This document shows, one piece after another, positions 1 to 56,413 of a DNA stretch of 56,413 nt. This DNA is from a virus. The stretch is from positions 1 to 56,413 of IMG/VR virus record IMGVR_UViG_3300025732_000048. One strand, given 5' to 3'. Made by a program: the position numbers and the translations under genes. How positions within the stretch are numbered: the first letter of the stretch is position 1; each line of letters begins with the position of its first letter. The notes under the pieces are model-generated. The model searched no databases. It was not told the origin of the DNA and worked only from the letters and a program-made list of their open reading frames with translations.

Positions 1-155
1 TTGCCACTGCTTTATTCGCAGATGAGCGCACAACTGAACTCTTTGCTCAACTGATTAGTGAGTTTGTAGAGACAAACATTCCTGTGGTTGATGATGAGAA
101 CCAGATGGAACTTTCTATGATGCTGTTGGAAACTCTGGACATTGTAGCACGATGA
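1..155 (+). CDS. Hypothetical protein, C-terminal end only
   Basis: The window opens inside an open frame whose first complete codon is at 3 and whose TGA is at 153-155. The 50 visible residues end in an acidic, helical-looking tail (MLLETLDIVAR). The stop overlaps the ATG of the next gene (ATGA), so the two are translationally coupled. The N-terminus lies outside the window and I do not recognise the family. Confidence 0.6.
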   Translation, partial: ATALFADERTTELFAQLISEFVETNIPVVDDENQMELSMMLLETLDIVAR

Positions 156-406
156 CTTACTCTAACCTCTCAAAGATTCGTCCTAAACTTCGTACAACTG
201 GGCGTGTGTCAGGGAATTTCGGAAAATCAAAAGTTGTCGCAGGTTCTTCACTTAATGACATCGGTGGTGATGGTAACATAGGAGCAACACAAGATGAGTA
301 TTTGAATCGTCTCTATTATGCTTTTGATAACACTGCCGAATCTGAACTTCGTCGTTTCATTTATCAGGAAATCCGTAAAATCCACATCCAAAGAGGAACT
401 TGGTAA
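152..406 (+). CDS. Hypothetical protein, 84 aa
   Basis: The start ATG overlaps the preceding TGA. The N-terminal half is basic and rich in Gly and Ser, as expected of a flexible segment. The C-terminal half (about residues 45-84, from DEYLNRLYYAF on) looks like a charged helix ending in a basic stretch. No membrane segment or known motif is visible. It is the last gene before the first copy of the 40-bp promoter-like repeat. Function unknown. Confidence 0.6.
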   Translation: MTYSNLSKIRPKLRTTGRVSGNFGKSKVVAGSSLNDIGGDGNIGATQDEYLNRLYYAFDNTAESELRRFIYQEIRKIHIQRGTW

Positions 407-420
407 GAGAAATAGCTTTG

Positions 421-460
421 AATTAAAGTTATGATCGTCCAAAGCGTACCTATAGTATGA
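421..460 (+). promoter_or_regulatory. 40-bp promoter-like repeat, copy 1
   Basis: First of seven near-identical blocks that start AATTAAAGTTATGATCGTC and continue through AAAGYGTACC to TATAGTATGA. TTATGA at 429-434 and TATAGT at 451-456 are 16 bp apart, a sigma-70-like layout. The last bases contain the ATG (457) of the next gene. Every copy sits exactly at a gene boundary, which supports a promoter. Which hexamer is the real -10 is uncertain. Confidence 0.7.
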
Positions 461-696
461 GCACTAACATCGTTTCCGAAATCTACTCCTACCACACAAA
501 TTGGAAGGAAGGTAAAGTCAATCAAATGTGGATTGAGCAAATCACTGATAAAGAGTGTGACAATCTTTACGTTGCTGTTGCTCACAATCCCCGCAATGGT
601 TCTACGATGGAGATGAGCAATCCCCGCACATCTTATCAGGAAACTCTAAACTGGGTTCGTCATTGGTGTGGCACTTTCTGTATTCTTCCTGCCTGA
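457..696 (+). CDS. Hypothetical protein, 79 aa
   Basis: The ATG is part of the upstream 40-bp repeat, directly after TATAGT, with no Shine-Dalgarno sequence. The protein is soluble, with aromatic and charged segments (HTNWKEGKVNQMW) and a Cys-containing C-terminus (WVRHWCGTFCILPA). It is the first gene of a cluster of very closely spaced small genes that continues to 1640. Family not recognised. Confidence 0.6.
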   Translation: MSTNIVSEIYSYHTNWKEGKVNQMWIEQITDKECDNLYVAVAHNPRNGSTMEMSNPRTSYQETLNWVRHWCGTFCILPA

Positions 697-702
697 TTGA
701 TT

Positions 703-846
703 ATGACACAAACTCAATGGGATGATCTTTACATCAAACTCTACGAAGCGTATGAGTTTGTGTCACTGAAAGATGAGCAAGTTCGCTCTACTCTTGGTGA
801 TGCACTTGACCGACTGATTGACATTAACCCTCGCAACAAAAACTGA
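703..846 (+). CDS. Hypothetical protein, 47 aa
   Basis: A small frame from ATG 703 to TGA 844-846, six bases after the previous stop and two before the next ATG. That spacing matches its neighbours exactly. The peptide begins MTQTQWDDLYIKLYEAYEF and is predicted to be helical and acidic (LGDALDRLIDINPRNKN at the end). It is probably a real small early protein. Function unknown. Confidence 0.55.
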   Translation: MTQTQWDDLYIKLYEAYEFVSLKDEQVRSTLGDALDRLIDINPRNKN

Positions 847-848
847 TT

Positions 849-1118
849 ATGTTCCGCACACTTTCTGAACTTCGTGACTCTATCAACCAAATGATTGAGA
901 GTCAAGGTGAGAACGCTCCCTGTGCTGCGTTTGTATTCACTCAACATGATGTGTTTGAGTTCAATGAGGAAACCAATCAGGATGATTATTTCTCTACACT
1001 TTTCACTCAAGATGTACTCGCTGATGTAGGTGGTTCTTCCTACATTTACGAACAGGTTGGTGAAATGATTGATGACGCAATTCGTCTCCGTAAGAAACTC
1101 CCACTCTACGCTAATTGA
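849..1118 (+). CDS. Hypothetical acidic protein, 89 aa
   Basis: It begins two bases after the preceding stop. The N-terminus is helical (MFRTLSELRDSINQMIES), followed by a beta-like segment with a conserved look (APCAAFVFTQHDVFEF) and a Gly-Ser turn near residue 60. No catalytic motif or membrane helix is visible. It lies in the middle of the 457-1640 cluster and is presumably co-transcribed with it. Function unknown. Confidence 0.6.
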   Translation: MFRTLSELRDSINQMIESQGENAPCAAFVFTQHDVFEFNEETNQDDYFSTLFTQDVLADVGGSSYIYEQVGEMIDDAIRLRKKLPLYAN

Positions 1119-1120
1119 TT

Positions 1121-1306
1121 ATGACTGACGCTGAACTCACTAAACTTTACTACAGAAAGACTCGACTGTTTGATTTCTTGTATGAAACTTGCAAAAAGAA
1201 TGATGGTGTCTTAGTAGATACTTTGAACAACTACATTTCTTCCTTGGATGAGGTGGAACTGTGCGAACTTGAAGATTTTCTTGTCAACAACTTTGGAGAT
1301 GATTGA
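1121..1306 (+). CDS. Hypothetical acidic protein, 61 aa
   Basis: I chose ATG 1121 over an upstream in-frame TTG at 1115, because neighbouring genes all start with ATG two to six bases after a stop. The protein is almost entirely helical and acidic (LDEVELCELEDFLVNNFGDD at the C-terminus). Its TGA overlaps the next ATG at 1306. Function unknown. Confidence 0.6.
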   Translation: MTDAELTKLYYRKTRLFDFLYETCKKNDGVLVDTLNNYISSLDEVELCELEDFLVNNFGDD

Positions 1307-1500
1307 TGACTGACGGTTACACTTTCAATCGAGTTGAGTTCACTGCTAATGAGGAAACTTGTATCCTTAAGTTTCTCAATGAAGCACGAGAATGTGGGTA
1401 TCCCAGTGGTAACGAACCATGGTATCCTGTGATCGATTCTATCTTCCAAAAGTTCTTCAATTCTAACATTAAAGAGGCACAAGACTGGCAGACACTATGA
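1306..1500 (+). CDS. Hypothetical protein, 64 aa
   Basis: ATG 1306 overlaps the preceding TGA (ATGA) and is preferred to the in-frame TTG three bases upstream. The protein (MTDGYTFNRVEFTANEETC onward) mixes short beta and helical segments and has two Cys. Its own stop overlaps the next ATG at 1497, so four genes in a row are coupled or nearly so. Function unknown. Confidence 0.6.
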   Translation: MTDGYTFNRVEFTANEETCILKFLNEARECGYPSGNEPWYPVIDSIFQKFFNSNIKEAQDWQTL

Positions 1501-1640
1501 AGTACATCGTTGAGTTATACGTTGGTGGCAAAGTCTTCAAAGAAGAAGTACAAGCAACCAACCCAAAAGATGCCCGTGAGACAGCATTAGCACGAAATCC
1601 TCATGCTAGAGTAGTTGGTGTCAACGCAAGTTTCAAGTAA
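1497..1640 (+). CDS. Hypothetical protein, 47 aa, double-psi-like small fold
   Basis: ATG 1497 overlaps the previous stop; the TAA at 1638-1640 overlaps the next promoter repeat. The peptide starts MKYIVELYVGGKVFKEEV and continues with a helix rich in Ala, Asn and Arg, then a final strand (ARVVGVNASFK). This beta-beta-alpha-beta pattern is typical of a compact small domain and argues for a real gene. No family is assigned. Confidence 0.6.
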   Translation: MKYIVELYVGGKVFKEEVQATNPKDARETALARNPHARVVGVNASFK

Positions 1641-1678
1641 TTAAAGTTATGATCGTCTAAAGTGTACCTATAGTATGA
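1639..1678 (+). promoter_or_regulatory. 40-bp promoter-like repeat, copy 2
   Basis: It differs from copy 1 at two bases (GTCT for GTCC, AAGTG for AAGCG). The first two bases are the end of the upstream TAA codon and the last four include the ATG at 1675. TATAGT is at 1669-1674. Confidence 0.7.
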
Positions 1679-1845
1679 GCAACACTTTCACCGTCCGTTT
1701 CGTATCTGATGCTCTGGATTCTCCAGAGTATATTGGACCTTTCTACTCTGAAGATGACGCACAAGACTATTGCGATGCTCGCAACGGTTCTTTACAACTA
1801 GGTGGGATTCCTTCCTGGGTTGCTTGTTACTCTGTTGTTGACTGA
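1675..1845 (+). CDS. Hypothetical protein, 56 aa
   Basis: The ATG is embedded in promoter repeat copy 2 (TATAGTATGAGC), as for the gene at 457. The protein starts MSNTFTVRFVSDALDSPEY, then an acidic segment (YSEDDAQDYCDARNGS), and ends with a hydrophobic strand (WVACYSVVD). The layout resembles a small beta-sheet protein. Function unknown. Confidence 0.6.
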   Translation: MSNTFTVRFVSDALDSPEYIGPFYSEDDAQDYCDARNGSLQLGGIPSWVACYSVVD

Positions 1846-1848
1846 TTG

Positions 1849-2097
1849 ATGATTTCCCTTCCTAATCCTACAAACAAAATGACACTTACTCAAGACCAAA
1901 TCTACAAACTGACTCAACTCTATGCTGCGCGAGTTGTTGATAACATGGACATGCGTGATTTGTGTGTATTTGCCCAAGAGACGATTGTTGATAATATGAT
2001 TGACTATAATGAGAGTGAATTGATGGAAGAATTGTCGCACTATTATGAGGATGATGAACTCCAAGAATTAGTGGAAAGTGTAACACAAGAGCCCTAA
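1849..2097 (+). CDS. Hypothetical acidic protein, 82 aa or 72 aa
   Basis: Two starts are possible: ATG 1849, four bases after the previous stop, and ATG 1879, giving MTLTQDQIYKLTQLYAARVV. From memory, similar cyanophage proteins begin at the second Met, so 1879 may be the true start. No Shine-Dalgarno decides between them. The body is helical and very acidic (ESELMEELSHYYEDDELQEL), as in many phage host-takeover or DNA-mimic-like proteins, but no function is known. Confidence 0.6.
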   Translation: MISLPNPTNKMTLTQDQIYKLTQLYAARVVDNMDMRDLCVFAQETIVDNMIDYNESELMEELSHYYEDDELQELVESVTQEP

Positions 2098-2105
2098 TTC
2101 GTTTG

Positions 2106-2145
2106 AATTAAAGTTATGATCGTCTAAAGTGTACCTATAGTATAA
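2106..2145 (+). promoter_or_regulatory. 40-bp promoter-like repeat, copy 3
   Basis: Same block as the other copies but ending TATAGTATAA, so the ATG is absent here. The downstream gene starts 11 bp later at 2156. Together with copies 6 and 7 this shows that the conserved block is selected independently of the start codon. Confidence 0.7.
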
Positions 2146-2155
2146 CCGCACAACC

Positions 2156-2749
2156 ATGATGCAGAAACTCACAACGAATCAGGTTTATGGCAAACTCAAA
2201 GTAACTGATTTCAGTGTATTTGAGAAACCTGGAAAGAACAAAGGTGCTCGCGGGCAACTGTTAGAAACTGTGCTCGGAGTTCCTAATAGCTCTGACCTCA
2301 AAGATCTGGAGGATGGAGAGATCAAGACTTTCACTGTTGGTGAATCTATTGCTGCCACACAGTTAAAGCATTGTCTATCTGAAATCATCGAAGATTCTGT
2401 CTCGTTTGATGATAGCAAGGTTGGACAGAAACTACAACAAACTCTGTATGTTGGTTTCACCCGCTCCAACGATTATGTGGGTTGTGAGATTCTGAATGAG
2501 GAAACTCACCCCGAACACTATCAAGAATTGCGTGAGGATTATGACTTCATTTGTGATAGCATCCGCACACTTTTCAATGCTGGCAAACAACTAGGAACCA
2601 TCACTGGTCCTCACGGATTGCTACAGATTCGCACGAAAGCATCTAAAACCAATGGTGCTTATGTTCCTCTAACTTTCGCAGGTGTGACCCTTAAGGATAA
2701 AGGAATGGCATTTTATTTGTGTGGACAATTCGGACGCAATCTGTTCTGA
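2156..2749 (+). CDS. MutH/Sau3AI-like restriction/nicking endonuclease
   Basis: The 197-aa protein fits the MutH/Sau3AI family, PD-(D/E)XK nucleases that cut at or near GATC. What I see: GARGQLLETVLG (residues 30-41), parallel to the MutH GQLLE segment with its acidic residue (Glu37 here); then DLKDLEDGEIKT, giving Asp47 or Asp50 followed by Glu55-x-Lys57, the active-site D...E-x-K; and a C-terminal GLLQIRTKAS (residues 154-163) plus FYL (186-188), which parallels LQIRPKA and FYL in E. coli MutH. The length is close to MutH (229 aa). It stands alone between two promoter repeats with no methylase nearby. It could act in host DNA degradation or mismatch repair; the role is inference. Start 2159 is equally possible. 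Confidence 0.72.
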   Translation: MMQKLTTNQVYGKLKVTDFSVFEKPGKNKGARGQLLETVLGVPNSSDLKDLEDGEIKTFTVGESIAATQLKHCLSEIIEDSVSFDDSKVGQKLQQTLYVGFTRSNDYVGCEILNEETHPEHYQELREDYDFICDSIRTLFNAGKQLGTITGPHGLLQIRTKASKTNGAYVPLTFAGVTLKDKGMAFYLCGQFGRNLF

Positions 2750-2788
2750 ATTAAAGTTATGATCGTCCAAAGTGTACCTATAGTATGA
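2749..2788 (+). promoter_or_regulatory. 40-bp promoter-like repeat, copy 4
   Basis: It begins on the last base of the TGA of the MutH-like gene and ends with the ATG (2785) of the next gene. TATAGT is at 2779-2784. Confidence 0.7.
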
Positions 2789-2967
2789 CCAACATTCAAA
2801 TCGACTTCCAAGATACCATTGCTCCCGCACTTCTGGAGTTTATGTGTAACAATCACACAGACCTGAATGATACTGTAGATTGGGTTTGTGATGTATTTGA
2901 CCTTGATGCAACTGATGAATTGATTGATCAGATTGCTGATGAGTTTGATGCTTTCTTCGGTAACTGA
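2785..2967 (+). CDS. Hypothetical highly acidic protein, 60 aa
   Basis: It begins MTNIQIDFQDTIAPALLEFM, with the ATG inside promoter copy 4. Asp and Glu dominate the C-terminal half (DLDATDELIDQIADEFDAFF) with almost no Lys or Arg, so the protein is strongly anionic and helical. Such charge is seen in phage inhibitors that mimic nucleic acid, but that is only a possibility here. No known domain. Confidence 0.6.
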   Translation: MTNIQIDFQDTIAPALLEFMCNNHTDLNDTVDWVCDVFDLDATDELIDQIADEFDAFFGN

Positions 2968-2976
2968 TTAACACAA

Positions 2977-3159
2977 ATGACACACTACAATCCTTACGTT
3001 GAAAACCTAATTGAGATGGGTTATGATGAGCAAGACTGCCGCAATGTAGCAGCAGTTGGTGAAACAAACGTAACTTATCCGCGTAACATTCACGGTCGCA
3101 TCTTTGAGACTGAAAATGAATACAAAGAAGCACTTGCTGACTTTATCAACGGACTGTGA
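2977..3159 (+). CDS. Hypothetical protein, 60 aa (UBA-like helix pattern)
   Basis: ATG 2977, nine bases after the preceding stop. The N-terminus (NPYVENLIEMGYDEQDCRNV) resembles the start of a small three-helix UBA-type domain, where an MGY/MGF loop is typical, but the resemblance is weak. The stop abuts promoter copy 5. Function unknown. Confidence 0.55.
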   Translation: MTHYNPYVENLIEMGYDEQDCRNVAAVGETNVTYPRNIHGRIFETENEYKEALADFINGL

Positions 3160-3198
3160 ATTAAAGTTATGATCGTCCAAAGTGTACCTATAGTATGA
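3159..3198 (+). promoter_or_regulatory. 40-bp promoter-like repeat, copy 5
   Basis: It follows the previous TGA directly and contains the ATG (3195) of the next gene. Apart from the last bases it is identical to copies 4 and 6. Confidence 0.7.
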
Positions 3199-3383
3199 GC
3201 ACAACCAACAACGACAAAATGTTTATTCTCAACGATACCGCAAAGAATGATCCTGCTGTTCAGATTGCAATGGCAAATTATATTGAACAGTTAAAGCGTG
3301 AGGAAGCACGTCGGCAGGCAATTCTCTCTGGTGAGTATGTACCTTGTCCTGAAACTTCCTGGAATATCTCTGACCGCGACTGA
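3195..3383 (+). CDS. Hypothetical protein, 62 aa
   Basis: ATG 3195 lies in promoter copy 5; Met9 (3219) is an alternative if transcription starts inside the annotated frame. The middle is a charged helix (NYIEQLKREEARRQAILSG) and the C-terminus is short and polar with one Cys. No known domain. Confidence 0.55.
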   Translation: MSTTNNDKMFILNDTAKNDPAVQIAMANYIEQLKREEARRQAILSGEYVPCPETSWNISDRD

Positions 3384-3398
3384 ACTATATCTGAAATC

Positions 3399-3614
3399 AT
3401 GAAACTTTTCATCCTCAACAATGTCCTCTCTGATTGGACTTCTGGAATGGCAGTTATCGCTGCTGAAACTAAAGAACAATGCCGCGAGTTGTTTATCAAA
3501 GAGTTCAGCGAATATCATGCTCATGAGTTCGACAATCATGCCAAGTTCACTGTTATCGAATCGGTAGGACTTGATGAAGCAGGTGTTATCTCTTATGAGT
3601 ACGGTGGTGGTTAG
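3399..3614 (+). CDS. Hypothetical protein, 71 aa
   Basis: It starts MKLFILNNVLSDWTSGMAVI, an alternating beta pattern, then a helix (TKEQCRELFIKEFSEYHAHE) and a final strand pair ending in YEYGGG. This ferredoxin-like alternation supports a folded small protein. It is transcribed from copy 5 together with its neighbours. Family not recognised. Confidence 0.6.
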   Translation: MKLFILNNVLSDWTSGMAVIAAETKEQCRELFIKEFSEYHAHEFDNHAKFTVIESVGLDEAGVISYEYGGG

Positions 3615-3619
3615 TTAGA

Positions 3620-3772
3620 GTGGCAACCAAAAGACTCACTTTCAAGTCACCTGATAAAGTGAAAACAATTCTCCTCATTTTCGCTGTTGCTTTTATACTC
3701 TCCCCAGGAGTTCGCAACACTACCTCATCCACACTTCACACTGTAGCAGACATTATCCAACCTCATGATTGA
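3620..3772 (+). CDS. Small single-span membrane protein, 50 aa, GTG start
   Basis: An open frame from GTG 3620 to TGA 3770-3772. It has a basic N-terminus (MATKRLTFKSPDKVK), then a hydrophobic segment of about 13-15 residues (ILLIFAVAFILSPG) and a polar tail. The positive-inside pattern suggests an inner-membrane peptide with its N-terminus in the cytoplasm. It follows the previous TAG by five bases, and the next gene starts within it at 3765, so it fits the tight packing. Phage membrane peptides of this size often affect superinfection or lysis, but I cannot assign a role. Confidence 0.55.
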   Translation: MATKRLTFKSPDKVKTILLIFAVAFILSPGVRNTTSSTLHTVADIIQPHD

Positions 3773-3905
3773 GACTGATTATTACATCCTGAACCAGGAA
3801 CAATTCAACCAGTATAACACTGAAGCACAAGAAGTAGGTGTTAGCTTGGATTATTATTTGGATGAGTTTTGTGATGTGATTGGACCGTACATCACAAGTA
3901 ATTAA
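3765..3905 (+). CDS. Hypothetical acidic protein, 46 aa
   Basis: ATG 3765 overlaps the end of the membrane-peptide gene by 8 bases in another frame; the TAA (3903-3905) lies inside promoter copy 6. The product starts MIETDYYILNQEQFNQYN and ends in an acidic helix. It is too short for a family call, but its boundaries match the local packing rule. Confidence 0.5.
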   Translation: MIETDYYILNQEQFNQYNTEAQEVGVSLDYYLDEFCDVIGPYITSN

Positions 3906-3939
3906 AGTTATGATCGTCCAAAGTGTACCTATAGTATAA
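3900..3939 (+). promoter_or_regulatory. 40-bp promoter-like repeat, copy 6
   Basis: It ends TATAGTATAA without the ATG; the next gene begins at 3957. Its first bases overlap the stop codon of the upstream gene. Confidence 0.7.
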
Positions 3940-3956
3940 CCATCACACTTCCTACC

Positions 3957-4271
3957 ATGCGAAAGATTGAAAAGCAAATGAACGACGCAATCCTGAATCA
4001 AAAGGATTGGAAACAAGATAACACTGAAGTTATCTCTTGTTCCCATGTTTCTGATGTCTACCTTCACAACAATCTGATTGCCAGAATAGGCGAAACCTGG
4101 ATCGAATTGTTCGATGGTGGTTATCAATCAAAAACCACAAAGAGTCGCCTTAATGCTATTCTCCAAGCACACGGTTGCAAGAATGAGTATGTCTTTCAGA
4201 AGAAAGGTCAGTGGTTCATTCAATACAATGGAGCACCAATTCCTTTCTTCTCTGGTATGCGATTGAACTGA
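3957..4271 (+). CDS. Hypothetical protein, 104 aa
   Basis: The largest unrecognised protein of this cluster after the MutH-like one. It starts MRKIEKQMNDAILNQKDWK, a charged helix, followed by a run of short beta strands with Trp and Gly turns (RIGETWIELFDGGYQSKTT) and a C-terminal strand pair (KGQWFIQYNGAPIPFFSG). The compact beta-rich core suggests a small nucleic-acid or protein binding fold, which is inference only. Confidence 0.6.
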   Translation: MRKIEKQMNDAILNQKDWKQDNTEVISCSHVSDVYLHNNLIARIGETWIELFDGGYQSKTTKSRLNAILQAHGCKNEYVFQKKGQWFIQYNGAPIPFFSGMRLN

Positions 4272-4311
4272 ATCTTTCACTCTTAAGTAACACTCACTCT
4301 TCATTCCTTAA

Positions 4312-4446
4312 ATGTTCACAATCCGCTACTTTACTCCATATCAACAACAGTGGAGAACGCAATCATTCTCTACACTAGAGGAAGCAAATCGTATGGTTGA
4401 GTTCTACAAATCATGCGGAAGTCCTGCTGAACTCATTAACAACTAA
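4312..4446 (+). CDS. Hypothetical protein, 44 aa
   Basis: ATG 4312 to TAA 4444-4446. The peptide starts MFTIRYFTPYQQQWRTQSF and continues with a helix (TLEEANRMVEFYKSCG), a strand-turn-strand-helix pattern also seen in other small proteins of this region. The spacing of 40 bp upstream and 7 bp downstream is compatible with a gene. Function unknown. Confidence 0.5.
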   Translation: MFTIRYFTPYQQQWRTQSFSTLEEANRMVEFYKSCGSPAELINN

Positions 4447-4453
4447 TCCTATC

Positions 4454-4690
4454 ATGTTACTCTCCAAAGCATCATTCACTGACCAACAACTTCCTCCGTT
4501 CATTGTAAAGAAAGAGGATGAATATACAGAAGAAGGTAACTACTCTCTTCACCTATTCTCCAGAACTGTTATCACAACTGAAGGTAGAAAGTATAGGTAT
4601 CTGCCTCTTAAGTTTGAAGGTGAGTTAGCACGATTCAAGAAAAGAAAGGAAGCAGAAGAATACGCAAGGTACAGATTAGCACTTGATTGA
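4454..4690 (+). CDS. Hypothetical protein, 78 aa
   Basis: ATG 4454 is preferred to an in-frame TTG at 4397, because the extension would overlap the gene at 4312. The protein begins MLLSKASFTDQQLPPFIVKK and ends in a basic helix (ARFKKRKEAEEYARYRLALD). It is the last gene before a strong terminator, so it closes the main early transcription unit. Family not recognised. Confidence 0.6.
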   Translation: MLLSKASFTDQQLPPFIVKKEDEYTEEGNYSLHLFSRTVITTEGRKYRYLPLKFEGELARFKKRKEAEEYARYRLALD

Positions 4691-4700
4691 ATACACATAG

Positions 4701-4727
4701 AGACCTCATTCGTGGGGTCTTTTTTTA
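4701..4727 (+). terminator. Factor-independent terminator with UUCG loop
   Basis: AGACCTCA (4701-4708), loop TTCG (4709-4712), TGGGGTCT (4713-4720), then a T-run from 4720 to 4726. One G-U pair in an 8-bp stem. It ends the early gene cluster 11 bases after the last stop codon. Confidence 0.9.
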
Positions 4728-4750
4728 TGCCTATTTGTATGATTTGTGGT

Positions 4751-4789
4751 AAAAAATGTATTAAAAACGATTAAAAATGTATTAAAAAA
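4751..4789. repeat. Phased A-tracts with a 16-bp direct repeat
   Basis: AAAAATGTATTAAAAA occurs perfectly at 4752-4767 and 4773-4788, 21 bp apart. The four A-runs begin at 4751, 4763, 4773 and 4784, about one helical turn apart, which predicts intrinsically bent DNA. It lies just behind the terminator in a 384-bp stretch without genes (4727-5110). Confidence 0.7.
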
Positions 4790-4831
4790 TATATTTTACC
4801 TTTCTTTATCGTGTGATAATTATTGTTATTA

Positions 4832-4964
4832 AGAGGTGATAATGATATGAATTCGTATCAAATAGAGAGTGATTTATGTGTCTTTAAATGTGTCTGGGTC
4901 TGACACTTATAGTCAATTAAATGTGTCTGGTGCTTGTGATCTAAGCCCGCATTCTATCACCTCT
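4832..4964. repeat. Iteron-like repeats inside a distant inverted repeat
   Basis: AGAGGTGATA (4832-4841) is a perfect inverted copy of TATCACCTCT (4955-4964). Between them ATGTGTCT occurs three times (4876, 4888, 4921); the last two are part of a perfect 14-bp repeat TTAAATGTGTCTGG (4884-4897, 4917-4930). A small hairpin GTGTC/GACAC lies at 4890-4906. No ORF is credible here. An origin or regulator-binding region is a possibility, not shown. Confidence 0.55.
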
Positions 4965-5110
4965 CCGCACAAATGTCAAGACCCGCCGCCATCAGAAATC
5001 CCACACATACCCTCACAAAAACATAAGCATCCCGAATAAATACCCCCAGACTCATTGACATTTTTCCAGCAGCATCTTACAATACTCTCATACACATTCG
5101 GAGCGTACTT

Positions 5111-5284
5111 ATGTCAGTTGCTTATTCCCAGGCACAGAAGCAGCGTTATCGTATCACTCTGGATCTATCAGTGTTCGGTGACTTCGACCCACACCAGATT
5201 GATTGGGAGAAGTTATTCAAGTTGGAACCTGCAGAGAAGTGTGATGCTTACGTTGAGGACCTAAGTACACCTGACAACTGGTAA
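5111..5284 (+). CDS. Hypothetical protein, 57 aa
   Basis: ATG 5111 to TAA 5282-5284, first gene after the non-coding gap. It starts MSVAYSQAQKQRYRITLDL and then has an acidic, Trp-containing segment (FGDFDPHQIDWEKLFKLEP). A longer frame at 5055-5264 overlaps it in another register but encodes an implausible, hydrophobic and patternless product, so I take this one as real. The stop lies ten bases before promoter copy 7. Function unknown. Confidence 0.6.
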   Translation: MSVAYSQAQKQRYRITLDLSVFGDFDPHQIDWEKLFKLEPAEKCDAYVEDLSTPDNW

Positions 5285-5293
5285 TCTTCAAGG

Positions 5294-5333
5294 TATTAAA
5301 GTTGTGATCGTCGAAAGCGTACCTATAGTGTAG
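5294..5333 (+). promoter_or_regulatory. 40-bp promoter-like repeat, copy 7 (most diverged)
   Basis: TTGTGA (5302-5307) replaces TTATGA, bringing it closer to the sigma-70 -35 consensus, and TATAGT is kept at 5324-5329. The ATG is lost (TATAGTGTAG). It drives the gene at 5377 through a structured 5' leader. Confidence 0.65.
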
Positions 5334-5357
5334 GGGGCACACAAACGACCCCCACAC
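5328..5357 (+). other. Hairpin in the leader of the gene at 5377
   Basis: GTGTAGGGGG pairs with CCCCCACAC (one bulged A) around an 11-base loop. No T-run follows, so it is not a terminator. It starts inside the 3' end of promoter copy 7, so the complete stem is transcribed only if RNA synthesis starts upstream of 5328. Confidence 0.55.
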
Positions 5358-5376
5358 TAACACTCAAGACGTACCA

Positions 5377-5628
5377 ATGACTGTCACTTACCAGCACAAT
5401 GTTCTCGACACCAGCTATAACGGTTGGGAGAATTATGAGACCTGGAATGTTGCTCTGTGGATTAACAATGATGAGGGTTTGTATCACCTCGCAATGGAAG
5501 TTGGCAACTACGTTGACTTCATCGACCTGCTAAATGACCAGGGTATTGTGAGCACTCCTGACGGGGTTAAGTATAACGACCCTGCTGTAAATGTCATCCA
5601 ATTGAATAGCGATGTGTTCGACCTCTAA
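5377..5628 (+). CDS. Conserved phage protein with NGWENYETWNVALW motif (DUF7249-like)
   Basis: 83 aa. The segment NGWENYETWNVALWINNDEG (residues 15-34) is a motif I recognise from a small conserved family in cyanophages and some bacteria, listed to my knowledge as DUF7249; the function is unknown. The rest is a helix with aromatic residues (YHLAMEVGNYVDFIDLL) and a polar tail. It has its own promoter (copy 7) and hairpin leader, so it may be regulated apart from its neighbours. Confidence 0.7.
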   Translation: MTVTYQHNVLDTSYNGWENYETWNVALWINNDEGLYHLAMEVGNYVDFIDLLNDQGIVSTPDGVKYNDPAVNVIQLNSDVFDL

Positions 5629-5698
5629 GTAACACATACTCCTGTCGCAAGAGTATAAACTAGGCACCACACAGTTCACAACACTTTTCTTCTTTATT

Positions 5699-5839
5699 AT
5701 GTCCAAGTCCGTGATGCTTTCTCTGCTTGCTCAAGGTAACACTGGCAGCGAAATCCTGTCCATCCTTGATACTCTCACTGAGGACAATCAGCAGGCAGTT
5801 GCTTATGCTGAACCAACCGCAGATAGCATCGAGTTCTGA
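5699..5839 (+). CDS. Hypothetical protein, 46 aa
   Basis: ATG 5699 to TGA 5837-5839. The peptide starts MSKSVMLSLLAQGNTGSEIL and ends acidic (PTADSIEF). It is helical, with a pattern like a small three-helix bundle. A small inverted repeat (TACTC/GAGTA) lies between it and the preceding gene. It is too short for a family call. Confidence 0.5.
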   Translation: MSKSVMLSLLAQGNTGSEILSILDTLTEDNQQAVAYAEPTADSIEF

Positions 5840-5849
5840 TACTAACTGT

Positions 5850-5889
5850 GTGCCCCTTGGTTGACACTGAGGGGCACTTATGTTATGAT
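5850..5889 (+). promoter_or_regulatory. Consensus sigma-70 promoter with inverted repeat around the -35 box
   Basis: TTGACA (5861-5866), a 17-bp spacer and TATGAT (5884-5889): nearly perfect host-type elements. The -35 box lies in the 12-base gap of a perfect 8-bp inverted repeat GTGCCCCT (5850-5857) / AGGGGCAC (5870-5877), an operator-like arrangement. Transcription would start near 5896 and run through a GC-rich leader toward 6048. Confidence 0.75.
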
Positions 5890-5895
5890 GTCTCA

Positions 5896-5969
5896 GTGAC
5901 ACTTATCGGCAGTGTTTTGCCGCCGATTGTTTATAGCGTCGCGGCGGCGTGATGGGGGCGGGCGGTTTT
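5896..5969 (+). ncRNA. GC-rich structured leader or small RNA with alternative hairpins
   Basis: Downstream of the promoter, ATCGGC (5905-5910) can pair with GCCGAT (5922-5927), or GCCGCCG (5919-5925) with CGGCGGC (5942-5948). The two share bases 5922-5925 and exclude each other. A third pairing, CCGCC (5920-5924) with GGCGG (5961-5965), is followed by TTTT. The G+C content here is far above the surroundings. This looks like an attenuator or small RNA; I recognise no known RNA family. Confidence 0.45.
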
Positions 5970-6047
5970 AAAATCGCTAACTACCCTAACCTACAGAGGT
6001 GACAAAACGCGAACGATATATCAATCTTATAAAATTTTTCCGGAAGT

Positions 6048-6206
6048 ATGATCAGTCTCAAAACCCCCCGCAGAGGACCTTATTGGAATTTTTGGAGAGT
6101 GGTACTCGCAGGTTGGATAATCAGATATCCAAAGACAATGGGTAGAATGGTATTAGTCCCCCTAGGGTTTTTGATAGTACTGATATATAATGCGGTAGTA
6201 AATTAA
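6048..6206 (+). CDS. Small single-span membrane protein, 52 aa
   Basis: ATG 6048 to TAA 6204-6206, with GGAAG just upstream at a short distance. The product has a basic, aromatic N-terminal half (MISLKTPRRGPYWNFWRVVL, then GWIIRYPKTMGRM) and one hydrophobic span near the C-terminus (VLVPLGFLIVLIYNAV). The Arg/Lys-rich side would stay in the cytoplasm. It is the first frame downstream of the strong promoter at 5861 and its structured leader. No family is assigned; coding is supported by the regular composition and by filling an otherwise empty gap. Confidence 0.55.
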   Translation: MISLKTPRRGPYWNFWRVVLAGWIIRYPKTMGRMVLVPLGFLIVLIYNAVVN

Positions 6207-6241
6207 GTTTTATTATAAAAAATTCCGAAAATATTTTTCAT

Positions 6242-6460
6242 ATGGAAAAGGTTTACCACATATATGCAAAGGATAGATGTTTATATCATTCTCTCAAGGA
6301 AGAAGAGTTTGAGAGAACTTGGAACACCTTGAAGAATATGGTTGGTCTTATGAAGACTGATTATGAGATGGATGATTTAAATTTCACAGAAATTACTGTA
6401 GGTATTGGTGGACACAAAGGGGACAAATCAGCAGAACCACCTGGATCTCCGTCATATTGA
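6242..6460 (+). CDS. Conserved cyanophage hypothetical protein, 72 aa
   Basis: It begins MEKVYHIYAKDRCLYHSLKE, which I recall as the start of a small protein found widely in T4-like cyanophages near the baseplate genes; function unknown. The first 50 residues alternate strand and helix (EEEFERTWNTLKNMVGLM). The last 15 residues are Gly/Pro/Ser-rich and look disordered. The upstream 30 bp are very AT-rich. Confidence 0.65.
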   Translation: MEKVYHIYAKDRCLYHSLKEEEFERTWNTLKNMVGLMKTDYEMDDLNFTEITVGIGGHKGDKSAEPPGSPSY

Positions 6461-6509
6461 CAAGGCATATATAGACTGTTAAAATTGAGTTTGAAGGTTA
6501 CTAAACTTT

Positions 6510-7274
6510 ATGGCAAAAGGATTTACTGTAAAAGCAGCAGCACCAACACCCAAAGAAGATTGGGATATTGATGCGATTAAAGAAAGGATGCGAGGGAAGA
6601 GTATTGTATTCTGTCTACCTGGACGTGGATGCTCTTTTATTTTTCTGAAGAACTTTGTACAACTGTGCTTTGATATGGTACAGAATCAGATGAGTATTCA
6701 GATTTCACAAGATTATTCATCAATGGTAAACTTTGCACGTTGTAAGTGTCTTGGTGCCAATGTTCTTCGTGGTCCGAAACAAATTCCTTGGGATGGTAAA
6801 CTACAATATGATTATCAACTTTGGATTGACTCGGATATTGTCTTTGACACTAACAAGTTCTGGCAACTCTGTGATCTTGCTCTGAATGAAGAAGGAGAAG
6901 AGAAAGAAGTTGTTGCTGGTTGGTATGCCACAGAAGATGGACACACAACCTCTGTCGCACACTGGTTGGAAGAAGATGATTTCCGCAAGAATGGTGGAGT
7001 TATGAATCACGAAACTGTGGAATCAATCAGCAAGCGTCGTAAGCCATTCACTGTAGACTACACAGGTTTTGGTTGGGTTCTCATTAAGAAAGGTGTTTTT
7101 GAGAATCTTGAGTATCCTTGGTTTGCTCCAAAGATGCAAGTCTTTGAATCAGGTAATGTTCAGGACATGTGTGGAGAAGATGTTTCATTCTGTCTTGATG
7201 CTAAGGAAGCTGGATTTGATATCTGGTGTGATCCTCGTATTCGTGTTGGACATGAAAAAACTCGCATTATCTGA
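6510..7274 (+). CDS. Glycosyltransferase-like protein (GT-A fold, DxD motif)
   Basis: 254 aa. A DxD motif, expected to bind the nucleotide-sugar metal ion, lies in LWIDSDIVF (Asp107, Asp109). A later GEDVSFC (Glu223-Asp224) fits the acidic ED pair in the acceptor-site region of family 2-type enzymes, and the C-terminal CDPRIRVGHEKTR provides a His often found as the last metal ligand. No membrane segment is seen, so it would act in the cytoplasm. The sugar and acceptor are unknown; virion glycoproteins, host polysaccharide or DNA are all possible. Its TGA overlaps the next ATG (7274). Confidence 0.65.
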   Translation: MAKGFTVKAAAPTPKEDWDIDAIKERMRGKSIVFCLPGRGCSFIFLKNFVQLCFDMVQNQMSIQISQDYSSMVNFARCKCLGANVLRGPKQIPWDGKLQYDYQLWIDSDIVFDTNKFWQLCDLALNEEGEEKEVVAGWYATEDGHTTSVAHWLEEDDFRKNGGVMNHETVESISKRRKPFTVDYTGFGWVLIKKGVFENLEYPWFAPKMQVFESGNVQDMCGEDVSFCLDAKEAGFDIWCDPRIRVGHEKTRII

Positions 7275-7429
7275 TGAACTATAACGTACTTTATAAAGGA
7301 CGTAAGATTTATATGGACCTCACTCCTGAAGAGTGTAGTGAGGTTCTACAAGATCTCTCAGAAAAGTTTTTCTCGGGAGATGATATTGACCCTAACTTTA
7401 TTGAACTGGAGGAAATTGTAAATGGCTAA
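7274..7429 (+). CDS. Hypothetical acidic protein, 51 aa
   Basis: ATG 7274 overlaps the stop of the glycosyltransferase gene and the C-terminus overlaps the next gene by 8 bases. The sequence starts MNYNVLYKGRKIYMDLTPEE and then forms an acidic helix (CSEVLQDLSEKFFSGDDIDP). Translation is probably coupled on both sides. Function unknown. Confidence 0.6.
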   Translation: MNYNVLYKGRKIYMDLTPEECSEVLQDLSEKFFSGDDIDPNFIELEEIVNG

Positions 7430-7565
7430 AGGCGGCGGATCGAATAAGACTATTTTTGAACCTGGAGCACCGAAGAAGACTCGTCAAGGACGTTCTCCTC
7501 GTACACTACTCAGTGCGACCTCTCGTAATGGTCGTAAGAAAAAATATCGCGGACAAGGTAAATAG
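7422..7565 (+). CDS. Small basic protein, 47 aa
   Basis: ATG 7422 has a strong Shine-Dalgarno GGAGG at 7408-7412 inside the preceding gene. The product (MAKGGGSNKTIFEPGAPKKT onward) is very rich in Lys, Arg and Gly and ends RNGRKKKYRGQGK, so it likely binds nucleic acid or an acidic surface. It is common in T4-like cyanophages as far as I recall, with no known role. The tail resembles ribosomal or histone-like extensions, which is only compositional. Confidence 0.6.
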   Translation: MAKGGGSNKTIFEPGAPKKTRQGRSPRTLLSATSRNGRKKKYRGQGK

Positions 7566-7586
7566 TATTAACTAACATATGAATAT

Positions 7587-8270
7587 ATGTACCACTTAGA
7601 AGTATCTGATGAATGGAATGCAATTCATCCAGAAGATATGTGGGTATATAATAAACTATTCTTAAATCATCGTCTAGGGCATCTCTGCGGACCAGCAGGG
7701 TGCCCTGTTCCATTTTTAGGGGATTATATCGTTCGACCAAGTATTAATTTACTTGGAATGGGACGATTTTCTCGTATAGAAAGAATACAATATAGTACAG
7801 ATCACTTTCATCCATCTGAATTTTGGTGTGAACTATTTACAGGAATTCACTATAGTGTTGATTTTCAGTATCAAAAATCAGAATTGGTTGTTTTGGGTGA
7901 AAGAGATGATGATGAACCTCTTTACAAGTGGAAAAAGTGGACTAAAATTAACCATGAAGTAAAATTTCCTAACATTCTAAAGGATTTAAAGGGCAATTAT
8001 GAGTGGATAAATTGTGAATTTATAGGGAATAAACTCATAGAGGTACATTTTAGAAGAAATCCCGACTTCAGATATGGAAATAATATCGCAATTCCTGTAT
8101 GGAAAGGTGACAGACCTCAAAAAATTGAAAATTTTACTTTCGTAGAAGACAAAGACTACTTGAGAAAAGGATTTTTCATTGATTCACGGGATAGTAACCC
8201 CGTAAAAAGTTCTGATTTAACCAATCAGGAGCAAAAAAATGGAAGAAAAGATGTTAAGGGAGATCGCTAA
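7587..8270 (+). CDS. Conserved cyanophage hypothetical protein, 227 aa
   Basis: The protein begins MYHLEVSDEWNAIHPEDMWV and is rich in Trp, His and Phe, with segments such as RLGHLCGPAGCPVPFLG (residues 29-45) and DFRYGNNIAIPVWKGD (around 175-190). The pattern recalls a small enzyme or ATP-grasp-like C-terminal region, but I see no certain catalytic motif. The final 25 residues are polar and likely unstructured. Its end overlaps the next gene, which carries its own Shine-Dalgarno. Position before the baseplate block is typical for cyanophages. Function unknown. Confidence 0.65.
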   Translation: MYHLEVSDEWNAIHPEDMWVYNKLFLNHRLGHLCGPAGCPVPFLGDYIVRPSINLLGMGRFSRIERIQYSTDHFHPSEFWCELFTGIHYSVDFQYQKSELVVLGERDDDEPLYKWKKWTKINHEVKFPNILKDLKGNYEWINCEFIGNKLIEVHFRRNPDFRYGNNIAIPVWKGDRPQKIENFTFVEDKDYLRKGFFIDSRDSNPVKSSDLTNQEQKNGRKDVKGDR

Positions 8271-8403
8271 TGACGATTTAACCCCCAAAAAACACGATTT
8301 CAAGGTTCAAAACGAAATTCATGAATTAATTCGTAATGATGATGACTATGATGACTGGGAATATGGTACAGAACCACTTTATGAATCAAAAAATCACGAA
8401 TAA
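8239..8403 (+). CDS. Hypothetical acidic protein, 54 aa
   Basis: ATG 8239 has AGGAG at 8227-8231 and overlaps the preceding gene by 32 bases. It starts MEEKMLREIANDDLTPKKHD and ends in a strongly acidic stretch (RNDDDYDDWEYGTEP). The TAA is built into the late promoter at 8399-8406. Function unknown. Confidence 0.6.
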   Translation: MEEKMLREIANDDLTPKKHDFKVQNEIHELIRNDDDYDDWEYGTEPLYESKNHE

Positions 8404-8406
8404 ATA
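8399..8406 (+). promoter_or_regulatory. T4-type late promoter (AATAAATA)
   Basis: AATAAATA, the gp55-type -10 element, 20 bp before gene 25. It includes the stop codon of the preceding gene. Confidence 0.7.
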
Positions 8407-8426
8407 AGATAGAATTATAATATTCA

Positions 8427-8828
8427 ATGCCTCTAGAAAGGGTAAGTCAAGGTTTTAAGGATATTAGTATGACTTTTCAGAGCAATCCTCTGAACAGTGA
8501 CTTGATAGCACTCAAAAATGAGAGTGCTATTTCTCGTTCTATCCGAAATATTGTATTTACCCTTCCTGGTGAAAAGTTTTTTAATCCAAACTTTGGTTCC
8601 AGAGTCTCAAAAATACTTTTTGAGAACATTGATGAGATTGCAGCATCCAATATTAGAGATGAAATAGCGTCTTCTATTGTAAATTATGAACCAAGAGTTG
8701 AATTGATTGATGTTATTGTAAATCCAGACTATGACAACAACTCCTTTGATGCAATAATTCAGTATAGAATAGTAGGAATAGACGTTCCAACACAACAATT
8801 ACAATTCGTTTTGCAACCAACTAGGTAA
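8427..8828 (+). CDS. 25: Baseplate wedge protein gp25
   Basis: 133 aa, matching T4 gp25 (132 aa) along its length. Landmarks are the N-terminal helix, SRSIRNIVFTLPGEKFFNP (residues 36-54), the conserved FGSRVSKILFEN (56-67), NYEPRVELIDV (about 90-100) and the last strand (LQFVLQPTR). gp25 joins gp6 and gp53 at the wedge core of the baseplate; the family (GPW/gp25) is shared with contractile injection systems, where it organises sheath initiation. It is first in the late baseplate operon, two bases before gene 6. Confidence 0.93.
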   Translation: MPLERVSQGFKDISMTFQSNPLNSDLIALKNESAISRSIRNIVFTLPGEKFFNPNFGSRVSKILFENIDEIAASNIRDEIASSIVNYEPRVELIDVIVNPDYDNNSFDAIIQYRIVGIDVPTQQLQFVLQPTR

Positions 8829-8829
8829 A

Positions 8830-10755
8830 ATGCCACTAGTAAACTTTTCTAATCTGGACTTTGACCAGGTTAAAACAACACTTAAGGATTATTTAAAAGC
8901 TAATCCTAACTTTACTGATTATGATTTTGAAGGATCTAATCTTTCAACAATACTTGATGTTTTGGCATACAACACCTATATTACTTCATATAATGCCAAC
9001 ATGGTTGCAAATGAAGTTTTTATTGATAGTGCCACAATTAGAGAAAATGTAGTTTCTCTGGCAAGAAATATTGGATATGTGCCACGTTCAAGAAAAGCAG
9101 CATCTGCTACAGTATCTTTCTTTGTAGATGTTTCAAATGTAACTCCAGCACCTGCTTCCCTGACTTTAAAAAAAGGAATTGTTGCTACTTCCTCTGGAAA
9201 TTTTGGAAATCAGTCTTTTATATTTTCTATCCTTGATGATGTAACGGTTCCAGTTTTTAATCAAGTAGCGACTTTTACAGATTTAGAAATACATGAAGGA
9301 GTTTTATTAACCAATAACTTTACATATTCGTCTAGAAATCCAAATCAAAAATATATTTTACCAAACTCCGGTATTGATACAGAACTTATATCGGTAACGG
9401 TAAAATCTAACGAAAACGCAACAACTTCTGTGAAGTATGCGTATCAAGATAGTTTGTTTGATATTGATTCAACATCAAATGTATATTTTCTTCAAGAAAT
9501 TGAAGATGAAAGATATGAATTGATTTTTGGTGATGGAATTTTTGGAAAACAGTTGGAAGAGGGTAATTTTATTACTGTAGATTATATTACTTCCAATGGA
9601 GACAGTGCCAATGGAGTTGGTAGTTTCAATTTTTCTGGAAGACTGACATATACAAGAAACTCTATCGAATATACGGTAACATCTGGCATTTCACTTCTAA
9701 CTACTGGCGTTTCTTCTAGAGGTGGGGAAAATATTGAATCTGTAGAGTCGATTAAAAAATATGCTCCAAGAATTTACGCTTCACAAAATAGAGCATTAAC
9801 TTCAAATGACTTTGAAACTTTGATTCCCTCAAAAATTTATCCAGAAACTGAAGCAATTTCTGTATTTGGTGGAGAAGAGTTGATTCCTCCTCAGTATGGA
9901 AAAGTATTCATAAGCATCAAACCTAGATTTGGAGACTTTCTTCCAAATTTAGAAAAAGAAAGTATTAAACTAAAACTAAAAAAATATGCTGTAGCAGGAA
10001 TAGTTCCAGAAATATTAGACCTAAAATATTTGTATGTTGAAGTTAACTCTAAGGTTTACTACAATACCAATCTGGCACCATCATCAGCATTTGTATCAAG
10101 TATAGTACAGTCTAATGCTACCAAGTATTCAGAATCTACTGAGTTGAATAGATATGGAGCTAGATTTAAGTATAGTAAGTTTTTGTCAATGATTGATAAT
10201 AGTCACGAATCTATTACTTCAAACATTACTACCATTCAAATGAGAAGAGATTTGAGAGTGCTTTTGAACACATTTGCTGAATATCAAATTGGATTTGGAA
10301 ATGAATTCCATATTTCTAGTATGGATGGATATAATATTAAGTCTAGCGGATTTCAAGTAGCAGGTATTTCTCAAACGGTTTATTTGGGAGATATTCCAAA
10401 TACAAATAGAGAAACTGGATCTATATTCTTGTTTAATGTTGGGTCAGCAAATTCAAGAACTTCAACTATTTTAAGAAGAAATGCTGGAACAATAGATTAT
10501 AAAAATGGAGTAATAACTTTAAATCCAATAAACATTCAATCTGGAAAAATCAAAGATGGCCAACCAACTATTGAAATTTCTGTTGTACCTAGATCAAATG
10601 ATGTTATTGGAAAACAGGATCTTTATTTACAACTAGATATTAATAGCAGTAATTTTGAAATGGTTGTTGATGAAATTGCTTCTGGATTAGATCCAGCAGC
10701 ATCCAAATACATTGTCTCTTCAAGCTACAGTAACGGGAACCTAGTAAGATTGTAA
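8830..10755 (+). CDS. 6: Baseplate wedge protein gp6
   Basis: 641 aa (T4 gp6 660 aa). The N-terminus (DYDFEGSNLSTILDVLAYNT) matches T4 DYDFEGSRLNVLCDLLAYNT closely, and NIGYVPRSRKAASATVSFF, DGIFGKQLEEG and EVNSKVYYNTNL occupy the same order as in T4. gp6 dimers form the inner ring that joins neighbouring wedges and belongs to the baseplate J family of contractile machines. Acts in the virion baseplate. It follows gp25 without a gap and precedes the giant wedge gene by four bases, so the three are co-transcribed. Confidence 0.95.
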   Translation: MPLVNFSNLDFDQVKTTLKDYLKANPNFTDYDFEGSNLSTILDVLAYNTYITSYNANMVANEVFIDSATIRENVVSLARNIGYVPRSRKAASATVSFFVDVSNVTPAPASLTLKKGIVATSSGNFGNQSFIFSILDDVTVPVFNQVATFTDLEIHEGVLLTNNFTYSSRNPNQKYILPNSGIDTELISVTVKSNENATTSVKYAYQDSLFDIDSTSNVYFLQEIEDERYELIFGDGIFGKQLEEGNFITVDYITSNGDSANGVGSFNFSGRLTYTRNSIEYTVTSGISLLTTGVSSRGGENIESVESIKKYAPRIYASQNRALTSNDFETLIPSKIYPETEAISVFGGEELIPPQYGKVFISIKPRFGDFLPNLEKESIKLKLKKYAVAGIVPEILDLKYLYVEVNSKVYYNTNLAPSSAFVSSIVQSNATKYSESTELNRYGARFKYSKFLSMIDNSHESITSNITTIQMRRDLRVLLNTFAEYQIGFGNEFHISSMDGYNIKSSGFQVAGISQTVYLGDIPNTNRETGSIFLFNVGSANSRTSTILRRNAGTIDYKNGVITLNPINIQSGKIKDGQPTIEISVVPRSNDVIGKQDLYLQLDINSSNFEMVVDEIASGLDPAASKYIVSSSYSNGNLVRL

Positions 10756-10759
10756 TAAC

Positions 10760-13700
10760 ATGTCAGAAAAAAGAATTCAAATTAAAGACGTTGTAAAGAA
10801 TCAAATTCCCCAATACATCAAAGAGGATTTTCCTCTTGTTGGAGAATTTTTATCTCAATATTATCTTGCTCAGGAATTTCAAGGAGCACCTATTGATTTA
10901 CTTCAAAATATTGACAAGTATGTAAAAGTTGATTCTATAACTGAGTTAAAAAATTCAACAGTTCTTGGATCTGATATAAGTGAATTTGACGAAAATATAA
11001 CTATTAGTCTTTTGGATTCTGAAACTGGAACTAAAGGATTTCCTGAAAAGTATGGTTTGATTTCCATTGACAATGAACTTATTGTATATGAAAGCAAAAC
11101 TGACAGTGCATTTATTAATTGCTACAGAGGATTTAGTGGAATTGTAGCCTATAAAAATACCAATGTAGGAATAGCGGCTACTTATAAATTAAAATCGAGT
11201 GATGAACTTATTTTTAAGGAGTCCAATGCAGCATCCCACAAAGAAGGGACAGAAATCTTTAATCTCAGTAGCCTTTTCCTACAAGAATTTTTAATTAAAA
11301 CTAAGTATCAAATCGCACCTGGGTTTGAAAATAGAAGTTTTGTTGATAAAGTCAATGAATCTCTATTACTAAAACAGATAAAAGATTTTTATAGAAGTAA
11401 AGGAACTGATAGATCTTTTGAAATTTTATTCAAGGCTTTATATGGAGAAGATGTAAAGATTATAAGACCAAAAGATTTACTCTTTAGACCATCGGATGCT
11501 CAATACAAAGTAACTAATGATCTAGTTGTCGAATTAATTTCTGGTCCAATTGAAGAGATATCAAATCTTACTTTGTTCCAGAACGAATATCTAGATTTAA
11601 CAAAATCTTATGGAACTGTATCTGAAATAGAGACAATAACTTCCGATGATAATAGAGTATTTTATAAATTAAAAATTGATGGTGGATACAATAGGGACCC
11701 AGCTTTTGATGGGGCAATTTACGGAAAGTTTTCTGTTCACTCAAAAACACGTTCGATTGGAAAAACTTTAGCAGGTTCCACATCAATAGATGTAGATTCT
11801 ACTGTAGGATTTTCAACTCAAGGAGAGGTTTATGTTCAATTCTTTGATGGAACTACCGGAGTTGTATCTTACGATTCTAAGACAATAAATCAGTTTCTTG
11901 GATGCTCTAATATAACATCTGATATTTTAGATAATTCTATTGTCGGTATCAACACATATGCTGTAGCCACAACTGCCTCCGGAGAAGAAATTAGAGTTCG
12001 CATAAATTCCATTCTTAATAGTGTAAACATAGATTCTCCAAACTATTTTTACGCTAAGGGAGACACCGCAACTATTCCTACATTTGGATTCCAAGGTAAT
12101 ACTCCTTTAGATAATGATTGGGTTTTTAACACAGCAGCAACTTATAACATCTTATCTTATGAAGTGGTTGACTCTTCAGATAAGACTTATAGTGTAACAT
12201 TTAACAATAGGCACTCTTTCCAAATAGGAGATTTGTTAGAAATAATTGAGAATGAAGTTGCTACAAGACAAGCAAATGTAATTGATATTTTGTCAGAGAA
12301 GACAATAGTAATAAATGGTCAGGGCGATCTAAATGGGGATGCTCTTAAAGTTAGGAGAAAAGTTCTAAAAGTAGATTCTTATAATTATACCAATATAAAT
12401 CTACTATCAGCAAACATTCAAAATGTTTATAGAGACGGAGAAAAACTACTAGTAGCATCTCCATCCATACCAAGTTATGTTAATCAACAACTTAAAGTTA
12501 CAAATCGTTCTGTAACTTTCTCGGGAACCTATCAAGGAGAAACCATACAATTAACTTCTTTAGAAGATCACGGGTTTTACACTGGAGACTCTGTTTACTA
12601 TACACCAGAAGAATCTACGGTAACTTCTGTAGATGCTGATGGAAACTCCTCAACCTCAACTGTAGTGGCGAGTTCTCTATTTGATGAAGGGGAAGGGATA
12701 TATTTTATTAAAAGAATTGATGCTAATAATGTAAAATTTGCTAAGAGTAAATCTGATATTTTAAACGAAAAATTTGTAAGCGTAGTAAATCAAACTACTG
12801 TAACAAATAATAGAATAGAACCATATGAATTTTATAATAAATCTTTAAATTCACAAAAACTTTTAAGAGAAGTTTCTGCCTCATTACCAACAAAGACTGC
12901 TGTAAAAACACTACCTGGATTCACCGGTATATTGGTAAATGGAGTAGAAATATTAAATTATAAGAGTAAGGATAAAATTTTCTATGGTCCTATTGAAGGT
13001 ATTGAAGTACTGTCGGGTGGAAATAATTATGATATCATCAATCCCCCACAAATAGTAATATCCGATTCCATTGGAAGTGGGGCAACCGGAAACTGTTCTG
13101 TTTCAGGATCTCTTGTTGAAGTAAGAATTATTGATCCAGGATTTGATTACTTAGATACTCCTGTTGTAAAAATAACAGGAGGGAATGGTACTGGGGCAAA
13201 AGCAAGAGCTAATATGAAATTAGTCTCTCATGAAGTTTTATTTAATACTGAAGAGAAGTCTGCCCAAGTTTCTGTTGGGGCAACATTATCTGTTATTGGA
13301 TTTAGTACTTCTCATAAATTTAGAAATGCTGAATCTGTAGTTTATAAAACTTTCGGACAGAAATCTGTAAGTGGATTAACAACAAATTCAACTTACTATG
13401 TTTCAGTAGCATCTTCAACATCCGTAAAGTTACATAAAACTTTTGGAGATGCTGTTTCTGGAATAAACACAATAACTCTAAGTGATTATGGAGTAGGAAA
13501 TCATTCACTAGAGTCTGTAAATAAGAAGTCTATTTTAGCTTCTATATCAGTTGAAAGTTCGGGAATTGGATATCAGAATAAAAAACGTCAAGTTTCTTTA
13601 ATAGGAATCAACACATCAACTGATTCAATTCATATTGCAAATCATGATTTTTCATCAGGAGAAGTTGTAAAGTATTCTACTGAAGGAACTGTAATAGGTG

Positions 13701-16700
13701 GTCTAACAAATAACACAAACTATTATATTACAAAAATAGACGATGATAGTTTCAGACTTTCTGAGGTTGGAAGCGGTGAATATAGTGAGGACTTCTATTA
13801 TAGAACGAATCAATACATTAATATCACATCAAGTAATTCTGATCAACATACATTTAACTATCCAGATATAAGCGTTTCTCTCATTGGAAATGTAGGGATT
13901 TCTTCAGAATATAAGGCACAAATACAACCAATTTTCCGAGGTTCTATACAATCTGTACATGTGGTATCTGGTGGTTCATCTTATGGAATTGAAGATATAT
14001 TTGGTATTGAAAGAGAACCAAATATATCTATTGTAAGTGGAGTTAACGCAGAGTTTCAACCAATAATTTCTAATGGGAAAATAGTACAAGTTCTCGTTAA
14101 TAACGTTGGTAGAAATTATACATCTTCCCCAGATTTAGTAATTTCTGGTTCCGGAACTGGTGCCGTATTAACTCCTATTGTAGTTAACAATCAAATAGTT
14201 GAAGTTAGAGTAATTGATGGTGGTGGTGGTTATGCTCAAGATTCTACTTTAATATCATCTATTCATCCAGGAACTGGAGCAGAATTTAAAGCAAAAATAA
14301 AATCTTGGACTGTTAATCTTTTCCAGAAGTATATAAACAAAGTCACTGATGATGACGGATTTTTATCATTAGGAACTAATCCGGATTATGGATTACAATA
14401 TAGCCATCTTTATGCCCCAAGAAAGCTAAGAGAAATATTATTCTCTAGAGAACAAGGAGGTGGAATTTTATATTCAAATCCAGATTTAAGAATTTCAAAT
14501 TCTGTTGAGATAGCATCTACCGATCACTCACCAATTATTGGTTGGGCTTATGATGGAAATCCAATTTATGGTCCATATGGATATTCATCAAAGTCGGGTG
14601 GAGTAGTATCCCAAATGAAGAGTGGATACAGACTAGAACTTAATCCAAATAGACCATCAGTAAACCAATTCCCAGAAGGATTTTTTGTTGAAGATTATGT
14701 TCACTACGCATCGGAAGATGAAACTATCTTAGATGAGAATAATGGAAGATTTTGTATTACTCCAGAATATCCAAACGGAACTTACGCATATTTTACTACT
14801 ATCAATAGCTTTAGTGTAGAATCTTCTGGTCCTTTTACAAAGTATAAGAAACCAGTTTTCCCATACTTAATAGGAAACGCATTTAAATCAAAACCAAATG
14901 AATTTAATTTTGATAGATTTTCTAATCAGGATATTATAGATTTTAATGACACAAATTGGATTAGAAATACATATCCATACAACATAACAGAAGATGAGTC
15001 AACTTACGAATACATTACAATACCAAATAATTTAAATCAAACAATAGATGTTGTTGGAGTTTCTCCCGGTTCTGTTGATAGTGTTGGCATATTAACAGGA
15101 GGAAATAACTATAGAGTAAATGATTCTATTGATTTCAACAATTTGGATATTAATGGCAATATCAGAGGATATTCTGCGTCAGCTATTGTATCTAAAGTTA
15201 GTGGAAAACAAGTCTCCAGTGTTAGTGTAGCAAGTAGTACTTTATCTAATGTAGAAATTTATCCAATAGGAAACAGAGGAGAATATGTATTCTATTCCGA
15301 TGTTCCACACAATTTTACAAACTTCGATCTAGTTTCTATTTCTGGATTATCTACAACCTCTTCTTTAATAGAGGGTAATTATATTGCCGGAATAGAAACG
15401 AGTAAGTTTGCTTTAGTTGGACTTGGTACAACATCTATTGGAATCTCTACTGTTGGAATAACCGGTATAGTAACTTATATTTCTGTTTCTGGAAGTCTTG
15501 GATTCTTGAATATAAGAGAAAATGATATTCTATTACTAAATGATGAAAAAGTAAAAGTTTTAAACATTGATAGTATTTCTTCTAGGTTAAGAATTTTAAG
15601 ACAGATTGATGGAACTGTTGGAGTTTCTCATACTGTTACGACTGTCTTATACGAAAAGTCAAGAAAATTAAGAATTAACTCTGGATTTAAAACTGATTAT
15701 ACTTATTCTGTTAACAAACAAATTTATTTCTCTCCAGGAGAATCAGTTTCAATAGGTACAGACTCGTCTTTAGGAGCAGGGTCTACTGTTATTTTCTCAA
15801 ATCCTGGAGCAGGATTGACACAAGTATTCATTGGAAATGGATTAATTTATCTACCAAATCACGATCTCAATACTGGAGATTTGCTGACATACAATACAAA
15901 CGATGGAAGTCCAATAACAGTTTACTCTACAGGTATTGGTGCAACAACCTTATTTGATGATTCTGATGTATATGTCGCAAAATATGACGACAACTTCATA
16001 GGAATCTCAACAGTAAAAGTTGGACTAGGATCTACAGGATTTTTCTCTGGCATTTCTTCAGAGACTAGTTCTATAACTCCACTCTTCTTCACTGGAATTG
16101 GTACAGGTGTTTATCATAGTTTTAAAACTAATTATTCTGTCATAACAGGAACAGTATCTAGAAATATAGTCACAGTTTCTACTGCCCAAACTCATGGACT
16201 TATTAGTGGAAATTTTGTTGATGTGGATGTAAATCCATCAATAACAACATCAGTGACTGTTAAGTATGATGATTATAATAGAAAAGTTTTAATCAATCCA
16301 AAATCATTTGCTGCTTTAGATGTAGACACTACAAACAATACAATAACATTATCAAATCACAATTTTAAAACTGGGGATAAAGTTATTCATACCTCACAAT
16401 CTCCTTCTGCAGGATTAACAAATGAGGGTATCTATTATATTATATTTGTAGATAAAAATAATATTAAACTTTCTAATACTTACTATAATTCTAAAAAACT
16501 AATACCAGATGTTATCAGTATCACCAGTGCTTCTACGGGAACATTATCTTTAGTAAATCCACCAATCAAAGTTTATAGAGATTCTGTTGTTGAATTTGAT
16601 TTATCAGATTCTTCGCTATCTTACGAATATCAATCAATAAGATATTCTGCTTTTAGATTTGAAGTTTATCTTGATAGAGAATTTAGAGAAATATTTGATA

Positions 16701-19700
16701 CATCCAAAACAACCAGAACATTTAATGTTCAACGACTTGGCGTTGTTGGTATTTCTAGTGATGCAAAAGCAAGATTGATTGTTAACAATACTCTCCCACA
16801 AACATTATACTACAATTTAGTTCCGGTTTATGATAACATTTTACCTCTAGAAAAAGGAGAGGTATCTTCCGATAACTCTATTATTTCATATAATGAAATT
16901 CAAATTGAAGATAGTGGTTATAATGGATTAAAGCAAATATCTGTTCCATCAAGCACATCGTTTACTTATTTTCTAGCAGAAGAACCAGAATCTATTTCAT
17001 ATTCCCCAAATACGTCTATCTTAAATTATTATACTGATGCGACTAATGCTTATGGTCCAATCAAAGATGTGAAAATACTCAATAAAGGTCTTAACTATTA
17101 CTCTCTCCCAGGTATTACTAGCGTAAGATCAAATAGTGGAAGTGGAGCAGTTCTTGAAGCTTACAGTAAGACTATAGGTAGAGTAAGAAAGACAAAAATA
17201 TTGGATGTTGGTTTTGATTATCCTTCAGATTATACACTAAGACCAAAGGTTTCTCTACCAAAAGTAGTAAAAATTGATAGTTTAACATCTTTTGAATCAA
17301 TAGGCGTTTCTTCCGTTGGTCGAGGATATGTAAATCCACCAAAATTAATAGTTTTTGACGGTAAAACCGGAAATCGTATTCCTGAAGTTGATTTAATGTA
17401 TGAATTTGGGAGAAATGATGTAATTATTAGAAATAATACTTTTGGTATGTACAATACCACCCCAGTTATACTCCCAACAGATAATTCAAATGGGGTTGGA
17501 ATTAGAACAATATCGTATAACAATTCAACTAAAAAGGTAACAGTTGGTTTATCAACTGGATTCAGCACATCAGAATCTTTCCCATTCCAAGTGAATGATA
17601 AGGTTCTGATTGAAAATATCAGTGTCGGAGTAGGTTCAACTGGCAAAGGATTTAACTCTGAAAAGTATAATTATCAACTCTTTACACTCACTGATGTTGA
17701 CCCAAATATTGGAGGTATCGGATCTGTTTCATACAGTCTTGATGGATATTTGAATGGTTCAGAATTCCCAGGAACTTTTGACTCCAGAAATTCTGTTGGT
17801 AGAATAATTCCGGAGAAATTTTTCCCACAGTTTATATCAACTCTAACAAAAAATGATTATAGAGTTGGTGAGGTTGTAAAATCTGGAAACTCGACTGGCG
17901 TTGTTGAAGACTGGGATCCAATAACAAATTATCTTAAGATAGTAACTAAAGATAATTTTCAGATTGGGGATAAGATTGAAGGACTTTCTTCAAAAACTCA
18001 AGGATTTGCTTCTTCAGTAACTGAATTTGATTATTATGCCGTTCTTGACTCAACTTCAAAGTTTGAAAATGGTTGGGAGACGAGTGCTGGATTCTTAAAT
18101 AATGAAGAGCAGAGAATACAAGATAACTTCTACTATCAAAACTTCTCATATTCTATAAAATCAAAGATACCTTTTGATACTTGGAATGATGTAGTCAGTA
18201 CGTTGAACCATACTGTAGGATTTAAAAAATTCTCAGATTTACAATTAGAATCAAAAGTATCCCCAGAAAATAATACTTCTCTAACTGTTGGAGTTTCTAC
18301 TCAAACAACTGGTGTTGATGTTATTGTTGATATGATTGGATATGCTGATTTGAATTGTTTCTATGATTTTGATTTAGCAAAAGAAAATTCTTTAACAATA
18401 GAATCAAGAGTTGTTTCCAACCAAATATCGTTTGATAATAGAATTCTAACTGATTACTTTGAATCTTTTGGAAATAGAGTTCTGTCCATTGATGACATTA
18501 GTTCAGAATTCAATAGCAATCCAAGACCAACAAATTATAGTGAAGTAAATAGATTTGATTTGAGAGAAGTACAAGCTCAAAAATATATAACTTACATTAG
18601 AGATAAGAGATATACTGGACAAAGACAAATATTATTAGTTTCACTGATACATGATGGACTAAACGGTTATCTAAATCAATATGGAAGAGTAGAAACTTCT
18701 TATGATTTGGGTTCTTTTGACTTTGCTATTAGTGGTTCTGATGGAATTTTAAACTATTACCCAACAAAATTCACAATTAATGATTATGATGTAGTAACTC
18801 TTTCATATAATCTCAAAGATGATTTGTCTGGTATTGGATCTACAAGTATTGGTTCAATAGTTGAAATAAACACTTCAAACTCTAATGTATCAGCAGCTTC
18901 TACAGTTAACATAGTTAGCTTTGGTACAACTTATACATCAGCAAAGATTCTTGTAGAAATCACGGGTGGAGATGGAGAATATGAATTTGATGAATTAAAC
19001 TTAGTTCATGATGGAACAAATGTTGAGTTTCTTGAGTATGGTCAACTTACAACCGGTAATTTATTATCTCCACTATCTTCCAGTGGATATGGAACATATC
19101 ATCCATATATTTCAGGTTCTCAGGTAAAAGTTGACTTTATATCAAATGCTGGTATAGGAACAACGACTTATATTAACACAATAAGCGTTGGTATTGCTGA
19201 TACATCAAGTGTTGGCATTGGTACACTTGAAATGAAGCACGCTCTACTGAAAGCCACTACAACTTCTATAGCTTCTTCAACTTCACCAAGTTCTTCCGTA
19301 ATTTTAGATTACTCCGGAGAATATAGTGCTGCTTATTGTGTTGTTCAAGTAACTGATATTACGAATAATAGATATCAAATGTCTGAAATCGTAATGATTG
19401 ATGATGATGTTTATGCTGACCCATACATTACCGAGTTCGCAAACCTGGAAACCTATGCTTCACTAGGAACCATAGGTGGATCGGTAACTGGAATTGGTGA
19501 AACAACTCAATTAACCTTTACTCCACTTCCAAATATAGAAACTCAAGTAAAAGTTTATGCTAATATTCTCAGAATACAAGATGATTCTAGAGATGTTGTT
19601 GACTTCAATAATGGAACAATTGAAACAGTTTATGGAAATTATACGGGAACAGAAAGTGACTTGAAGAGAGCATTTAATTTAACCCATAAAGGTGCTCAGA

Positions 19701-22700
19701 TTTTTGAAAGATATTTTGATGCTTCAAGTTCTTCTGTTATTAATGTTTCTGATGACACTATTGAAATGCCAGGACATTTCTATGTAACAGGAGAAAAAGT
19801 ATCTTATACAAATGCTGGAGCAGGAACGACAACATCTGTAGGAATTGCTACCACTACTATCAGTGGATTAGGTTCTACAGATAAATTACCATCTACACTT
19901 TACATTGTAAAAGTAAATGATAATAAGGTAAAGGTATCTGCTTCTGCTACAGACGCCCTATTGTCGATTCCAAATACTTTAGATTTAACATCGGTCGGAA
20001 TAGGTTCTACACATAAATTTACTGCCCATAATCAAAATGCCAAGGTTCTTATTTCTTTAGACAATATTATACAATCACCTGTTGTTGCCACTTCAGTTGT
20101 GTCATCTCTCTCAACTAACACATATACAACAGACGATATTCTGTACTTCACCGGAATTACTTCATTCTTTGGTGGAGATTTGATAAGAATTGAAGATGAA
20201 ATTATGAAGATTGAAGCAGTTGGAGTAGGACTTACAAATGCTGTAAGAGTAAGAAGACCTTGGTTGGGAACTGTTACTGCGGGATATTCAACTGGGACAA
20301 CAATTACAAAAGTGAACGGAACTTATAATATTGTAGATAATACTCTTAACTTTGTTGAAGCTCCTTACGGTAATGTTCCAATTGGAAGCATAACAAATCC
20401 ACCAGATGAAAGAGATTGGGAGGGAATTTCTACAAGTTCATATTTCCACGGAAGATCTTTCATGAGATCTGGAATTGTAAATACTGGAAATGAGTCTTAC
20501 TATAAGAACTATGTATTTGATGATATATCATCAAACTTCAATGGTGTAGATAGAACATTTACTCTTCAATCTTCGGGAGCAAATGTTACAGGAATTTCAA
20601 ATGAAAACGCTATAGTTCTTATTAATGATGTCTTCCAAGGTCCCGGAACAGATGAAAATTATACATTATCAGAATCAACTGGGATCACTTCAATAACATT
20701 TACAGGAACAGCAACTTCAGTATCTTATGATATAAACTCCTCAAACTTACCAATCGGTGGAATAATAATTTCAGTTGGTTCAACTGAAGGATTTGGTTAT
20801 CAGCCACTTGTTGCTGCTGGAGGAACTGCAACTGTCTCTGTTGGTGGAACTATTTCGGCAATCAGTATTGGAAATAGTGGTTCTGGGTATAGATCTGGCA
20901 TCCAGACAGTTAGAGTTGGTGTTCAAACTTCAGATTCTAATGGATTCTATATTGAATTTATTGGAACTGCTGCTGTAAGTGGTGGAAGTGTTGTTAGTAT
21001 CGCTATTACCAATCCTGGAGTTGGATATACATCAACAAATCCACCAGAAGTAATTATTGATTCTCCACTATCATATTCTGATATTCCTCTAATTTACAGC
21101 TCCACAACAACCGCAGGTTTAGGTACAGCAGCAACGATTGACATCGTTGTTGGTCAAGGATCTAGTGTTATTGATTTTGAAATTAAAAATACTGGATATG
21201 GATATAGAGAAAATGAAATACTGACGGTTCCTGTTGGTGGACTAACTGGTATTCCAACCACATCATCTTTCAACGAATTCCAGATTACAATTCAAAATAT
21301 ATTCTCGGATAAATTTACAGGATGGTCTCTGGGAGAGCTCCAAGCACTTGATAATATTTCCAATCTTTTTGATGGAGAAACTACAACCTTCCCACTTACG
21401 GTAAATGGCGACTTAATCTCAATTAAGGCTGCTAAAGGTTCTAATATTAATGTTCAAGACCTTCTGCTCGTATTTGTCAATGACATCTTACAAGTTCCTG
21501 GTCAAGGGTATGTATTTAATGGCGGAAGCGTCATAACATTTACCGAAGCTCCAAAAGGAATAAGTTTAGGAATTCCCGGAACAAATGATACTTGTAAGAT
21601 TCTCTTCTATAGAGGTAGTGGTTCTGTTGATGTTATTGAAAGAAACATCCTTGAAACAGTTAAGATTGGAGATCAATTAGTTTTTGGATATGATTCTTCA
21701 ATTGGACAATCACCAACCCTCCAAGAGGAAGACAGAACTGTAACTCTTATTCGTGGTACTGATTTAGTTAATACCAATCCATACTTTGGACCAGGAAACA
21801 CTAGTGACGAATCACTATCAAGAACAATTACTTGGTGTCGCCAAACTGAGGATAAGATTATTGATGAGCAAGAAATTGCTAAAGACAGAATGTTATACGA
21901 ACCAATCATTACACCATCTGCTTACATAATCAAATCTGTTGGAATTGGTTCAACCGTAATTTATGTTGATAATCTGAGACCATTCTTCAATGCTCAAAAT
22001 GAGAGTGCGACAAGTCTAACATTCCAAAATAAGATAACACTTATTTCCCAAGATGAAAAAGTTGCCGCAGCTGCCACAGCAATAGTTTCTACTGCTGGCA
22101 CTATAACGTCTATCAGTATTTCTGATGGAGGAAGTGGTTACTTGTCTGCTCCAACAGTTACAATTGGAAGTACAGCACAATCTAATGGGATCGGGACACC
22201 AGCAACTGCTACCGCTTCAATAACATCGGGAATTGTCACTACAATTTCTCTAACAAATGCTGGAACTGGTTATACAGTATCAAATCCACCAGTTGTTCTG
22301 ATTTCTCCACCAACATCAATTGTAGAAACAAATAATGTTTCATCCTACTCTGGAGATTCTGGAATAATTGTTGGTTTTGGAACTACCACATCTGGTTCAG
22401 ATTATCAAATGATTTTTGATTTACATGTTCCTCAAAATTCTTTCTTGAGGGACACTGGTATTATGGGAGTTGGAGCTGCTGTTACTATAAGTGAAATTTC
22501 TACAGGAGACTACTTTGTAGTCTATGATTCCAATGTTGGAACATCATCAACTTCAATTTTATCAAAGGACATTGGCGGATCCACAATAGCGATTGGAACT
22601 AGTTTTATTGATAATGTTTATCAAGTGGCATCAGTTTCTAATGTTACATCTAATATAACCGGAATTGGAACAACTATTGTTTCTCGCGTTAATGTAACTG

Positions 22701-22900
22701 TAACTGGTATGGGAATAACTAATTCTGGAATCATTACAACATCAAATTATTTTGGAAATTATAGTTGGGGAAAAATACTTCTAACTTCCAGATCAGAGAG
22801 TAATGAATTTAATTTCTACGGAAATAACGGTGTTAGTGGAATTACTACTTCGGCAATAATCAATAGAAACCAATCATTGAAGTATAAAAATTATCTATAA
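10760..22900 (+). CDS. Giant baseplate/tail structural protein with gp7-like N-terminus, 4046 aa
   Basis: One uninterrupted 12.1-kb frame. Residues about 1-330 carry the wedge module of T4 gp7: IKDFYRSKGTDRSFEILFKA (from residue 207) and LYGEDVKI parallel the C-terminal part of T4 gp7 (DFYSTKGIEASYKFLFKVLY), so it probably takes the gp7 place between gp6 and gp8. The remainder is beta-rich. Repeated GGSGY-type modules lie near residues 747-817, 1064-1177, 1437, 2100-2168, 3366-3436 and 3770-3852. A YHYH-like domain lies at about 1257-1355 (IGWAYDGNPIYGPYGYSS). No Cys-rich or enzymatic motif is seen. It may extend from the baseplate rim as a fibre or host-contact element; that is inference. 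The stop codon is inside the next late promoter. Confidence 0.85.
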   Translation: MSEKRIQIKDVVKNQIPQYIKEDFPLVGEFLSQYYLAQEFQGAPIDLLQNIDKYVKVDSITELKNSTVLGSDISEFDENITISLLDSETGTKGFPEKYGLISIDNELIVYESKTDSAFINCYRGFSGIVAYKNTNVGIAATYKLKSSDELIFKESNAASHKEGTEIFNLSSLFLQEFLIKTKYQIAPGFENRSFVDKVNESLLLKQIKDFYRSKGTDRSFEILFKALYGEDVKIIRPKDLLFRPSDAQYKVTNDLVVELISGPIEEISNLTLFQNEYLDLTKSYGTVSEIETITSDDNRVFYKLKIDGGYNRDPAFDGAIYGKFSVHSKTRSIGKTLAGSTSIDVDSTVGFSTQGEVYVQFFDGTTGVVSYDSKTINQFLGCSNITSDILDNSIVGINTYAVATTASGEEIRVRINSILNSVNIDSPNYFYAKGDTATIPTFGFQGNTPLDNDWVFNTAATYNILSYEVVDSSDKTYSVTFNNRHSFQIGDLLEIIENEVATRQANVIDILSEKTIVINGQGDLNGDALKVRRKVLKVDSYNYTNINLLSANIQNVYRDGEKLLVASPSIPSYVNQQLKVTNRSVTFSGTYQGETIQLTSLEDHGFYTGDSVYYTPEESTVTSVDADGNSSTSTVVASSLFDEGEGIYFIKRIDANNVKFAKSKSDILNEKFVSVVNQTTVTNNRIEPYEFYNKSLNSQKLLREVSASLPTKTAVKTLPGFTGILVNGVEILNYKSKDKIFYGPIEGIEVLSGGNNYDIINPPQIVISDSIGSGATGNCSVSGSLVEVRIIDPGFDYLDTPVVKITGGNGTGAKARANMKLVSHEVLFNTEEKSAQVSVGATLSVIGFSTSHKFRNAESVVYKTFGQKSVSGLTTNSTYYVSVASSTSVKLHKTFGDAVSGINTITLSDYGVGNHSLESVNKKSILASISVESSGIGYQNKKRQVSLIGINTSTDSIHIANHDFSSGEVVKYSTEGTVIGGLTNNTNYYITKIDDDSFRLSEVGSGEYSEDFYYRTNQYINITSSNSDQHTFNYPDISVSLIGNVGISSEYKAQIQPIFRGSIQSVHVVSGGSSYGIEDIFGIEREPNISIVSGVNAEFQPIISNGKIVQVLVNNVGRNYTSSPDLVISGSGTGAVLTPIVVNNQIVEVRVIDGGGGYAQDSTLISSIHPGTGAEFKAKIKSWTVNLFQKYINKVTDDDGFLSLGTNPDYGLQYSHLYAPRKLREILFSREQGGGILYSNPDLRISNSVEIASTDHSPIIGWAYDGNPIYGPYGYSSKSGGVVSQMKSGYRLELNPNRPSVNQFPEGFFVEDYVHYASEDETILDENNGRFCITPEYPNGTYAYFTTINSFSVESSGPFTKYKKPVFPYLIGNAFKSKPNEFNFDRFSNQDIIDFNDTNWIRNTYPYNITEDESTYEYITIPNNLNQTIDVVGVSPGSVDSVGILTGGNNYRVNDSIDFNNLDINGNIRGYSASAIVSKVSGKQVSSVSVASSTLSNVEIYPIGNRGEYVFYSDVPHNFTNFDLVSISGLSTTSSLIEGNYIAGIETSKFALVGLGTTSIGISTVGITGIVTYISVSGSLGFLNIRENDILLLNDEKVKVLNIDSISSRLRILRQIDGTVGVSHTVTTVLYEKSRKLRINSGFKTDYTYSVNKQIYFSPGESVSIGTDSSLGAGSTVIFSNPGAGLTQVFIGNGLIYLPNHDLNTGDLLTYNTNDGSPITVYSTGIGATTLFDDSDVYVAKYDDNFIGISTVKVGLGSTGFFSGISSETSSITPLFFTGIGTGVYHSFKTNYSVITGTVSRNIVTVSTAQTHGLISGNFVDVDVNPSITTSVTVKYDDYNRKVLINPKSFAALDVDTTNNTITLSNHNFKTGDKVIHTSQSPSAGLTNEGIYYIIFVDKNNIKLSNTYYNSKKLIPDVISITSASTGTLSLVNPPIKVYRDSVVEFDLSDSSLSYEYQSIRYSAFRFEVYLDREFREIFDTSKTTRTFNVQRLGVVGISSDAKARLIVNNTLPQTLYYNLVPVYDNILPLEKGEVSSDNSIISYNEIQIEDSGYNGLKQISVPSSTSFTYFLAEEPESISYSPNTSILNYYTDATNAYGPIKDVKILNKGLNYYSLPGITSVRSNSGSGAVLEAYSKTIGRVRKTKILDVGFDYPSDYTLRPKVSLPKVVKIDSLTSFESIGVSSVGRGYVNPPKLIVFDGKTGNRIPEVDLMYEFGRNDVIIRNNTFGMYNTTPVILPTDNSNGVGIRTISYNNSTKKVTVGLSTGFSTSESFPFQVNDKVLIENISVGVGSTGKGFNSEKYNYQLFTLTDVDPNIGGIGSVSYSLDGYLNGSEFPGTFDSRNSVGRIIPEKFFPQFISTLTKNDYRVGEVVKSGNSTGVVEDWDPITNYLKIVTKDNFQIGDKIEGLSSKTQGFASSVTEFDYYAVLDSTSKFENGWETSAGFLNNEEQRIQDNFYYQNFSYSIKSKIPFDTWNDVVSTLNHTVGFKKFSDLQLESKVSPENNTSLTVGVSTQTTGVDVIVDMIGYADLNCFYDFDLAKENSLTIESRVVSNQISFDNRILTDYFESFGNRVLSIDDISSEFNSNPRPTNYSEVNRFDLREVQAQKYITYIRDKRYTGQRQILLVSLIHDGLNGYLNQYGRVETSYDLGSFDFAISGSDGILNYYPTKFTINDYDVVTLSYNLKDDLSGIGSTSIGSIVEINTSNSNVSAASTVNIVSFGTTYTSAKILVEITGGDGEYEFDELNLVHDGTNVEFLEYGQLTTGNLLSPLSSSGYGTYHPYISGSQVKVDFISNAGIGTTTYINTISVGIADTSSVGIGTLEMKHALLKATTTSIASSTSPSSSVILDYSGEYSAAYCVVQVTDITNNRYQMSEIVMIDDDVYADPYITEFANLETYASLGTIGGSVTGIGETTQLTFTPLPNIETQVKVYANILRIQDDSRDVVDFNNGTIETVYGNYTGTESDLKRAFNLTHKGAQIFERYFDASSSSVINVSDDTIEMPGHFYVTGEKVSYTNAGAGTTTSVGIATTTISGLGSTDKLPSTLYIVKVNDNKVKVSASATDALLSIPNTLDLTSVGIGSTHKFTAHNQNAKVLISLDNIIQSPVVATSVVSSLSTNTYTTDDILYFTGITSFFGGDLIRIEDEIMKIEAVGVGLTNAVRVRRPWLGTVTAGYSTGTTITKVNGTYNIVDNTLNFVEAPYGNVPIGSITNPPDERDWEGISTSSYFHGRSFMRSGIVNTGNESYYKNYVFDDISSNFNGVDRTFTLQSSGANVTGISNENAIVLINDVFQGPGTDENYTLSESTGITSITFTGTATSVSYDINSSNLPIGGIIISVGSTEGFGYQPLVAAGGTATVSVGGTISAISIGNSGSGYRSGIQTVRVGVQTSDSNGFYIEFIGTAAVSGGSVVSIAITNPGVGYTSTNPPEVIIDSPLSYSDIPLIYSSTTTAGLGTAATIDIVVGQGSSVIDFEIKNTGYGYRENEILTVPVGGLTGIPTTSSFNEFQITIQNIFSDKFTGWSLGELQALDNISNLFDGETTTFPLTVNGDLISIKAAKGSNINVQDLLLVFVNDILQVPGQGYVFNGGSVITFTEAPKGISLGIPGTNDTCKILFYRGSGSVDVIERNILETVKIGDQLVFGYDSSIGQSPTLQEEDRTVTLIRGTDLVNTNPYFGPGNTSDESLSRTITWCRQTEDKIIDEQEIAKDRMLYEPIITPSAYIIKSVGIGSTVIYVDNLRPFFNAQNESATSLTFQNKITLISQDEKVAAAATAIVSTAGTITSISISDGGSGYLSAPTVTIGSTAQSNGIGTPATATASITSGIVTTISLTNAGTGYTVSNPPVVLISPPTSIVETNNVSSYSGDSGIIVGFGTTTSGSDYQMIFDLHVPQNSFLRDTGIMGVGAAVTISEISTGDYFVVYDSNVGTSSTSILSKDIGGSTIAIGTSFIDNVYQVASVSNVTSNITGIGTTIVSRVNVTVTGMGITNSGIITTSNYFGNYSWGKILLTSRSESNEFNFYGNNGVSGITTSAIINRNQSLKYKNYL

Positions 22901-22903
22901 ATA
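22896..22903 (+). promoter_or_regulatory. T4-type late promoter (TATAAATA)
   Basis: A perfect TATAAATA, 18 bp before gene 8, containing the TAA of the giant gene. Confidence 0.8.
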
Positions 22904-22921
22904 GATAAAAAACGCCATCAA

Positions 22922-24469
22922 ATGTCCGCAATTATAACTGATCAGATTAGAATATTAAATGCGAAGAATTTTGTTGCTGGCGTCACTGCAGCATCAAATT
23001 CTTATTACTCATTTATAGGATTACCAAATCCAACAGATTATCAAACTGATTGGGATCAAAGTCCTCCTGCTCCAAAAGACAATTTTGACCAGGAGAATGA
23101 TTATTGGGATACTATGATTGCTTTGAAGAAAATTAATTCTTCAGATATTCGTCAAGTTGTTCCAAAAAGAGTTTGGACTTCTGGTGTTACTTATGACATG
23201 TACCGCCACGACTATAGCAGATCAAATGTAGCTAAGGTTTCTGGTGCCACTAACTTATACTCTGCTTTTTACTTTGTAATGAATAGTGAGTATAGAGTAT
23301 ATGTTTGTTTACAAAATGGAATTACTCCAGAAACGCCAAATGGAAAACCTTCATTAGATGAACCAACTTTTACTGATTTAGAGCCTAGAGCAGCGGGATC
23401 TAGTGGTGATGGATATGTTTGGAAATATTTGTATACGATTAGGCCATCTGATGTAATAAAATTTGAATCTTCAGATTTTATTCCGGTTCCACAAGACTGG
23501 GGAACATCAACAGAAAATGCTTCAGTAAGAGATAATGCGATTGATGGGTCTATAAAAATAGTTACTATAACAAACAGAGGAGTTGGTATAGGGACAGCAA
23601 ATACAACATACACAAGAGTTCCAATCAGAGGTGATGGAACTGGTGCGGAATGTACTATTGTTGTAAATAATGATCAACAGGTTCAATCAGTAACCGTTTC
23701 AAATCAAGGTTCTGGATATACTTATGGAAATGTTGATTTAGTGGCAGGTAATGTTCCAACAGGAACAACAAGACCAACATTCAATGTAATAACTTCACCA
23801 AAAGGTGGACATGGATATGATATTTACAGAGAACTTGGTGCATATAACGTTTTAATGTATTCAAGAATTGAGAATAATAACGAAAATCCAGATTTTATAA
23901 CGGGAAATCAAATTGCTAGAGTTGGTGTTGTAGAAAACCCAGAGGTTACCACAGGCACAATATTAACCTCAGATAGAGCAAGTGCTACAAGTGCTCTACG
24001 TTTAACTGGAGCTGGATATAGTTCAGTTACTTTTACCGCCGATTCTTTTATTACACAAACAGTTTCCACAGGAACAACTGCTATTGGTAGAGTAATTAGT
24101 TACAATCAAACAACGGGAGTTCTTAAGTATTGGCAAGATAGAACACTCGCTGGATTTAATACAGTTGGTACAGCACAAACAAATCCATCATATGGATTTG
24201 ACCTGACAGAGTTTACATCTTCCCCAGGAACTGGGGGTAGTTTATCTATCGTAGGAGGATCGCTAACTCTTTCCATTGACAACACTTATTCCGGCATATC
24301 TACCGTAATAAATAATAGGACCTACTACCTTGGGCAGACTTTTACTAATGGAGTCTCAGATCCAGAAGTAAAAAGACATTCAGGAAACATTATTTACGTT
24401 GACAACAGACCAGCAATTACTAGGTCATCAAATCAAAAAGAAGATATTAAAGTCATTTTGCAGTTCTAA
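22922..24469 (+). CDS. 8: Baseplate wedge protein gp8
   Basis: 515 aa, longer than T4 gp8 (334 aa). Conserved parts: VVPKRVWTSGVTYDMYRHDY, GDGYVWKYLYTIRPSDVIKF (T4 GDGYVWEYLFEIPPDVSINR) and the C-terminus RHSGNIIYVDNRPAITRSSN, which matches T4 RHSGEMIYMENRPPI. The extra length is mainly a beta-rich insertion at about residues 211-280 with a GSGY repeat shared with neighbouring proteins. gp8 dimers sit in the upper baseplate wedge, in contact with gp6, gp7 and gp10. The call is firm. Confidence 0.93.
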   Translation: MSAIITDQIRILNAKNFVAGVTAASNSYYSFIGLPNPTDYQTDWDQSPPAPKDNFDQENDYWDTMIALKKINSSDIRQVVPKRVWTSGVTYDMYRHDYSRSNVAKVSGATNLYSAFYFVMNSEYRVYVCLQNGITPETPNGKPSLDEPTFTDLEPRAAGSSGDGYVWKYLYTIRPSDVIKFESSDFIPVPQDWGTSTENASVRDNAIDGSIKIVTITNRGVGIGTANTTYTRVPIRGDGTGAECTIVVNNDQQVQSVTVSNQGSGYTYGNVDLVAGNVPTGTTRPTFNVITSPKGGHGYDIYRELGAYNVLMYSRIENNNENPDFITGNQIARVGVVENPEVTTGTILTSDRASATSALRLTGAGYSSVTFTADSFITQTVSTGTTAIGRVISYNQTTGVLKYWQDRTLAGFNTVGTAQTNPSYGFDLTEFTSSPGTGGSLSIVGGSLTLSIDNTYSGISTVINNRTYYLGQTFTNGVSDPEVKRHSGNIIYVDNRPAITRSSNQKEDIKVILQF

Positions 24470-24475
24470 AGAATT

Positions 24476-27400
24476 ATGTCTCAACAAACAAACCTCAATG
24501 TAGCACCGTATTTTGATGACTTTAATCCAAATAATGACTATCATCGTGTACTCTTTAAACCAGGATATCCTGTTCAGGCAAGAGAATTAACAACTTTACA
24601 GTCTATTCTCCAAAATCAAATTGAAAGATTTGGTCAGCATTTTTTCAAAGAGGGTGCTAAAGTAATACCAGGAAATACTGGATATAATGCGTTATATTAT
24701 GCTATTCAACTTCAAAATAATTATCTTGGAGTTCCAGTAGAAGCATATATTGAACAATTAGTTGGGGCAAAAATAACAGGTCAAACATCTGGCGTAACTG
24801 CTGTTGTAGACAAAGTTTTATTTTCACAAGATTCTGAAAGAGGTAATTTAACACTATACATAAACTACTTGAGTTCAAATACCCAAAATAATTCAACTCA
24901 ACAGTTTTCTGATGGTGAACTATTAACATCAAATATAACTATTACTTCAGGATTACTTGGAAATACCACAATTGAATCTGGATCTCCATTTGCGGTTACT
25001 TTAGCAAATAATGCAGCTGCTGTGGGTTCTTCATTTAATATTTCTGAGGGGGTTTACTTTATTAGAGGTAATTTTGTAAATGTAAATACAGAAACCTTAA
25101 TTCTCGATCAATATTCAAACACTCCAAATTATAGAATCGGTCTGTATATCAATGAAGAGATAATTACATCAGATATTGACGAAACGCTTACAGATAATTC
25201 TCAGGGAGAAAATAATTATGCAGCACCTGGCGCAGATAGATTAAAGATATCCACATTTCTATTTAAAAAAAGTTTAACCGACTTTGATGACAATAACTTT
25301 ATTGAGTTAGCAACAATTTCTGATGGGAGTATTCGCACAAAAACTATCCCAAGTAATTATAATCTAATTACAGACGAACTGGCAAGAAGAACATATGCCG
25401 AATCTGGAGATTATGTTGTATCTTCATTTGATATTTCGGTAAAAGATTCTTTAAACAATAATAAGGGAAATAGAGGAATATTTAATAGAGGGCAATTTAC
25501 ATATGGTGGTTCTACTCCAACGGATAATTTAGCATTATATCAAGTTTCTCCAGGAAAAGCTTTTGTTAGAGGATATGAAGTAGATTTAATTTCTACGACA
25601 TTTTTAGATGTCCCAAAGCCAAGAACAGTAAAAACTTTAACCAATCAATCCGTAGTTTATAATACTGGACCAACTCTAAAACTCAATAGAGTCTTAGGTG
25701 CTCCTCAAATTGGACTAGGAAATACTTATGTTGTCAGTTTGAGAAATCAAAGAGTTGGTTCTTCAGGAACAACCGCTTCCGGAACGGAAATTGGTGTTGC
25801 TAGAGCTTATGATTTTAAACTAGAATCTGGTTCATATGAAGTAACAAATAAAAATTTAAATGAATGGCATGTATCTTTATTTGATATTCAAACATTTACA
25901 AATATCCATTTAAATAATCCAGTAACTTTATCGGTTCCAACTTATATTAAAGGAAATAATAGTGGAGCCAGTGGATTCCTAAGAAATAGTATAACCGATT
26001 CAAGGTCTTTAACAATTTATGATGTAAAGGGGACTTTTATTCCAAATGAATCACTGTCTTTTGATGGCATAGAATCGGGAGTAATTGGTGTAGCAGTAAC
26101 TGCACATGGAATTTCTGATGTAAAATCTGTTTATGGAAAAGTTGGAAGTGCTTCCACCTTTAATGCTGATGTTATTCAATCTACAAGTTTCAATGTTGGA
26201 ATTGCTACAGTTGGAGTTGAAAAATATTTCATTAATGAAGAATTATTCAGAACAACACTATCATCCACTGTTGGTGTAGGATCTACTGTAATTTATCTGG
26301 ATACAAATCAATTCAGTCTCAATGGAATTGACAATATTTCAATTTCAATAGGAAATTCAATTACAGCAGGAACAGGAACTGTAACAAACGCTCCTATAGT
26401 TTCTGTCGGCAATACTTTTATCAGAATTTCTCAATCACAAGCTGATGGTGTAGGAACTTCTCTTGAAACCGAATTAACAACAACTGTTGGATTTGGTTCT
26501 GACATTATTTTTATTGATGCTTCCACAGAGGCAATTACCATAGGAAGTAGTATTACAGTTGGAACAGCTTTAACTAATGCACCAATTGTTGCTGTTGGTG
26601 ATACATTTGTCCGAATAAGTGCTGGAAGTACTTCAAGTCAGCCATTAGTAACATCTATATCTTCTAATGTTGGTGTTGGTTCAACTTCAATTTTTGTCGG
26701 AATTGTAACTGGAGTTGTTGCTGGAGTAAGTTCTGTTTCTGTAGGCACTGCTCTCACAAATGTTCGTATTGTTTCAATAGGAGACACTTTTGTAAATATA
26801 GGGACGGGAAATACTGCAGGAGTTTTAATATCAACTGGAACAGCGGTTACATTTACCAATGTTTCGTCCATGATAACTGGAACTGCGGTAACATTTACCA
26901 GAGTTTCACGATTGGTGATTGGTGATGAAGTAATTATCTCAAATCCAATATTTACTAGCACCGTAAAATCTCCAAATCCATCATTCCCAGGTTCCAATAG
27001 AATATTTAAGAATAATCTGATAACATACACAGATACGACTCTACCAGATCCAGTTGTGGCAAGAGTTGTTAGTGTAGGAACAACTTCTATTGAGATTCAA
27101 GAGGTTCAGACAATAAGTGGAATTACTTCTTCACTTTTACCATCTTCTTCTATTTTAGATGTTACAGATTTTAAGGTTATTAGTACTGCTTTAGAATCTT
27201 CAGATGATAATACTTTATACACAAAACTTCCAAAAAATAACATTTCCTCTGTAGATCTTTCAGCAGGATCTTTAACCATAAGGAAATCTTTTACTGTCAA
27301 TATTTCTGGTAATCAGTTATCGGCAAATGTAGTTGCTGGTGATAATGAAACTTTTGCTGCTTTTGATGTTGAAAGATATTCATTGATTAGGTCTGATGGA

Positions 27401-30400
27401 GAAGCAGAAGTTCTAACCGCAGATAGATTTGCCTTCATTGCTGGAGGAACTCAACTACAAATCTACAATTTAGGTGGAAATGATACTGGAGCAACTTTAA
27501 CCGCAACTCTGCAAAAGATTAATCCAAAATCAAAAGTAAAGAGAAAAAATAGAGTAAATTCTGTTCTAATCAGCAATTCAAAATATGAGGGTTCTGGAAT
27601 AGGAGCAACCACTCTTAACGATGGATTAACTTTTGGCAACTATCCATATAGCACCAGAGTTCAGGACGAAAATATTTCATTAAATACTGCCGATATTATT
27701 GAAATTCATGGAATTTATGAATCGGCAGATACATCAAATCCATCTCCACCAAAAGCGGTTCTTGCTTCTCTCACAACTTCTTCATCAACTACTCAAGAAC
27801 TTATTATTGGAGAAGAACTTGTTGGACAAACAAGTGGAGCAATAGCGATAGTTGCCGAAAAATTAACCTCATCCCAAATTTCATTTATTTACAAAAATCA
27901 GAATACTTTTAATGAGGGAGAAACTATTGTTTTTGGGGAAAGTGCTGTCCAAGGTCAAATTATAACATTAGATTCACCTAGTTTTGATGTTTCCTTTAAT
28001 TATACTTACAATAATGGACAGTCTAGTACTCAATATGGTTATGGATATCTTACCAGAAAATCAGACTCGTCAGAGCCAACTAAAAAATTAAAAATTTACT
28101 TCAGCAATGGTTACTATGATTCCACCGACGATGGAGACATTACAACTGCTAGTTCATATGATACTTTTGACTACTCTTTAGAAGTCCCAGTAATTGATAA
28201 CAATAGAGTATCAGATATCATTGACATTAGACCAAGAGTTTCTAATTATACAGTTTCTGAGGGAAGTCGTTCTCCTCTAGAATTTTATGGAAGAACTTTT
28301 GACTCAACTGGAAATTCTTCTACAAGTGTATTAGCATCTGATGAAACACTTCTTGCGACTTTTTCATTCTATCTCGGACGAATTGATAGAATATACCTAG
28401 GTAAAGATGGAAAACTTCAAGTAAAATATGGAGAACCTTCAGAAAAACCAGAAAAACCAGTTTCTGTAGATGATTCTTTAGAGATTGCTACGATTAACCT
28501 TCCACCATACTTATATTCTACTTCTGATGCTTCTATTGAATTTCTTGAGCATAAAAGATATAGAATGGTTGATATTAAACAACTTGAAAATAGAATTAAA
28601 AATCTTGAATATTATACGACTTTATCTTTACTAGAATCAAACACTGCCAACTTGTTTGTTCCAGATGCTGATGGATTAAATAGATTTAAATCTGGCTTCT
28701 TTGTTGACAATTTCTCATCTTTCTTAGCGCAAGAAGATCGTGTATTAATTAAAAATAGTGTTGATACAAAAAATAAGGAACTAAGACCAGGACATTATAC
28801 AACTTCAATTGATTTAATAGAGGGCCCTGTCGTTGGTGTTGACCCAACAACAGATCTTGCTTTTGAACCAATTGAAGGAATTAATGTAAGAAAAACTGGG
28901 GATATTTTAACCTTAGATTATGCGGAAGTTGAATGGTTAAAACAAACTTTTGCTACTAGATCTGAAAGTGTCACTCCTTTCTTAATTAGTTTCTGGCAAG
29001 GAACCGTAGAATTAATTCCAGCAACAGACACTTGGATTGATACTACAAGACTTGAAGCAAAAATCATCAATGCTGAAGGAAATTATGCTGAAACATTAGC
29101 AAATTCTGCTAGAACACTAAATGTTGACCCTCAAACTGGATTTGCTCCAACCATTTGGAACGCATGGGTAACTAACTGGACTGGTCAAGATGTTATTCAA
29201 ACAACAAGAACAAGAACTCAGTTTGGTCAAGCTTGGGGTGGTGGAGCTAGAGCTATTTGGGGAACACTAACAGATACGACATTTGAGGACACATTTAGAG
29301 AAGTTCGTGACACTGGTGTAATGTCAAGAACTGGTGTTCAGACGATAGTTACTGAGCAATTTGATCAAACATCAGTCGGAGATAGAGTTGTTCGCAGAGA
29401 CCTCGTTCCATACATGAGGTCTAGAAATGTCCAGTTTATCTCCAAAAAAGTTAAACCACTAACTAGACTTTATGCTTTCTTTGATGGTGTAGATGTAACT
29501 CGTTATTGTGTACCAAAACTACTTGAAATTACAATGTTATCTGGAGTGTTTGAGGTTGGCGAAACTGTTACCGGATATGTTCAACAAACAGGTCTTGGGC
29601 AGGGAACTGAAAATACTTCAGCAAAGATAACATTTAGAGTATCTCAGTCAAATCATAAGGAAGGTCCATATAATGTACCAACAACAACCTTCCCACAAAA
29701 TCCATATACTTCTCAAGTATTACAAGAATCTTACTCATCAACATCTACAATATTGAATATTGACACATTCTCACTATCAAATGCTTCACAAGGAGAATTT
29801 AGTGGATGGGTAGAATCTGGAATGATTCTTGTTGGCCAATCAAGTCAGGCACAAGCAACAATTAACAATGTACGACTAATTTCCGATCTATCAGCAACAT
29901 TAATTGGAAGTTTTTATATTCCAAATCCAAATCTCAATGTTCACCCAAGATTTGAAGCTGGAACAAAAACATTTACTTTAGTAAATGATGATACAAATGA
30001 TCAAAATGTTGCTACAACAATTGCTGAAGAAGCATTTACCTCAAGCGGAACTTTAGAAACTGTACAAGAAAACATTATTTCGGTCAGAAATGCTAGAATT
30101 GAAAATAAACAAGTATTTGAAGAACAGTCTGTTGCTAGAACAACTGGAAGTCAACTTGTAAATAGTAGAGTTATTGCTCAAACTCAGAGGCAGGGAATTA
30201 TTGGATGGTATGATCCTCTTGCTCAGTCATTCTTAGTTGACAATGAATTTGGTGTATTTTTGACAAGTTGTGATGTATTCTTTAGATCAAAGGATGATAC
30301 AGACATCCCAGTAACTTTCCAGTTGAGAACAATGCAGGGTGGATTCCCAACTCAAAATGTAATTCCTTTCTCAGAAATTGTTTTAGAACCAGGAGAAATC

Positions 30401-32644
30401 ACAACATCTGGTGATGGAAGCATTGCTACAAATATTCAATTTAAGGCACCAATTTATCTGGAAGGAGGAAAAGAATATTGTATTTGTCTAGCATCCAATT
30501 CCACAAAGTATAGTGTTTATATTTCCAGAATTGGAGAAAATGATTTAATTACTCAAACATTTATTTCCAACCAACCATATCTTGGTTCATTGTTCAAGTC
30601 GCAAAATGCCTCTACTTGGGAAGCAAGTCAGTGGGAAGATCTGAAGTTTACTCTGTATAGAGCAGACTTTATTGAAAATGGTACTGCTGAATTCTATAGC
30701 CCTCAACTTTCTGAAGGTAATAATCAAATTGCCAAATTACTACCAAATTCACTAAACTTCAATTCCCAAAGAGTAAGAGTAAGTCTATCTTCAACTATTA
30801 ATGATACAGACTTAACACTTGGAAATACCATAGTTCAAGTTGGAACTGGAGCTAGTGGAAATTATGTTGGAAATGCTGGAATTGCTACAGGAACTTTATC
30901 AATCACAAATGCTGGAATAGGATATACTCCATCATCAGGTTCTGCCACATATAATAATGTGGTTCTTTCCAGATTAACTGGAAATGGTTCTGGGGCAACA
31001 GCAAATGTAACCATTAATAATGGAGTTGCTATAGCAGCAACAATTGTTAGCAGTGGAAATGGTTATAGAGTTGGCGATACTGTAGAAATCACAACTTTAG
31101 GTTCAGTATCAGTAGGCAGAGATGCTAAATTTACTATAGTTTCTATTGCCAATACAAATCAACTGATAATTGATAATGTCCAAGGAAACTTTGAAGTTGG
31201 ATCAGCAAATACAATTACTTACATCAACAACTCCGGAATAACAACTGACTTGAATGCTTCTCTTGGTGGTGGAATATATGCTAGTGAAATTACAACTGTT
31301 ACAGATGGTTTACACATCAAAGTAAATCATAAAAATCATGGAATGTATGCTGAAGGAAATTTAGTAGCAATATCTGGCGTTGAATCTGATGTAAAACCAA
31401 CAAAACTAACCGTTGCTTATGCTTCAGATTCTACCGGAACAATAAGTGTAGATAATGCTTCCAATTTTGGTATTTTTGAAGGTGTTGGTGTAGGAACAAC
31501 AAATCCAGGATACTTGAAGATTGGTAATGAAATTATTGAATATACCTCAGTGACTGGAAATGTTATTGGTGGAACTATTGTAAGAGGAACAAATCCTCTT
31601 ACATATCCGATAGGTTCTCAAGTTTATAAGTATGAAAGTAATGGAGTTTCTCTAAGGAGAATCAATAAGACTCACGATCTTGATAACGCAACTGTTTCCA
31701 ATCCAGTTGACTTTGATTACTACAATATTAAACTTGACATGTCATCTGATGGAACTGATAGATCTTCTGGAACTGGATTTAGAAAATTATATCAAAATGA
31801 AACCAAATCTGGCGGTGGATATGAAATAAGAGCAACTCAAAATATTGCTTATGAAATTATTACCCCAATCGTCCAAAATCTAACAGTTCAAGGAACATCT
31901 TTAAGTGCGGAAGCTAGAACAGTAACAGGAACAAGTATTAGTGGTAATGAAATTGCGTTTGTTGATGCTGGATTTGAACAAATTTCGGTTAATCAAGCAA
32001 ATTATCTTTCTTCACCAAGAATGATATGCTCAAAAATAAATGAAGATTCTAACCTAGGATCTTTACCTGGAAACAAATCTCTAAATATGAGATTGAGACT
32101 TGATACAACTAATACTTATCTATCTCCAGTTGTTGATACTCAAAGAGTAAGTACAATTCTTACTTCAAACAGAGTAAATAGCGTAATAACAAATTATGCT
32201 ACAGATAATAGAACTGGATCTATTTTTGAAGACCCAACTGCCTTCCAATATATTTCTAAAGAAATAACCTTAGAAACACCAGCAACTTCTATAAAGACTA
32301 TTCTTAATGCTTATATTAATTCATATTGTGACATAAGAGCTTTCTATTCTATAGGAGAAAATCCTGGATTTGAACCAATATTCACGCCTTTCCCTGGATA
32401 CGATAATCTTGATTTTAGATCTCAAATAATTTCTCCAGAAAATAATAGTGGAAGACCTGATTCTTATGTTACACCATCCACCTCGCTTGAATTTAATTCT
32501 GAACTTCTAGATTTTAAGGAGTATAATTTCACCGCAGATAATCTTCCCCCATTTAGAAGTTATAGAATTAAATTGGTTGCTACCTCAACTAATCAGGTTT
32601 ATGTTCCTAGAATAAAGGATCTAAGAGTTATTGCTCTGGCATGA
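24476..32644 (+). CDS. Giant DUF4815-like tail/baseplate structural protein, 2722 aa
   Basis: The N-terminus (FDDFNPNNDYHRVLFKPGYP, then ARELTTLQSILQNQIERFG) is the DUF4815 signature found in virion proteins of marine myoviruses. Later landmarks are three tandem repeats of about 60-70 aa (residues 594-790), a coiled-coil-like stretch (IKQLENRIKNLEYYTTLSLL, about 1365-1385), a conserved FFDGVDVTRYCVPKLLEI (about 1665), GWYDPLAQSFLVDNEFGVF (about 1910) and a GGSGY module (about 2132-2206). It occupies the place of T4 genes 9-12 and wac, so it may carry the fibre connector or short-fibre function; that is inference from position. Two small helical genes follow it. Confidence 0.8.
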   Translation: MSQQTNLNVAPYFDDFNPNNDYHRVLFKPGYPVQARELTTLQSILQNQIERFGQHFFKEGAKVIPGNTGYNALYYAIQLQNNYLGVPVEAYIEQLVGAKITGQTSGVTAVVDKVLFSQDSERGNLTLYINYLSSNTQNNSTQQFSDGELLTSNITITSGLLGNTTIESGSPFAVTLANNAAAVGSSFNISEGVYFIRGNFVNVNTETLILDQYSNTPNYRIGLYINEEIITSDIDETLTDNSQGENNYAAPGADRLKISTFLFKKSLTDFDDNNFIELATISDGSIRTKTIPSNYNLITDELARRTYAESGDYVVSSFDISVKDSLNNNKGNRGIFNRGQFTYGGSTPTDNLALYQVSPGKAFVRGYEVDLISTTFLDVPKPRTVKTLTNQSVVYNTGPTLKLNRVLGAPQIGLGNTYVVSLRNQRVGSSGTTASGTEIGVARAYDFKLESGSYEVTNKNLNEWHVSLFDIQTFTNIHLNNPVTLSVPTYIKGNNSGASGFLRNSITDSRSLTIYDVKGTFIPNESLSFDGIESGVIGVAVTAHGISDVKSVYGKVGSASTFNADVIQSTSFNVGIATVGVEKYFINEELFRTTLSSTVGVGSTVIYLDTNQFSLNGIDNISISIGNSITAGTGTVTNAPIVSVGNTFIRISQSQADGVGTSLETELTTTVGFGSDIIFIDASTEAITIGSSITVGTALTNAPIVAVGDTFVRISAGSTSSQPLVTSISSNVGVGSTSIFVGIVTGVVAGVSSVSVGTALTNVRIVSIGDTFVNIGTGNTAGVLISTGTAVTFTNVSSMITGTAVTFTRVSRLVIGDEVIISNPIFTSTVKSPNPSFPGSNRIFKNNLITYTDTTLPDPVVARVVSVGTTSIEIQEVQTISGITSSLLPSSSILDVTDFKVISTALESSDDNTLYTKLPKNNISSVDLSAGSLTIRKSFTVNISGNQLSANVVAGDNETFAAFDVERYSLIRSDGEAEVLTADRFAFIAGGTQLQIYNLGGNDTGATLTATLQKINPKSKVKRKNRVNSVLISNSKYEGSGIGATTLNDGLTFGNYPYSTRVQDENISLNTADIIEIHGIYESADTSNPSPPKAVLASLTTSSSTTQELIIGEELVGQTSGAIAIVAEKLTSSQISFIYKNQNTFNEGETIVFGESAVQGQIITLDSPSFDVSFNYTYNNGQSSTQYGYGYLTRKSDSSEPTKKLKIYFSNGYYDSTDDGDITTASSYDTFDYSLEVPVIDNNRVSDIIDIRPRVSNYTVSEGSRSPLEFYGRTFDSTGNSSTSVLASDETLLATFSFYLGRIDRIYLGKDGKLQVKYGEPSEKPEKPVSVDDSLEIATINLPPYLYSTSDASIEFLEHKRYRMVDIKQLENRIKNLEYYTTLSLLESNTANLFVPDADGLNRFKSGFFVDNFSSFLAQEDRVLIKNSVDTKNKELRPGHYTTSIDLIEGPVVGVDPTTDLAFEPIEGINVRKTGDILTLDYAEVEWLKQTFATRSESVTPFLISFWQGTVELIPATDTWIDTTRLEAKIINAEGNYAETLANSARTLNVDPQTGFAPTIWNAWVTNWTGQDVIQTTRTRTQFGQAWGGGARAIWGTLTDTTFEDTFREVRDTGVMSRTGVQTIVTEQFDQTSVGDRVVRRDLVPYMRSRNVQFISKKVKPLTRLYAFFDGVDVTRYCVPKLLEITMLSGVFEVGETVTGYVQQTGLGQGTENTSAKITFRVSQSNHKEGPYNVPTTTFPQNPYTSQVLQESYSSTSTILNIDTFSLSNASQGEFSGWVESGMILVGQSSQAQATINNVRLISDLSATLIGSFYIPNPNLNVHPRFEAGTKTFTLVNDDTNDQNVATTIAEEAFTSSGTLETVQENIISVRNARIENKQVFEEQSVARTTGSQLVNSRVIAQTQRQGIIGWYDPLAQSFLVDNEFGVFLTSCDVFFRSKDDTDIPVTFQLRTMQGGFPTQNVIPFSEIVLEPGEITTSGDGSIATNIQFKAPIYLEGGKEYCICLASNSTKYSVYISRIGENDLITQTFISNQPYLGSLFKSQNASTWEASQWEDLKFTLYRADFIENGTAEFYSPQLSEGNNQIAKLLPNSLNFNSQRVRVSLSSTINDTDLTLGNTIVQVGTGASGNYVGNAGIATGTLSITNAGIGYTPSSGSATYNNVVLSRLTGNGSGATANVTINNGVAIAATIVSSGNGYRVGDTVEITTLGSVSVGRDAKFTIVSIANTNQLIIDNVQGNFEVGSANTITYINNSGITTDLNASLGGGIYASEITTVTDGLHIKVNHKNHGMYAEGNLVAISGVESDVKPTKLTVAYASDSTGTISVDNASNFGIFEGVGVGTTNPGYLKIGNEIIEYTSVTGNVIGGTIVRGTNPLTYPIGSQVYKYESNGVSLRRINKTHDLDNATVSNPVDFDYYNIKLDMSSDGTDRSSGTGFRKLYQNETKSGGGYEIRATQNIAYEIITPIVQNLTVQGTSLSAEARTVTGTSISGNEIAFVDAGFEQISVNQANYLSSPRMICSKINEDSNLGSLPGNKSLNMRLRLDTTNTYLSPVVDTQRVSTILTSNRVNSVITNYATDNRTGSIFEDPTAFQYISKEITLETPATSIKTILNAYINSYCDIRAFYSIGENPGFEPIFTPFPGYDNLDFRSQIISPENNSGRPDSYVTPSTSLEFNSELLDFKEYNFTADNLPPFRSYRIKLVATSTNQVYVPRIKDLRVIALA

Positions 32645-32645
32645 T

Positions 32646-32870
32646 ATGAACTATATTAAAGTAGAGGGTCACGATGGTCTTATTCGTGACCCAAAAACAA
32701 ATTCAATCATAAACACAAAAATGACAGAGTATCAAGAGTATGTTTCTAGAAAAAAAGTAAAAGAGGAGGAGCAACAAAAACTACAAAATCTAGAAAATGA
32801 TTTTGCTAATATGAAAGATGATTTGAATGAAATTAAAACTTTACTTAGGAGTTTGGTAAATGGATCCTGA
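32646..32870 (+). CDS. Small coiled-coil protein, 74 aa
   Basis: ATG 32646 is chosen over an upstream in-frame TTG at 32631. The N-terminus (MNYIKVEGHDGLIRDPKTNS) is a short beta segment I recall from small proteins of marine T4-like phages. The rest is a charged coiled coil (EEEQQKLQNLENDFANMKDD, heptads of Leu, Phe, Met, Ile). It lies between the tail-fibre block and neck genes and overlaps the next gene. It could be a virion accessory or chaperone-like protein. Unknown. Confidence 0.65.
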   Translation: MNYIKVEGHDGLIRDPKTNSIINTKMTEYQEYVSRKKVKEEEQQKLQNLENDFANMKDDLNEIKTLLRSLVNGS

Positions 32871-33036
32871 TAAAATAACTTTAGAAAACTTATCTAAAAA
32901 TTTTGAATATGCTAAAGCATGTATAGAGATTGATTCTATAACTGATATTGAAAATTTAAGAAATATTGGAAAGGCTTACATGAAACTATACATGAAGCAA
33001 CAAGAAGTTCTTTCTAGTATGTTAAGCAAACCATAA
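32860..33036 (+). CDS. Hypothetical helical protein, 58 aa
   Basis: ATG 32860 overlaps the previous gene by 11 bases; the TAA (33034-33036) is inside the next late promoter. The sequence (MDPDKITLENLSKNFEYAKA onward) is all helical, with acidic and Met-rich segments (YMKLYMKQQEVLSSML). It is too small for a family call, but boundaries and composition are gene-like. Confidence 0.6.
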   Translation: MDPDKITLENLSKNFEYAKACIEIDSITDIENLRNIGKAYMKLYMKQQEVLSSMLSKP

Positions 33037-33039
33037 ATA
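33032..33039 (+). promoter_or_regulatory. T4-type late promoter (CATAAATA)
   Basis: CATAAATA, 19 bp before gene 13, overlapping the previous stop codon. A Shine-Dalgarno GAGAGGA follows at 33044-33050. Confidence 0.8.
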
Positions 33040-33058
33040 TTTTGAGAGGAATTAAAAA

Positions 33059-33907
33059 ATGGCGCAACCAACTTCCAGGCAAGAATTAATAGATTATTGT
33101 AAGAGGAAACTTGGTGCCCCTGTACTAGAAATTAACGTAGCAGACGAACAAATAGATGATTTGGTAGACGATGCTATACAATTTTTCCAAGAAAGACATT
33201 TTGATGGCGTAGGTCAAGTATTTCTAAAGTATCAATTAACTCAAGATGATATTAATAGAGGTAGAGCACCTAATGGAGAATCTCCAACAGCAGGTATTGT
33301 AACTACTTCAGCAACAACTTCTATAGTTGGAACCACAACTACTTTTAACTATAAAGAAAATAGTAACTTTTTACAAATTCCACCTTCAGTTATTGGAATT
33401 ACAAAAATATATCACTTTGATGGTAGTAATACAACTACTAATAATATGTTTAGTGTAAAATATCAATTATTTTTAAATGATATTTACTATTGGGGATCTA
33501 CTGAAATATTGACTTATGCCATGACAAAAACATATCTTGAAGATATTGACTTTTTACTTACCACCCAAAAACAGATAAGATTTAATCAAAGACAAGATAG
33601 ACTTTACTTGGACATAGATTGGGGTAGTGTAAGAGCTGGAGACTATGTTATTATTGATTGCTATCGAGCCTTAGATCCATCAGACTATACTAGAGTTTGG
33701 AACGATTCATTCCTAAAAATGTATCTAACTTCATTGATAAAGAAACAATGGGGACAAAATTTGATTAAATTCCAGGGAGTAAAGTTACCCGGAGGAGTTG
33801 AATTAAATGGAAGACAAATATATGATGATGCTCAAAGAGAACTTGATGTCATTATGGAAAAAATGTCAAATACTTATGAACTTCCACCATTAGACATGAT
33901 TGGTTAA
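33059..33907 (+). CDS. 13: Neck protein gp13
   Basis: 282 aa (T4 gp13 309 aa). The N-terminal segment SRQELIDYCKRKLGAPVLEI with DEQIDDLVDDAIQFFQERH is the family hallmark. Later YYWGSTEILTYAMTKTYLED and DYVIIDCYRALDPSDYTRVW are also typical. gp13 forms the head completion ring under the portal, to which gp14 and the tail attach. It has its own late promoter and a good Shine-Dalgarno. Gene 14 follows 5 bases later, as in T4. Confidence 0.93.
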   Translation: MAQPTSRQELIDYCKRKLGAPVLEINVADEQIDDLVDDAIQFFQERHFDGVGQVFLKYQLTQDDINRGRAPNGESPTAGIVTTSATTSIVGTTTTFNYKENSNFLQIPPSVIGITKIYHFDGSNTTTNNMFSVKYQLFLNDIYYWGSTEILTYAMTKTYLEDIDFLLTTQKQIRFNQRQDRLYLDIDWGSVRAGDYVIIDCYRALDPSDYTRVWNDSFLKMYLTSLIKKQWGQNLIKFQGVKLPGGVELNGRQIYDDAQRELDVIMEKMSNTYELPPLDMIG

Positions 33908-33912
33908 TTCAC

Positions 33913-35343
33913 ATGTTAAATCCTTTCTTTCAACAGGGAACAAGACAAGAGCAGAGTCTAATACAAGATTTAATCAACGAACAGTTGAGAATATATGGCG
34001 TTGAAATATATTACTTACCTAGAAAATATGTAACTGAAAAAACAATAATTAAAGAAGTAATTGAATCAAAGTTTGATAATGCTTATCCGATTGAAGCATA
34101 TGTAGAAAACTTTGATGGATATGGAGATAATACTACAATTCTATCAAAATTTGGAATACAGGCATTAAATGAAATAACTTTAATAATTTCAAAGGAAAGA
34201 TTTGAAGAGTATATTTCTCCACTCACAAAAGATAAGGCAAATATAAAACTTTCATCAAGACCAAAAGAAGGAGATTTGGTTTATTTTCCATTGGGGGATA
34301 GATTATTTGAAATTAAATTTGTAGAGCATGAGAAACCATTCTATCAATTACAAAAAAATTATGTTTATGAATTAAGATGCGAACTGTTCAGATATGAAGA
34401 TGAAATTATTGATACTGGCGTTGATGATATTGATGATACTCTAGAAGGAACCACTGGCGCTGATGGAGAGGAGACTTTTGTAGGAAGAACTCAAACTTTA
34501 ACTCTAATTGGTTCAGGTACTACTGCAACAGCAACGGCAACTATTGTAAATGGTGGAATTAGATTAATTACAATTACAAATAGAGGTGGAGGTTATACCA
34601 GTATTCCAACAGTTGGGATTTCTTCTGCTCCCTCTGGAGGTGTCTCTGGAATAGCATCTGCTGTAATGATTGGAGGTGTTGTTGCCTGTAACGATAATGT
34701 AAATCCAGCGGCAAGATCTGTTCAAGCAGTAGATATCATTAATGCTGGTTCTGGTTATACTGTATCTCCTGGAATTAGGTTTATTGGTGGCGGCGGAGCT
34801 GGTGCTGCTGCTACAGCAACTATTGGCAGTGGAATTGTCGGTATTGTAAGTATAACATCTAGTGGATCCGGATATTCTACATCTCCCACAATACAGTTTA
34901 CAAACCAAATATTCCTTAGTGGTGTAGCAACTGTTTCTGCTGCAGCAACAGCAGTCGTTAGTGCTGCAGGAACGATTACATCAATTAGAATCACAAATGC
35001 TGGTTTAGGATATAGTGTAGCACCAACTATTGTAATTTCTTCTCCATATAGTTCAGGAATAGGAACCTTCCAATTCAATGAAATTGTAACAGGACAAACT
35101 AGTGGAACAACTGCAAGAGTTAGAAAGTGGAGTGCTGTTACAAATGAACTTGAAGTTTCAAATATTAGTGGTTCTTTTGTTAATGCTGAAACTGTTGTTG
35201 GTTCAGCATCTAGTGCTTCATATCAAATAAGAAATGTAGATACAAATATAAACAAAGATGGATATTCGGATAATGATGAAATTGAAATTGAAGCGGATCA
35301 AATTATAGACTTTAATGAATTTAACCCTTTTGGAATTCCATAA
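33913..35343 (+). CDS. 14: Neck protein gp14 with a large beta-module insertion
   Basis: 476 aa against 256 aa in T4. The conserved N-terminal part includes MLNPFFQQGTRQEQSLIQDL and YGVEIYYLPRKYVTEKTIIK; the C-terminal tail ends in DFNEFNPFGIP. The extra length lies at residues about 190-440. It holds four GGGY/GSGY repeats (for example ITITNRGGGYTSIPTVGIS and DIINAGSGYTVSPGIRFIGG) and a GQTSG segment, the same modules as in the giant protein and gp8. gp14 sits in the neck, where gp13 meets the tail. The insertion would project from the neck surface; its role is unknown. The stop is inside the next late promoter. Confidence 0.9.
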   Translation: MLNPFFQQGTRQEQSLIQDLINEQLRIYGVEIYYLPRKYVTEKTIIKEVIESKFDNAYPIEAYVENFDGYGDNTTILSKFGIQALNEITLIISKERFEEYISPLTKDKANIKLSSRPKEGDLVYFPLGDRLFEIKFVEHEKPFYQLQKNYVYELRCELFRYEDEIIDTGVDDIDDTLEGTTGADGEETFVGRTQTLTLIGSGTTATATATIVNGGIRLITITNRGGGYTSIPTVGISSAPSGGVSGIASAVMIGGVVACNDNVNPAARSVQAVDIINAGSGYTVSPGIRFIGGGGAGAAATATIGSGIVGIVSITSSGSGYSTSPTIQFTNQIFLSGVATVSAAATAVVSAAGTITSIRITNAGLGYSVAPTIVISSPYSSGIGTFQFNEIVTGQTSGTTARVRKWSAVTNELEVSNISGSFVNAETVVGSASSASYQIRNVDTNINKDGYSDNDEIEIEADQIIDFNEFNPFGIP

Positions 35344-35346
35344 ATA
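35339..35346 (+). promoter_or_regulatory. T4-type late promoter (CATAAATA)
   Basis: CATAAATA containing the gene 14 stop, 40 bp before gene 15. A TATAAT lies further down at 35371-35376, so a second promoter is possible here. Confidence 0.7.
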
Positions 35347-35386
35347 AAAGTTATAAGACTTCCAAAGTTATATAATAGGTAAAAAA

Positions 35387-36388
35387 ATGTTTGAATACTT
35401 TTACAACGAAATTTTAAGAAGAACTGTTATTGCGTTCGGAACTTTATTTAACAATATTGAGATAAGACATACAAATAGTTCTGATCAAGTTGTAAGTATT
35501 TTGAAGGTTCCTTTAGCATATGGACCAACACAAAAATTTCTTGCTAGGCTTGAACAATCGCCAGATTTAAATAAACCAACAGCAATAACTTTGCCTAGAA
35601 TGTCATTTGAATTTACTGGATTGACTTATGATCCAGCAAGAAAAGTGACAACAACACAAACTTTTACTGCTAAAGATTCTACTACAGGAACAGAAACAAA
35701 AAAGGCATATATGCCAGTTCCATATAATATGCAGTTTGAACTCAGCATTATGTCAAAGTTGAACGATGATGCTCTTCAGATAATAGAACAAATACTCCCA
35801 TATTTTCAACCATCTTATAATTTAACTGTAGAGCTGGTTGAATCTATTAATGAAAAAAGAGACATACCAATAGTTCTAGAAAATATTACAATGCAGGATG
35901 ATTATGAGGGTAACTTTACAACAAGAAGAGTTTTACTTTATACTTTAAGATTTACAGCAAAAACATACCTATTTGGTCCAATGTCTTCGGCAACCAAAGA
36001 TATTGTCAAGCAAGTTTCTATCAGCTATCTTACTGGAGATAGTAGAGACAATACCACTCGTGAAGTTGTTTACTCATCTCAACCAAGAGCTATTAAAAAT
36101 TATACTGGCATTGTTTTGACTAATCTTTCAAAAGATATAACAACAACTGATTCTTTAGTTACTGTTAACGATGCTTCTTCAATATCAATCAATACATATC
36201 TTGATATTGAAGGCGAAGAAGTATATGTAAAATCAAAATCTGGAAATGTTTTAACAGTAGATCGTGGTAGAGATGATACCACAATAACATCTCACCTATC
36301 TGGAGCTGAAATTAAATCAATAACATCTACTGATAATACCCTAATAGAAGAAGGTGATGATTTTGGATTTAGTGGAAGTATTTCATGA
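35387..36388 (+). CDS. 15: Tail sheath stabiliser / tail completion protein gp15
   Basis: 333 aa (T4 gp15 272 aa). It begins MFEYFYNEILRRTVIAFGTL, and FNNIEIRH, LKVPLAYGPTQKFLARLEQ and ITLPRMSFEFTGLTYDPARK are highly typical of the family. gp15 forms a hexameric ring that caps the tail tube and sheath and joins the neck. The C-terminal 80 residues are an extension with beta repeats (LDIEGEEVYVKSKSGNVLTV) not present in T4. Its stop overlaps the start of gene 16. Confidence 0.93.
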   Translation: MFEYFYNEILRRTVIAFGTLFNNIEIRHTNSSDQVVSILKVPLAYGPTQKFLARLEQSPDLNKPTAITLPRMSFEFTGLTYDPARKVTTTQTFTAKDSTTGTETKKAYMPVPYNMQFELSIMSKLNDDALQIIEQILPYFQPSYNLTVELVESINEKRDIPIVLENITMQDDYEGNFTTRRVLLYTLRFTAKTYLFGPMSSATKDIVKQVSISYLTGDSRDNTTREVVYSSQPRAIKNYTGIVLTNLSKDITTTDSLVTVNDASSISINTYLDIEGEEVYVKSKSGNVLTVDRGRDDTTITSHLSGAEIKSITSTDNTLIEEGDDFGFSGSIS

Positions 36389-36816
36389 AAATGACAAAGA
36401 AATTTGATAAGCTAGATGACGCTTTTAATGTAGAAAGCGAGATTGTCGAATCCAATCAAGTAGATTCGACGGAAAAAATTGAAAAGTTATCATCTGCGAT
36501 TGATGATGTAAAAAAAGACTATGAATACACTAGAGGAAATTTATATTCTTTGATTGAAAAAGGTCAAGAAGCTATAAATGGAATTTTGGAATTAGCCCAA
36601 GAAAGTGAAATGCCTAGAGCCTATGAGGTAGCTGGACAATTAATTAAAAATGTTGCCGATGCTACAGATAAATTAATGGATCTCCAGAAAAAACTAAAAG
36701 AAGTAGAAGAAGAAAAACAAACAAGAGGTCCAACAAATGTAACAAATGCTTTATTTGTTGGTTCAACTGCGGAATTGGCAAAACTACTAAAAAAACCTAC
36801 CGATGAAAACGTTTAA
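36385..36816 (+). CDS. 16: Terminase small subunit gp16
   Basis: 143 aa (T4 gp16 164 aa), starting within the stop of gene 15 (ATGA). The centre has the family coiled-coil pair (LYSLIEKGQEAINGILELAQ and GQLIKNVADATDKLMDLQKK), and the C-terminal GPTNVTNALFVGSTAELAKL is a conserved motif. gp16 assembles as a ring that recognises phage DNA and stimulates gp17 for packaging. Its last 14 bases overlap the following small gene, so gene 17 is separated from gene 16 by two inserted genes. Confidence 0.92.
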   Translation: MKMTKKFDKLDDAFNVESEIVESNQVDSTEKIEKLSSAIDDVKKDYEYTRGNLYSLIEKGQEAINGILELAQESEMPRAYEVAGQLIKNVADATDKLMDLQKKLKEVEEEKQTRGPTNVTNALFVGSTAELAKLLKKPTDENV

Positions 36817-36958
36817 ACAGTTTCAAGAGGAGTGGACTAATAAATATAAAAAGAGTATTGACTGCTCAAATCCGAAAGGATTTTCTCAACGCGCTCATTG
36901 TGCAGCGAGAAGAAAAAGAGCAAAAGGTGAAGAGACCAAATCAAAACCAGTTGAATGA
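36803..36958 (+). CDS. Small Cys-containing basic protein, 51 aa, in the terminase locus
   Basis: ATG 36803 overlaps the end of gene 16, and its TGA overlaps the next ATG at 36955. It starts MKTFKQFQEEW, the short MK-(T/S)-(F/Y)-KQF leader typical of T4-like prohead core proteins and also seen at 45384. The core is DCSNPKGFSQRAHCAARRKR, a Cys/Lys/Arg module related in pattern to the C-terminal segment of the following protein. Such modules are common in cyanophages without a known function. It may be packaged or bind DNA; that is inference. Confidence 0.7.
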   Translation: MKTFKQFQEEWTNKYKKSIDCSNPKGFSQRAHCAARRKRAKGEETKSKPVE

Positions 36959-38622
36959 AATACCCCAAATTCTCACACAAAACACCACATCTAAAAGGAA
37001 AACAACATCAGTTGGATCCTAATTTAGATTTGAAACAATTAGTACATCACGCAACAGTTCAATATGTTGACCGTGATGCTGATGGGGATGTTGACATTTA
37101 TGATAAACCAAGTAAAAAAACTCCAGATGAAAATGTAACGAGTGCTCCAGTGGGAGCAGAAGTTGCTTCAAGAAAACTTATTGCTAAACAAAAAGGGGAG
37201 CTTAAGCACACAAAAAGGGGTTTGGCATATGAGGAAACAAAATCTGGAGATGAAGGTCTTAGAGATTGGTTTGGGAAGTCAAAATCTTCTGATGGAAAAT
37301 CTGGTTGGGTTCAACTTGGCGGCAAATGGGCTGGTAAACCATGCGCTCGCCAACCTGGACAAACTTCTACACCAAAATGTGGAAGCTCTAAGATGGCAGC
37401 AAATCTATCGTCAGAAGAAGAAGAGACAGCAAGAATAAGAAAAAATCGTTTAGATCCCAACCAACCAGAAAAGTTTGGTGGAGCAAAACCAACTAACGTA
37501 AGAACTGAAGAAATGGACCTACAAGAAGTAAAAGATAAACCAGGTAAGGGCAGTGGCAAAAAAGATGCTTGCTACAATAAAGTGAAATCACGTTATGACG
37601 TTTGGCCAAGTGCATATGCTTCTGGAGCACTTGTTAAGTGTCGTAAGGTAGGTGCTGCTAACTGGGGAACTAAGACTGAGGAAATGCATATGCACGAAGA
37701 AGAAAGATATTGCCCATTATGTGCTAAAAGAGAAACAAGATCGGAATGCTCTTATGGTGCCAAAGCTTGGGATAAAGTCTCAGTAAAAGATGAGGAATAT
37801 TCAATGGCTCGTTCCGAGTTAAATACGATTGTTGATGCTGTTAGAAGACTCAAAACAAAAGTTTCCAATGGCGAAGGAAATTTGGAAGCATGGGTACAGT
37901 CAAAAATTACCAAGGCAGCAGATTATATTGATACAGCAGCAGATTATGTTAATGGTGGAGAAATGGAAGAAATGAAATGTTGGTCTGGATATGAAAAGAA
38001 AGGAACTCAAAAATTGTTTGGTAAAAAGTATAATCGTTGTGTTAAAAAAGAAGATGTAACTATTGAAGATGCCGATGGAAATACTTTCGCTGAAGTTATT
38101 GATCTGATTAAACCAGAACCAATCAAAGGGTTTAAATCCCAAGTTGATGAAGCAACTAGAATTCAAGCAAAAACTGGAAATTTAATGATGGTTATTGCGA
38201 TGTGGAGAGGAAAAAGTTATTCTCTTAAAATGTTTTTTCCTCAAGCCAAACTTCCAAATAAAAAGGAAGTTGAGGAGCAGATTCAAAAAGTTTATCCAGG
38301 AGCAAAAGTCATTTACTCTAAAGTATCTGAGAGAGAACCTGGAGAACCTTTTCTTCAAGTGGAGGATTGGCAATCAGTAAACCGCAAGGATAAGACTGAT
38401 GGTTTAAGCCAAAAAGCAGTAGATGCCTATCGTAGTGAGAATCCAGGTTCAAAACTTCAAACAGCAGTAACTGAGAAAAAACCAACAGGTAAAAGAGCAG
38501 CACGTCGCAAATCTTTCTGCAGTAGAATGAGTGGAATGAAGAAGAGACTGACTTCTGCAGAAACTGCAAGAGATCCAGATTCAAGAATCAACAAAGCCCT
38601 TCGTCGCTGGAACTGTAATTAA
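36955..38622 (+). CDS. Multi-module Cys/Lys-rich protein between gp16 and gp17, 555 aa
   Basis: I see a string of short modules known individually as small uncharacterised families (DUF5872/DUF6321-like): a Gly-Trp module WVQLGGKWAGKPCARQPGQT (residues 118-137); KKDACYNKVKSRYDVWPSAY (from 202); a CPLC...C Zn-like motif near 255-266; CWSGYEKK...YNRCVKK (342-365); a domain MVIAMWRGKSYSLKM...YPGAKV (about 405-450); and KSFCSRMSGMKKRLTSAETA...RINKALRRWNC at the C-terminus. The linkers are polar. The domain near 405-450 also occurs in the gp68-like protein at 45384. It is probably a virion-internal or packaging-associated protein; function unknown. It precedes gene 17 by 18 bases. Confidence 0.75.
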   Translation: MKYPKFSHKTPHLKGKQHQLDPNLDLKQLVHHATVQYVDRDADGDVDIYDKPSKKTPDENVTSAPVGAEVASRKLIAKQKGELKHTKRGLAYEETKSGDEGLRDWFGKSKSSDGKSGWVQLGGKWAGKPCARQPGQTSTPKCGSSKMAANLSSEEEETARIRKNRLDPNQPEKFGGAKPTNVRTEEMDLQEVKDKPGKGSGKKDACYNKVKSRYDVWPSAYASGALVKCRKVGAANWGTKTEEMHMHEEERYCPLCAKRETRSECSYGAKAWDKVSVKDEEYSMARSELNTIVDAVRRLKTKVSNGEGNLEAWVQSKITKAADYIDTAADYVNGGEMEEMKCWSGYEKKGTQKLFGKKYNRCVKKEDVTIEDADGNTFAEVIDLIKPEPIKGFKSQVDEATRIQAKTGNLMMVIAMWRGKSYSLKMFFPQAKLPNKKEVEEQIQKVYPGAKVIYSKVSEREPGEPFLQVEDWQSVNRKDKTDGLSQKAVDAYRSENPGSKLQTAVTEKKPTGKRAARRKSFCSRMSGMKKRLTSAETARDPDSRINKALRRWNCN

Positions 38623-38640
38623 AATTAAGAGGATTATATT

Positions 38641-40296
38641 ATGTCAAATGGAAATGATATTTACCTTGGTAATCCACTCTTAAAGAAAGCAAATACTCCA
38701 ATAGAGTTTACTCAGGAGCAAATTGAAGAGTTTATTAAATGTAAAGATGATCCGGTATATTTTGCTAAAAATTATGTAAAAATTGTCACCCTTGACTATG
38801 GATTACAACCGTTCAAGATGTATCCATTTCAAGAAAAACTTGTAAATAGATTTCACCAAAATAGATTTAATATTTGCAAGATGCCCCGCCAGACGGGAAA
38901 ATCTACCACTGTAGTATCTTTTCTTTTACATTATGCAGTTTTTAATGATAATGTAAATATTGGTATTCTTGCAAACAAAGCAGCAACTGCTAGAGAACTA
39001 TTAGACAGACTTCAAACTGCTTATGAAAACTTACCAAAGTGGATGCAGCAGGGTATCATTTCTTGGAACAAAGGTTCCTTGGAATTGGAAAACGGAAGTA
39101 AAATCCTCGCTGCTTCTACTTCTGCTTCTGCGGTTCGTGGTATGTCATTCAATATTATCTTTTTGGACGAATTTGCGTTTGTCCCCAATCATATTGCGGA
39201 TGACTTCTTTAGTTCAGTATATCCAACAATTTCTTCAGGTAAATCTACAAAAGTAATTATTGTTTCTACCCCAAAGGGTATGAATCATTTTTACCGAATG
39301 TGGCATGATGCCGAGAAAGGTAAAAATGAATATATCTTTACCGATGTTCATTGGAGTGAAGTTCCTGGAAGAGATGAGGCATGGAAAGCTCAAACAATTG
39401 CCAATACATCAGAGCAACAATTTAAGGTTGAGTTTGAATGCGAATTCCTAGGATCTGTAGATACACTTATTGCTCCAAGCAAACTTAGAAATCTAGTATA
39501 CGATCATCCATTAAAAAGAAATGCCGGACTAGACGTGTATGAAGATGTTCAAGATGAACATGATTATGTGATTACTGTTGATGTTGCTAGAGGAGTAAGT
39601 GAAGATTATTCTGCTTTTGTTGTAGTTGATATAACTAACTTTCCACATAAAGTGGTGGCAAAGTACAGGAATAATGAAATTAAACCAATGCTATTTCCTA
39701 ATATCATATATGAAGTAGCAAAAAATTATAATGGTGCTTATATTTTATGTGAGGTTAATGATATAGGTGATCAGGTAGCATCACTTCTTCATTATGACTT
39801 GGAATATCAGAATGTTTTAATGTGTTCTATGAGAGGTAGAGCTGGACAAATAGTTGGACAAGGATTTTCTGGAAAGAAGACTCAGTTGGGAGTTAAAATG
39901 TCCAAGACGGTAAAAAAAGTTGGATCTCTAAATTTAAAAACTATTATTGAAGAAGATAAATTAATATTTAAAGATTATGAGATTATATCTGAATTGACAA
40001 CTTTTGTCCAAAAGCATAATTCTTTTGAGGCAGAAGAGGGTTGTAATGACGACCTAGCAATGTGCTTAGTAATATATGCTTGGTTAGTTGCTCAAGACTA
40101 TTTTAAAGAATTAACAGATCAAGACGTAAGAAAGAGAATATACGATGAGCAGAAAAATCAGATTGAACAGGACATGGCACCATTTGGATTTATCGTAGAT
40201 GGTATGAATGATGAAGAAACCTTTGTAGATTCTAGTGGAGATAGATGGTTTACTGATGAGTATGGTGACATGGCATATATGTGGGAGTACAGGTAA
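38641..40296 (+). CDS. 17: Terminase large subunit gp17
   Basis: 551 aa (T4 gp17 610 aa). Walker A is CKMPRQTGKST (Lys87), Walker B IIFLDEF (Asp176-Glu177), and the coupling motif VSTPKG (about 208-213). The nuclease domain starts with VITVDVARGVSEDYSAFV (Asp314), and later acidic residues (CEVND, CNDDLAM) complete the RNase H-like active site. It translocates DNA through the portal and cuts concatemers at headful. It is read behind gp16 and two inserted genes rather than directly after gp16 as in T4. The stop overlaps the next ATG (TAATG). Confidence 0.96.
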   Translation: MSNGNDIYLGNPLLKKANTPIEFTQEQIEEFIKCKDDPVYFAKNYVKIVTLDYGLQPFKMYPFQEKLVNRFHQNRFNICKMPRQTGKSTTVVSFLLHYAVFNDNVNIGILANKAATARELLDRLQTAYENLPKWMQQGIISWNKGSLELENGSKILAASTSASAVRGMSFNIIFLDEFAFVPNHIADDFFSSVYPTISSGKSTKVIIVSTPKGMNHFYRMWHDAEKGKNEYIFTDVHWSEVPGRDEAWKAQTIANTSEQQFKVEFECEFLGSVDTLIAPSKLRNLVYDHPLKRNAGLDVYEDVQDEHDYVITVDVARGVSEDYSAFVVVDITNFPHKVVAKYRNNEIKPMLFPNIIYEVAKNYNGAYILCEVNDIGDQVASLLHYDLEYQNVLMCSMRGRAGQIVGQGFSGKKTQLGVKMSKTVKKVGSLNLKTIIEEDKLIFKDYEIISELTTFVQKHNSFEAEEGCNDDLAMCLVIYAWLVAQDYFKELTDQDVRKRIYDEQKNQIEQDMAPFGFIVDGMNDEETFVDSSGDRWFTDEYGDMAYMWEYR

Positions 40297-40526
40297 TGGA
40301 AATAGACAAGCAGATAAACTTAGGTCATTTGTTGCTTGTTGATAGAAGGTGTAGAGTTTGTGGAGAAACTAAAAATCTAATAGACAGTTTTTATAGAACA
40401 CGTAAAGATAGAGGAGCTGTTTCTTCTTCTTATTCATATGAGTGTAAAGATTGCACAATTAAAAGAGTTGTCACCAGTAGAATGGTTAGTAGAGTTCTTG
40501 ATAAGTGGGAATATCCTGACTGGTAA
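40296..40526 (+). CDS. Small zinc-finger protein, 76 aa
   Basis: I chose ATG 40296 (TAATG overlap with gene 17) over an in-frame GTG at 40281. The two CxxC pairs are Cys19-x2-Cys22 (CRVCGETK) and Cys50-x2-Cys53 (YECKDC), separated by 27 residues with a Phe-Tyr-Arg segment. This layout resembles the zinc ribbon of HNH-type proteins without the HNH catalytic core. It lies between terminase and tail sheath, where a homologous small gene is usual in cyanophages as I recall. Function unknown. Confidence 0.65.
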   Translation: MEIDKQINLGHLLLVDRRCRVCGETKNLIDSFYRTRKDRGAVSSSYSYECKDCTIKRVVTSRMVSRVLDKWEYPDW

Positions 40527-40566
40527 TTAATTCACGTCCCATTTCCCCTGCGAAAAGTAAGTTTTT

Positions 40567-40574
40567 AATAAATA
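40567..40574 (+). promoter_or_regulatory. T4-type late promoter (AATAAATA)
   Basis: AATAAATA, 35 bp before gene 18, in the 83-bp gap after the zinc-finger gene. CGGAG (40599-40603) serves as ribosome binding site. Confidence 0.75.
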
Positions 40575-40609
40575 TTTTGTAGATAAACTGAGACTTTACG
40601 GAGAAAAAA

Positions 40610-42826
40610 ATGGCGACTCCTCAATTATCTCCAGGCGTACTCGTCAGGGAAGTTGATCTAACTGTAGGAAGAGCTGATAATGTTTTAGATAATATTGGTG
40701 CCATTGCTGGACCTTTCCCAATTGGACCTGTTGATTACCCAATTGACATCACAACAGAACAAGACCTTATTAACGTATTCGGAAAACCACTCTCAACAGA
40801 TTCCCAATACGAATACTGGATGAGTGCTTCATCTTTTCTCTCATATGGTGGAGTTCTAAAGGTTGTACGAACTGGTGGAACAACTCTCAATAACTCAAAT
40901 GCTGGCGTTGGTGCAGCGTATACAACGTCATTAGACATTGATAACTATGATGATTATATCAATAATCACGCAGAAGCAAACGATTTTAATTGGGCAGCAA
41001 AGAACCCTGGTTCTTGGGCAAACTCATTAAAGGTTTGTGTAATTGATGACCTAGCAGACCAAATTATCGGTATCACTACCACAAACTTAGGCAATGCTGG
41101 TGCTGTTATTGGTTATGGTATTACTGCAGCAGTATCTGGAACTCTTGCCGGTTCTGGAAGCACTTCAACATTTACTGGACACCTAAAAGGAATTATCACG
41201 GGTGTTAGCACAGATGCGACAAATTCAAATAGCAAAATTACAGTAAAAATCGTTTCTAGAGTTTCCTCTGCTGGAACAGAAACAAAAATTGACTATGCAG
41301 AAGGTGGAGCATTCAACTCTTTTGATACTTCAGATTCAGTTTATTTTGTAAATAGTTCTGGTATCAATACTGGTGTTTCTGCCACTGCCCCATATACACC
41401 AGCAACTGTAACTGACTGGTATGATCAACAGACTCTCGGATTAACAAATAGCACAGTTTATTGGAAGTCTATTGCTCCAAAACCAACATCAAATGCATAT
41501 TCTTTAGAAAGAAGTGGTAAAGGTGATGGAATTCATGTTGTTGTTGTTGATGACTTAGGATCTGTAACAGGAATTCAAGGCAATATCCTGGAGAAGCATG
41601 TAGGACTTTCAAAAGCACTTGATTCAATTTCCTCTGTCAATTCTCCACAGAGAATTTGGTACGAGCAGTACATTGCTGATTTTTCAACTCAAGTATATGC
41701 TGGGGGAAATCCATCATCTGCTGCAGATGCTTATTGGGGAACCGCTCCAAGAGCTACTGGATTCACTACCTATAGTGGAGTCGCTGCTGCTTCCTTTACT
41801 CCAATCACAACTGGAGATGGTCTGTGGGGACAAAACGCACAGGATGTAACTTTCTCGGCAATTGGAAATGTAACCTACACTTTAGGGGGTGGAGTTGACT
41901 ACTCTGCTGCTGGTGGAATGAAAGCAACTCTAGGTAATCTAATCACTTCTTATGGACTCTTCTCAAATCAAGATGAAGTGGAAGTTGATTACCTAATCAT
42001 GGGTCCTGGATTAACAGATAGGGCAGACTCTCAAGCAAAAGCAAACTATCTAATCTCTCTTGCAAATGAAAGAAAAGATTGTGTTGCTACAGTTGGTCCT
42101 CACAGAGGAGACCTAATCGGAATAACAAACACTACGACTCAAACAAATAATCTAGTTAACTACTTCAGTTCACTATCATCTTCATCATATGCTGTTTTTG
42201 ATAGTGGATACAAGTACACCTATGATAGATTTAACAACAAGTTCCGTTACATTCCATGTAATGCGGATGTTGCTGGTCTAATGACTCGCACCAACATTGT
42301 TGCCTATCCATGGTTCTCTCCTGCTGGTCAACAGCGTGGCATCATAAACAATGCTGTTAAGTTGGCATACAACCCAAGCAAGGCACAGAGAGATAAGTTA
42401 TATCCTCAGAGAATAAACGCTATTGTTACTCAACCTGGAATCGGTACTCTCCTATTTGGCGATAAGACTGCTCTAGGATACTCTTCAGCGTTTGATAGAA
42501 TCAATGTTCGCCGCTTGTTCCTCACAATTGAACAAGCACTTCAGAGAGCAGCACAAGCACAACTCTTTGAACTGAATGATGAGCTAACAAGAGCAAACTT
42601 TAGAAATATTGTTGAACCATATCTCCGCGATGTTCAAGCAAAGAGAGGACTTTATGGATTCTTAGTTGTTTGTGATAGTTCAAACAATACTCCTGATGTT
42701 ATTGATAATAATGAATTCAGAGCAGACATCTTCCTGAAGCCTGCTAAGTCTATTAACTATGTAACTCTGACCTTTGTTGCTACCAGAACTGGTGTAAGTT
42801 TTGAAGAAGTAGCTGGTACAGTTTAA
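40610..42826 (+). CDS. 18: Contractile tail sheath protein gp18
   Basis: 738 aa (T4 gp18 659 aa). The N-terminus LSPGVLVREVDLTVGRADNV and the C-terminal core (NALVTQPG-type segment INAIVTQPGIGTLLFGDKTA, RINVRRLFLTIEQALQRAAQ and FLKPAKSINYVTLTFVATRT) are diagnostic of the sheath family. It polymerises around the tail tube and contracts on infection. The middle of about 250 residues is a variable surface domain with Gly/Ser/Thr-rich beta sequence. It has its own late promoter and precedes the tube gene as in T4. Confidence 0.96.
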   Translation: MATPQLSPGVLVREVDLTVGRADNVLDNIGAIAGPFPIGPVDYPIDITTEQDLINVFGKPLSTDSQYEYWMSASSFLSYGGVLKVVRTGGTTLNNSNAGVGAAYTTSLDIDNYDDYINNHAEANDFNWAAKNPGSWANSLKVCVIDDLADQIIGITTTNLGNAGAVIGYGITAAVSGTLAGSGSTSTFTGHLKGIITGVSTDATNSNSKITVKIVSRVSSAGTETKIDYAEGGAFNSFDTSDSVYFVNSSGINTGVSATAPYTPATVTDWYDQQTLGLTNSTVYWKSIAPKPTSNAYSLERSGKGDGIHVVVVDDLGSVTGIQGNILEKHVGLSKALDSISSVNSPQRIWYEQYIADFSTQVYAGGNPSSAADAYWGTAPRATGFTTYSGVAAASFTPITTGDGLWGQNAQDVTFSAIGNVTYTLGGGVDYSAAGGMKATLGNLITSYGLFSNQDEVEVDYLIMGPGLTDRADSQAKANYLISLANERKDCVATVGPHRGDLIGITNTTTQTNNLVNYFSSLSSSSYAVFDSGYKYTYDRFNNKFRYIPCNADVAGLMTRTNIVAYPWFSPAGQQRGIINNAVKLAYNPSKAQRDKLYPQRINAIVTQPGIGTLLFGDKTALGYSSAFDRINVRRLFLTIEQALQRAAQAQLFELNDELTRANFRNIVEPYLRDVQAKRGLYGFLVVCDSSNNTPDVIDNNEFRADIFLKPAKSINYVTLTFVATRTGVSFEEVAGTV

Positions 42827-42834
42827 CTTTATAA

Positions 42835-42842
42835 TCTAAATA
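42835..42842 (+). promoter_or_regulatory. Late promoter variant (TCTAAATA)
   Basis: TCTAAATA, 19 bp before gene 19. The same variant occurs at 51091. A strong Shine-Dalgarno AAGGAGG (42847-42853) follows. Confidence 0.65.
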
Positions 42843-42861
42843 ACAAAAGGAGGACTTAACA

Positions 42862-43461
42862 ATGGCAACAACAAAAGAAAACAAAACTATCTCTCAGTTT
42901 AAATCATCACTCGTTGGGGGCGGTGCTCGCCCCAATCTATTTGTGGTCGAGATGACATTGAGTGAACTTGGATTTGACCTTCCAACATTTGACGCTGACA
43001 AATTCCAGTTTATGTGTAAAGCAGCACAGCTTCCAGCACAAAACATTGGATCCATTGATGTTCCTTTCCGTGGAAGAACATTCAAGGTAGCTGGTGATAG
43101 AACTATTGACGCATGGACAGTAACTGTCATCAATGATGAAGACTTCGTATTGAGAAGAGCATTTGAAGAGTGGTCAAATCAAATTGCGAGTCTTGAACTC
43201 AATCTTGGAGCAACTGATCCTTCAGCATACATGGCTACTGCCAGAGTATTCCAGCTGGGTAGAGGATCAACAGCAAGCAGCCAAGATAACAGTGGAAACG
43301 CTAACTCCGTTCTTGCTGAGTATGAATTTGTTGATATTTTCCCAACAAATGTTTCAGCAATTGATCTTTCCTATGATTCTTCAGACACAATTGAAGAATT
43401 TACCGTAGAATTCCAAGTTCAATCATTTAACATAGTTGCGGCTGGCGGTTCTAACGGCTAA
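42862..43461 (+). CDS. 19: Tail tube protein gp19
   Basis: 199 aa (T4 gp19 163 aa). The pattern SQFKSSLVGGGARPNLFVVE at the N-terminus, FMCKAAQLPAQNIGSIDVPF, the FRGRTFKVAGDRT loop and WTVTVINDEDFVLRRAFEEW are typical of the T4-like tube family. It stacks as hexameric rings that form the DNA conduit inside the sheath. It has the best Shine-Dalgarno of the window, fitting a protein made in high copy number. Confidence 0.95.
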   Translation: MATTKENKTISQFKSSLVGGGARPNLFVVEMTLSELGFDLPTFDADKFQFMCKAAQLPAQNIGSIDVPFRGRTFKVAGDRTIDAWTVTVINDEDFVLRRAFEEWSNQIASLELNLGATDPSAYMATARVFQLGRGSTASSQDNSGNANSVLAEYEFVDIFPTNVSAIDLSYDSSDTIEEFTVEFQVQSFNIVAAGGSNG

Positions 43462-43467
43462 TAAATA
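43460..43467 (+). promoter_or_regulatory. T4-type late promoter (AATAAATA)
   Basis: AATAAATA overlapping the gene 19 stop codon, 30 bp before gene 20. Confidence 0.7.
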
Positions 43468-43497
43468 GTCTAAAGATTAATTCTAAACTAATAAATT

Positions 43498-45180
43498 ATG
43501 GCAAAGTTATTTGGATTTTCTATAGAAGATAATGAGCCACTATCTCCTGGAGTAGTCTCCCCTGTTCCTCAAAACAACGAGGACGGGGTTGACCACTACA
43601 TGAGTAGTGGTTTTTTTGGTTCCTATGTAGATATTGAGGGTGTTTATAGAACTGAATATGAATTAATCAAAAGATATAGAGAAATGGCACTTCATCCAGA
43701 AGTTGATAGTGCTATTGAAGACATTGTAAATGAAGCAATTGTATCAGATACAAATGATACTCCCGTCCAAATAGATTTAGATAATTTAAATGCTAGCGAT
43801 GGGATTAAAAAGAAAATCAGACAAGAATTCAAATTCGTTCTAGATTTACTGGATTTTGATAAAAAGTCTCACGAAATTTATAGAAATTGGTATGTTGATG
43901 GTAGACTTTACTATCATAAAGTAATTGATTTAAAAAATCCCCAAGACGGAATTCAAGAGTTGCGTTATATTGACGCAATGAAGATGCGTTATGTTAGACA
44001 GAATAAAAAGAAGCCAGAAGATAGATTTAATATTTCAAAAATCCAAAGTGATAATCCAATGGATTATAGCTTTCCTGATATTGAAGAATATTTTATCTAT
44101 AATCCGAAAGGATCTCAACCAACAGGAAACATAAACGCTACTGGTGCGAGTCAAGGAATTAAAATGTCCAAAGACTCTATTACATATTGTACATCAGGAT
44201 TAGTAGATAGAAATAAGGGAAATACTCTTTCATATCTTCACAAAGCAATCAAGTCTCTTAATCAGCTCCGCATGATTGAAGATTCACTGGTTATCTATAG
44301 ATTATCTCGTGCTCCTGAGCGTAGAATTTTCTATATTGATGTTGGCAATCTACCCAAGGTCAAAGCAGAGCAATATCTCCGTGATGTTATGATGCGTTAT
44401 CGTAATAAGTTAGTGTATGACGCTAACACTGGCGAAATTCGTGATGATAAAAAGTATATGGCAATGCTTGAAGATTTCTGGCTCCCTCGTCGTGAAGGTG
44501 GTAGAGGAACCGAAATCACCACACTTCCTGGTGGTCAAAATCTTGGAGAGATCACTGATATTGAATATTTTAAGAAAAAACTATATCGTTCACTGAATGT
44601 TCCTCCATCAAGAATGGATGGTGAAGGTGGATTTAACTTAGGTCGTTCTTCTGAGATTTTAAGAGACGAACTTAAGTTTACAAAATTTGTTGGACGTTTG
44701 AGAAAGAGATTCTCAAATATGTTTAATGATATGTTGAGAACTCAGTTAATTCTCAAAAACATTATTACCCCAGAAGATTGGGAAATAATGAGCGAGCATA
44801 TTCAATATGATTTCCTTTATGATAATCATTTCTCAGAATTAAAAGATGCTGAGTTAATGACTGAGAGACTTAATATGGTTCAAGTTGCCGAACCATATGT
44901 TGGAAAATATTTCTCTCAAGATTATGTAAGAAGAAAGATTCTTCGCCAAACCGATGTTGAAATTCTTGAGCAAGATGCTCTAATAGAAAAAGAAATTAAA
45001 GATGGTCTTATTCCAGATCCAAATGCTCCGGTAGATCCAGCAACAGGTATGCCATTAGACCAATCATCTCAAATGGATTTGGGTCAACCAGTAATGGAAC
45101 CAGATTTGGAATCACAGGGAGCAGCAACCGAAGCCCCAGGAATAAAAGCACCACAAATGCCCAAGGGTGGTGAGATATAA
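43498..45180 (+). CDS. 20: Portal vertex protein gp20
   Basis: 560 aa (T4 gp20 524 aa). The core motifs are very conserved: EYELIKRYREMALHPEVDSA, EDIVNEAIV, YVDGRLYYHKVID, YIDAMKMRYVR, RLSRAPERRIFYIDVGNLPK and FWLPRREGGRGTEITTLPGG. gp20 forms the dodecameric portal that starts prohead assembly and docks the terminase. The C-terminal 50 residues are acidic and Pro-rich. The 5' end of the gene encodes a terminator-like hairpin (43592-43617), described separately. The stop codon lies in the next late promoter. Confidence 0.96.
   Translation: MAKLFGFSIEDNEPLSPGVVSPVPQNNEDGVDHYMSSGFFGSYVDIEGVYRTEYELIKRYREMALHPEVDSAIEDIVNEAIVSDTNDTPVQIDLDNLNASDGIKKKIRQEFKFVLDLLDFDKKSHEIYRNWYVDGRLYYHKVIDLKNPQDGIQELRYIDAMKMRYVRQNKKKPEDRFNISKIQSDNPMDYSFPDIEEYFIYNPKGSQPTGNINATGASQGIKMSKDSITYCTSGLVDRNKGNTLSYLHKAIKSLNQLRMIEDSLVIYRLSRAPERRIFYIDVGNLPKVKAEQYLRDVMMRYRNKLVYDANTGEIRDDKKYMAMLEDFWLPRREGGRGTEITTLPGGQNLGEITDIEYFKKKLYRSLNVPPSRMDGEGGFNLGRSSEILRDELKFTKFVGRLRKRFSNMFNDMLRTQLILKNIITPEDWEIMSEHIQYDFLYDNHFSELKDAELMTERLNMVQVAEPYVGKYFSQDYVRRKILRQTDVEILEQDALIEKEIKDGLIPDPNAPVDPATGMPLDQSSQMDLGQPVMEPDLESQGAATEAPGIKAPQMPKGGEI
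43592..43617 (+). terminator. Terminator-like hairpin inside the start of gene 20
   Basis: ACCACTAC (43592-43599), loop ATGA, GTAGTGGT (43604-43611), then T to 43617. A perfect 8-bp stem and a run of seven T, inside codons for DHYMSSGFF. A smaller hairpin TCCTC/GAGGA (43566-43583) precedes it. The structure is clear; termination in vivo is unproven. Confidence 0.5.
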
Positions 45181-45183
45181 ATA
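45176..45183 (+). promoter_or_regulatory. T4-type late promoter (TATAAATA)
   Basis: A perfect TATAAATA that contains the gene 20 stop codon, 24 bp before gene 67. Confidence 0.8.
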
Positions 45184-45207
45184 AAGAAAATTACTTAGGT
45201 ATTTAAA

Positions 45208-45387
45208 ATGGATGACCTTTTGGATATGATTATCGCTGATGAACCACCATCGCAGATCAGTGATAAGATTAAAGATATACTATTTTCTAAATCAGCAGAA
45301 AAAATTGATGCTTTCCGTCCAGCAGTAGCGGCAAGTATGTTTGGACAAGATGAAGAAGGTGAGGAAGATTACGAAGAGGAAGAATGA
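45208..45387 (+). CDS. 67: Prohead core protein gp67
   Basis: 59 aa from ATG 45208 to TGA 45385-45387. The N-terminal half (MDDLLDMIIADEPPSQISDK) is helical, and the C-terminus is an acidic tail (FGQDEEGEEDYEEEE). Size, acidity and position between genes 20 and 68/21 match T4 gp67 (80 aa, acidic internal core protein cut by gp21). The stop overlaps the next ATG. The call rests on context and composition more than on sequence identity. Confidence 0.75.
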   Translation: MDDLLDMIIADEPPSQISDKIKDILFSKSAEKIDAFRPAVAASMFGQDEEGEEDYEEEE

Positions 45388-45701
45388 AATCCTATAAGCA
45401 ATTTATTTCAGAATCAATCAATATTGCTGGAGATTTTACAGGAAATCTTTATGTAAATTCTCAACCAGAACAACAACAAGTTGGTGAAGAGTATGTTGCC
45501 GATGTAATGTGGAATGGAAGCTTATATCGTTTAGAAATGGTTACTAAAAACGGAATTCCTTCCACAAGAGAACTTGGTGAACAATTACAATCCAATTATC
45601 CCGGAGCAGTTGTTCATCAAATCTATCCTGTTTTAGAAAAAAATTTAAACATCAAAAACGCACAAAGATATCACCCGTCAAAATTGGAATGGATTGATTA
45701 A
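45384..45701 (+). CDS. 68: Prohead core protein gp68-like
   Basis: 105 aa (T4 gp68 141 aa). It starts MKSYKQFISESINIAG, the leader typical of T4-like core proteins, overlapping the gp67 stop. Residues about 38-75 (VMWNGSLYRLEMVTKNGIPS, then ELGEQLQSNYPGAVV) form a small domain that also occurs in the protein inserted between gp16 and gp17. Position between gp67 and the protease supports a role in the scaffold core. The stop overlaps the next ATG (TAATG). Confidence 0.68.
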   Translation: MKSYKQFISESINIAGDFTGNLYVNSQPEQQQVGEEYVADVMWNGSLYRLEMVTKNGIPSTRELGEQLQSNYPGAVVHQIYPVLEKNLNIKNAQRYHPSKLEWID

Positions 45702-47131
45702 TGGCTCAGTGGAATATAACTACACAAGATTATTTAAATCAGGAAAGATCTCTTTTTGAAGTTGTAGGCGTTGCATCAAGTGATGGGCAAATAATTAGTC
45801 CACAAAATCCATTTCCAGTCACCGGAACTGTTGGAATATCATCAGAGACTGTTGTAACTATTAATCCAGATACAAATGCTGTTGATGCATTTGGTAGAGC
45901 AAGAGTTTCTGAATTATTTACTCTTGGTGACTATAAGCACCTTTATGCCATTGACCCAAACTTTTTGGATAGTGTTTCTGGTGCAGGATCAACAGTAATA
46001 TTTATACAAAATCAGGCAGCAGCAAGACTTCAAACTGGTATTGGATCTACTGCATTTAGTATTCACCAAACAAAGTTTTATCATCATTATCAACCAGGAA
46101 AAGGACAGTTAATTTTTAGTTCTTTTAATTTTTATGCACCTCAACAAAATGCAACTAAAAGAACTGGATATTTTGATGATAGAGACGGAATTTATTTTGA
46201 ACAAGTTGGACTTAGCACTTCAAATGGAGTAAATCCTGATATTGGAACTCTCAACTGGGTAATTAGGTCTTTTGTAAGTGGAATTGCATCAGAAACCAGA
46301 ATTCCACAGTCACAATGGAACAGAGATAAGTGTGATGGCACAGGAACATCTGGATTTGATTTGGATGTTACAAAAACTCAAGTTGCATTTATAGATTTCC
46401 AGTGGTTAGGTGTTGGTAGAGTTCGTTGTGGGTTTGCTCACGATGGGCAACTCATCACAGCACACGAATTTTACCACTCTAACAATTTAGCAACTGTTTA
46501 TATTGCCAATCCAAATTTACCAGTTCGTTGTGAAATCAGAAATACTGCCGTAGGTGTTGGGGCATCATTTGACCAAATTTGTTCTTCTGTAATGTCAGAA
46601 GGTGGATATGTAGAAAGTGGTATTGACTTTGCTTATACAATGACTACTACAAGAACCACACCAACACCAGCAGGAACAGAACTTCCTTTGGTTGCTATTC
46701 GTCTCAAAAATACTTTCCGGGGATATCCAAACAGAATATCAGTCAAATTAAATAATCTTTCATTATTTTGTGAGTCCAATAGTATTGTTTATAAAGTTGT
46801 AAAACTTCCAAGTTCTGCTTATTTGAGTAACGCTGGAACTTTAACTTGGACTTCTGCTTCTAATAATAGTGGAGTTGAAGTTTGTGTGGATGCTACAACT
46901 TATAGTGATGGTGACGAGTTTGCATCAGGATATGTTCCTTCTGGTGCGTCTCAAAACTCACTCTCACCAGTTGCTTCTGGAACATTAAGTGCTGCAAAGA
47001 AAAATATTATTGTTCAAAATATAGATTCAACAAACTCTGAGATTTATGTTCTTGTTGTAAGAACCATTACTACTACTGGTAATGCCACTGCTGGTGTTGC
47101 TGCAGCACTACAATGGAGGGAGATTTATTAA
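45701..47131 (+). CDS. Virion structural protein (DAFGR-type), 476 aa
   Basis: It starts MAQWNITTQDYLNQERSLFE. The segment DAFGRARVSELFTLGDYKHL (about residues 62-81) is a motif widely found in phage structural proteins. The rest is beta-rich and Gly/Ser/Thr-rich, with YFDDRDGIYFEQVG and FIDFQWLGVGRVRCGFAHDG as recognisable stretches and VVRTITTTGNATAGVAAALQ near the end. No T4 equivalent lies at this place. It sits between the gp68-like core protein and the protease, so it may be a head decoration or head-associated fibre; that is inference from position. Confidence 0.75.
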   Translation: MAQWNITTQDYLNQERSLFEVVGVASSDGQIISPQNPFPVTGTVGISSETVVTINPDTNAVDAFGRARVSELFTLGDYKHLYAIDPNFLDSVSGAGSTVIFIQNQAAARLQTGIGSTAFSIHQTKFYHHYQPGKGQLIFSSFNFYAPQQNATKRTGYFDDRDGIYFEQVGLSTSNGVNPDIGTLNWVIRSFVSGIASETRIPQSQWNRDKCDGTGTSGFDLDVTKTQVAFIDFQWLGVGRVRCGFAHDGQLITAHEFYHSNNLATVYIANPNLPVRCEIRNTAVGVGASFDQICSSVMSEGGYVESGIDFAYTMTTTRTTPTPAGTELPLVAIRLKNTFRGYPNRISVKLNNLSLFCESNSIVYKVVKLPSSAYLSNAGTLTWTSASNNSGVEVCVDATTYSDGDEFASGYVPSGASQNSLSPVASGTLSAAKKNIIVQNIDSTNSEIYVLVVRTITTTGNATAGVAAALQWREIY

Positions 47132-47134
47132 ATT

Positions 47135-47142
47135 AATAAATA
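47135..47142 (+). promoter_or_regulatory. T4-type late promoter (AATAAATA)
   Basis: AATAAATA, 24 bp before the gene at 47167. Confidence 0.7.
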
Positions 47143-47166
47143 ACTAAAAGTGTACTATCAAAAATA

Positions 47167-47712
47167 ATGGCTCATAAACCAGTTGGGGCAGGTTCGTCCT
47201 TTAATTTTAGTTCAGGCGCTGCTACTACATCATCATCTTTTTCTGTTCAATCAAGTGTATTGAGAATTGTTGCCGTAGGTGCTGCTGCTCATGTCAAAGT
47301 TGATGGTGATCCAGTTGCTTCTACTTCAGATTATTATATTCCTTCTGGAGGATCAGCAACTCTGGCTCTTACCAAAGCATCCAACAGAGTTGTGGGTGTA
47401 ACAACAGGAACAACTACAATTGTAAGTGTTCCCGAAGGTACTCAAGTTCCTTTTGGTGTTGGCGACTTTGTTACTTTGAGTGGTTCAACATACCACGACT
47501 TTTCACATAAAGAAGTTTTGTCAGTGGATACTTCATCTTCATATGATGGTTATTTTCAGACAAGATTAACCGTTGATAATGATTCAAGTGGAATAGTTAC
47601 CACATTTTCTGAAAGAGACTCATCAATATCAATTTCAAATAAAGTTTCTGCCAAAGGAGTTGGATCAGGAACACTCTATTACCAACAAGTTCAAATCTCA
47701 GGAGACGCATGA
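47167..47712 (+). CDS. Probable virion structural protein, 181 aa
   Basis: It begins MAHKPVGAGSSFNFSSGAAT and is rich in Ser, Thr, Val and Gly, with alternating beta strands, for example VLRIVAVGAAAHVKVDGDPV. A small domain follows (VPFGVGDFVTLSGSTYHDFS, about residues 96-115), then DSSISISNKVSAKGVGSGTL. The composition is that of a head-surface or fibre beta protein. It has its own late promoter and overlaps the protease gene, which places it in the head operon. There is no T4 counterpart at this spot. Confidence 0.65.
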   Translation: MAHKPVGAGSSFNFSSGAATTSSSFSVQSSVLRIVAVGAAAHVKVDGDPVASTSDYYIPSGGSATLALTKASNRVVGVTTGTTTIVSVPEGTQVPFGVGDFVTLSGSTYHDFSHKEVLSVDTSSSYDGYFQTRLTVDNDSSGIVTTFSERDSSISISNKVSAKGVGSGTLYYQQVQISGDA

Positions 47713-48362
47713 TGAAACTTATTAGAGAAGAAATCGAAAAGGTTGAAGTCATCACTGAAAGTGTTGGTGGCAAAAAAAATCTTTTCATTAAAGGTATTTT
47801 TCTACAATCAGAGTGCGTCAATCGCAACGGTAGAAAGTATCCCTTTTCAATTATGGAGAGGGAAGTAAAACGTTATAGTGAAAATTATGTTCAGAAAGGA
47901 CGTGCTCTTGGTGAACTTGGACACCCAGATGGTCCAACTGTAAATCTTGATAGAGTTTCTCATAAGATTACAGAACTTTATCAAGATGGTAATAATTTTA
48001 TTGGAAAGGCACAAATCCTTTCCACTCCTATGGGAAAGATTGCAGAGTCACTTCTAAAAGATGGAGTAACTCTTGGCGTTTCTTCTCGTGGTATTGGTTC
48101 TTTAAGAGAAACAAGAGAAGGTCATAAGGAAGTTGGTGAAGATTTTATGCTAGCAACTGCTGCCGATATCGTCGCTGATCCTTCCGCTCCTGATGCTTTT
48201 GTTCAAGGAATTATGGAAGGTAAGGAGTGGATTTGGGATGGTGGCATCCTTCGTGAAAAGTATGCTGAGCAAACTAAGAAGAGAATTGATTCTCTGGTTG
48301 ATCAGCATATTCTAGAAGAATATAAACTAAGTTTATTCAATGAGTTCCTCAATTCATTGTAA
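47709..48362 (+). CDS. 21: Prohead core protease gp21
   Basis: 217 aa (T4 gp21 212 aa). The catalytic His is in GELGHPDG (His72) and the Ser in LGVSSRG (Ser125/126), with the conserved ECVNRNGRKYPFSIMEREV upstream. This is a U9-type serine protease that cleaves capsid and core proteins after (I/L)-x-E. Two starts, ATG 47709 and ATG 47712, differ by one Met; the first overlaps the preceding stop. Confidence 0.95.
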   Translation: MMKLIREEIEKVEVITESVGGKKNLFIKGIFLQSECVNRNGRKYPFSIMEREVKRYSENYVQKGRALGELGHPDGPTVNLDRVSHKITELYQDGNNFIGKAQILSTPMGKIAESLLKDGVTLGVSSRGIGSLRETREGHKEVGEDFMLATAADIVADPSAPDAFVQGIMEGKEWIWDGGILREKYAEQTKKRIDSLVDQHILEEYKLSLFNEFLNSL

Positions 48363-48372
48363 TTAATTAATT

Positions 48373-48380
48373 TATAAATA
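48373..48380 (+). promoter_or_regulatory. T4-type late promoter (TATAAATA)
   Basis: A perfect TATAAATA, 36 bp before gene 22. GGAG at 48406-48409 is the likely ribosome binding site. Confidence 0.8.
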
Positions 48381-48416
48381 AATATAGATTTACTACAGGA
48401 AAATCGGAGAGTTCAA

Positions 48417-49559
48417 ATGTCTCGTGGCAAACAATTACAAGAAATGGAAGTAGGCACTAAACCATCCAAAACCGCTGTTAACTCAGGTGCAGCAGCTGCA
48501 GAAGGAATGCCAAAACTATCAGGTAATATTCCCCCAGGTCAAACTGGTTCTTGGGAAGATCTTGGTGGACCTACTCCAGAAAATTATAAGTCTGATGATG
48601 ATTCAGCTAAACTAAAAACCCCAGGAGCAACTCTTAAGCAAGTTAAGGACGTTGTAAATAAAGGCGCTAAACCAGCAGAAGCTGCGAAAGCAATGAGAGA
48701 AGAAGAGTTAGAACTAGATGATGAGGAAGTAATTGCTGAGTCTGAAGAGGAAGAACTCGAAGATGAAGGTTTAGAGGAAGGTGAAGAAGAAGGTGATGAA
48801 GAGGAAGCTGATGAAGAAGAGGTAGTAGAAGAAGAGTATGATATTGAAGAAGATGTTAATGCTCTGATTGAAGGTGAAGAACTTTCAGAAGAGTTTAGAG
48901 AAAAGGCAAAGACAATTTTTGAAGCAGCAATTACTTCAAGAGTTGTACAAATCAAAGAGCAACTAGAAGCACATTATGAAGAGCGTCTAGTTGAAGAAGT
49001 AGAAGAAATCAAAGAAGCTCTTTCTGAGCGTGTTGATTCCTACTTAGAGTATGTTTCTGATGAGTGGTTCACTGAGAACTCACTCTCAATTGAAGGTGGT
49101 CTGAAGGAAGAGTTAACCGAATCCTTCATGACCGGTCTGAAAGGACTTTTTGAAGAACATTATGTATCAATCCCTGAAGATAAATACAATGTGCTTGAGA
49201 GCATGGTAGAAAAACTTGATGAAATGGAGACAAAACTCAACGAGCAAATTGAGAAGAATGTTTCCCTAAACAAGCGTCTCGCAGAGTCGGTTGCTAACGG
49301 AATCTTTGATGAGATTTCTGAGGGCCTTGCTGCTACTCAGAAAGATAAGCTCGCTTCACTTGCCGAAAGTGTTGAGTTTGAAAGTGAAGAAGAATATCGT
49401 GAAAAACTGGAGACCCTGAAGGAAGCATATTTTCCTTCAAAAGTAGCATCTCCTTCTGCTAAAACTGAGTCCCTCTCTGAGGGAGTAGATAGTTCATCTG
49501 CAGATATCAGCGGATCTATGTCCGCATATCTGAGAACTCTCTCATCATTTAGCAAATAA
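48417..49559 (+). CDS. 22: Prohead scaffold core protein gp22
   Basis: 380 aa, longer than T4 gp22 (269 aa). It has a Pro/Gly-rich N-terminus (KLSGNIPPGQTGSWEDLGGP), a long acidic tract (residues about 98-150, EEEELEDEGLEEGEEEGDEE and more) and a helical C-terminal part (VESMVEKLDEMETKLNEQIE and LASLAESVEFESEEEYREKL). gp22 forms the inner core around which gp23 assembles and is degraded by gp21; several LxE sites for that protease are visible. Position before gene 23 confirms the call. Confidence 0.92.
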   Translation: MSRGKQLQEMEVGTKPSKTAVNSGAAAAEGMPKLSGNIPPGQTGSWEDLGGPTPENYKSDDDSAKLKTPGATLKQVKDVVNKGAKPAEAAKAMREEELELDDEEVIAESEEEELEDEGLEEGEEEGDEEEADEEEVVEEEYDIEEDVNALIEGEELSEEFREKAKTIFEAAITSRVVQIKEQLEAHYEERLVEEVEEIKEALSERVDSYLEYVSDEWFTENSLSIEGGLKEELTESFMTGLKGLFEEHYVSIPEDKYNVLESMVEKLDEMETKLNEQIEKNVSLNKRLAESVANGIFDEISEGLAATQKDKLASLAESVEFESEEEYREKLETLKEAYFPSKVASPSAKTESLSEGVDSSSADISGSMSAYLRTLSSFSK

Positions 49560-49579
49560 TTGAATTTAATATAATTCAA
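49560..49579 (+). promoter_or_regulatory. Inverted repeat before the major capsid gene
   Basis: TTGAATT (49560-49566), TAATAT, AATTCAA (49573-49579): a perfect 7-bp inverted repeat 33 bp before gene 23. No NATAAATA stands here; the AT-rich centre could be a -10 variant or the repeat an operator. The AAAGG at 49598-49602 may serve as ribosome binding site. Confidence 0.4.
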
Positions 49580-49611
49580 ACAAAACATCCACACAACAAA
49601 GGTAAACGCAA

Positions 49612-51039
49612 ATGTTCCATTCAGAGCATCTGCAGGAAAAGTGGGCACCTCTCCTCAACTATGAGGGTCTTGATACAATCAAAGATTCGCACAGAAGAGC
49701 GGTAACCGCAGTCCTGCTGGAAAACCAAGAAAAATTCTTAAGAGAGCAAAATGCTTTCGCAACTTCAGGTTCATTCCTGACAGAAGCAGCTCCTAACGTT
49801 AATACTCAATCTGGCGCAAACGCTGGTTTCAGTGCTAATGCTACCGATGCTGGTCCTGTTGCAGGTTTTGATCCAGTTCTGATTTCTCTAATCAGACGTT
49901 CAATGCCTAACCTGGTCGCTTATGACCTCGCTGGCGTTCAACCAATGAGCGGTCCTACTGGACTCATCTTCGCAATGCGCTCCCGCTATGCTAGCCAGTC
50001 TGGTGGCGAAGCACTGTTCAACGAAGCAGATACCGCATGGTCTGGTCAGAACAATTCTCGCAACCTCACTAGCGGATTCAGTGATGCTAATGCTGGTCTC
50101 GGTACTACCGCACAATCTGGCGTTAACCCATCAGTTCTGAACCCAGTTGGTAGTGCAAACTCCCTCGGCTATAATGTTGGTCAGGGTATGCGTACTGATG
50201 CTGCTGAAGCTCTTGGCGACGGCACCAGCAACGAGTTCAACGAGATGGCATTCTCAATCGAGAAAGTCACCGTTACTGCAAAGTCACGCGCACTGAAGGC
50301 TGAGTACTCACTTGAGCTTGCTCAGGACCTTAAGGCAATTCACGGTCTGAATGCAGAAGCTGAGTTGGCAAACATTCTGTCAACTGAAATTCTTGCTGAA
50401 ATCAACCGCGAAGTCATCAGAACCATCTACAAGGTTGCTGAGCAGGGTGCTGTTCAGAACGTTGCTACTGCTGGTACTTTTGACCTTGACGTTGACTCCA
50501 ACGGTCGTTGGTCAGTTGAGAAGTTCAAGGGTCTTCTGTTCCAAATCGAGCGCGATGCTAACGCAATTGCACAGCGCACTCGTAGAGGAAAGGGCAACAT
50601 CATCATGTGCTCTGCTGACGTTGCTTCAGCACTGACCATGGCTGGTGTTCTCGATTACACCCCAGCACTCAACGCTAACCTGAATGTTGATGATACCGGC
50701 AACACCTTTGCTGGTACTCTCATGGGCAAATTCCGCGTATACATTGACCCATATGCTGCTAACCTGACTGCTGCTAATGGCACTCCAGGCAACCAGTACT
50801 ATGTTGTCGGTTATAAGGGTTCTTCACCTTATGACGCTGGACTCTTCTATTGCCCATATGTTCCCCTCCAAATGGTTCGTGCCGTTGGTGAGAACACCTT
50901 CCAGCCAAAGATTGGCTTTAAGACCCGCTACGGCATGGTCGCTAACCCATTCGCGGAAGGAACCAACCAGGGTCTTGGTGGTCTCAACGTTAACGCAAAC
51001 CGTTACTACAGACGTGTTGCTGTTAAGAACCTCATGTGA
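49612..51039 (+). CDS. 23: Major capsid protein gp23
   Basis: 475 aa (T4 gp23 521 aa). The N-terminus WAPLLNYEGLDTIKDSHRRA and LLENQEKFLRE is the T4-like propeptide. SFLTEAA gives a gp21 cleavage site after Glu58, and VALIRR/FDPVLISLIRRSMPNLVAYD opens the mature protein. FSIEKVTVTAKSRALKAEYS and the C-terminal FKTRYGMVANPFAEGTNQGL are family hallmarks. It forms the hexamers of the HK97-fold capsid. Codons end in C or G more often than in neighbouring genes, as expected for the most abundant virion protein. A strong terminator follows. Confidence 0.97.
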   Translation: MFHSEHLQEKWAPLLNYEGLDTIKDSHRRAVTAVLLENQEKFLREQNAFATSGSFLTEAAPNVNTQSGANAGFSANATDAGPVAGFDPVLISLIRRSMPNLVAYDLAGVQPMSGPTGLIFAMRSRYASQSGGEALFNEADTAWSGQNNSRNLTSGFSDANAGLGTTAQSGVNPSVLNPVGSANSLGYNVGQGMRTDAAEALGDGTSNEFNEMAFSIEKVTVTAKSRALKAEYSLELAQDLKAIHGLNAEAELANILSTEILAEINREVIRTIYKVAEQGAVQNVATAGTFDLDVDSNGRWSVEKFKGLLFQIERDANAIAQRTRRGKGNIIMCSADVASALTMAGVLDYTPALNANLNVDDTGNTFAGTLMGKFRVYIDPYAANLTAANGTPGNQYYVVGYKGSSPYDAGLFYCPYVPLQMVRAVGENTFQPKIGFKTRYGMVANPFAEGTNQGLGGLNVNANRYYRRVAVKNLM

Positions 51040-51062
51040 TTTAAACTCACAAGAGTTATCTG

Positions 51063-51089
51063 GAGGGTCCTTCGGGACCCTCTTTTTTT
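51063..51089 (+). terminator. Factor-independent terminator after gene 23
   Basis: GAGGGTCC (51063-51070), loop TTCG, GGACCCTC (51075-51082), T-run 51083-51089. A perfect 8-bp GC-rich stem with a stable UUCG loop, 24 bases after the capsid stop. Confidence 0.95.
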
Positions 51090-51090
51090 A

Positions 51091-51098
51091 TCTAAATA
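51091..51098 (+). promoter_or_regulatory. Late promoter variant (TCTAAATA)
   Basis: TCTAAATA directly behind the terminator, 10 bp before the next ATG. The variant matches the one before gene 19. Confidence 0.55.
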
Positions 51099-51108
51099 GT
51101 TAGAAAAA

Positions 51109-51663
51109 ATGGCAGGAAGACCATCTCAGATTGAAAATAGAAATTTTCTTTCACCAACTGGATTTAAATTTGTATTAAAAAGAAGTCCTAAGGTAGCTTT
51201 CTTTTGTAATCAAGCAAATATTCCAGATATAAATTTAGGTATCGCAACCCAACCATCTTATTTGAAAGATATATCCATACCGGGAGATAAACTTCAGTTT
51301 GGAGATTTAAACTTAAGATTCTTAGTAGATGAAAATCTAGAGAATTATATGGAAATTCAAAACTGGATGAGGGGACTTGGATATCCTGAAGAAGTAAAAG
51401 AATTTAGAGACCTTGCCAATGAAGGAATTGTTCAAGGAAATTATTCTAGAGATAGACAAAACATTTATTCTGATGCAACGTTACAAGTTTTAAGTAGCAA
51501 TTTGGTTGCAAAGTTTCAAGTTTTTTTCAAAGACGTTTTTCCATATTCACTATCAACAATAACATTTGATGCGACTAATACTGACATAGAATACTTTACA
51601 GCAGATGTCAGTTTCAAGTATACTATATACAACCTAACAGACTTGAGCGGAAATCCTTTATGA
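51109..51663 (+). CDS. 3: Tail completion protein gp3-like
   Basis: 184 aa (T4 gp3 176 aa). It begins MAGRPSQIENRNFLSPTGFK. KVAFFCNQANIPDINLGIAT and FLVDENLENYMEIQNWMRGL are highly conserved in cyanophages, where this position between genes 23 and uvsY is annotated as gp3 as I recall. The fold pattern is that of the tail-tube family, fitting a terminator ring on the tail tube. In T4 gene 3 lies elsewhere, so the name rests on the cyanophage gene order. Confidence 0.62.
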   Translation: MAGRPSQIENRNFLSPTGFKFVLKRSPKVAFFCNQANIPDINLGIATQPSYLKDISIPGDKLQFGDLNLRFLVDENLENYMEIQNWMRGLGYPEEVKEFRDLANEGIVQGNYSRDRQNIYSDATLQVLSSNLVAKFQVFFKDVFPYSLSTITFDATNTDIEYFTADVSFKYTIYNLTDLSGNPL

Positions 51664-52097
51664 TCATTGATCTTGATAAGATTCAAGAAATGTGGGAAAA
51701 AGATTCTAAGATAGATATGGACAATTTACATACAGAATCTACAAATATCCCAGTTCTTCATGCAAAATATTTTGAACTTTATAATACCATCTTTCTTCTT
51801 AGAAAAAAAGCAGAGCAACAAAAAAGAAATATCCGACACGAAAGATATGAATACTACTCTGGAAAGTCAGACCCAGAAGTTTATATAGATAATCCTTTTC
51901 CTAAAAAAATTAGAGATAAGGATACAATGCAGAAGTATCTTGATGCAGACGAAAAACTTTCTACAGTATGCCTCAAGATTGATTACTACGATACAATGCT
52001 AGTTTATATTGAAAGCATCCTCAAGATGGTTCAGAACAGAACATATCAAATTAAAAATGCTATTGAGTTTATGAGATTTAACTCTGGACTGGGGTAA
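51660..52097 (+). CDS. uvsY: Recombination mediator UvsY
   Basis: 145 aa (T4 UvsY 137 aa). IQEMWEKDSKIDMDNLHTES, IPVLHAKYFELYNTIFLLRK and the helical C-terminal half match the family order. UvsY is a hexamer that loads the UvsX recombinase on gp32-coated single strands for recombination-dependent replication. The ATG overlaps the previous stop (ATGA). The stop adjoins the next late promoter. Confidence 0.92.
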   Translation: MIIDLDKIQEMWEKDSKIDMDNLHTESTNIPVLHAKYFELYNTIFLLRKKAEQQKRNIRHERYEYYSGKSDPEVYIDNPFPKKIRDKDTMQKYLDADEKLSTVCLKIDYYDTMLVYIESILKMVQNRTYQIKNAIEFMRFNSGLG

Positions 52098-52104
52098 ATA
52101 AATA
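52098..52104 (+). promoter_or_regulatory. Late promoter (ATAAATA)
   Basis: ATAAATA directly behind the uvsY stop codon (52095-52097), 21 bp before the GTG of uvsW. This agrees with late expression of UvsW in T4. Confidence 0.65.
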
Positions 52105-52125
52105 TCTGTAGATGAATGGATCCTC

Positions 52126-53601
52126 GTGATTGATACTACAGCAAATCTTGTAATTTCCAAATCTAACGAAGTATTTTTAAAGATTAATACAGAACCTCAT
52201 ATTGAATACGAACTAAGAGATCATTTCAAGTTTGAGGTTCCAAATGCAAAGTTTATGCCACAGTACCGTGGAAGGAATTGGAACGGGGAAATTCATCTAT
52301 ATGATATGAGATCAAAGCAAATCTATGTTGGTTTGCTTGATAAGATTGTATCCTTCTGTAATCAATATGGATACACTTATAAATTTGAAGACAATAAGTT
52401 CTATGGCACTCCATATGAGGAAAACGCGGAGATTTCATATGAGGGTGTTAAGGATTATATGTATTCCATTTGTGCCCATACTCCCAGGAAGTATCAAATT
52501 GAGGGAGTATATGGTGCCCTAAAGCATAATAGAAAACTATTGATAAGCCCCACTGCGAGCGGCAAATCGTTGATGATTTATTCTCTCGTAAGATATTATG
52601 TGGATAAAGGCGAAAAAATTCTTTTAGTTGTTCCGACGACATCTCTTGTAGAGCAGATGTACAAGGATTTCCTTGATTATGGTTGGGATGCTGACTCATA
52701 CTGCCACCGTATCTATTCTGGTAGGGAAAAAACTAATGAATATCCTGTAACAATTACGACTTGGCAATCAGTATATAAACTGGAGCGTTCATTCTTTGAG
52801 GATTATGGATGTATTATAGGTGATGAAGCTCATTTATTCAAGAGCAAATCTTTAATTGAGATTATGACTAAACTTCATCATGCCAAGTATCGTTTTGGTT
52901 TTACTGGCACTTTGGATGGAACACAAACTCATAAATGGGTTCTTGAAGGATTATTTGGTCCATCATATAAAGTTACAAAAACTGATGAATTGATGAGACA
53001 GGGACATCTCTCTCAACTTGATATTCAATGTCTTATTTTAAAACACCCACCACAAAAGTTTGAAACTTATGAAGATGAGATACAGTATTTAATCTCTCAC
53101 GAACAAAGAAATAATTTTATTAAAAATTTATCTTTAGATTTAAAAGGAAATACTCTTGTTCTTTTTGCTAGAGTAGAAGCACATGGAGCAATACTCTATG
53201 AAAAGATAAATACTAACAAGAGTGATGATCGTAAAGTATTTTTTGTTCATGGTGGAGTGGATGCTGAAGAGAGAGAATTGGTAAGAGAAATAACGGAGAG
53301 GGAGAACAACGCAATTATTGTTGCCTCTTATGGAACTTTTTCTACTGGTATCAATATTAAAAATCTCCATAATGTTATCTTCGCCTCACCAAGTAAGTCC
53401 AGAATTAGAAATCTTCAAAGTATTGGACGAGTTCTTAGAAAAGGAAAAGACAAAGTAAAAGCAACACTTTATGATATTGCTGATGATTGCACAACTAAGT
53501 CAAGAAGAAACTATACCTTAAATCATTTCATTGAAAGAATTAAAACTTATAATGAAGAGAATTTTAACTATGAAATAATCACAATTCAATTAAAGATATG
53601 A
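52126..53601 (+). CDS. uvsW: RNA-DNA and DNA helicase UvsW
   Basis: 491 aa starting at GTG 52126; ATGs upstream in the other frames run into early stops. Domains: N-terminal DNA-binding part (IEYELRDHFKFEVPNAKFMP, YRGRNWNGEIHLYD), Walker A SPTASGKSL (141-149), DEAH (233-236), GFTGTL (about 258), and motif VI QSIGRVLRKG (from about 431). It is a superfamily 2 helicase that unwinds R-loops and branched DNA and shifts replication from origins to recombination. It is slightly overlapped by the next gene (ATGA). Confidence 0.95.
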   Translation: MIDTTANLVISKSNEVFLKINTEPHIEYELRDHFKFEVPNAKFMPQYRGRNWNGEIHLYDMRSKQIYVGLLDKIVSFCNQYGYTYKFEDNKFYGTPYEENAEISYEGVKDYMYSICAHTPRKYQIEGVYGALKHNRKLLISPTASGKSLMIYSLVRYYVDKGEKILLVVPTTSLVEQMYKDFLDYGWDADSYCHRIYSGREKTNEYPVTITTWQSVYKLERSFFEDYGCIIGDEAHLFKSKSLIEIMTKLHHAKYRFGFTGTLDGTQTHKWVLEGLFGPSYKVTKTDELMRQGHLSQLDIQCLILKHPPQKFETYEDEIQYLISHEQRNNFIKNLSLDLKGNTLVLFARVEAHGAILYEKINTNKSDDRKVFFVHGGVDAEERELVREITERENNAIIVASYGTFSTGINIKNLHNVIFASPSKSRIRNLQSIGRVLRKGKDKVKATLYDIADDCTTKSRRNYTLNHFIERIKTYNEENFNYEIITIQLKI

Positions 53602-53987
53602 TAGAAGAAGATTTTTATGCAACAGTAAAACTTAAAACAGGAGAAGAAATATTCTGTAAAGTAGCAGCATCTGAAGAAGAGGATAGAACTATGCTTATAG
53701 TTTCAAATCCAATTACAGTATCAGAAATAAAAAGTAGAACAGGTGTAGTTGGATATAAACTAGAACCATGGTTAAAAACAACTACTGAAGATATGTTCAT
53801 TCTCAATATTGAAGATGTTTTAACTCTATCAGAATCTTCAGATATAGAAATGATAATAATGTATCAAAATTATATTCGCCAATCTACTAAAGATGGCAAT
53901 CAATCCAAACTCAGTCGTAGAATGGGATATCTTGCCAATGTAAATGATGCTAAAGAGATTCTAGAGAAGCTCTATAAAAATAGCTAA
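53598..53987 (+). CDS. Conserved cyanophage protein, 129 aa, Sm-like beta pattern
   Basis: It starts MIEEDFYATVKLKTGEEIFC, a strand-turn-strand pattern followed by MLIVSNPITVSEIKSR and YKLEPWLKTTTEDMFILNIE. This arrangement of five strands with GEEI and NP recalls an LSm-type small barrel; the resemblance is structural guesswork. The C-terminal third is helical (DAKEILEKLYKNS). It lies between uvsW and gene 55, a stable cyanophage position. Function unknown. Confidence 0.65.
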   Translation: MIEEDFYATVKLKTGEEIFCKVAASEEEDRTMLIVSNPITVSEIKSRTGVVGYKLEPWLKTTTEDMFILNIEDVLTLSESSDIEMIIMYQNYIRQSTKDGNQSKLSRRMGYLANVNDAKEILEKLYKNS

Positions 53988-54038
53988 AGATAATCTTTTC
54001 AACCTCCACAAAGGTAATTGTACAGGGTTTTGAGTACC

Positions 54039-54067
54039 TTGTCAACTATTTGTATAAGTGGTATAAT
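54039..54067 (+). promoter_or_regulatory. Host-type sigma-70 promoter for gene 55
   Basis: TTGTCA (54039-54044), 17-bp spacer, TATAAT (54062-54067). Start would be near 54074, 19 bp before the gene 55 ATG. An imperfect inverted repeat ACAAAGGTA (54007-54015) / TACCTTGT (54035-54042) overlaps the -35 box, like an operator. Confidence 0.8.
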
Positions 54068-54092
54068 CTATACATAATAATGATAAAAACTT

Positions 54093-54629
54093 ATGATTAC
54101 CACAGCAGTTATGACCAAGAGAAAGAGGTCAGAGCATTACGTTAATAACAAAGAGTTTCTTGCTGCTCTAATTAAGTATCGTGAAGATGTTGAAATATCA
54201 TTTATCCGTAAAAATGGTAGAGAACCAACAAAAGAAGATAGATCCCAAAGATGGGATACAAAACCACCCATTCCTCGCTACATTGGTGAGTGTTTCCTAA
54301 AAATTGCTAATCACCTGTCATTCAAACCAAACTTCGTGAACTACATGTTCAAGGAAGATATGATTTCTGATGGCATTGAAAACTGTGTTCAATACATTCA
54401 TAACTTCAACCCAGAGAAGTCACAAAACCCATTTGCATACTTCACTCAAATCATTCACTACGCTTTCCTTCGTCGTATCCAAAGAGAAAAGCGTCAGTTA
54501 GAAATCAAGAACAAAATCCTTGAGCGTTCAGGATTTTCTGAAGTATTTGACGACAACAGTATTGACGGAAGCAACTACAGCGACTATAATAGCATTAAGG
54601 ACGCTGTACACTCCAAACTTCGTTATTGA
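54093..54629 (+). CDS. 55: Late-transcription sigma factor gp55
   Basis: 178 aa (T4 gp55 185 aa). HYVNNKEFLAALIKYREDVE, IPRYIGECFLKIANHLSFKP and FNPEKSQNPFAYFTQIIHYA with FLRRIQREKRQ match the sigma region 2-like core of T4 gp55. It directs host RNA polymerase to the TATAAATA late promoters found throughout this window, together with gp33 and the sliding clamp. It is driven by its own host-type promoter, so it can be made before late transcription. Gene 47 follows without a gap. Confidence 0.95.
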   Translation: MITTAVMTKRKRSEHYVNNKEFLAALIKYREDVEISFIRKNGREPTKEDRSQRWDTKPPIPRYIGECFLKIANHLSFKPNFVNYMFKEDMISDGIENCVQYIHNFNPEKSQNPFAYFTQIIHYAFLRRIQREKRQLEIKNKILERSGFSEVFDDNSIDGSNYSDYNSIKDAVHSKLRY

Positions 54630-55670
54630 ATGAAAGTCGCAATTATTACAGACCAACACTTTGGAGCAAGAAAGAATTCCAAACTCTTTCATGATTATTT
54701 TTTAAAATTCTACAATGATGTATTTTTCCCGACGCTGGAACAGTATGGGATTACTACCGTTGTAGATATGGGAGATACTTTTGATAGTCGTAAAGGAATT
54801 GATTTCTCTGCTTTATCTTGGGCTAAAAGTAATTATTACGACAGACTCCAAGAAATGGGAGTAAAGGTTCATACGATTGTTGGCAATCATACAGCATACT
54901 ATAAAAACACTAATCAAGTAAACGCGGTAGATTTGCTACTGCGTGAATATGATAATGTGACTGTATATTCAGAACCAACTGAAGTGATGTTGGATAAACT
55001 TCCAACACTTTTTATACCTTGGATTAATCAAGAAAATGAAGAAAGCACTCTTAAACTTATTGAAAAGACAACTTGCCCGTGTGCGATGGGGCACCTTGAG
55101 CTTTCAGGATTTAGAGTTAATAAACAAATCGTCATGGAGCACGGTTTGGAAAGCACATTATTTGAGAAGTTCAAAGTTGTCTTCTCGGGACACTATCACA
55201 CTAGATCGAATAACGGAACAGTCTTCTACCTAGGAAATCCTTATGAGATGTTTTGGAATGATGTGAATGATACTAGGGGATTTCACATCTTTGATACTGA
55301 AACGGTAACTCACGAACCTATCAATAATCCGTATCGCCTGTTCTATAACATTTACTATGAGGATACAAACTATCAAACTTTTGATACTCGTGAGTATGAA
55401 AATAAGATTGTTAGGGTAATTGTTCGCAAGAAATCGGACATTAAGAAGTTTGAAAAGTTTGTTGATAAACTTTATTCCTCTAACATATCAGAACTCAAAA
55501 TCGTTGAAAATTTTGTAATACAAGAATCAGAAAATTTTGAAGCATTTGAATCAGAAGATACTCTTTCAATCTTGAATAGATATATTGAGGAGGCAGAAGT
55601 AAGTCTCGATAAATCAGTCGTTCAAAAAATGATTCAAGAAATTTATCAAGAGGCATGTGAATTAGTATGA
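54630..55670 (+). CDS. 47: Recombination nuclease subunit gp47 (Mre11-like)
   Basis: 346 aa (T4 gp47 339 aa). Metallophosphoesterase motifs are in order: DQH (Asp8, His10), MGDTFDSR (Asp49), GNH (Asn86, His87), GHLE and FSGHYHTR. It is the Mre11-type nuclease that with gp46 resects DNA ends to start recombination-dependent replication, and in T4 also degrades host DNA. It begins right at the gene 55 stop. The C-terminal 80 residues form the gp46-contacting tail. Confidence 0.95.
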   Translation: MKVAIITDQHFGARKNSKLFHDYFLKFYNDVFFPTLEQYGITTVVDMGDTFDSRKGIDFSALSWAKSNYYDRLQEMGVKVHTIVGNHTAYYKNTNQVNAVDLLLREYDNVTVYSEPTEVMLDKLPTLFIPWINQENEESTLKLIEKTTCPCAMGHLELSGFRVNKQIVMEHGLESTLFEKFKVVFSGHYHTRSNNGTVFYLGNPYEMFWNDVNDTRGFHIFDTETVTHEPINNPYRLFYNIYYEDTNYQTFDTREYENKIVRVIVRKKSDIKKFEKFVDKLYSSNISELKIVENFVIQESENFEAFESEDTLSILNRYIEEAEVSLDKSVVQKMIQEIYQEACELV

Positions 55671-55671
55671 T

Positions 55672-55944
55672 ATGTTTATTCTAACAATCAGTGGTAGAGA
55701 ATCTGAAGGAGCATATTCCGTAGTAGACGATGAAGGTGAACAAATTCTTTATTTGTTTGAGGAGGAAGATGATGCTGTGAGATATGCTATGATGTTAGAA
55801 GAAAATGGATGCCCTGAGATGCATGTAATAGAAATAGAAGATGATGTAATGATAAACACATGCGAAATACATGATTATAAGTATGCTATTATTACTCCAA
55901 ATGACATTGTGATTCCTCCCGACTCTGAACATGATTTTATTTAA
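55672..55944 (+). CDS. DUF3110-like small protein, 90 aa
   Basis: It begins MFILTISGRESEGAYSVVDD, and LYLFEEEDDAVRYAMMLEEN with MHVIEIEDDV are the hallmark of DUF3110, a family known from cyanobacteria and plastids. The C-terminus (KYAIITPNDIVIPP) is conserved in the cyanophage versions as I recall. The protein is acidic and soluble; its function is unknown in any host. It lies between genes 47 and 46, one base after the gene 47 stop, and overlaps gene 46. A host-derived origin is plausible. Confidence 0.7.
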   Translation: MFILTISGRESEGAYSVVDDEGEQILYLFEEEDDAVRYAMMLEENGCPEMHVIEIEDDVMINTCEIHDYKYAIITPNDIVIPPDSEHDFI

Positions 55945-56413
55945 AACTATCAAATGGAAGAATTTTCTTTCTACTGGTAATCAATATACTGAAGTTGATT
56001 TCACAAAAAATAAAACAAATCTAATCATCGGAACAAATGGTGCAGGAAAGTCCACTGTTCTAGATGCTCTTACTTTTTCTTTATTTGGAAAACCATTTCG
56101 CAAAATCAATAAACCTCAACTTATCAACTCTGTAAATGAGAAAGATTGTAAAGTTGAAGTTGAGTTTTCTATTGGTAATGTTGAATGGAAAGTAGTTCGT
56201 GGAATCAAACCTGCTATTTTTGAAATCTGGAGAAATGATGCAGCATTAGATCAGTCTGCTGCTGCTTTGGATCAACAAAAATGGTTGGAGCAAAATGTTC
56301 TAAAAATGAACTATAAGTCTTTCACTCAGATCGTGATTCTGGGTAGTAGCACTTTTGTTCCTTTCATGCAACTTTCTGCTGCTCACCGCAGGGAAGTGAT
56401 TGAAGATTTGATT
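55931..56413 (+). CDS. 46: Recombination nuclease subunit gp46 (Rad50-like), N-terminal part
   Basis: ATG 55931 overlaps the previous gene by 14 bases; the frame is open to the end of the window, giving 161 residues. Walker A is IIGTNGAGKST (Lys40) and LGSSTFVPFMQLSAAHRREV is the conserved Q-loop region. gp46 is the SMC-like ATPase that partners gp47 in DNA end resection. The coiled-coil and C-terminal lobe lie outside the window. Confidence 0.95.
   Translation, partial: MILFKTIKWKNFLSTGNQYTEVDFTKNKTNLIIGTNGAGKSTVLDALTFSLFGKPFRKINKPQLINSVNEKDCKVEVEFSIGNVEWKVVRGIKPAIFEIWRNDAALDQSAAALDQQKWLEQNVLKMNYKSFTQIVILGSSTFVPFMQLSAAHRREVIEDLI

Follow-up and report, generated by a model that had tools for sequence, protein, structure and literature searches.

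Seven near-identical repeats in the window, as the whole 56,413-nt stretch analysed is called here, are by their sequence early-type promoters of a T4-like cyanophage. It is proposed, with a probability of roughly 0.6, that these early promoters carry a private barcode read by a basic protein that is made late, packaged, ejected and able to recruit host RNA polymerase. Each promoter consists of a constant, host-type right half and an 8-bp barcode in the -35 position, for which a basic protein would be the cognate reader. This reader, probably packaged by means of a T4-type capsid-targeting N-terminus, would be ejected with the DNA. Bound to the barcode beside sigma through its C-terminal two-helix module, it would recruit the host polymerase to the phage's early promoters, activating rather than repressing them, a part comparable to that of T4 MotA except that the virion would bring the protein in. 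The proposal builds on the promoter architecture, the privacy of the barcode, its covariation with the reader C-terminus, the late-type motif and capsid-targeting similarity of the reader gene, and the co-occurrence of gene and barcoded promoters, all documented at the sequence level, and it suggests that these phages carry a private key for their first genes.

Seven repeats at gene boundaries

The seven copies follow the consensus ATTAAAGTTRTGATCGTCnAAAGYGTACCTATAGTRTRR and start at 422, 1640, 2107, 2750, 3160, 3901 and 5295, all on the plus strand. No chance copies of this consensus are expected (100 dinucleotide shuffles), and a search of the 56.4-kb record found no eighth copy. The earlier note had described promoter-like repeats in the early cluster, each at a gene boundary and four with an ATG directly after TATAGT; all of this holds, with 7/7 copies at boundaries, the four ATGs at 457, 1675, 2785 and 3195, and no copy inside a gene in the related phages checked (0/334).

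Copy 1 (422..459) carries the barcode GTTATGAT at 428-435, an invariant C at 436, AAA at 441-443 and the -10 hexamer TAGTAT at 453-458, overlapping the ATG (457-459) that begins a 79-aa ORF (457-696); its orthologous promoters in relatives bear different barcodes. In copy 2 (1640..1677; barcode 1646-1653, AAA from 1659, -10 TAGTAT 1671-1676), whose orthologous promoters in relatives were also compared, the ATG at 1675 is the sole start of a 56-aa ORF. Copy 3 (2107..2144; barcode 2113-2120, -10 TAGTAT 2138-2143) has ATA instead of ATG, with the gene start at 2156. The ATG of copy 4 (2750..2787; barcode 2756-2763, -10 TAGTAT 2781-2786) lies at 2785 and begins a 60-aa ORF in which the next in-frame ATG is 57 nt further on, and that of copy 5 (3160..3197; barcode 3166-3173, -10 TAGTAT 3191-3196), at 3195, is followed by a second in-frame ATG 24 nt downstream. 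Copy 6 (3901..3938; barcode 3907-3914, -10 TAGTAT 3932-3937) again has ATA and precedes a gene starting at 3957 (Kyano_Gp96, PF23790). Copy 7 (5295..5332) is the most diverged, with the barcode GTTGTGAT at 5301-5308, the -10 hexamer TAGTGT at 5326-5331 and the triplet GTG(TAG) in place of the ATG; the gene after it starts at 5377 and is preceded by a GGGGG/CCCCC stem-loop.

The private barcode and its candidate reader

The barcode comprises 8 bases in the -35 region between an invariant C and AAA; it is GTTATGAT in the source phage of the window, and relatives carry GGGGGGTC, ACTTGGAT, CTCTGGGG and others at the same position, with 26 barcodes among 50 loci. Barcode identity within contigs is 0.92, compared with 0.398 (sd 0.008) for shuffled barcodes, and it is 0.42 between orthologous promoters whose downstream DNA is 85-90% identical; several contigs mix barcodes (L062, L110 and L094). 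Conservation far beyond the needs of sigma-70, which the earlier note had pointed out, is supported. The excess went unexplained there because its pattern is visible only between phages: the left half is constant in any one phage and peculiar to that phage. The unusual reading factor considered there gains support.

The barcode covaries, at a partial r of 0.66, with the C-terminal 60 columns of a single basic protein that has no annotation, and none of 2000 permutations came up to this value (maximum 0.19); 51 other protein families gave at most 0.26, and the N-terminal part of the same protein about 0. After dereplication the partial r is 0.52. Nearest C-terminal neighbours have the barcode in common in 37 of 47 cases (5.6 expected) and nearest N-part neighbours in 10 of 47, and three of three held-out phages are consistent with the pairing. 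Natural variants of the L010, L025 and L114 types combine similar N-parts with differing C-termini. In S-SM2 the protein is SSM2_065, of which P-TIM68 has a homologue. Wherever checked among 50,697 phage records, the reader gene is confined to phages with barcoded promoters. The protein has no relatives in Pfam, PHROGs or PDB, and no fold match was found for its predicted structure, in which the C-terminal helices have pLDDT above 90; its covariation and charge suggest a DNA-binding role. A 176-aa protein that had emerged from a first whole-protein screen (r 0.82) was rejected, as only 9 contigs contributed and two outliers, not the barcode, drive the correlation. Comparison of S9220M01 and P-TIM68 with S-SM2 gave no DNA-binding candidate, and Pfam and PHROGs scans found no regulator among the early S-SM2 proteins.

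For the source phage, the reader gene lies outside the window. The candidate, encoding 210 aa, is at 5979-6611 (minus strand) of contig L010 (IMGVR_UViG_3300006917_000654), some 6 kb upstream of where the window begins. The end of this contig matches window positions 1..89 exactly on the plus strand and the contig bears further elements with the window's barcode; the tie to the source phage consists of this one 89-nt overlap and the common barcode.

Residues M1, F4, F7 and E12 of the reader N-terminus are nearly invariant, and the start of the protein resembles MKTYQEFIAEA, with which T4 ipII and ipIII begin. The capsid-targeting features of a T4-type internal head protein (an aromatic residue 4, F7 and a cleavage-like E) are present, residues 4 and 7 being ones that matter in T4 IPIII, and a hydrophobic-x-E cleavage-like motif was found in 43 of 45 reader proteins. 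A TAAATA late-type motif near -30 precedes 44/45 reader genes as against 120/2089 genes in other families; it is missing at the reader gene in two held-out phages. With the late production proposed here and its T4-type capsid-targeting N-terminus, the reader probably travels inside the capsid and leaves it together with the DNA.

The same sites could instead be operators for a cognate repressor, which would silence early genes or keep out superinfecting phages that have the same specificity, and the private barcodes an escape from the repressors of others. In mycobacteriophage cluster A, stoperators are asymmetric, numerous in intergenic regions and co-evolve in specificity with the immunity repressor (PMC6550527, PMC9283540). 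The elements described here show that pattern: they occur in multiple copies in short intergenic gaps, all oriented along transcription, and covary with one protein; 26 barcodes in 50 loci might likewise be explained by frequency-dependent selection. However, stoperators repress in temperate phages, whereas the present sites are promoters of a T4-like phage with a protein that is probably packaged, and the phages studied here are not known to be temperate. A protein with late-type expression and a capsid-targeting N-terminus would arrive just when early genes must be on, and the barcode occupies the place of the otherwise missing -35. We regard a repressor as unlikely and an activator as the more probable reading.

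Neutral concerted evolution, in which recombination homogenises the copies, nothing reads the barcode and the protein C-terminus hitchhikes with an adjacent element, appears quite improbable. T4-like phages recombine heavily, some contigs mix barcodes, and an element lies within 30 nt after the reader-gene stop codon in 27 of 49 genes. The homogeneity is nevertheless restricted to the barcode: with positions numbered from TATAGT, that is, two bases off the TAGTRT register, within-phage identity falls from 0.92 to 0.79 at -25..-23, between barcode and core, and to 0.53 upstream at -43..-38. The covariation also persists with only elements more than 500 nt from the reader gene (partial r 0.56) and in contigs without an element adjacent to it (0.61).

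The -10 register and the overlapping ATG

The comparison set holds 424 homologous elements, anchored on the barcode only for the -10 register; the sites are not independent, because most contigs are fragments and they are related to one another. Their constant right half consists of an AAAGYGTNCC spacer, the -10 TAGTRT and a RAGCAC discriminator, and conservation stops 5-6 nt past the -10 hexamer. A TANNNT -10 is present in the register TAGTRT at 384/424 sites and in the register TATAGT at 295/424 (TAGTRT only, 110; TATAGT only, 21; p 9e-16). TATAGT, the first of two -10 hexamers put forward in the earlier note, was accordingly dropped once sites were barcode-anchored, in favour of TAGTAT/TAGTGT two bases further on. 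The second, TATGAT, lies in the phage-specific part that relatives lack and is therefore no -10. Resemblance of the core to CTATAG raised the idea of a T7-like single-subunit promoter, which was abandoned since no such polymerase is encoded: a T7-type RNA polymerase was detected in none of 11 cyanophage records, and neither were MotA and AsiA domains (0/11), with T7 and T4, respectively, detected as positive controls; the window itself is a fragment.

No TTGACA-like -35 exists, its position being occupied by the phage-private 8-mer (for example GTTATGAT, AGGGGGGT or CTCTGGGG). Promoters of marine picocyanobacteria often lack a -35, and the -10 is host-like, so these might be host sigma-70 promoters of the ordinary kind, with a -35 region that no phage-specific factor reads; a -35 region that is not read would not stay 92% identical within a phage, and we consider this very improbable.

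Since the ATG overlaps the -10 TAGTRT, it would be absent from the promoter's own transcript, as the earlier note had foreseen for an mRNA without the annotated start. The ATG is in frame at 168/181 sites (GTA/ATA sites: about half or less) and a G following the invariant T nearly always goes with an A in front (209 vs 7); the ATG is thus under translational selection. For 51 genes whose promoter ATG is in frame, no second ATG is nearby, and their own promoter could therefore not express them. Most likely, the in-frame ATGs are kept for read-through mRNA. In the proposed mechanism transcription would start just downstream of the overlapping ATG, which would serve only read-through mRNA from upstream promoters, and the ATG used by the promoter's own transcripts, where one is present, would lie about 6-12 nt after the 5' end.

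The frame and the G-after-A bias would also suit near-leaderless mRNAs starting just before the ATG from TATGAT, yet relatives carry GGGGGGTC, ACTTGGAT, CTCTGGGG or others there, the constant part has its own TANNNT -10 at TAGTRT, and in non-ATG copies the gene begins 16-21 nt downstream of that position; the leaderless messages suggested earlier are thus highly improbable. Equally hard to credit is the suggestion that the block acts mainly as RNA, as a signal for processing or translation within a polycistronic mRNA: the element nearly fills the intergenic gap and terminators are few, but the -10/-35 geometry is promoter-like, the discriminator ends at the expected initiation point, and the private part covaries with a basic protein having capsid-targeting and late-gene features.

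Relation to known systems

T4 middle promoters, with their MotA box and MotA/AsiA, follow a similar logic, in that a phage DNA-binding protein reads a substitute for the -35 beside a host-type -10, as we infer here; the present site differs in being private to each phage, and its protein in being without a Pfam or PHROGs relative and apparently virion-borne. T4 internal head proteins and Alt are likewise basic, with a capsid-targeting N-terminus, and we know of no sequence-specific DNA binder among them, whereas the C-terminus of the present reader covaries with promoter sequence. These T4 proteins are ejected, and Alt alters RNA polymerase for T4 promoters (PMC9026906).

It is somewhat more probable than its opposite that a lytic tailed phage here packages a sequence-specific early-gene activator, a counterpart of herpesvirus VP16, whose C-terminal module matches a private barcode such that only the phage's own early genes are switched on, with dozens of specificities, all different from one another, within a single family. 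If ejected and activating, the reader would to our knowledge have no precedent in tailed phages as a sequence-specific activator delivered by the virion.

An early regulatory element of Syn9/P-TIM40-type cyanophages was reportedly described by Doron et al. in 2016. Like the present elements, it is multi-copy and located before small early genes upstream of gp25. Syn9, P-TIM40, Bellamy, S-WAM1, S-CREM1 and P-SSM2 differ in having TGTGCCA/TGGCACA-type motifs and other -10s, and the reader protein was not found in them; the TGTGCCA/TGGCACA inverted repeat upstream of the -10, present in P-TIM40, is absent from the window elements. A literature search for the motif string gave no relevant match.

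The elements and their candidate reader provide a concrete candidate pair of promoter element and protein family for early-gene control in T4-like cyanophages, which lack MotA/AsiA. If the proposal is true, they also amount to a natural collection of many different promoter-reader pairs, drawn from viruses that are abundant in the ocean. A phage's early promoters could be recognised by their barcode, which may also help to join metagenomic fragments, as with L010 and the window. Annotated start codons at such promoters, for example those in S-SM2 and SynMITS9220M01, may in many cases be wrong.

Elements with a phage-specific barcode

The window, a fragment 56.4 kb long, comes from a T4-like cyanomyovirus and carries gp25 (8427), gp6 (8830) and the terminase gp17 (38641, 77% identity to S-SCSM1), together with a late sigma factor (54093). 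The seven promoter-like elements (starting at 422, 1640, 2107, 2750, 3160, 3901 and 5295, plus strand) are located in a cluster of small genes upstream of gp25. An earlier note had described them as near-identical repeats, and all seven fit a single 39-bp pattern with zero mismatches, where none would be expected by chance; its remark that an ATG immediately follows TATAGT in four copies also holds, the other three lacking it. A terminator-like intrinsic hairpin with a T-run (4699-4730) closes the initial section of the early cluster, and a host-like promoter, TTGACA-17-TACAAT (5055-5083), precedes the gene at 5111.

Two isolates have such elements at the equivalent place, S-SM2 (12 copies, relaxed pattern) and SynMITS9220M01 (about 12), and P-TIM68 has 13 more diverged copies. 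The right half, which contains the -10, is common to all the relatives' elements listed, whereas the left half differs. Scanning IMG/VR with the right half alone gave at least 120 stretches with at least 444 unique sites, and at least 70 loci with three or more. Among the sites listed, a block of eight bases located in the -35 region, the barcode, has a column match of 0.78-0.99 among copies of one contig but mostly 0.25-0.5 per column (one position up to 0.71) between contigs, which are mutually related and incomplete. The C directly 3' of it is invariant everywhere, and the column-by-column comparison revealed no such contrast at positions outside the element. Copies within a contig have a barcode identity of 0.92; shuffling the barcodes lowers it to 0.398 (sd 0.008). 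Counting loci with four copies or more among the matches listed, 286 of 306 sites have at most one mismatch to the locus consensus, and 50 loci share 26 distinct consensus barcodes. Judged by sequence, the elements form a putative promoter class with a barcode private to each phage.

Shared descent of whole cassettes is excluded as the cause of this uniformity by differing barcodes at orthologous genes: orthologues of the gene at window copy 1 have 87-95% identical DNA and the same right half, but are preceded by GTTAGGAT, TACTGAGG, ACTTGGAT, GTTACTCA, TACTGGGC and TACTGAGC, and barcode identity is 0.42 across the full set of orthologous pairs whose downstream DNA is 85-90% identical. Plain cassette homogenisation is disfavoured because within a phage the barcode itself is more uniform (0.92) than the bases separating it from the core (0.79). 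A few contigs (L062, L110 and L094) mix two barcodes among their copies and are possibly recent recombinants in mid-switch. In contig G013 (IMGVR_UViG_3300034066_002030), AAAGTGGACC replaces AAAGTGTACC in 11 of 12 copies, so that part of the constant half can be phage-specific too.

The -10 register and the overlapping ATG

To keep the test of the -10 unbiased, 424 sites were chosen by barcode alone. TANNNT is found at TAGTRT in 384 of them, compared with 295 at TATAGT; the former register alone occurs in 110 sites and the latter alone in 21. The -10 is therefore assigned as TAGTAT or TAGTGT, and TATAGT, one of two hexamers proposed earlier, was dropped. This predicted -10 ends with the first two bases of the ATG, an overlap evident at the sequence level. 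Numbered from it, the barcode lies at -37 to -30, the invariant C at -29, AAA at -24 to -22 and the ATG at -8 to -6. With a start site expected near +1, the ATG could not be in the promoter's own transcript, as had been suspected of the annotated starts.

Of 181 ATG sites, 168 open a reading frame 35 codons or longer, compared with 53 of 108 GTA and 20 of 50 ATA sites; counted by gene family, the ATG is in frame in 26 of 34 (p 2e-4). G in the third position of the triplet occurs 209 times with A in the first and only 7 times with G. The promoter ATG is thus under selection as an in-frame codon. A second in-frame ATG lies downstream in 111 of the 168, most commonly at +15, and at non-ATG sites the gene's ATG is mostly at +16 to +21, which would be about 6-12 nt into the element's own transcript. 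The simplest account would involve two messages: read-through mRNA would be translated from the promoter ATG, and the element's own transcript from the next one. No element lies inside an ORF (0 of 334), so that the repeats sit at gene boundaries in related phages as well; this, the adjoining upstream stop codon (median 3-4 nt) and the scarcity of upstream T-runs of six or more (24 of 334) agree with read-through. A weak point of this account is that 51 genes have no second ATG close by. In many phages (several loci, e.g. L032 and L061) the gene beginning MKNTHLEHPED runs straight on from the promoter ATG, and L032 has ATA where its relatives have the second in-frame ATG. At the expected transcript 5' end, copy 7 has a GGGGG...CCCCC stem-loop (5330-5365); similar GGGG/CCCC arms stand behind some non-ATG elements in related phages (L118, L105).

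A candidate reader of the barcode

Families common to barcoded genomes and missing from Syn9 and Bellamy were screened for candidates. They included a basic protein (pI >10) of about 190-210 residues, SSM2_065 in S-SM2. By tblastn, this family was found in ten of 50,697 phage records, namely S-SM2 (two), P-TIM68 (two), SynMITS9220M01, AG-345-O18 and AG-345-E15, with partial matches in S-B05, RN05-S and RB11-B, whereas 511 records match the window phage's terminase. Barcoded elements are present in all six protein-carrying phages that were checked, two of which (S-B05 and AG-345-E15) were examined only on account of the protein match; neither such elements nor the protein were found in Syn9, Bellamy, P-SSM2, P-TIM40, S-WAM1 or S-CREM1. 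AlphaFold2 predicts a confident C-terminal helix pair (residues 158-209, pLDDT >90) and little else; the model has no fold match, and the protein no relative in Pfam, PHROGs or PDB.

Across 49 contigs, identity over the C-terminal 60 aligned columns correlates with barcode identity at a partial r of 0.66 with general divergence removed. The maximum in 2000 label permutations is 0.19; 51 other families reach at most 0.26, and the protein's first half about 0.1. Since many candidate reader genes end beside an element, the test was run again with only elements at a distance above 500 nt supplying the barcodes (r 0.56), with only contigs in which no element adjoins the gene (0.61) and with near-duplicates removed (0.52); no permutation reached these values, and the N-terminal part gave -0.09 to 0.07. 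Natural swaps follow the same pattern: contigs L025 and L010 have 79% identity in the N-terminal but 32% in the C-terminal part and differ in barcode, whereas P-TIM68 and contig L031 (48% and 73%) have nearly the same barcode. In three held-out phages the best C-terminal matches have the same or a near-identical barcode. At the sequence level, the barcode thus shows strong covariation specifically with the C-terminus of one protein. We propose, with a probability of roughly 85%, that this protein binds the barcode; that it activates rather than represses is fairly likely.

One end of contig L010 (IMGVR_UViG_3300006917_000654) is identical to window positions 1-89, and its elements carry the window's barcode. 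On this overlap and shared barcode the two would belong to one phage, and L010:5979-6611 (minus strand), some 6 kb upstream of the window and with an element directly behind it, would be the candidate reader gene of that phage.

Probable packaging and comparison with other phages

The candidate reader family begins MKTFQEFxxEAYD, resembling the MKTYQEFIAEA of T4 ipII and ipIII. In T4 this stretch directs proteins to the capsid, residues 4 and 7 being most important, and the internal proteins and Alt are ejected, Alt modifying the host RNA polymerase so that it favours T4 promoters (PMC9026906). In the candidate reader family F4 and F7 hardly vary, and 43 of 45 proteins have a cleavage-like hydrophobic-x-E motif. 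The T4-type late promoter core TAAATA is found no more than 60 nt upstream of 44 of 45 candidate reader genes, usually at -28 to -32. In other families 120 of 2089 starts have it, and only gp25, a true late gene, has a comparable rate; the motif is absent in two held-out phages. It is quite likely that the candidate reader is packaged and ejected. If it also activates transcription, it would be comparable to herpesvirus VP16, and the placing of its site beside a host-type -10 to that of the MotA box in T4 middle promoters.

The absence of MotA and AsiA from T4-like cyanophages has been reported (PMC5780444), and our searches agree for the cyanophages examined. Syn9, Bellamy, S-WAM1, S-CREM1 and P-TIM40 (L015, L018, L217, L218 and L219) have early promoters of a second class, marked by TGTGCCA/TGGCACA inverted repeats and in some cases by stem-loops. 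The early element of Syn9 and P-TIM40, reportedly described by Doron et al. in 2016, appears to be built on this repeat and to be of a different class from the barcoded element. Annotated starts may lie inside this class too; Syn9 gp73 starts at the GTG of CGTGTATTC. In the S-SM2 early cluster, one gene is annotated as a type II restriction enzyme (L014:2847-3374, S-SM2 50147-50674), and a match to the MjaI restriction-endonuclease Pfam family occurs among the S-SM2 early proteins.
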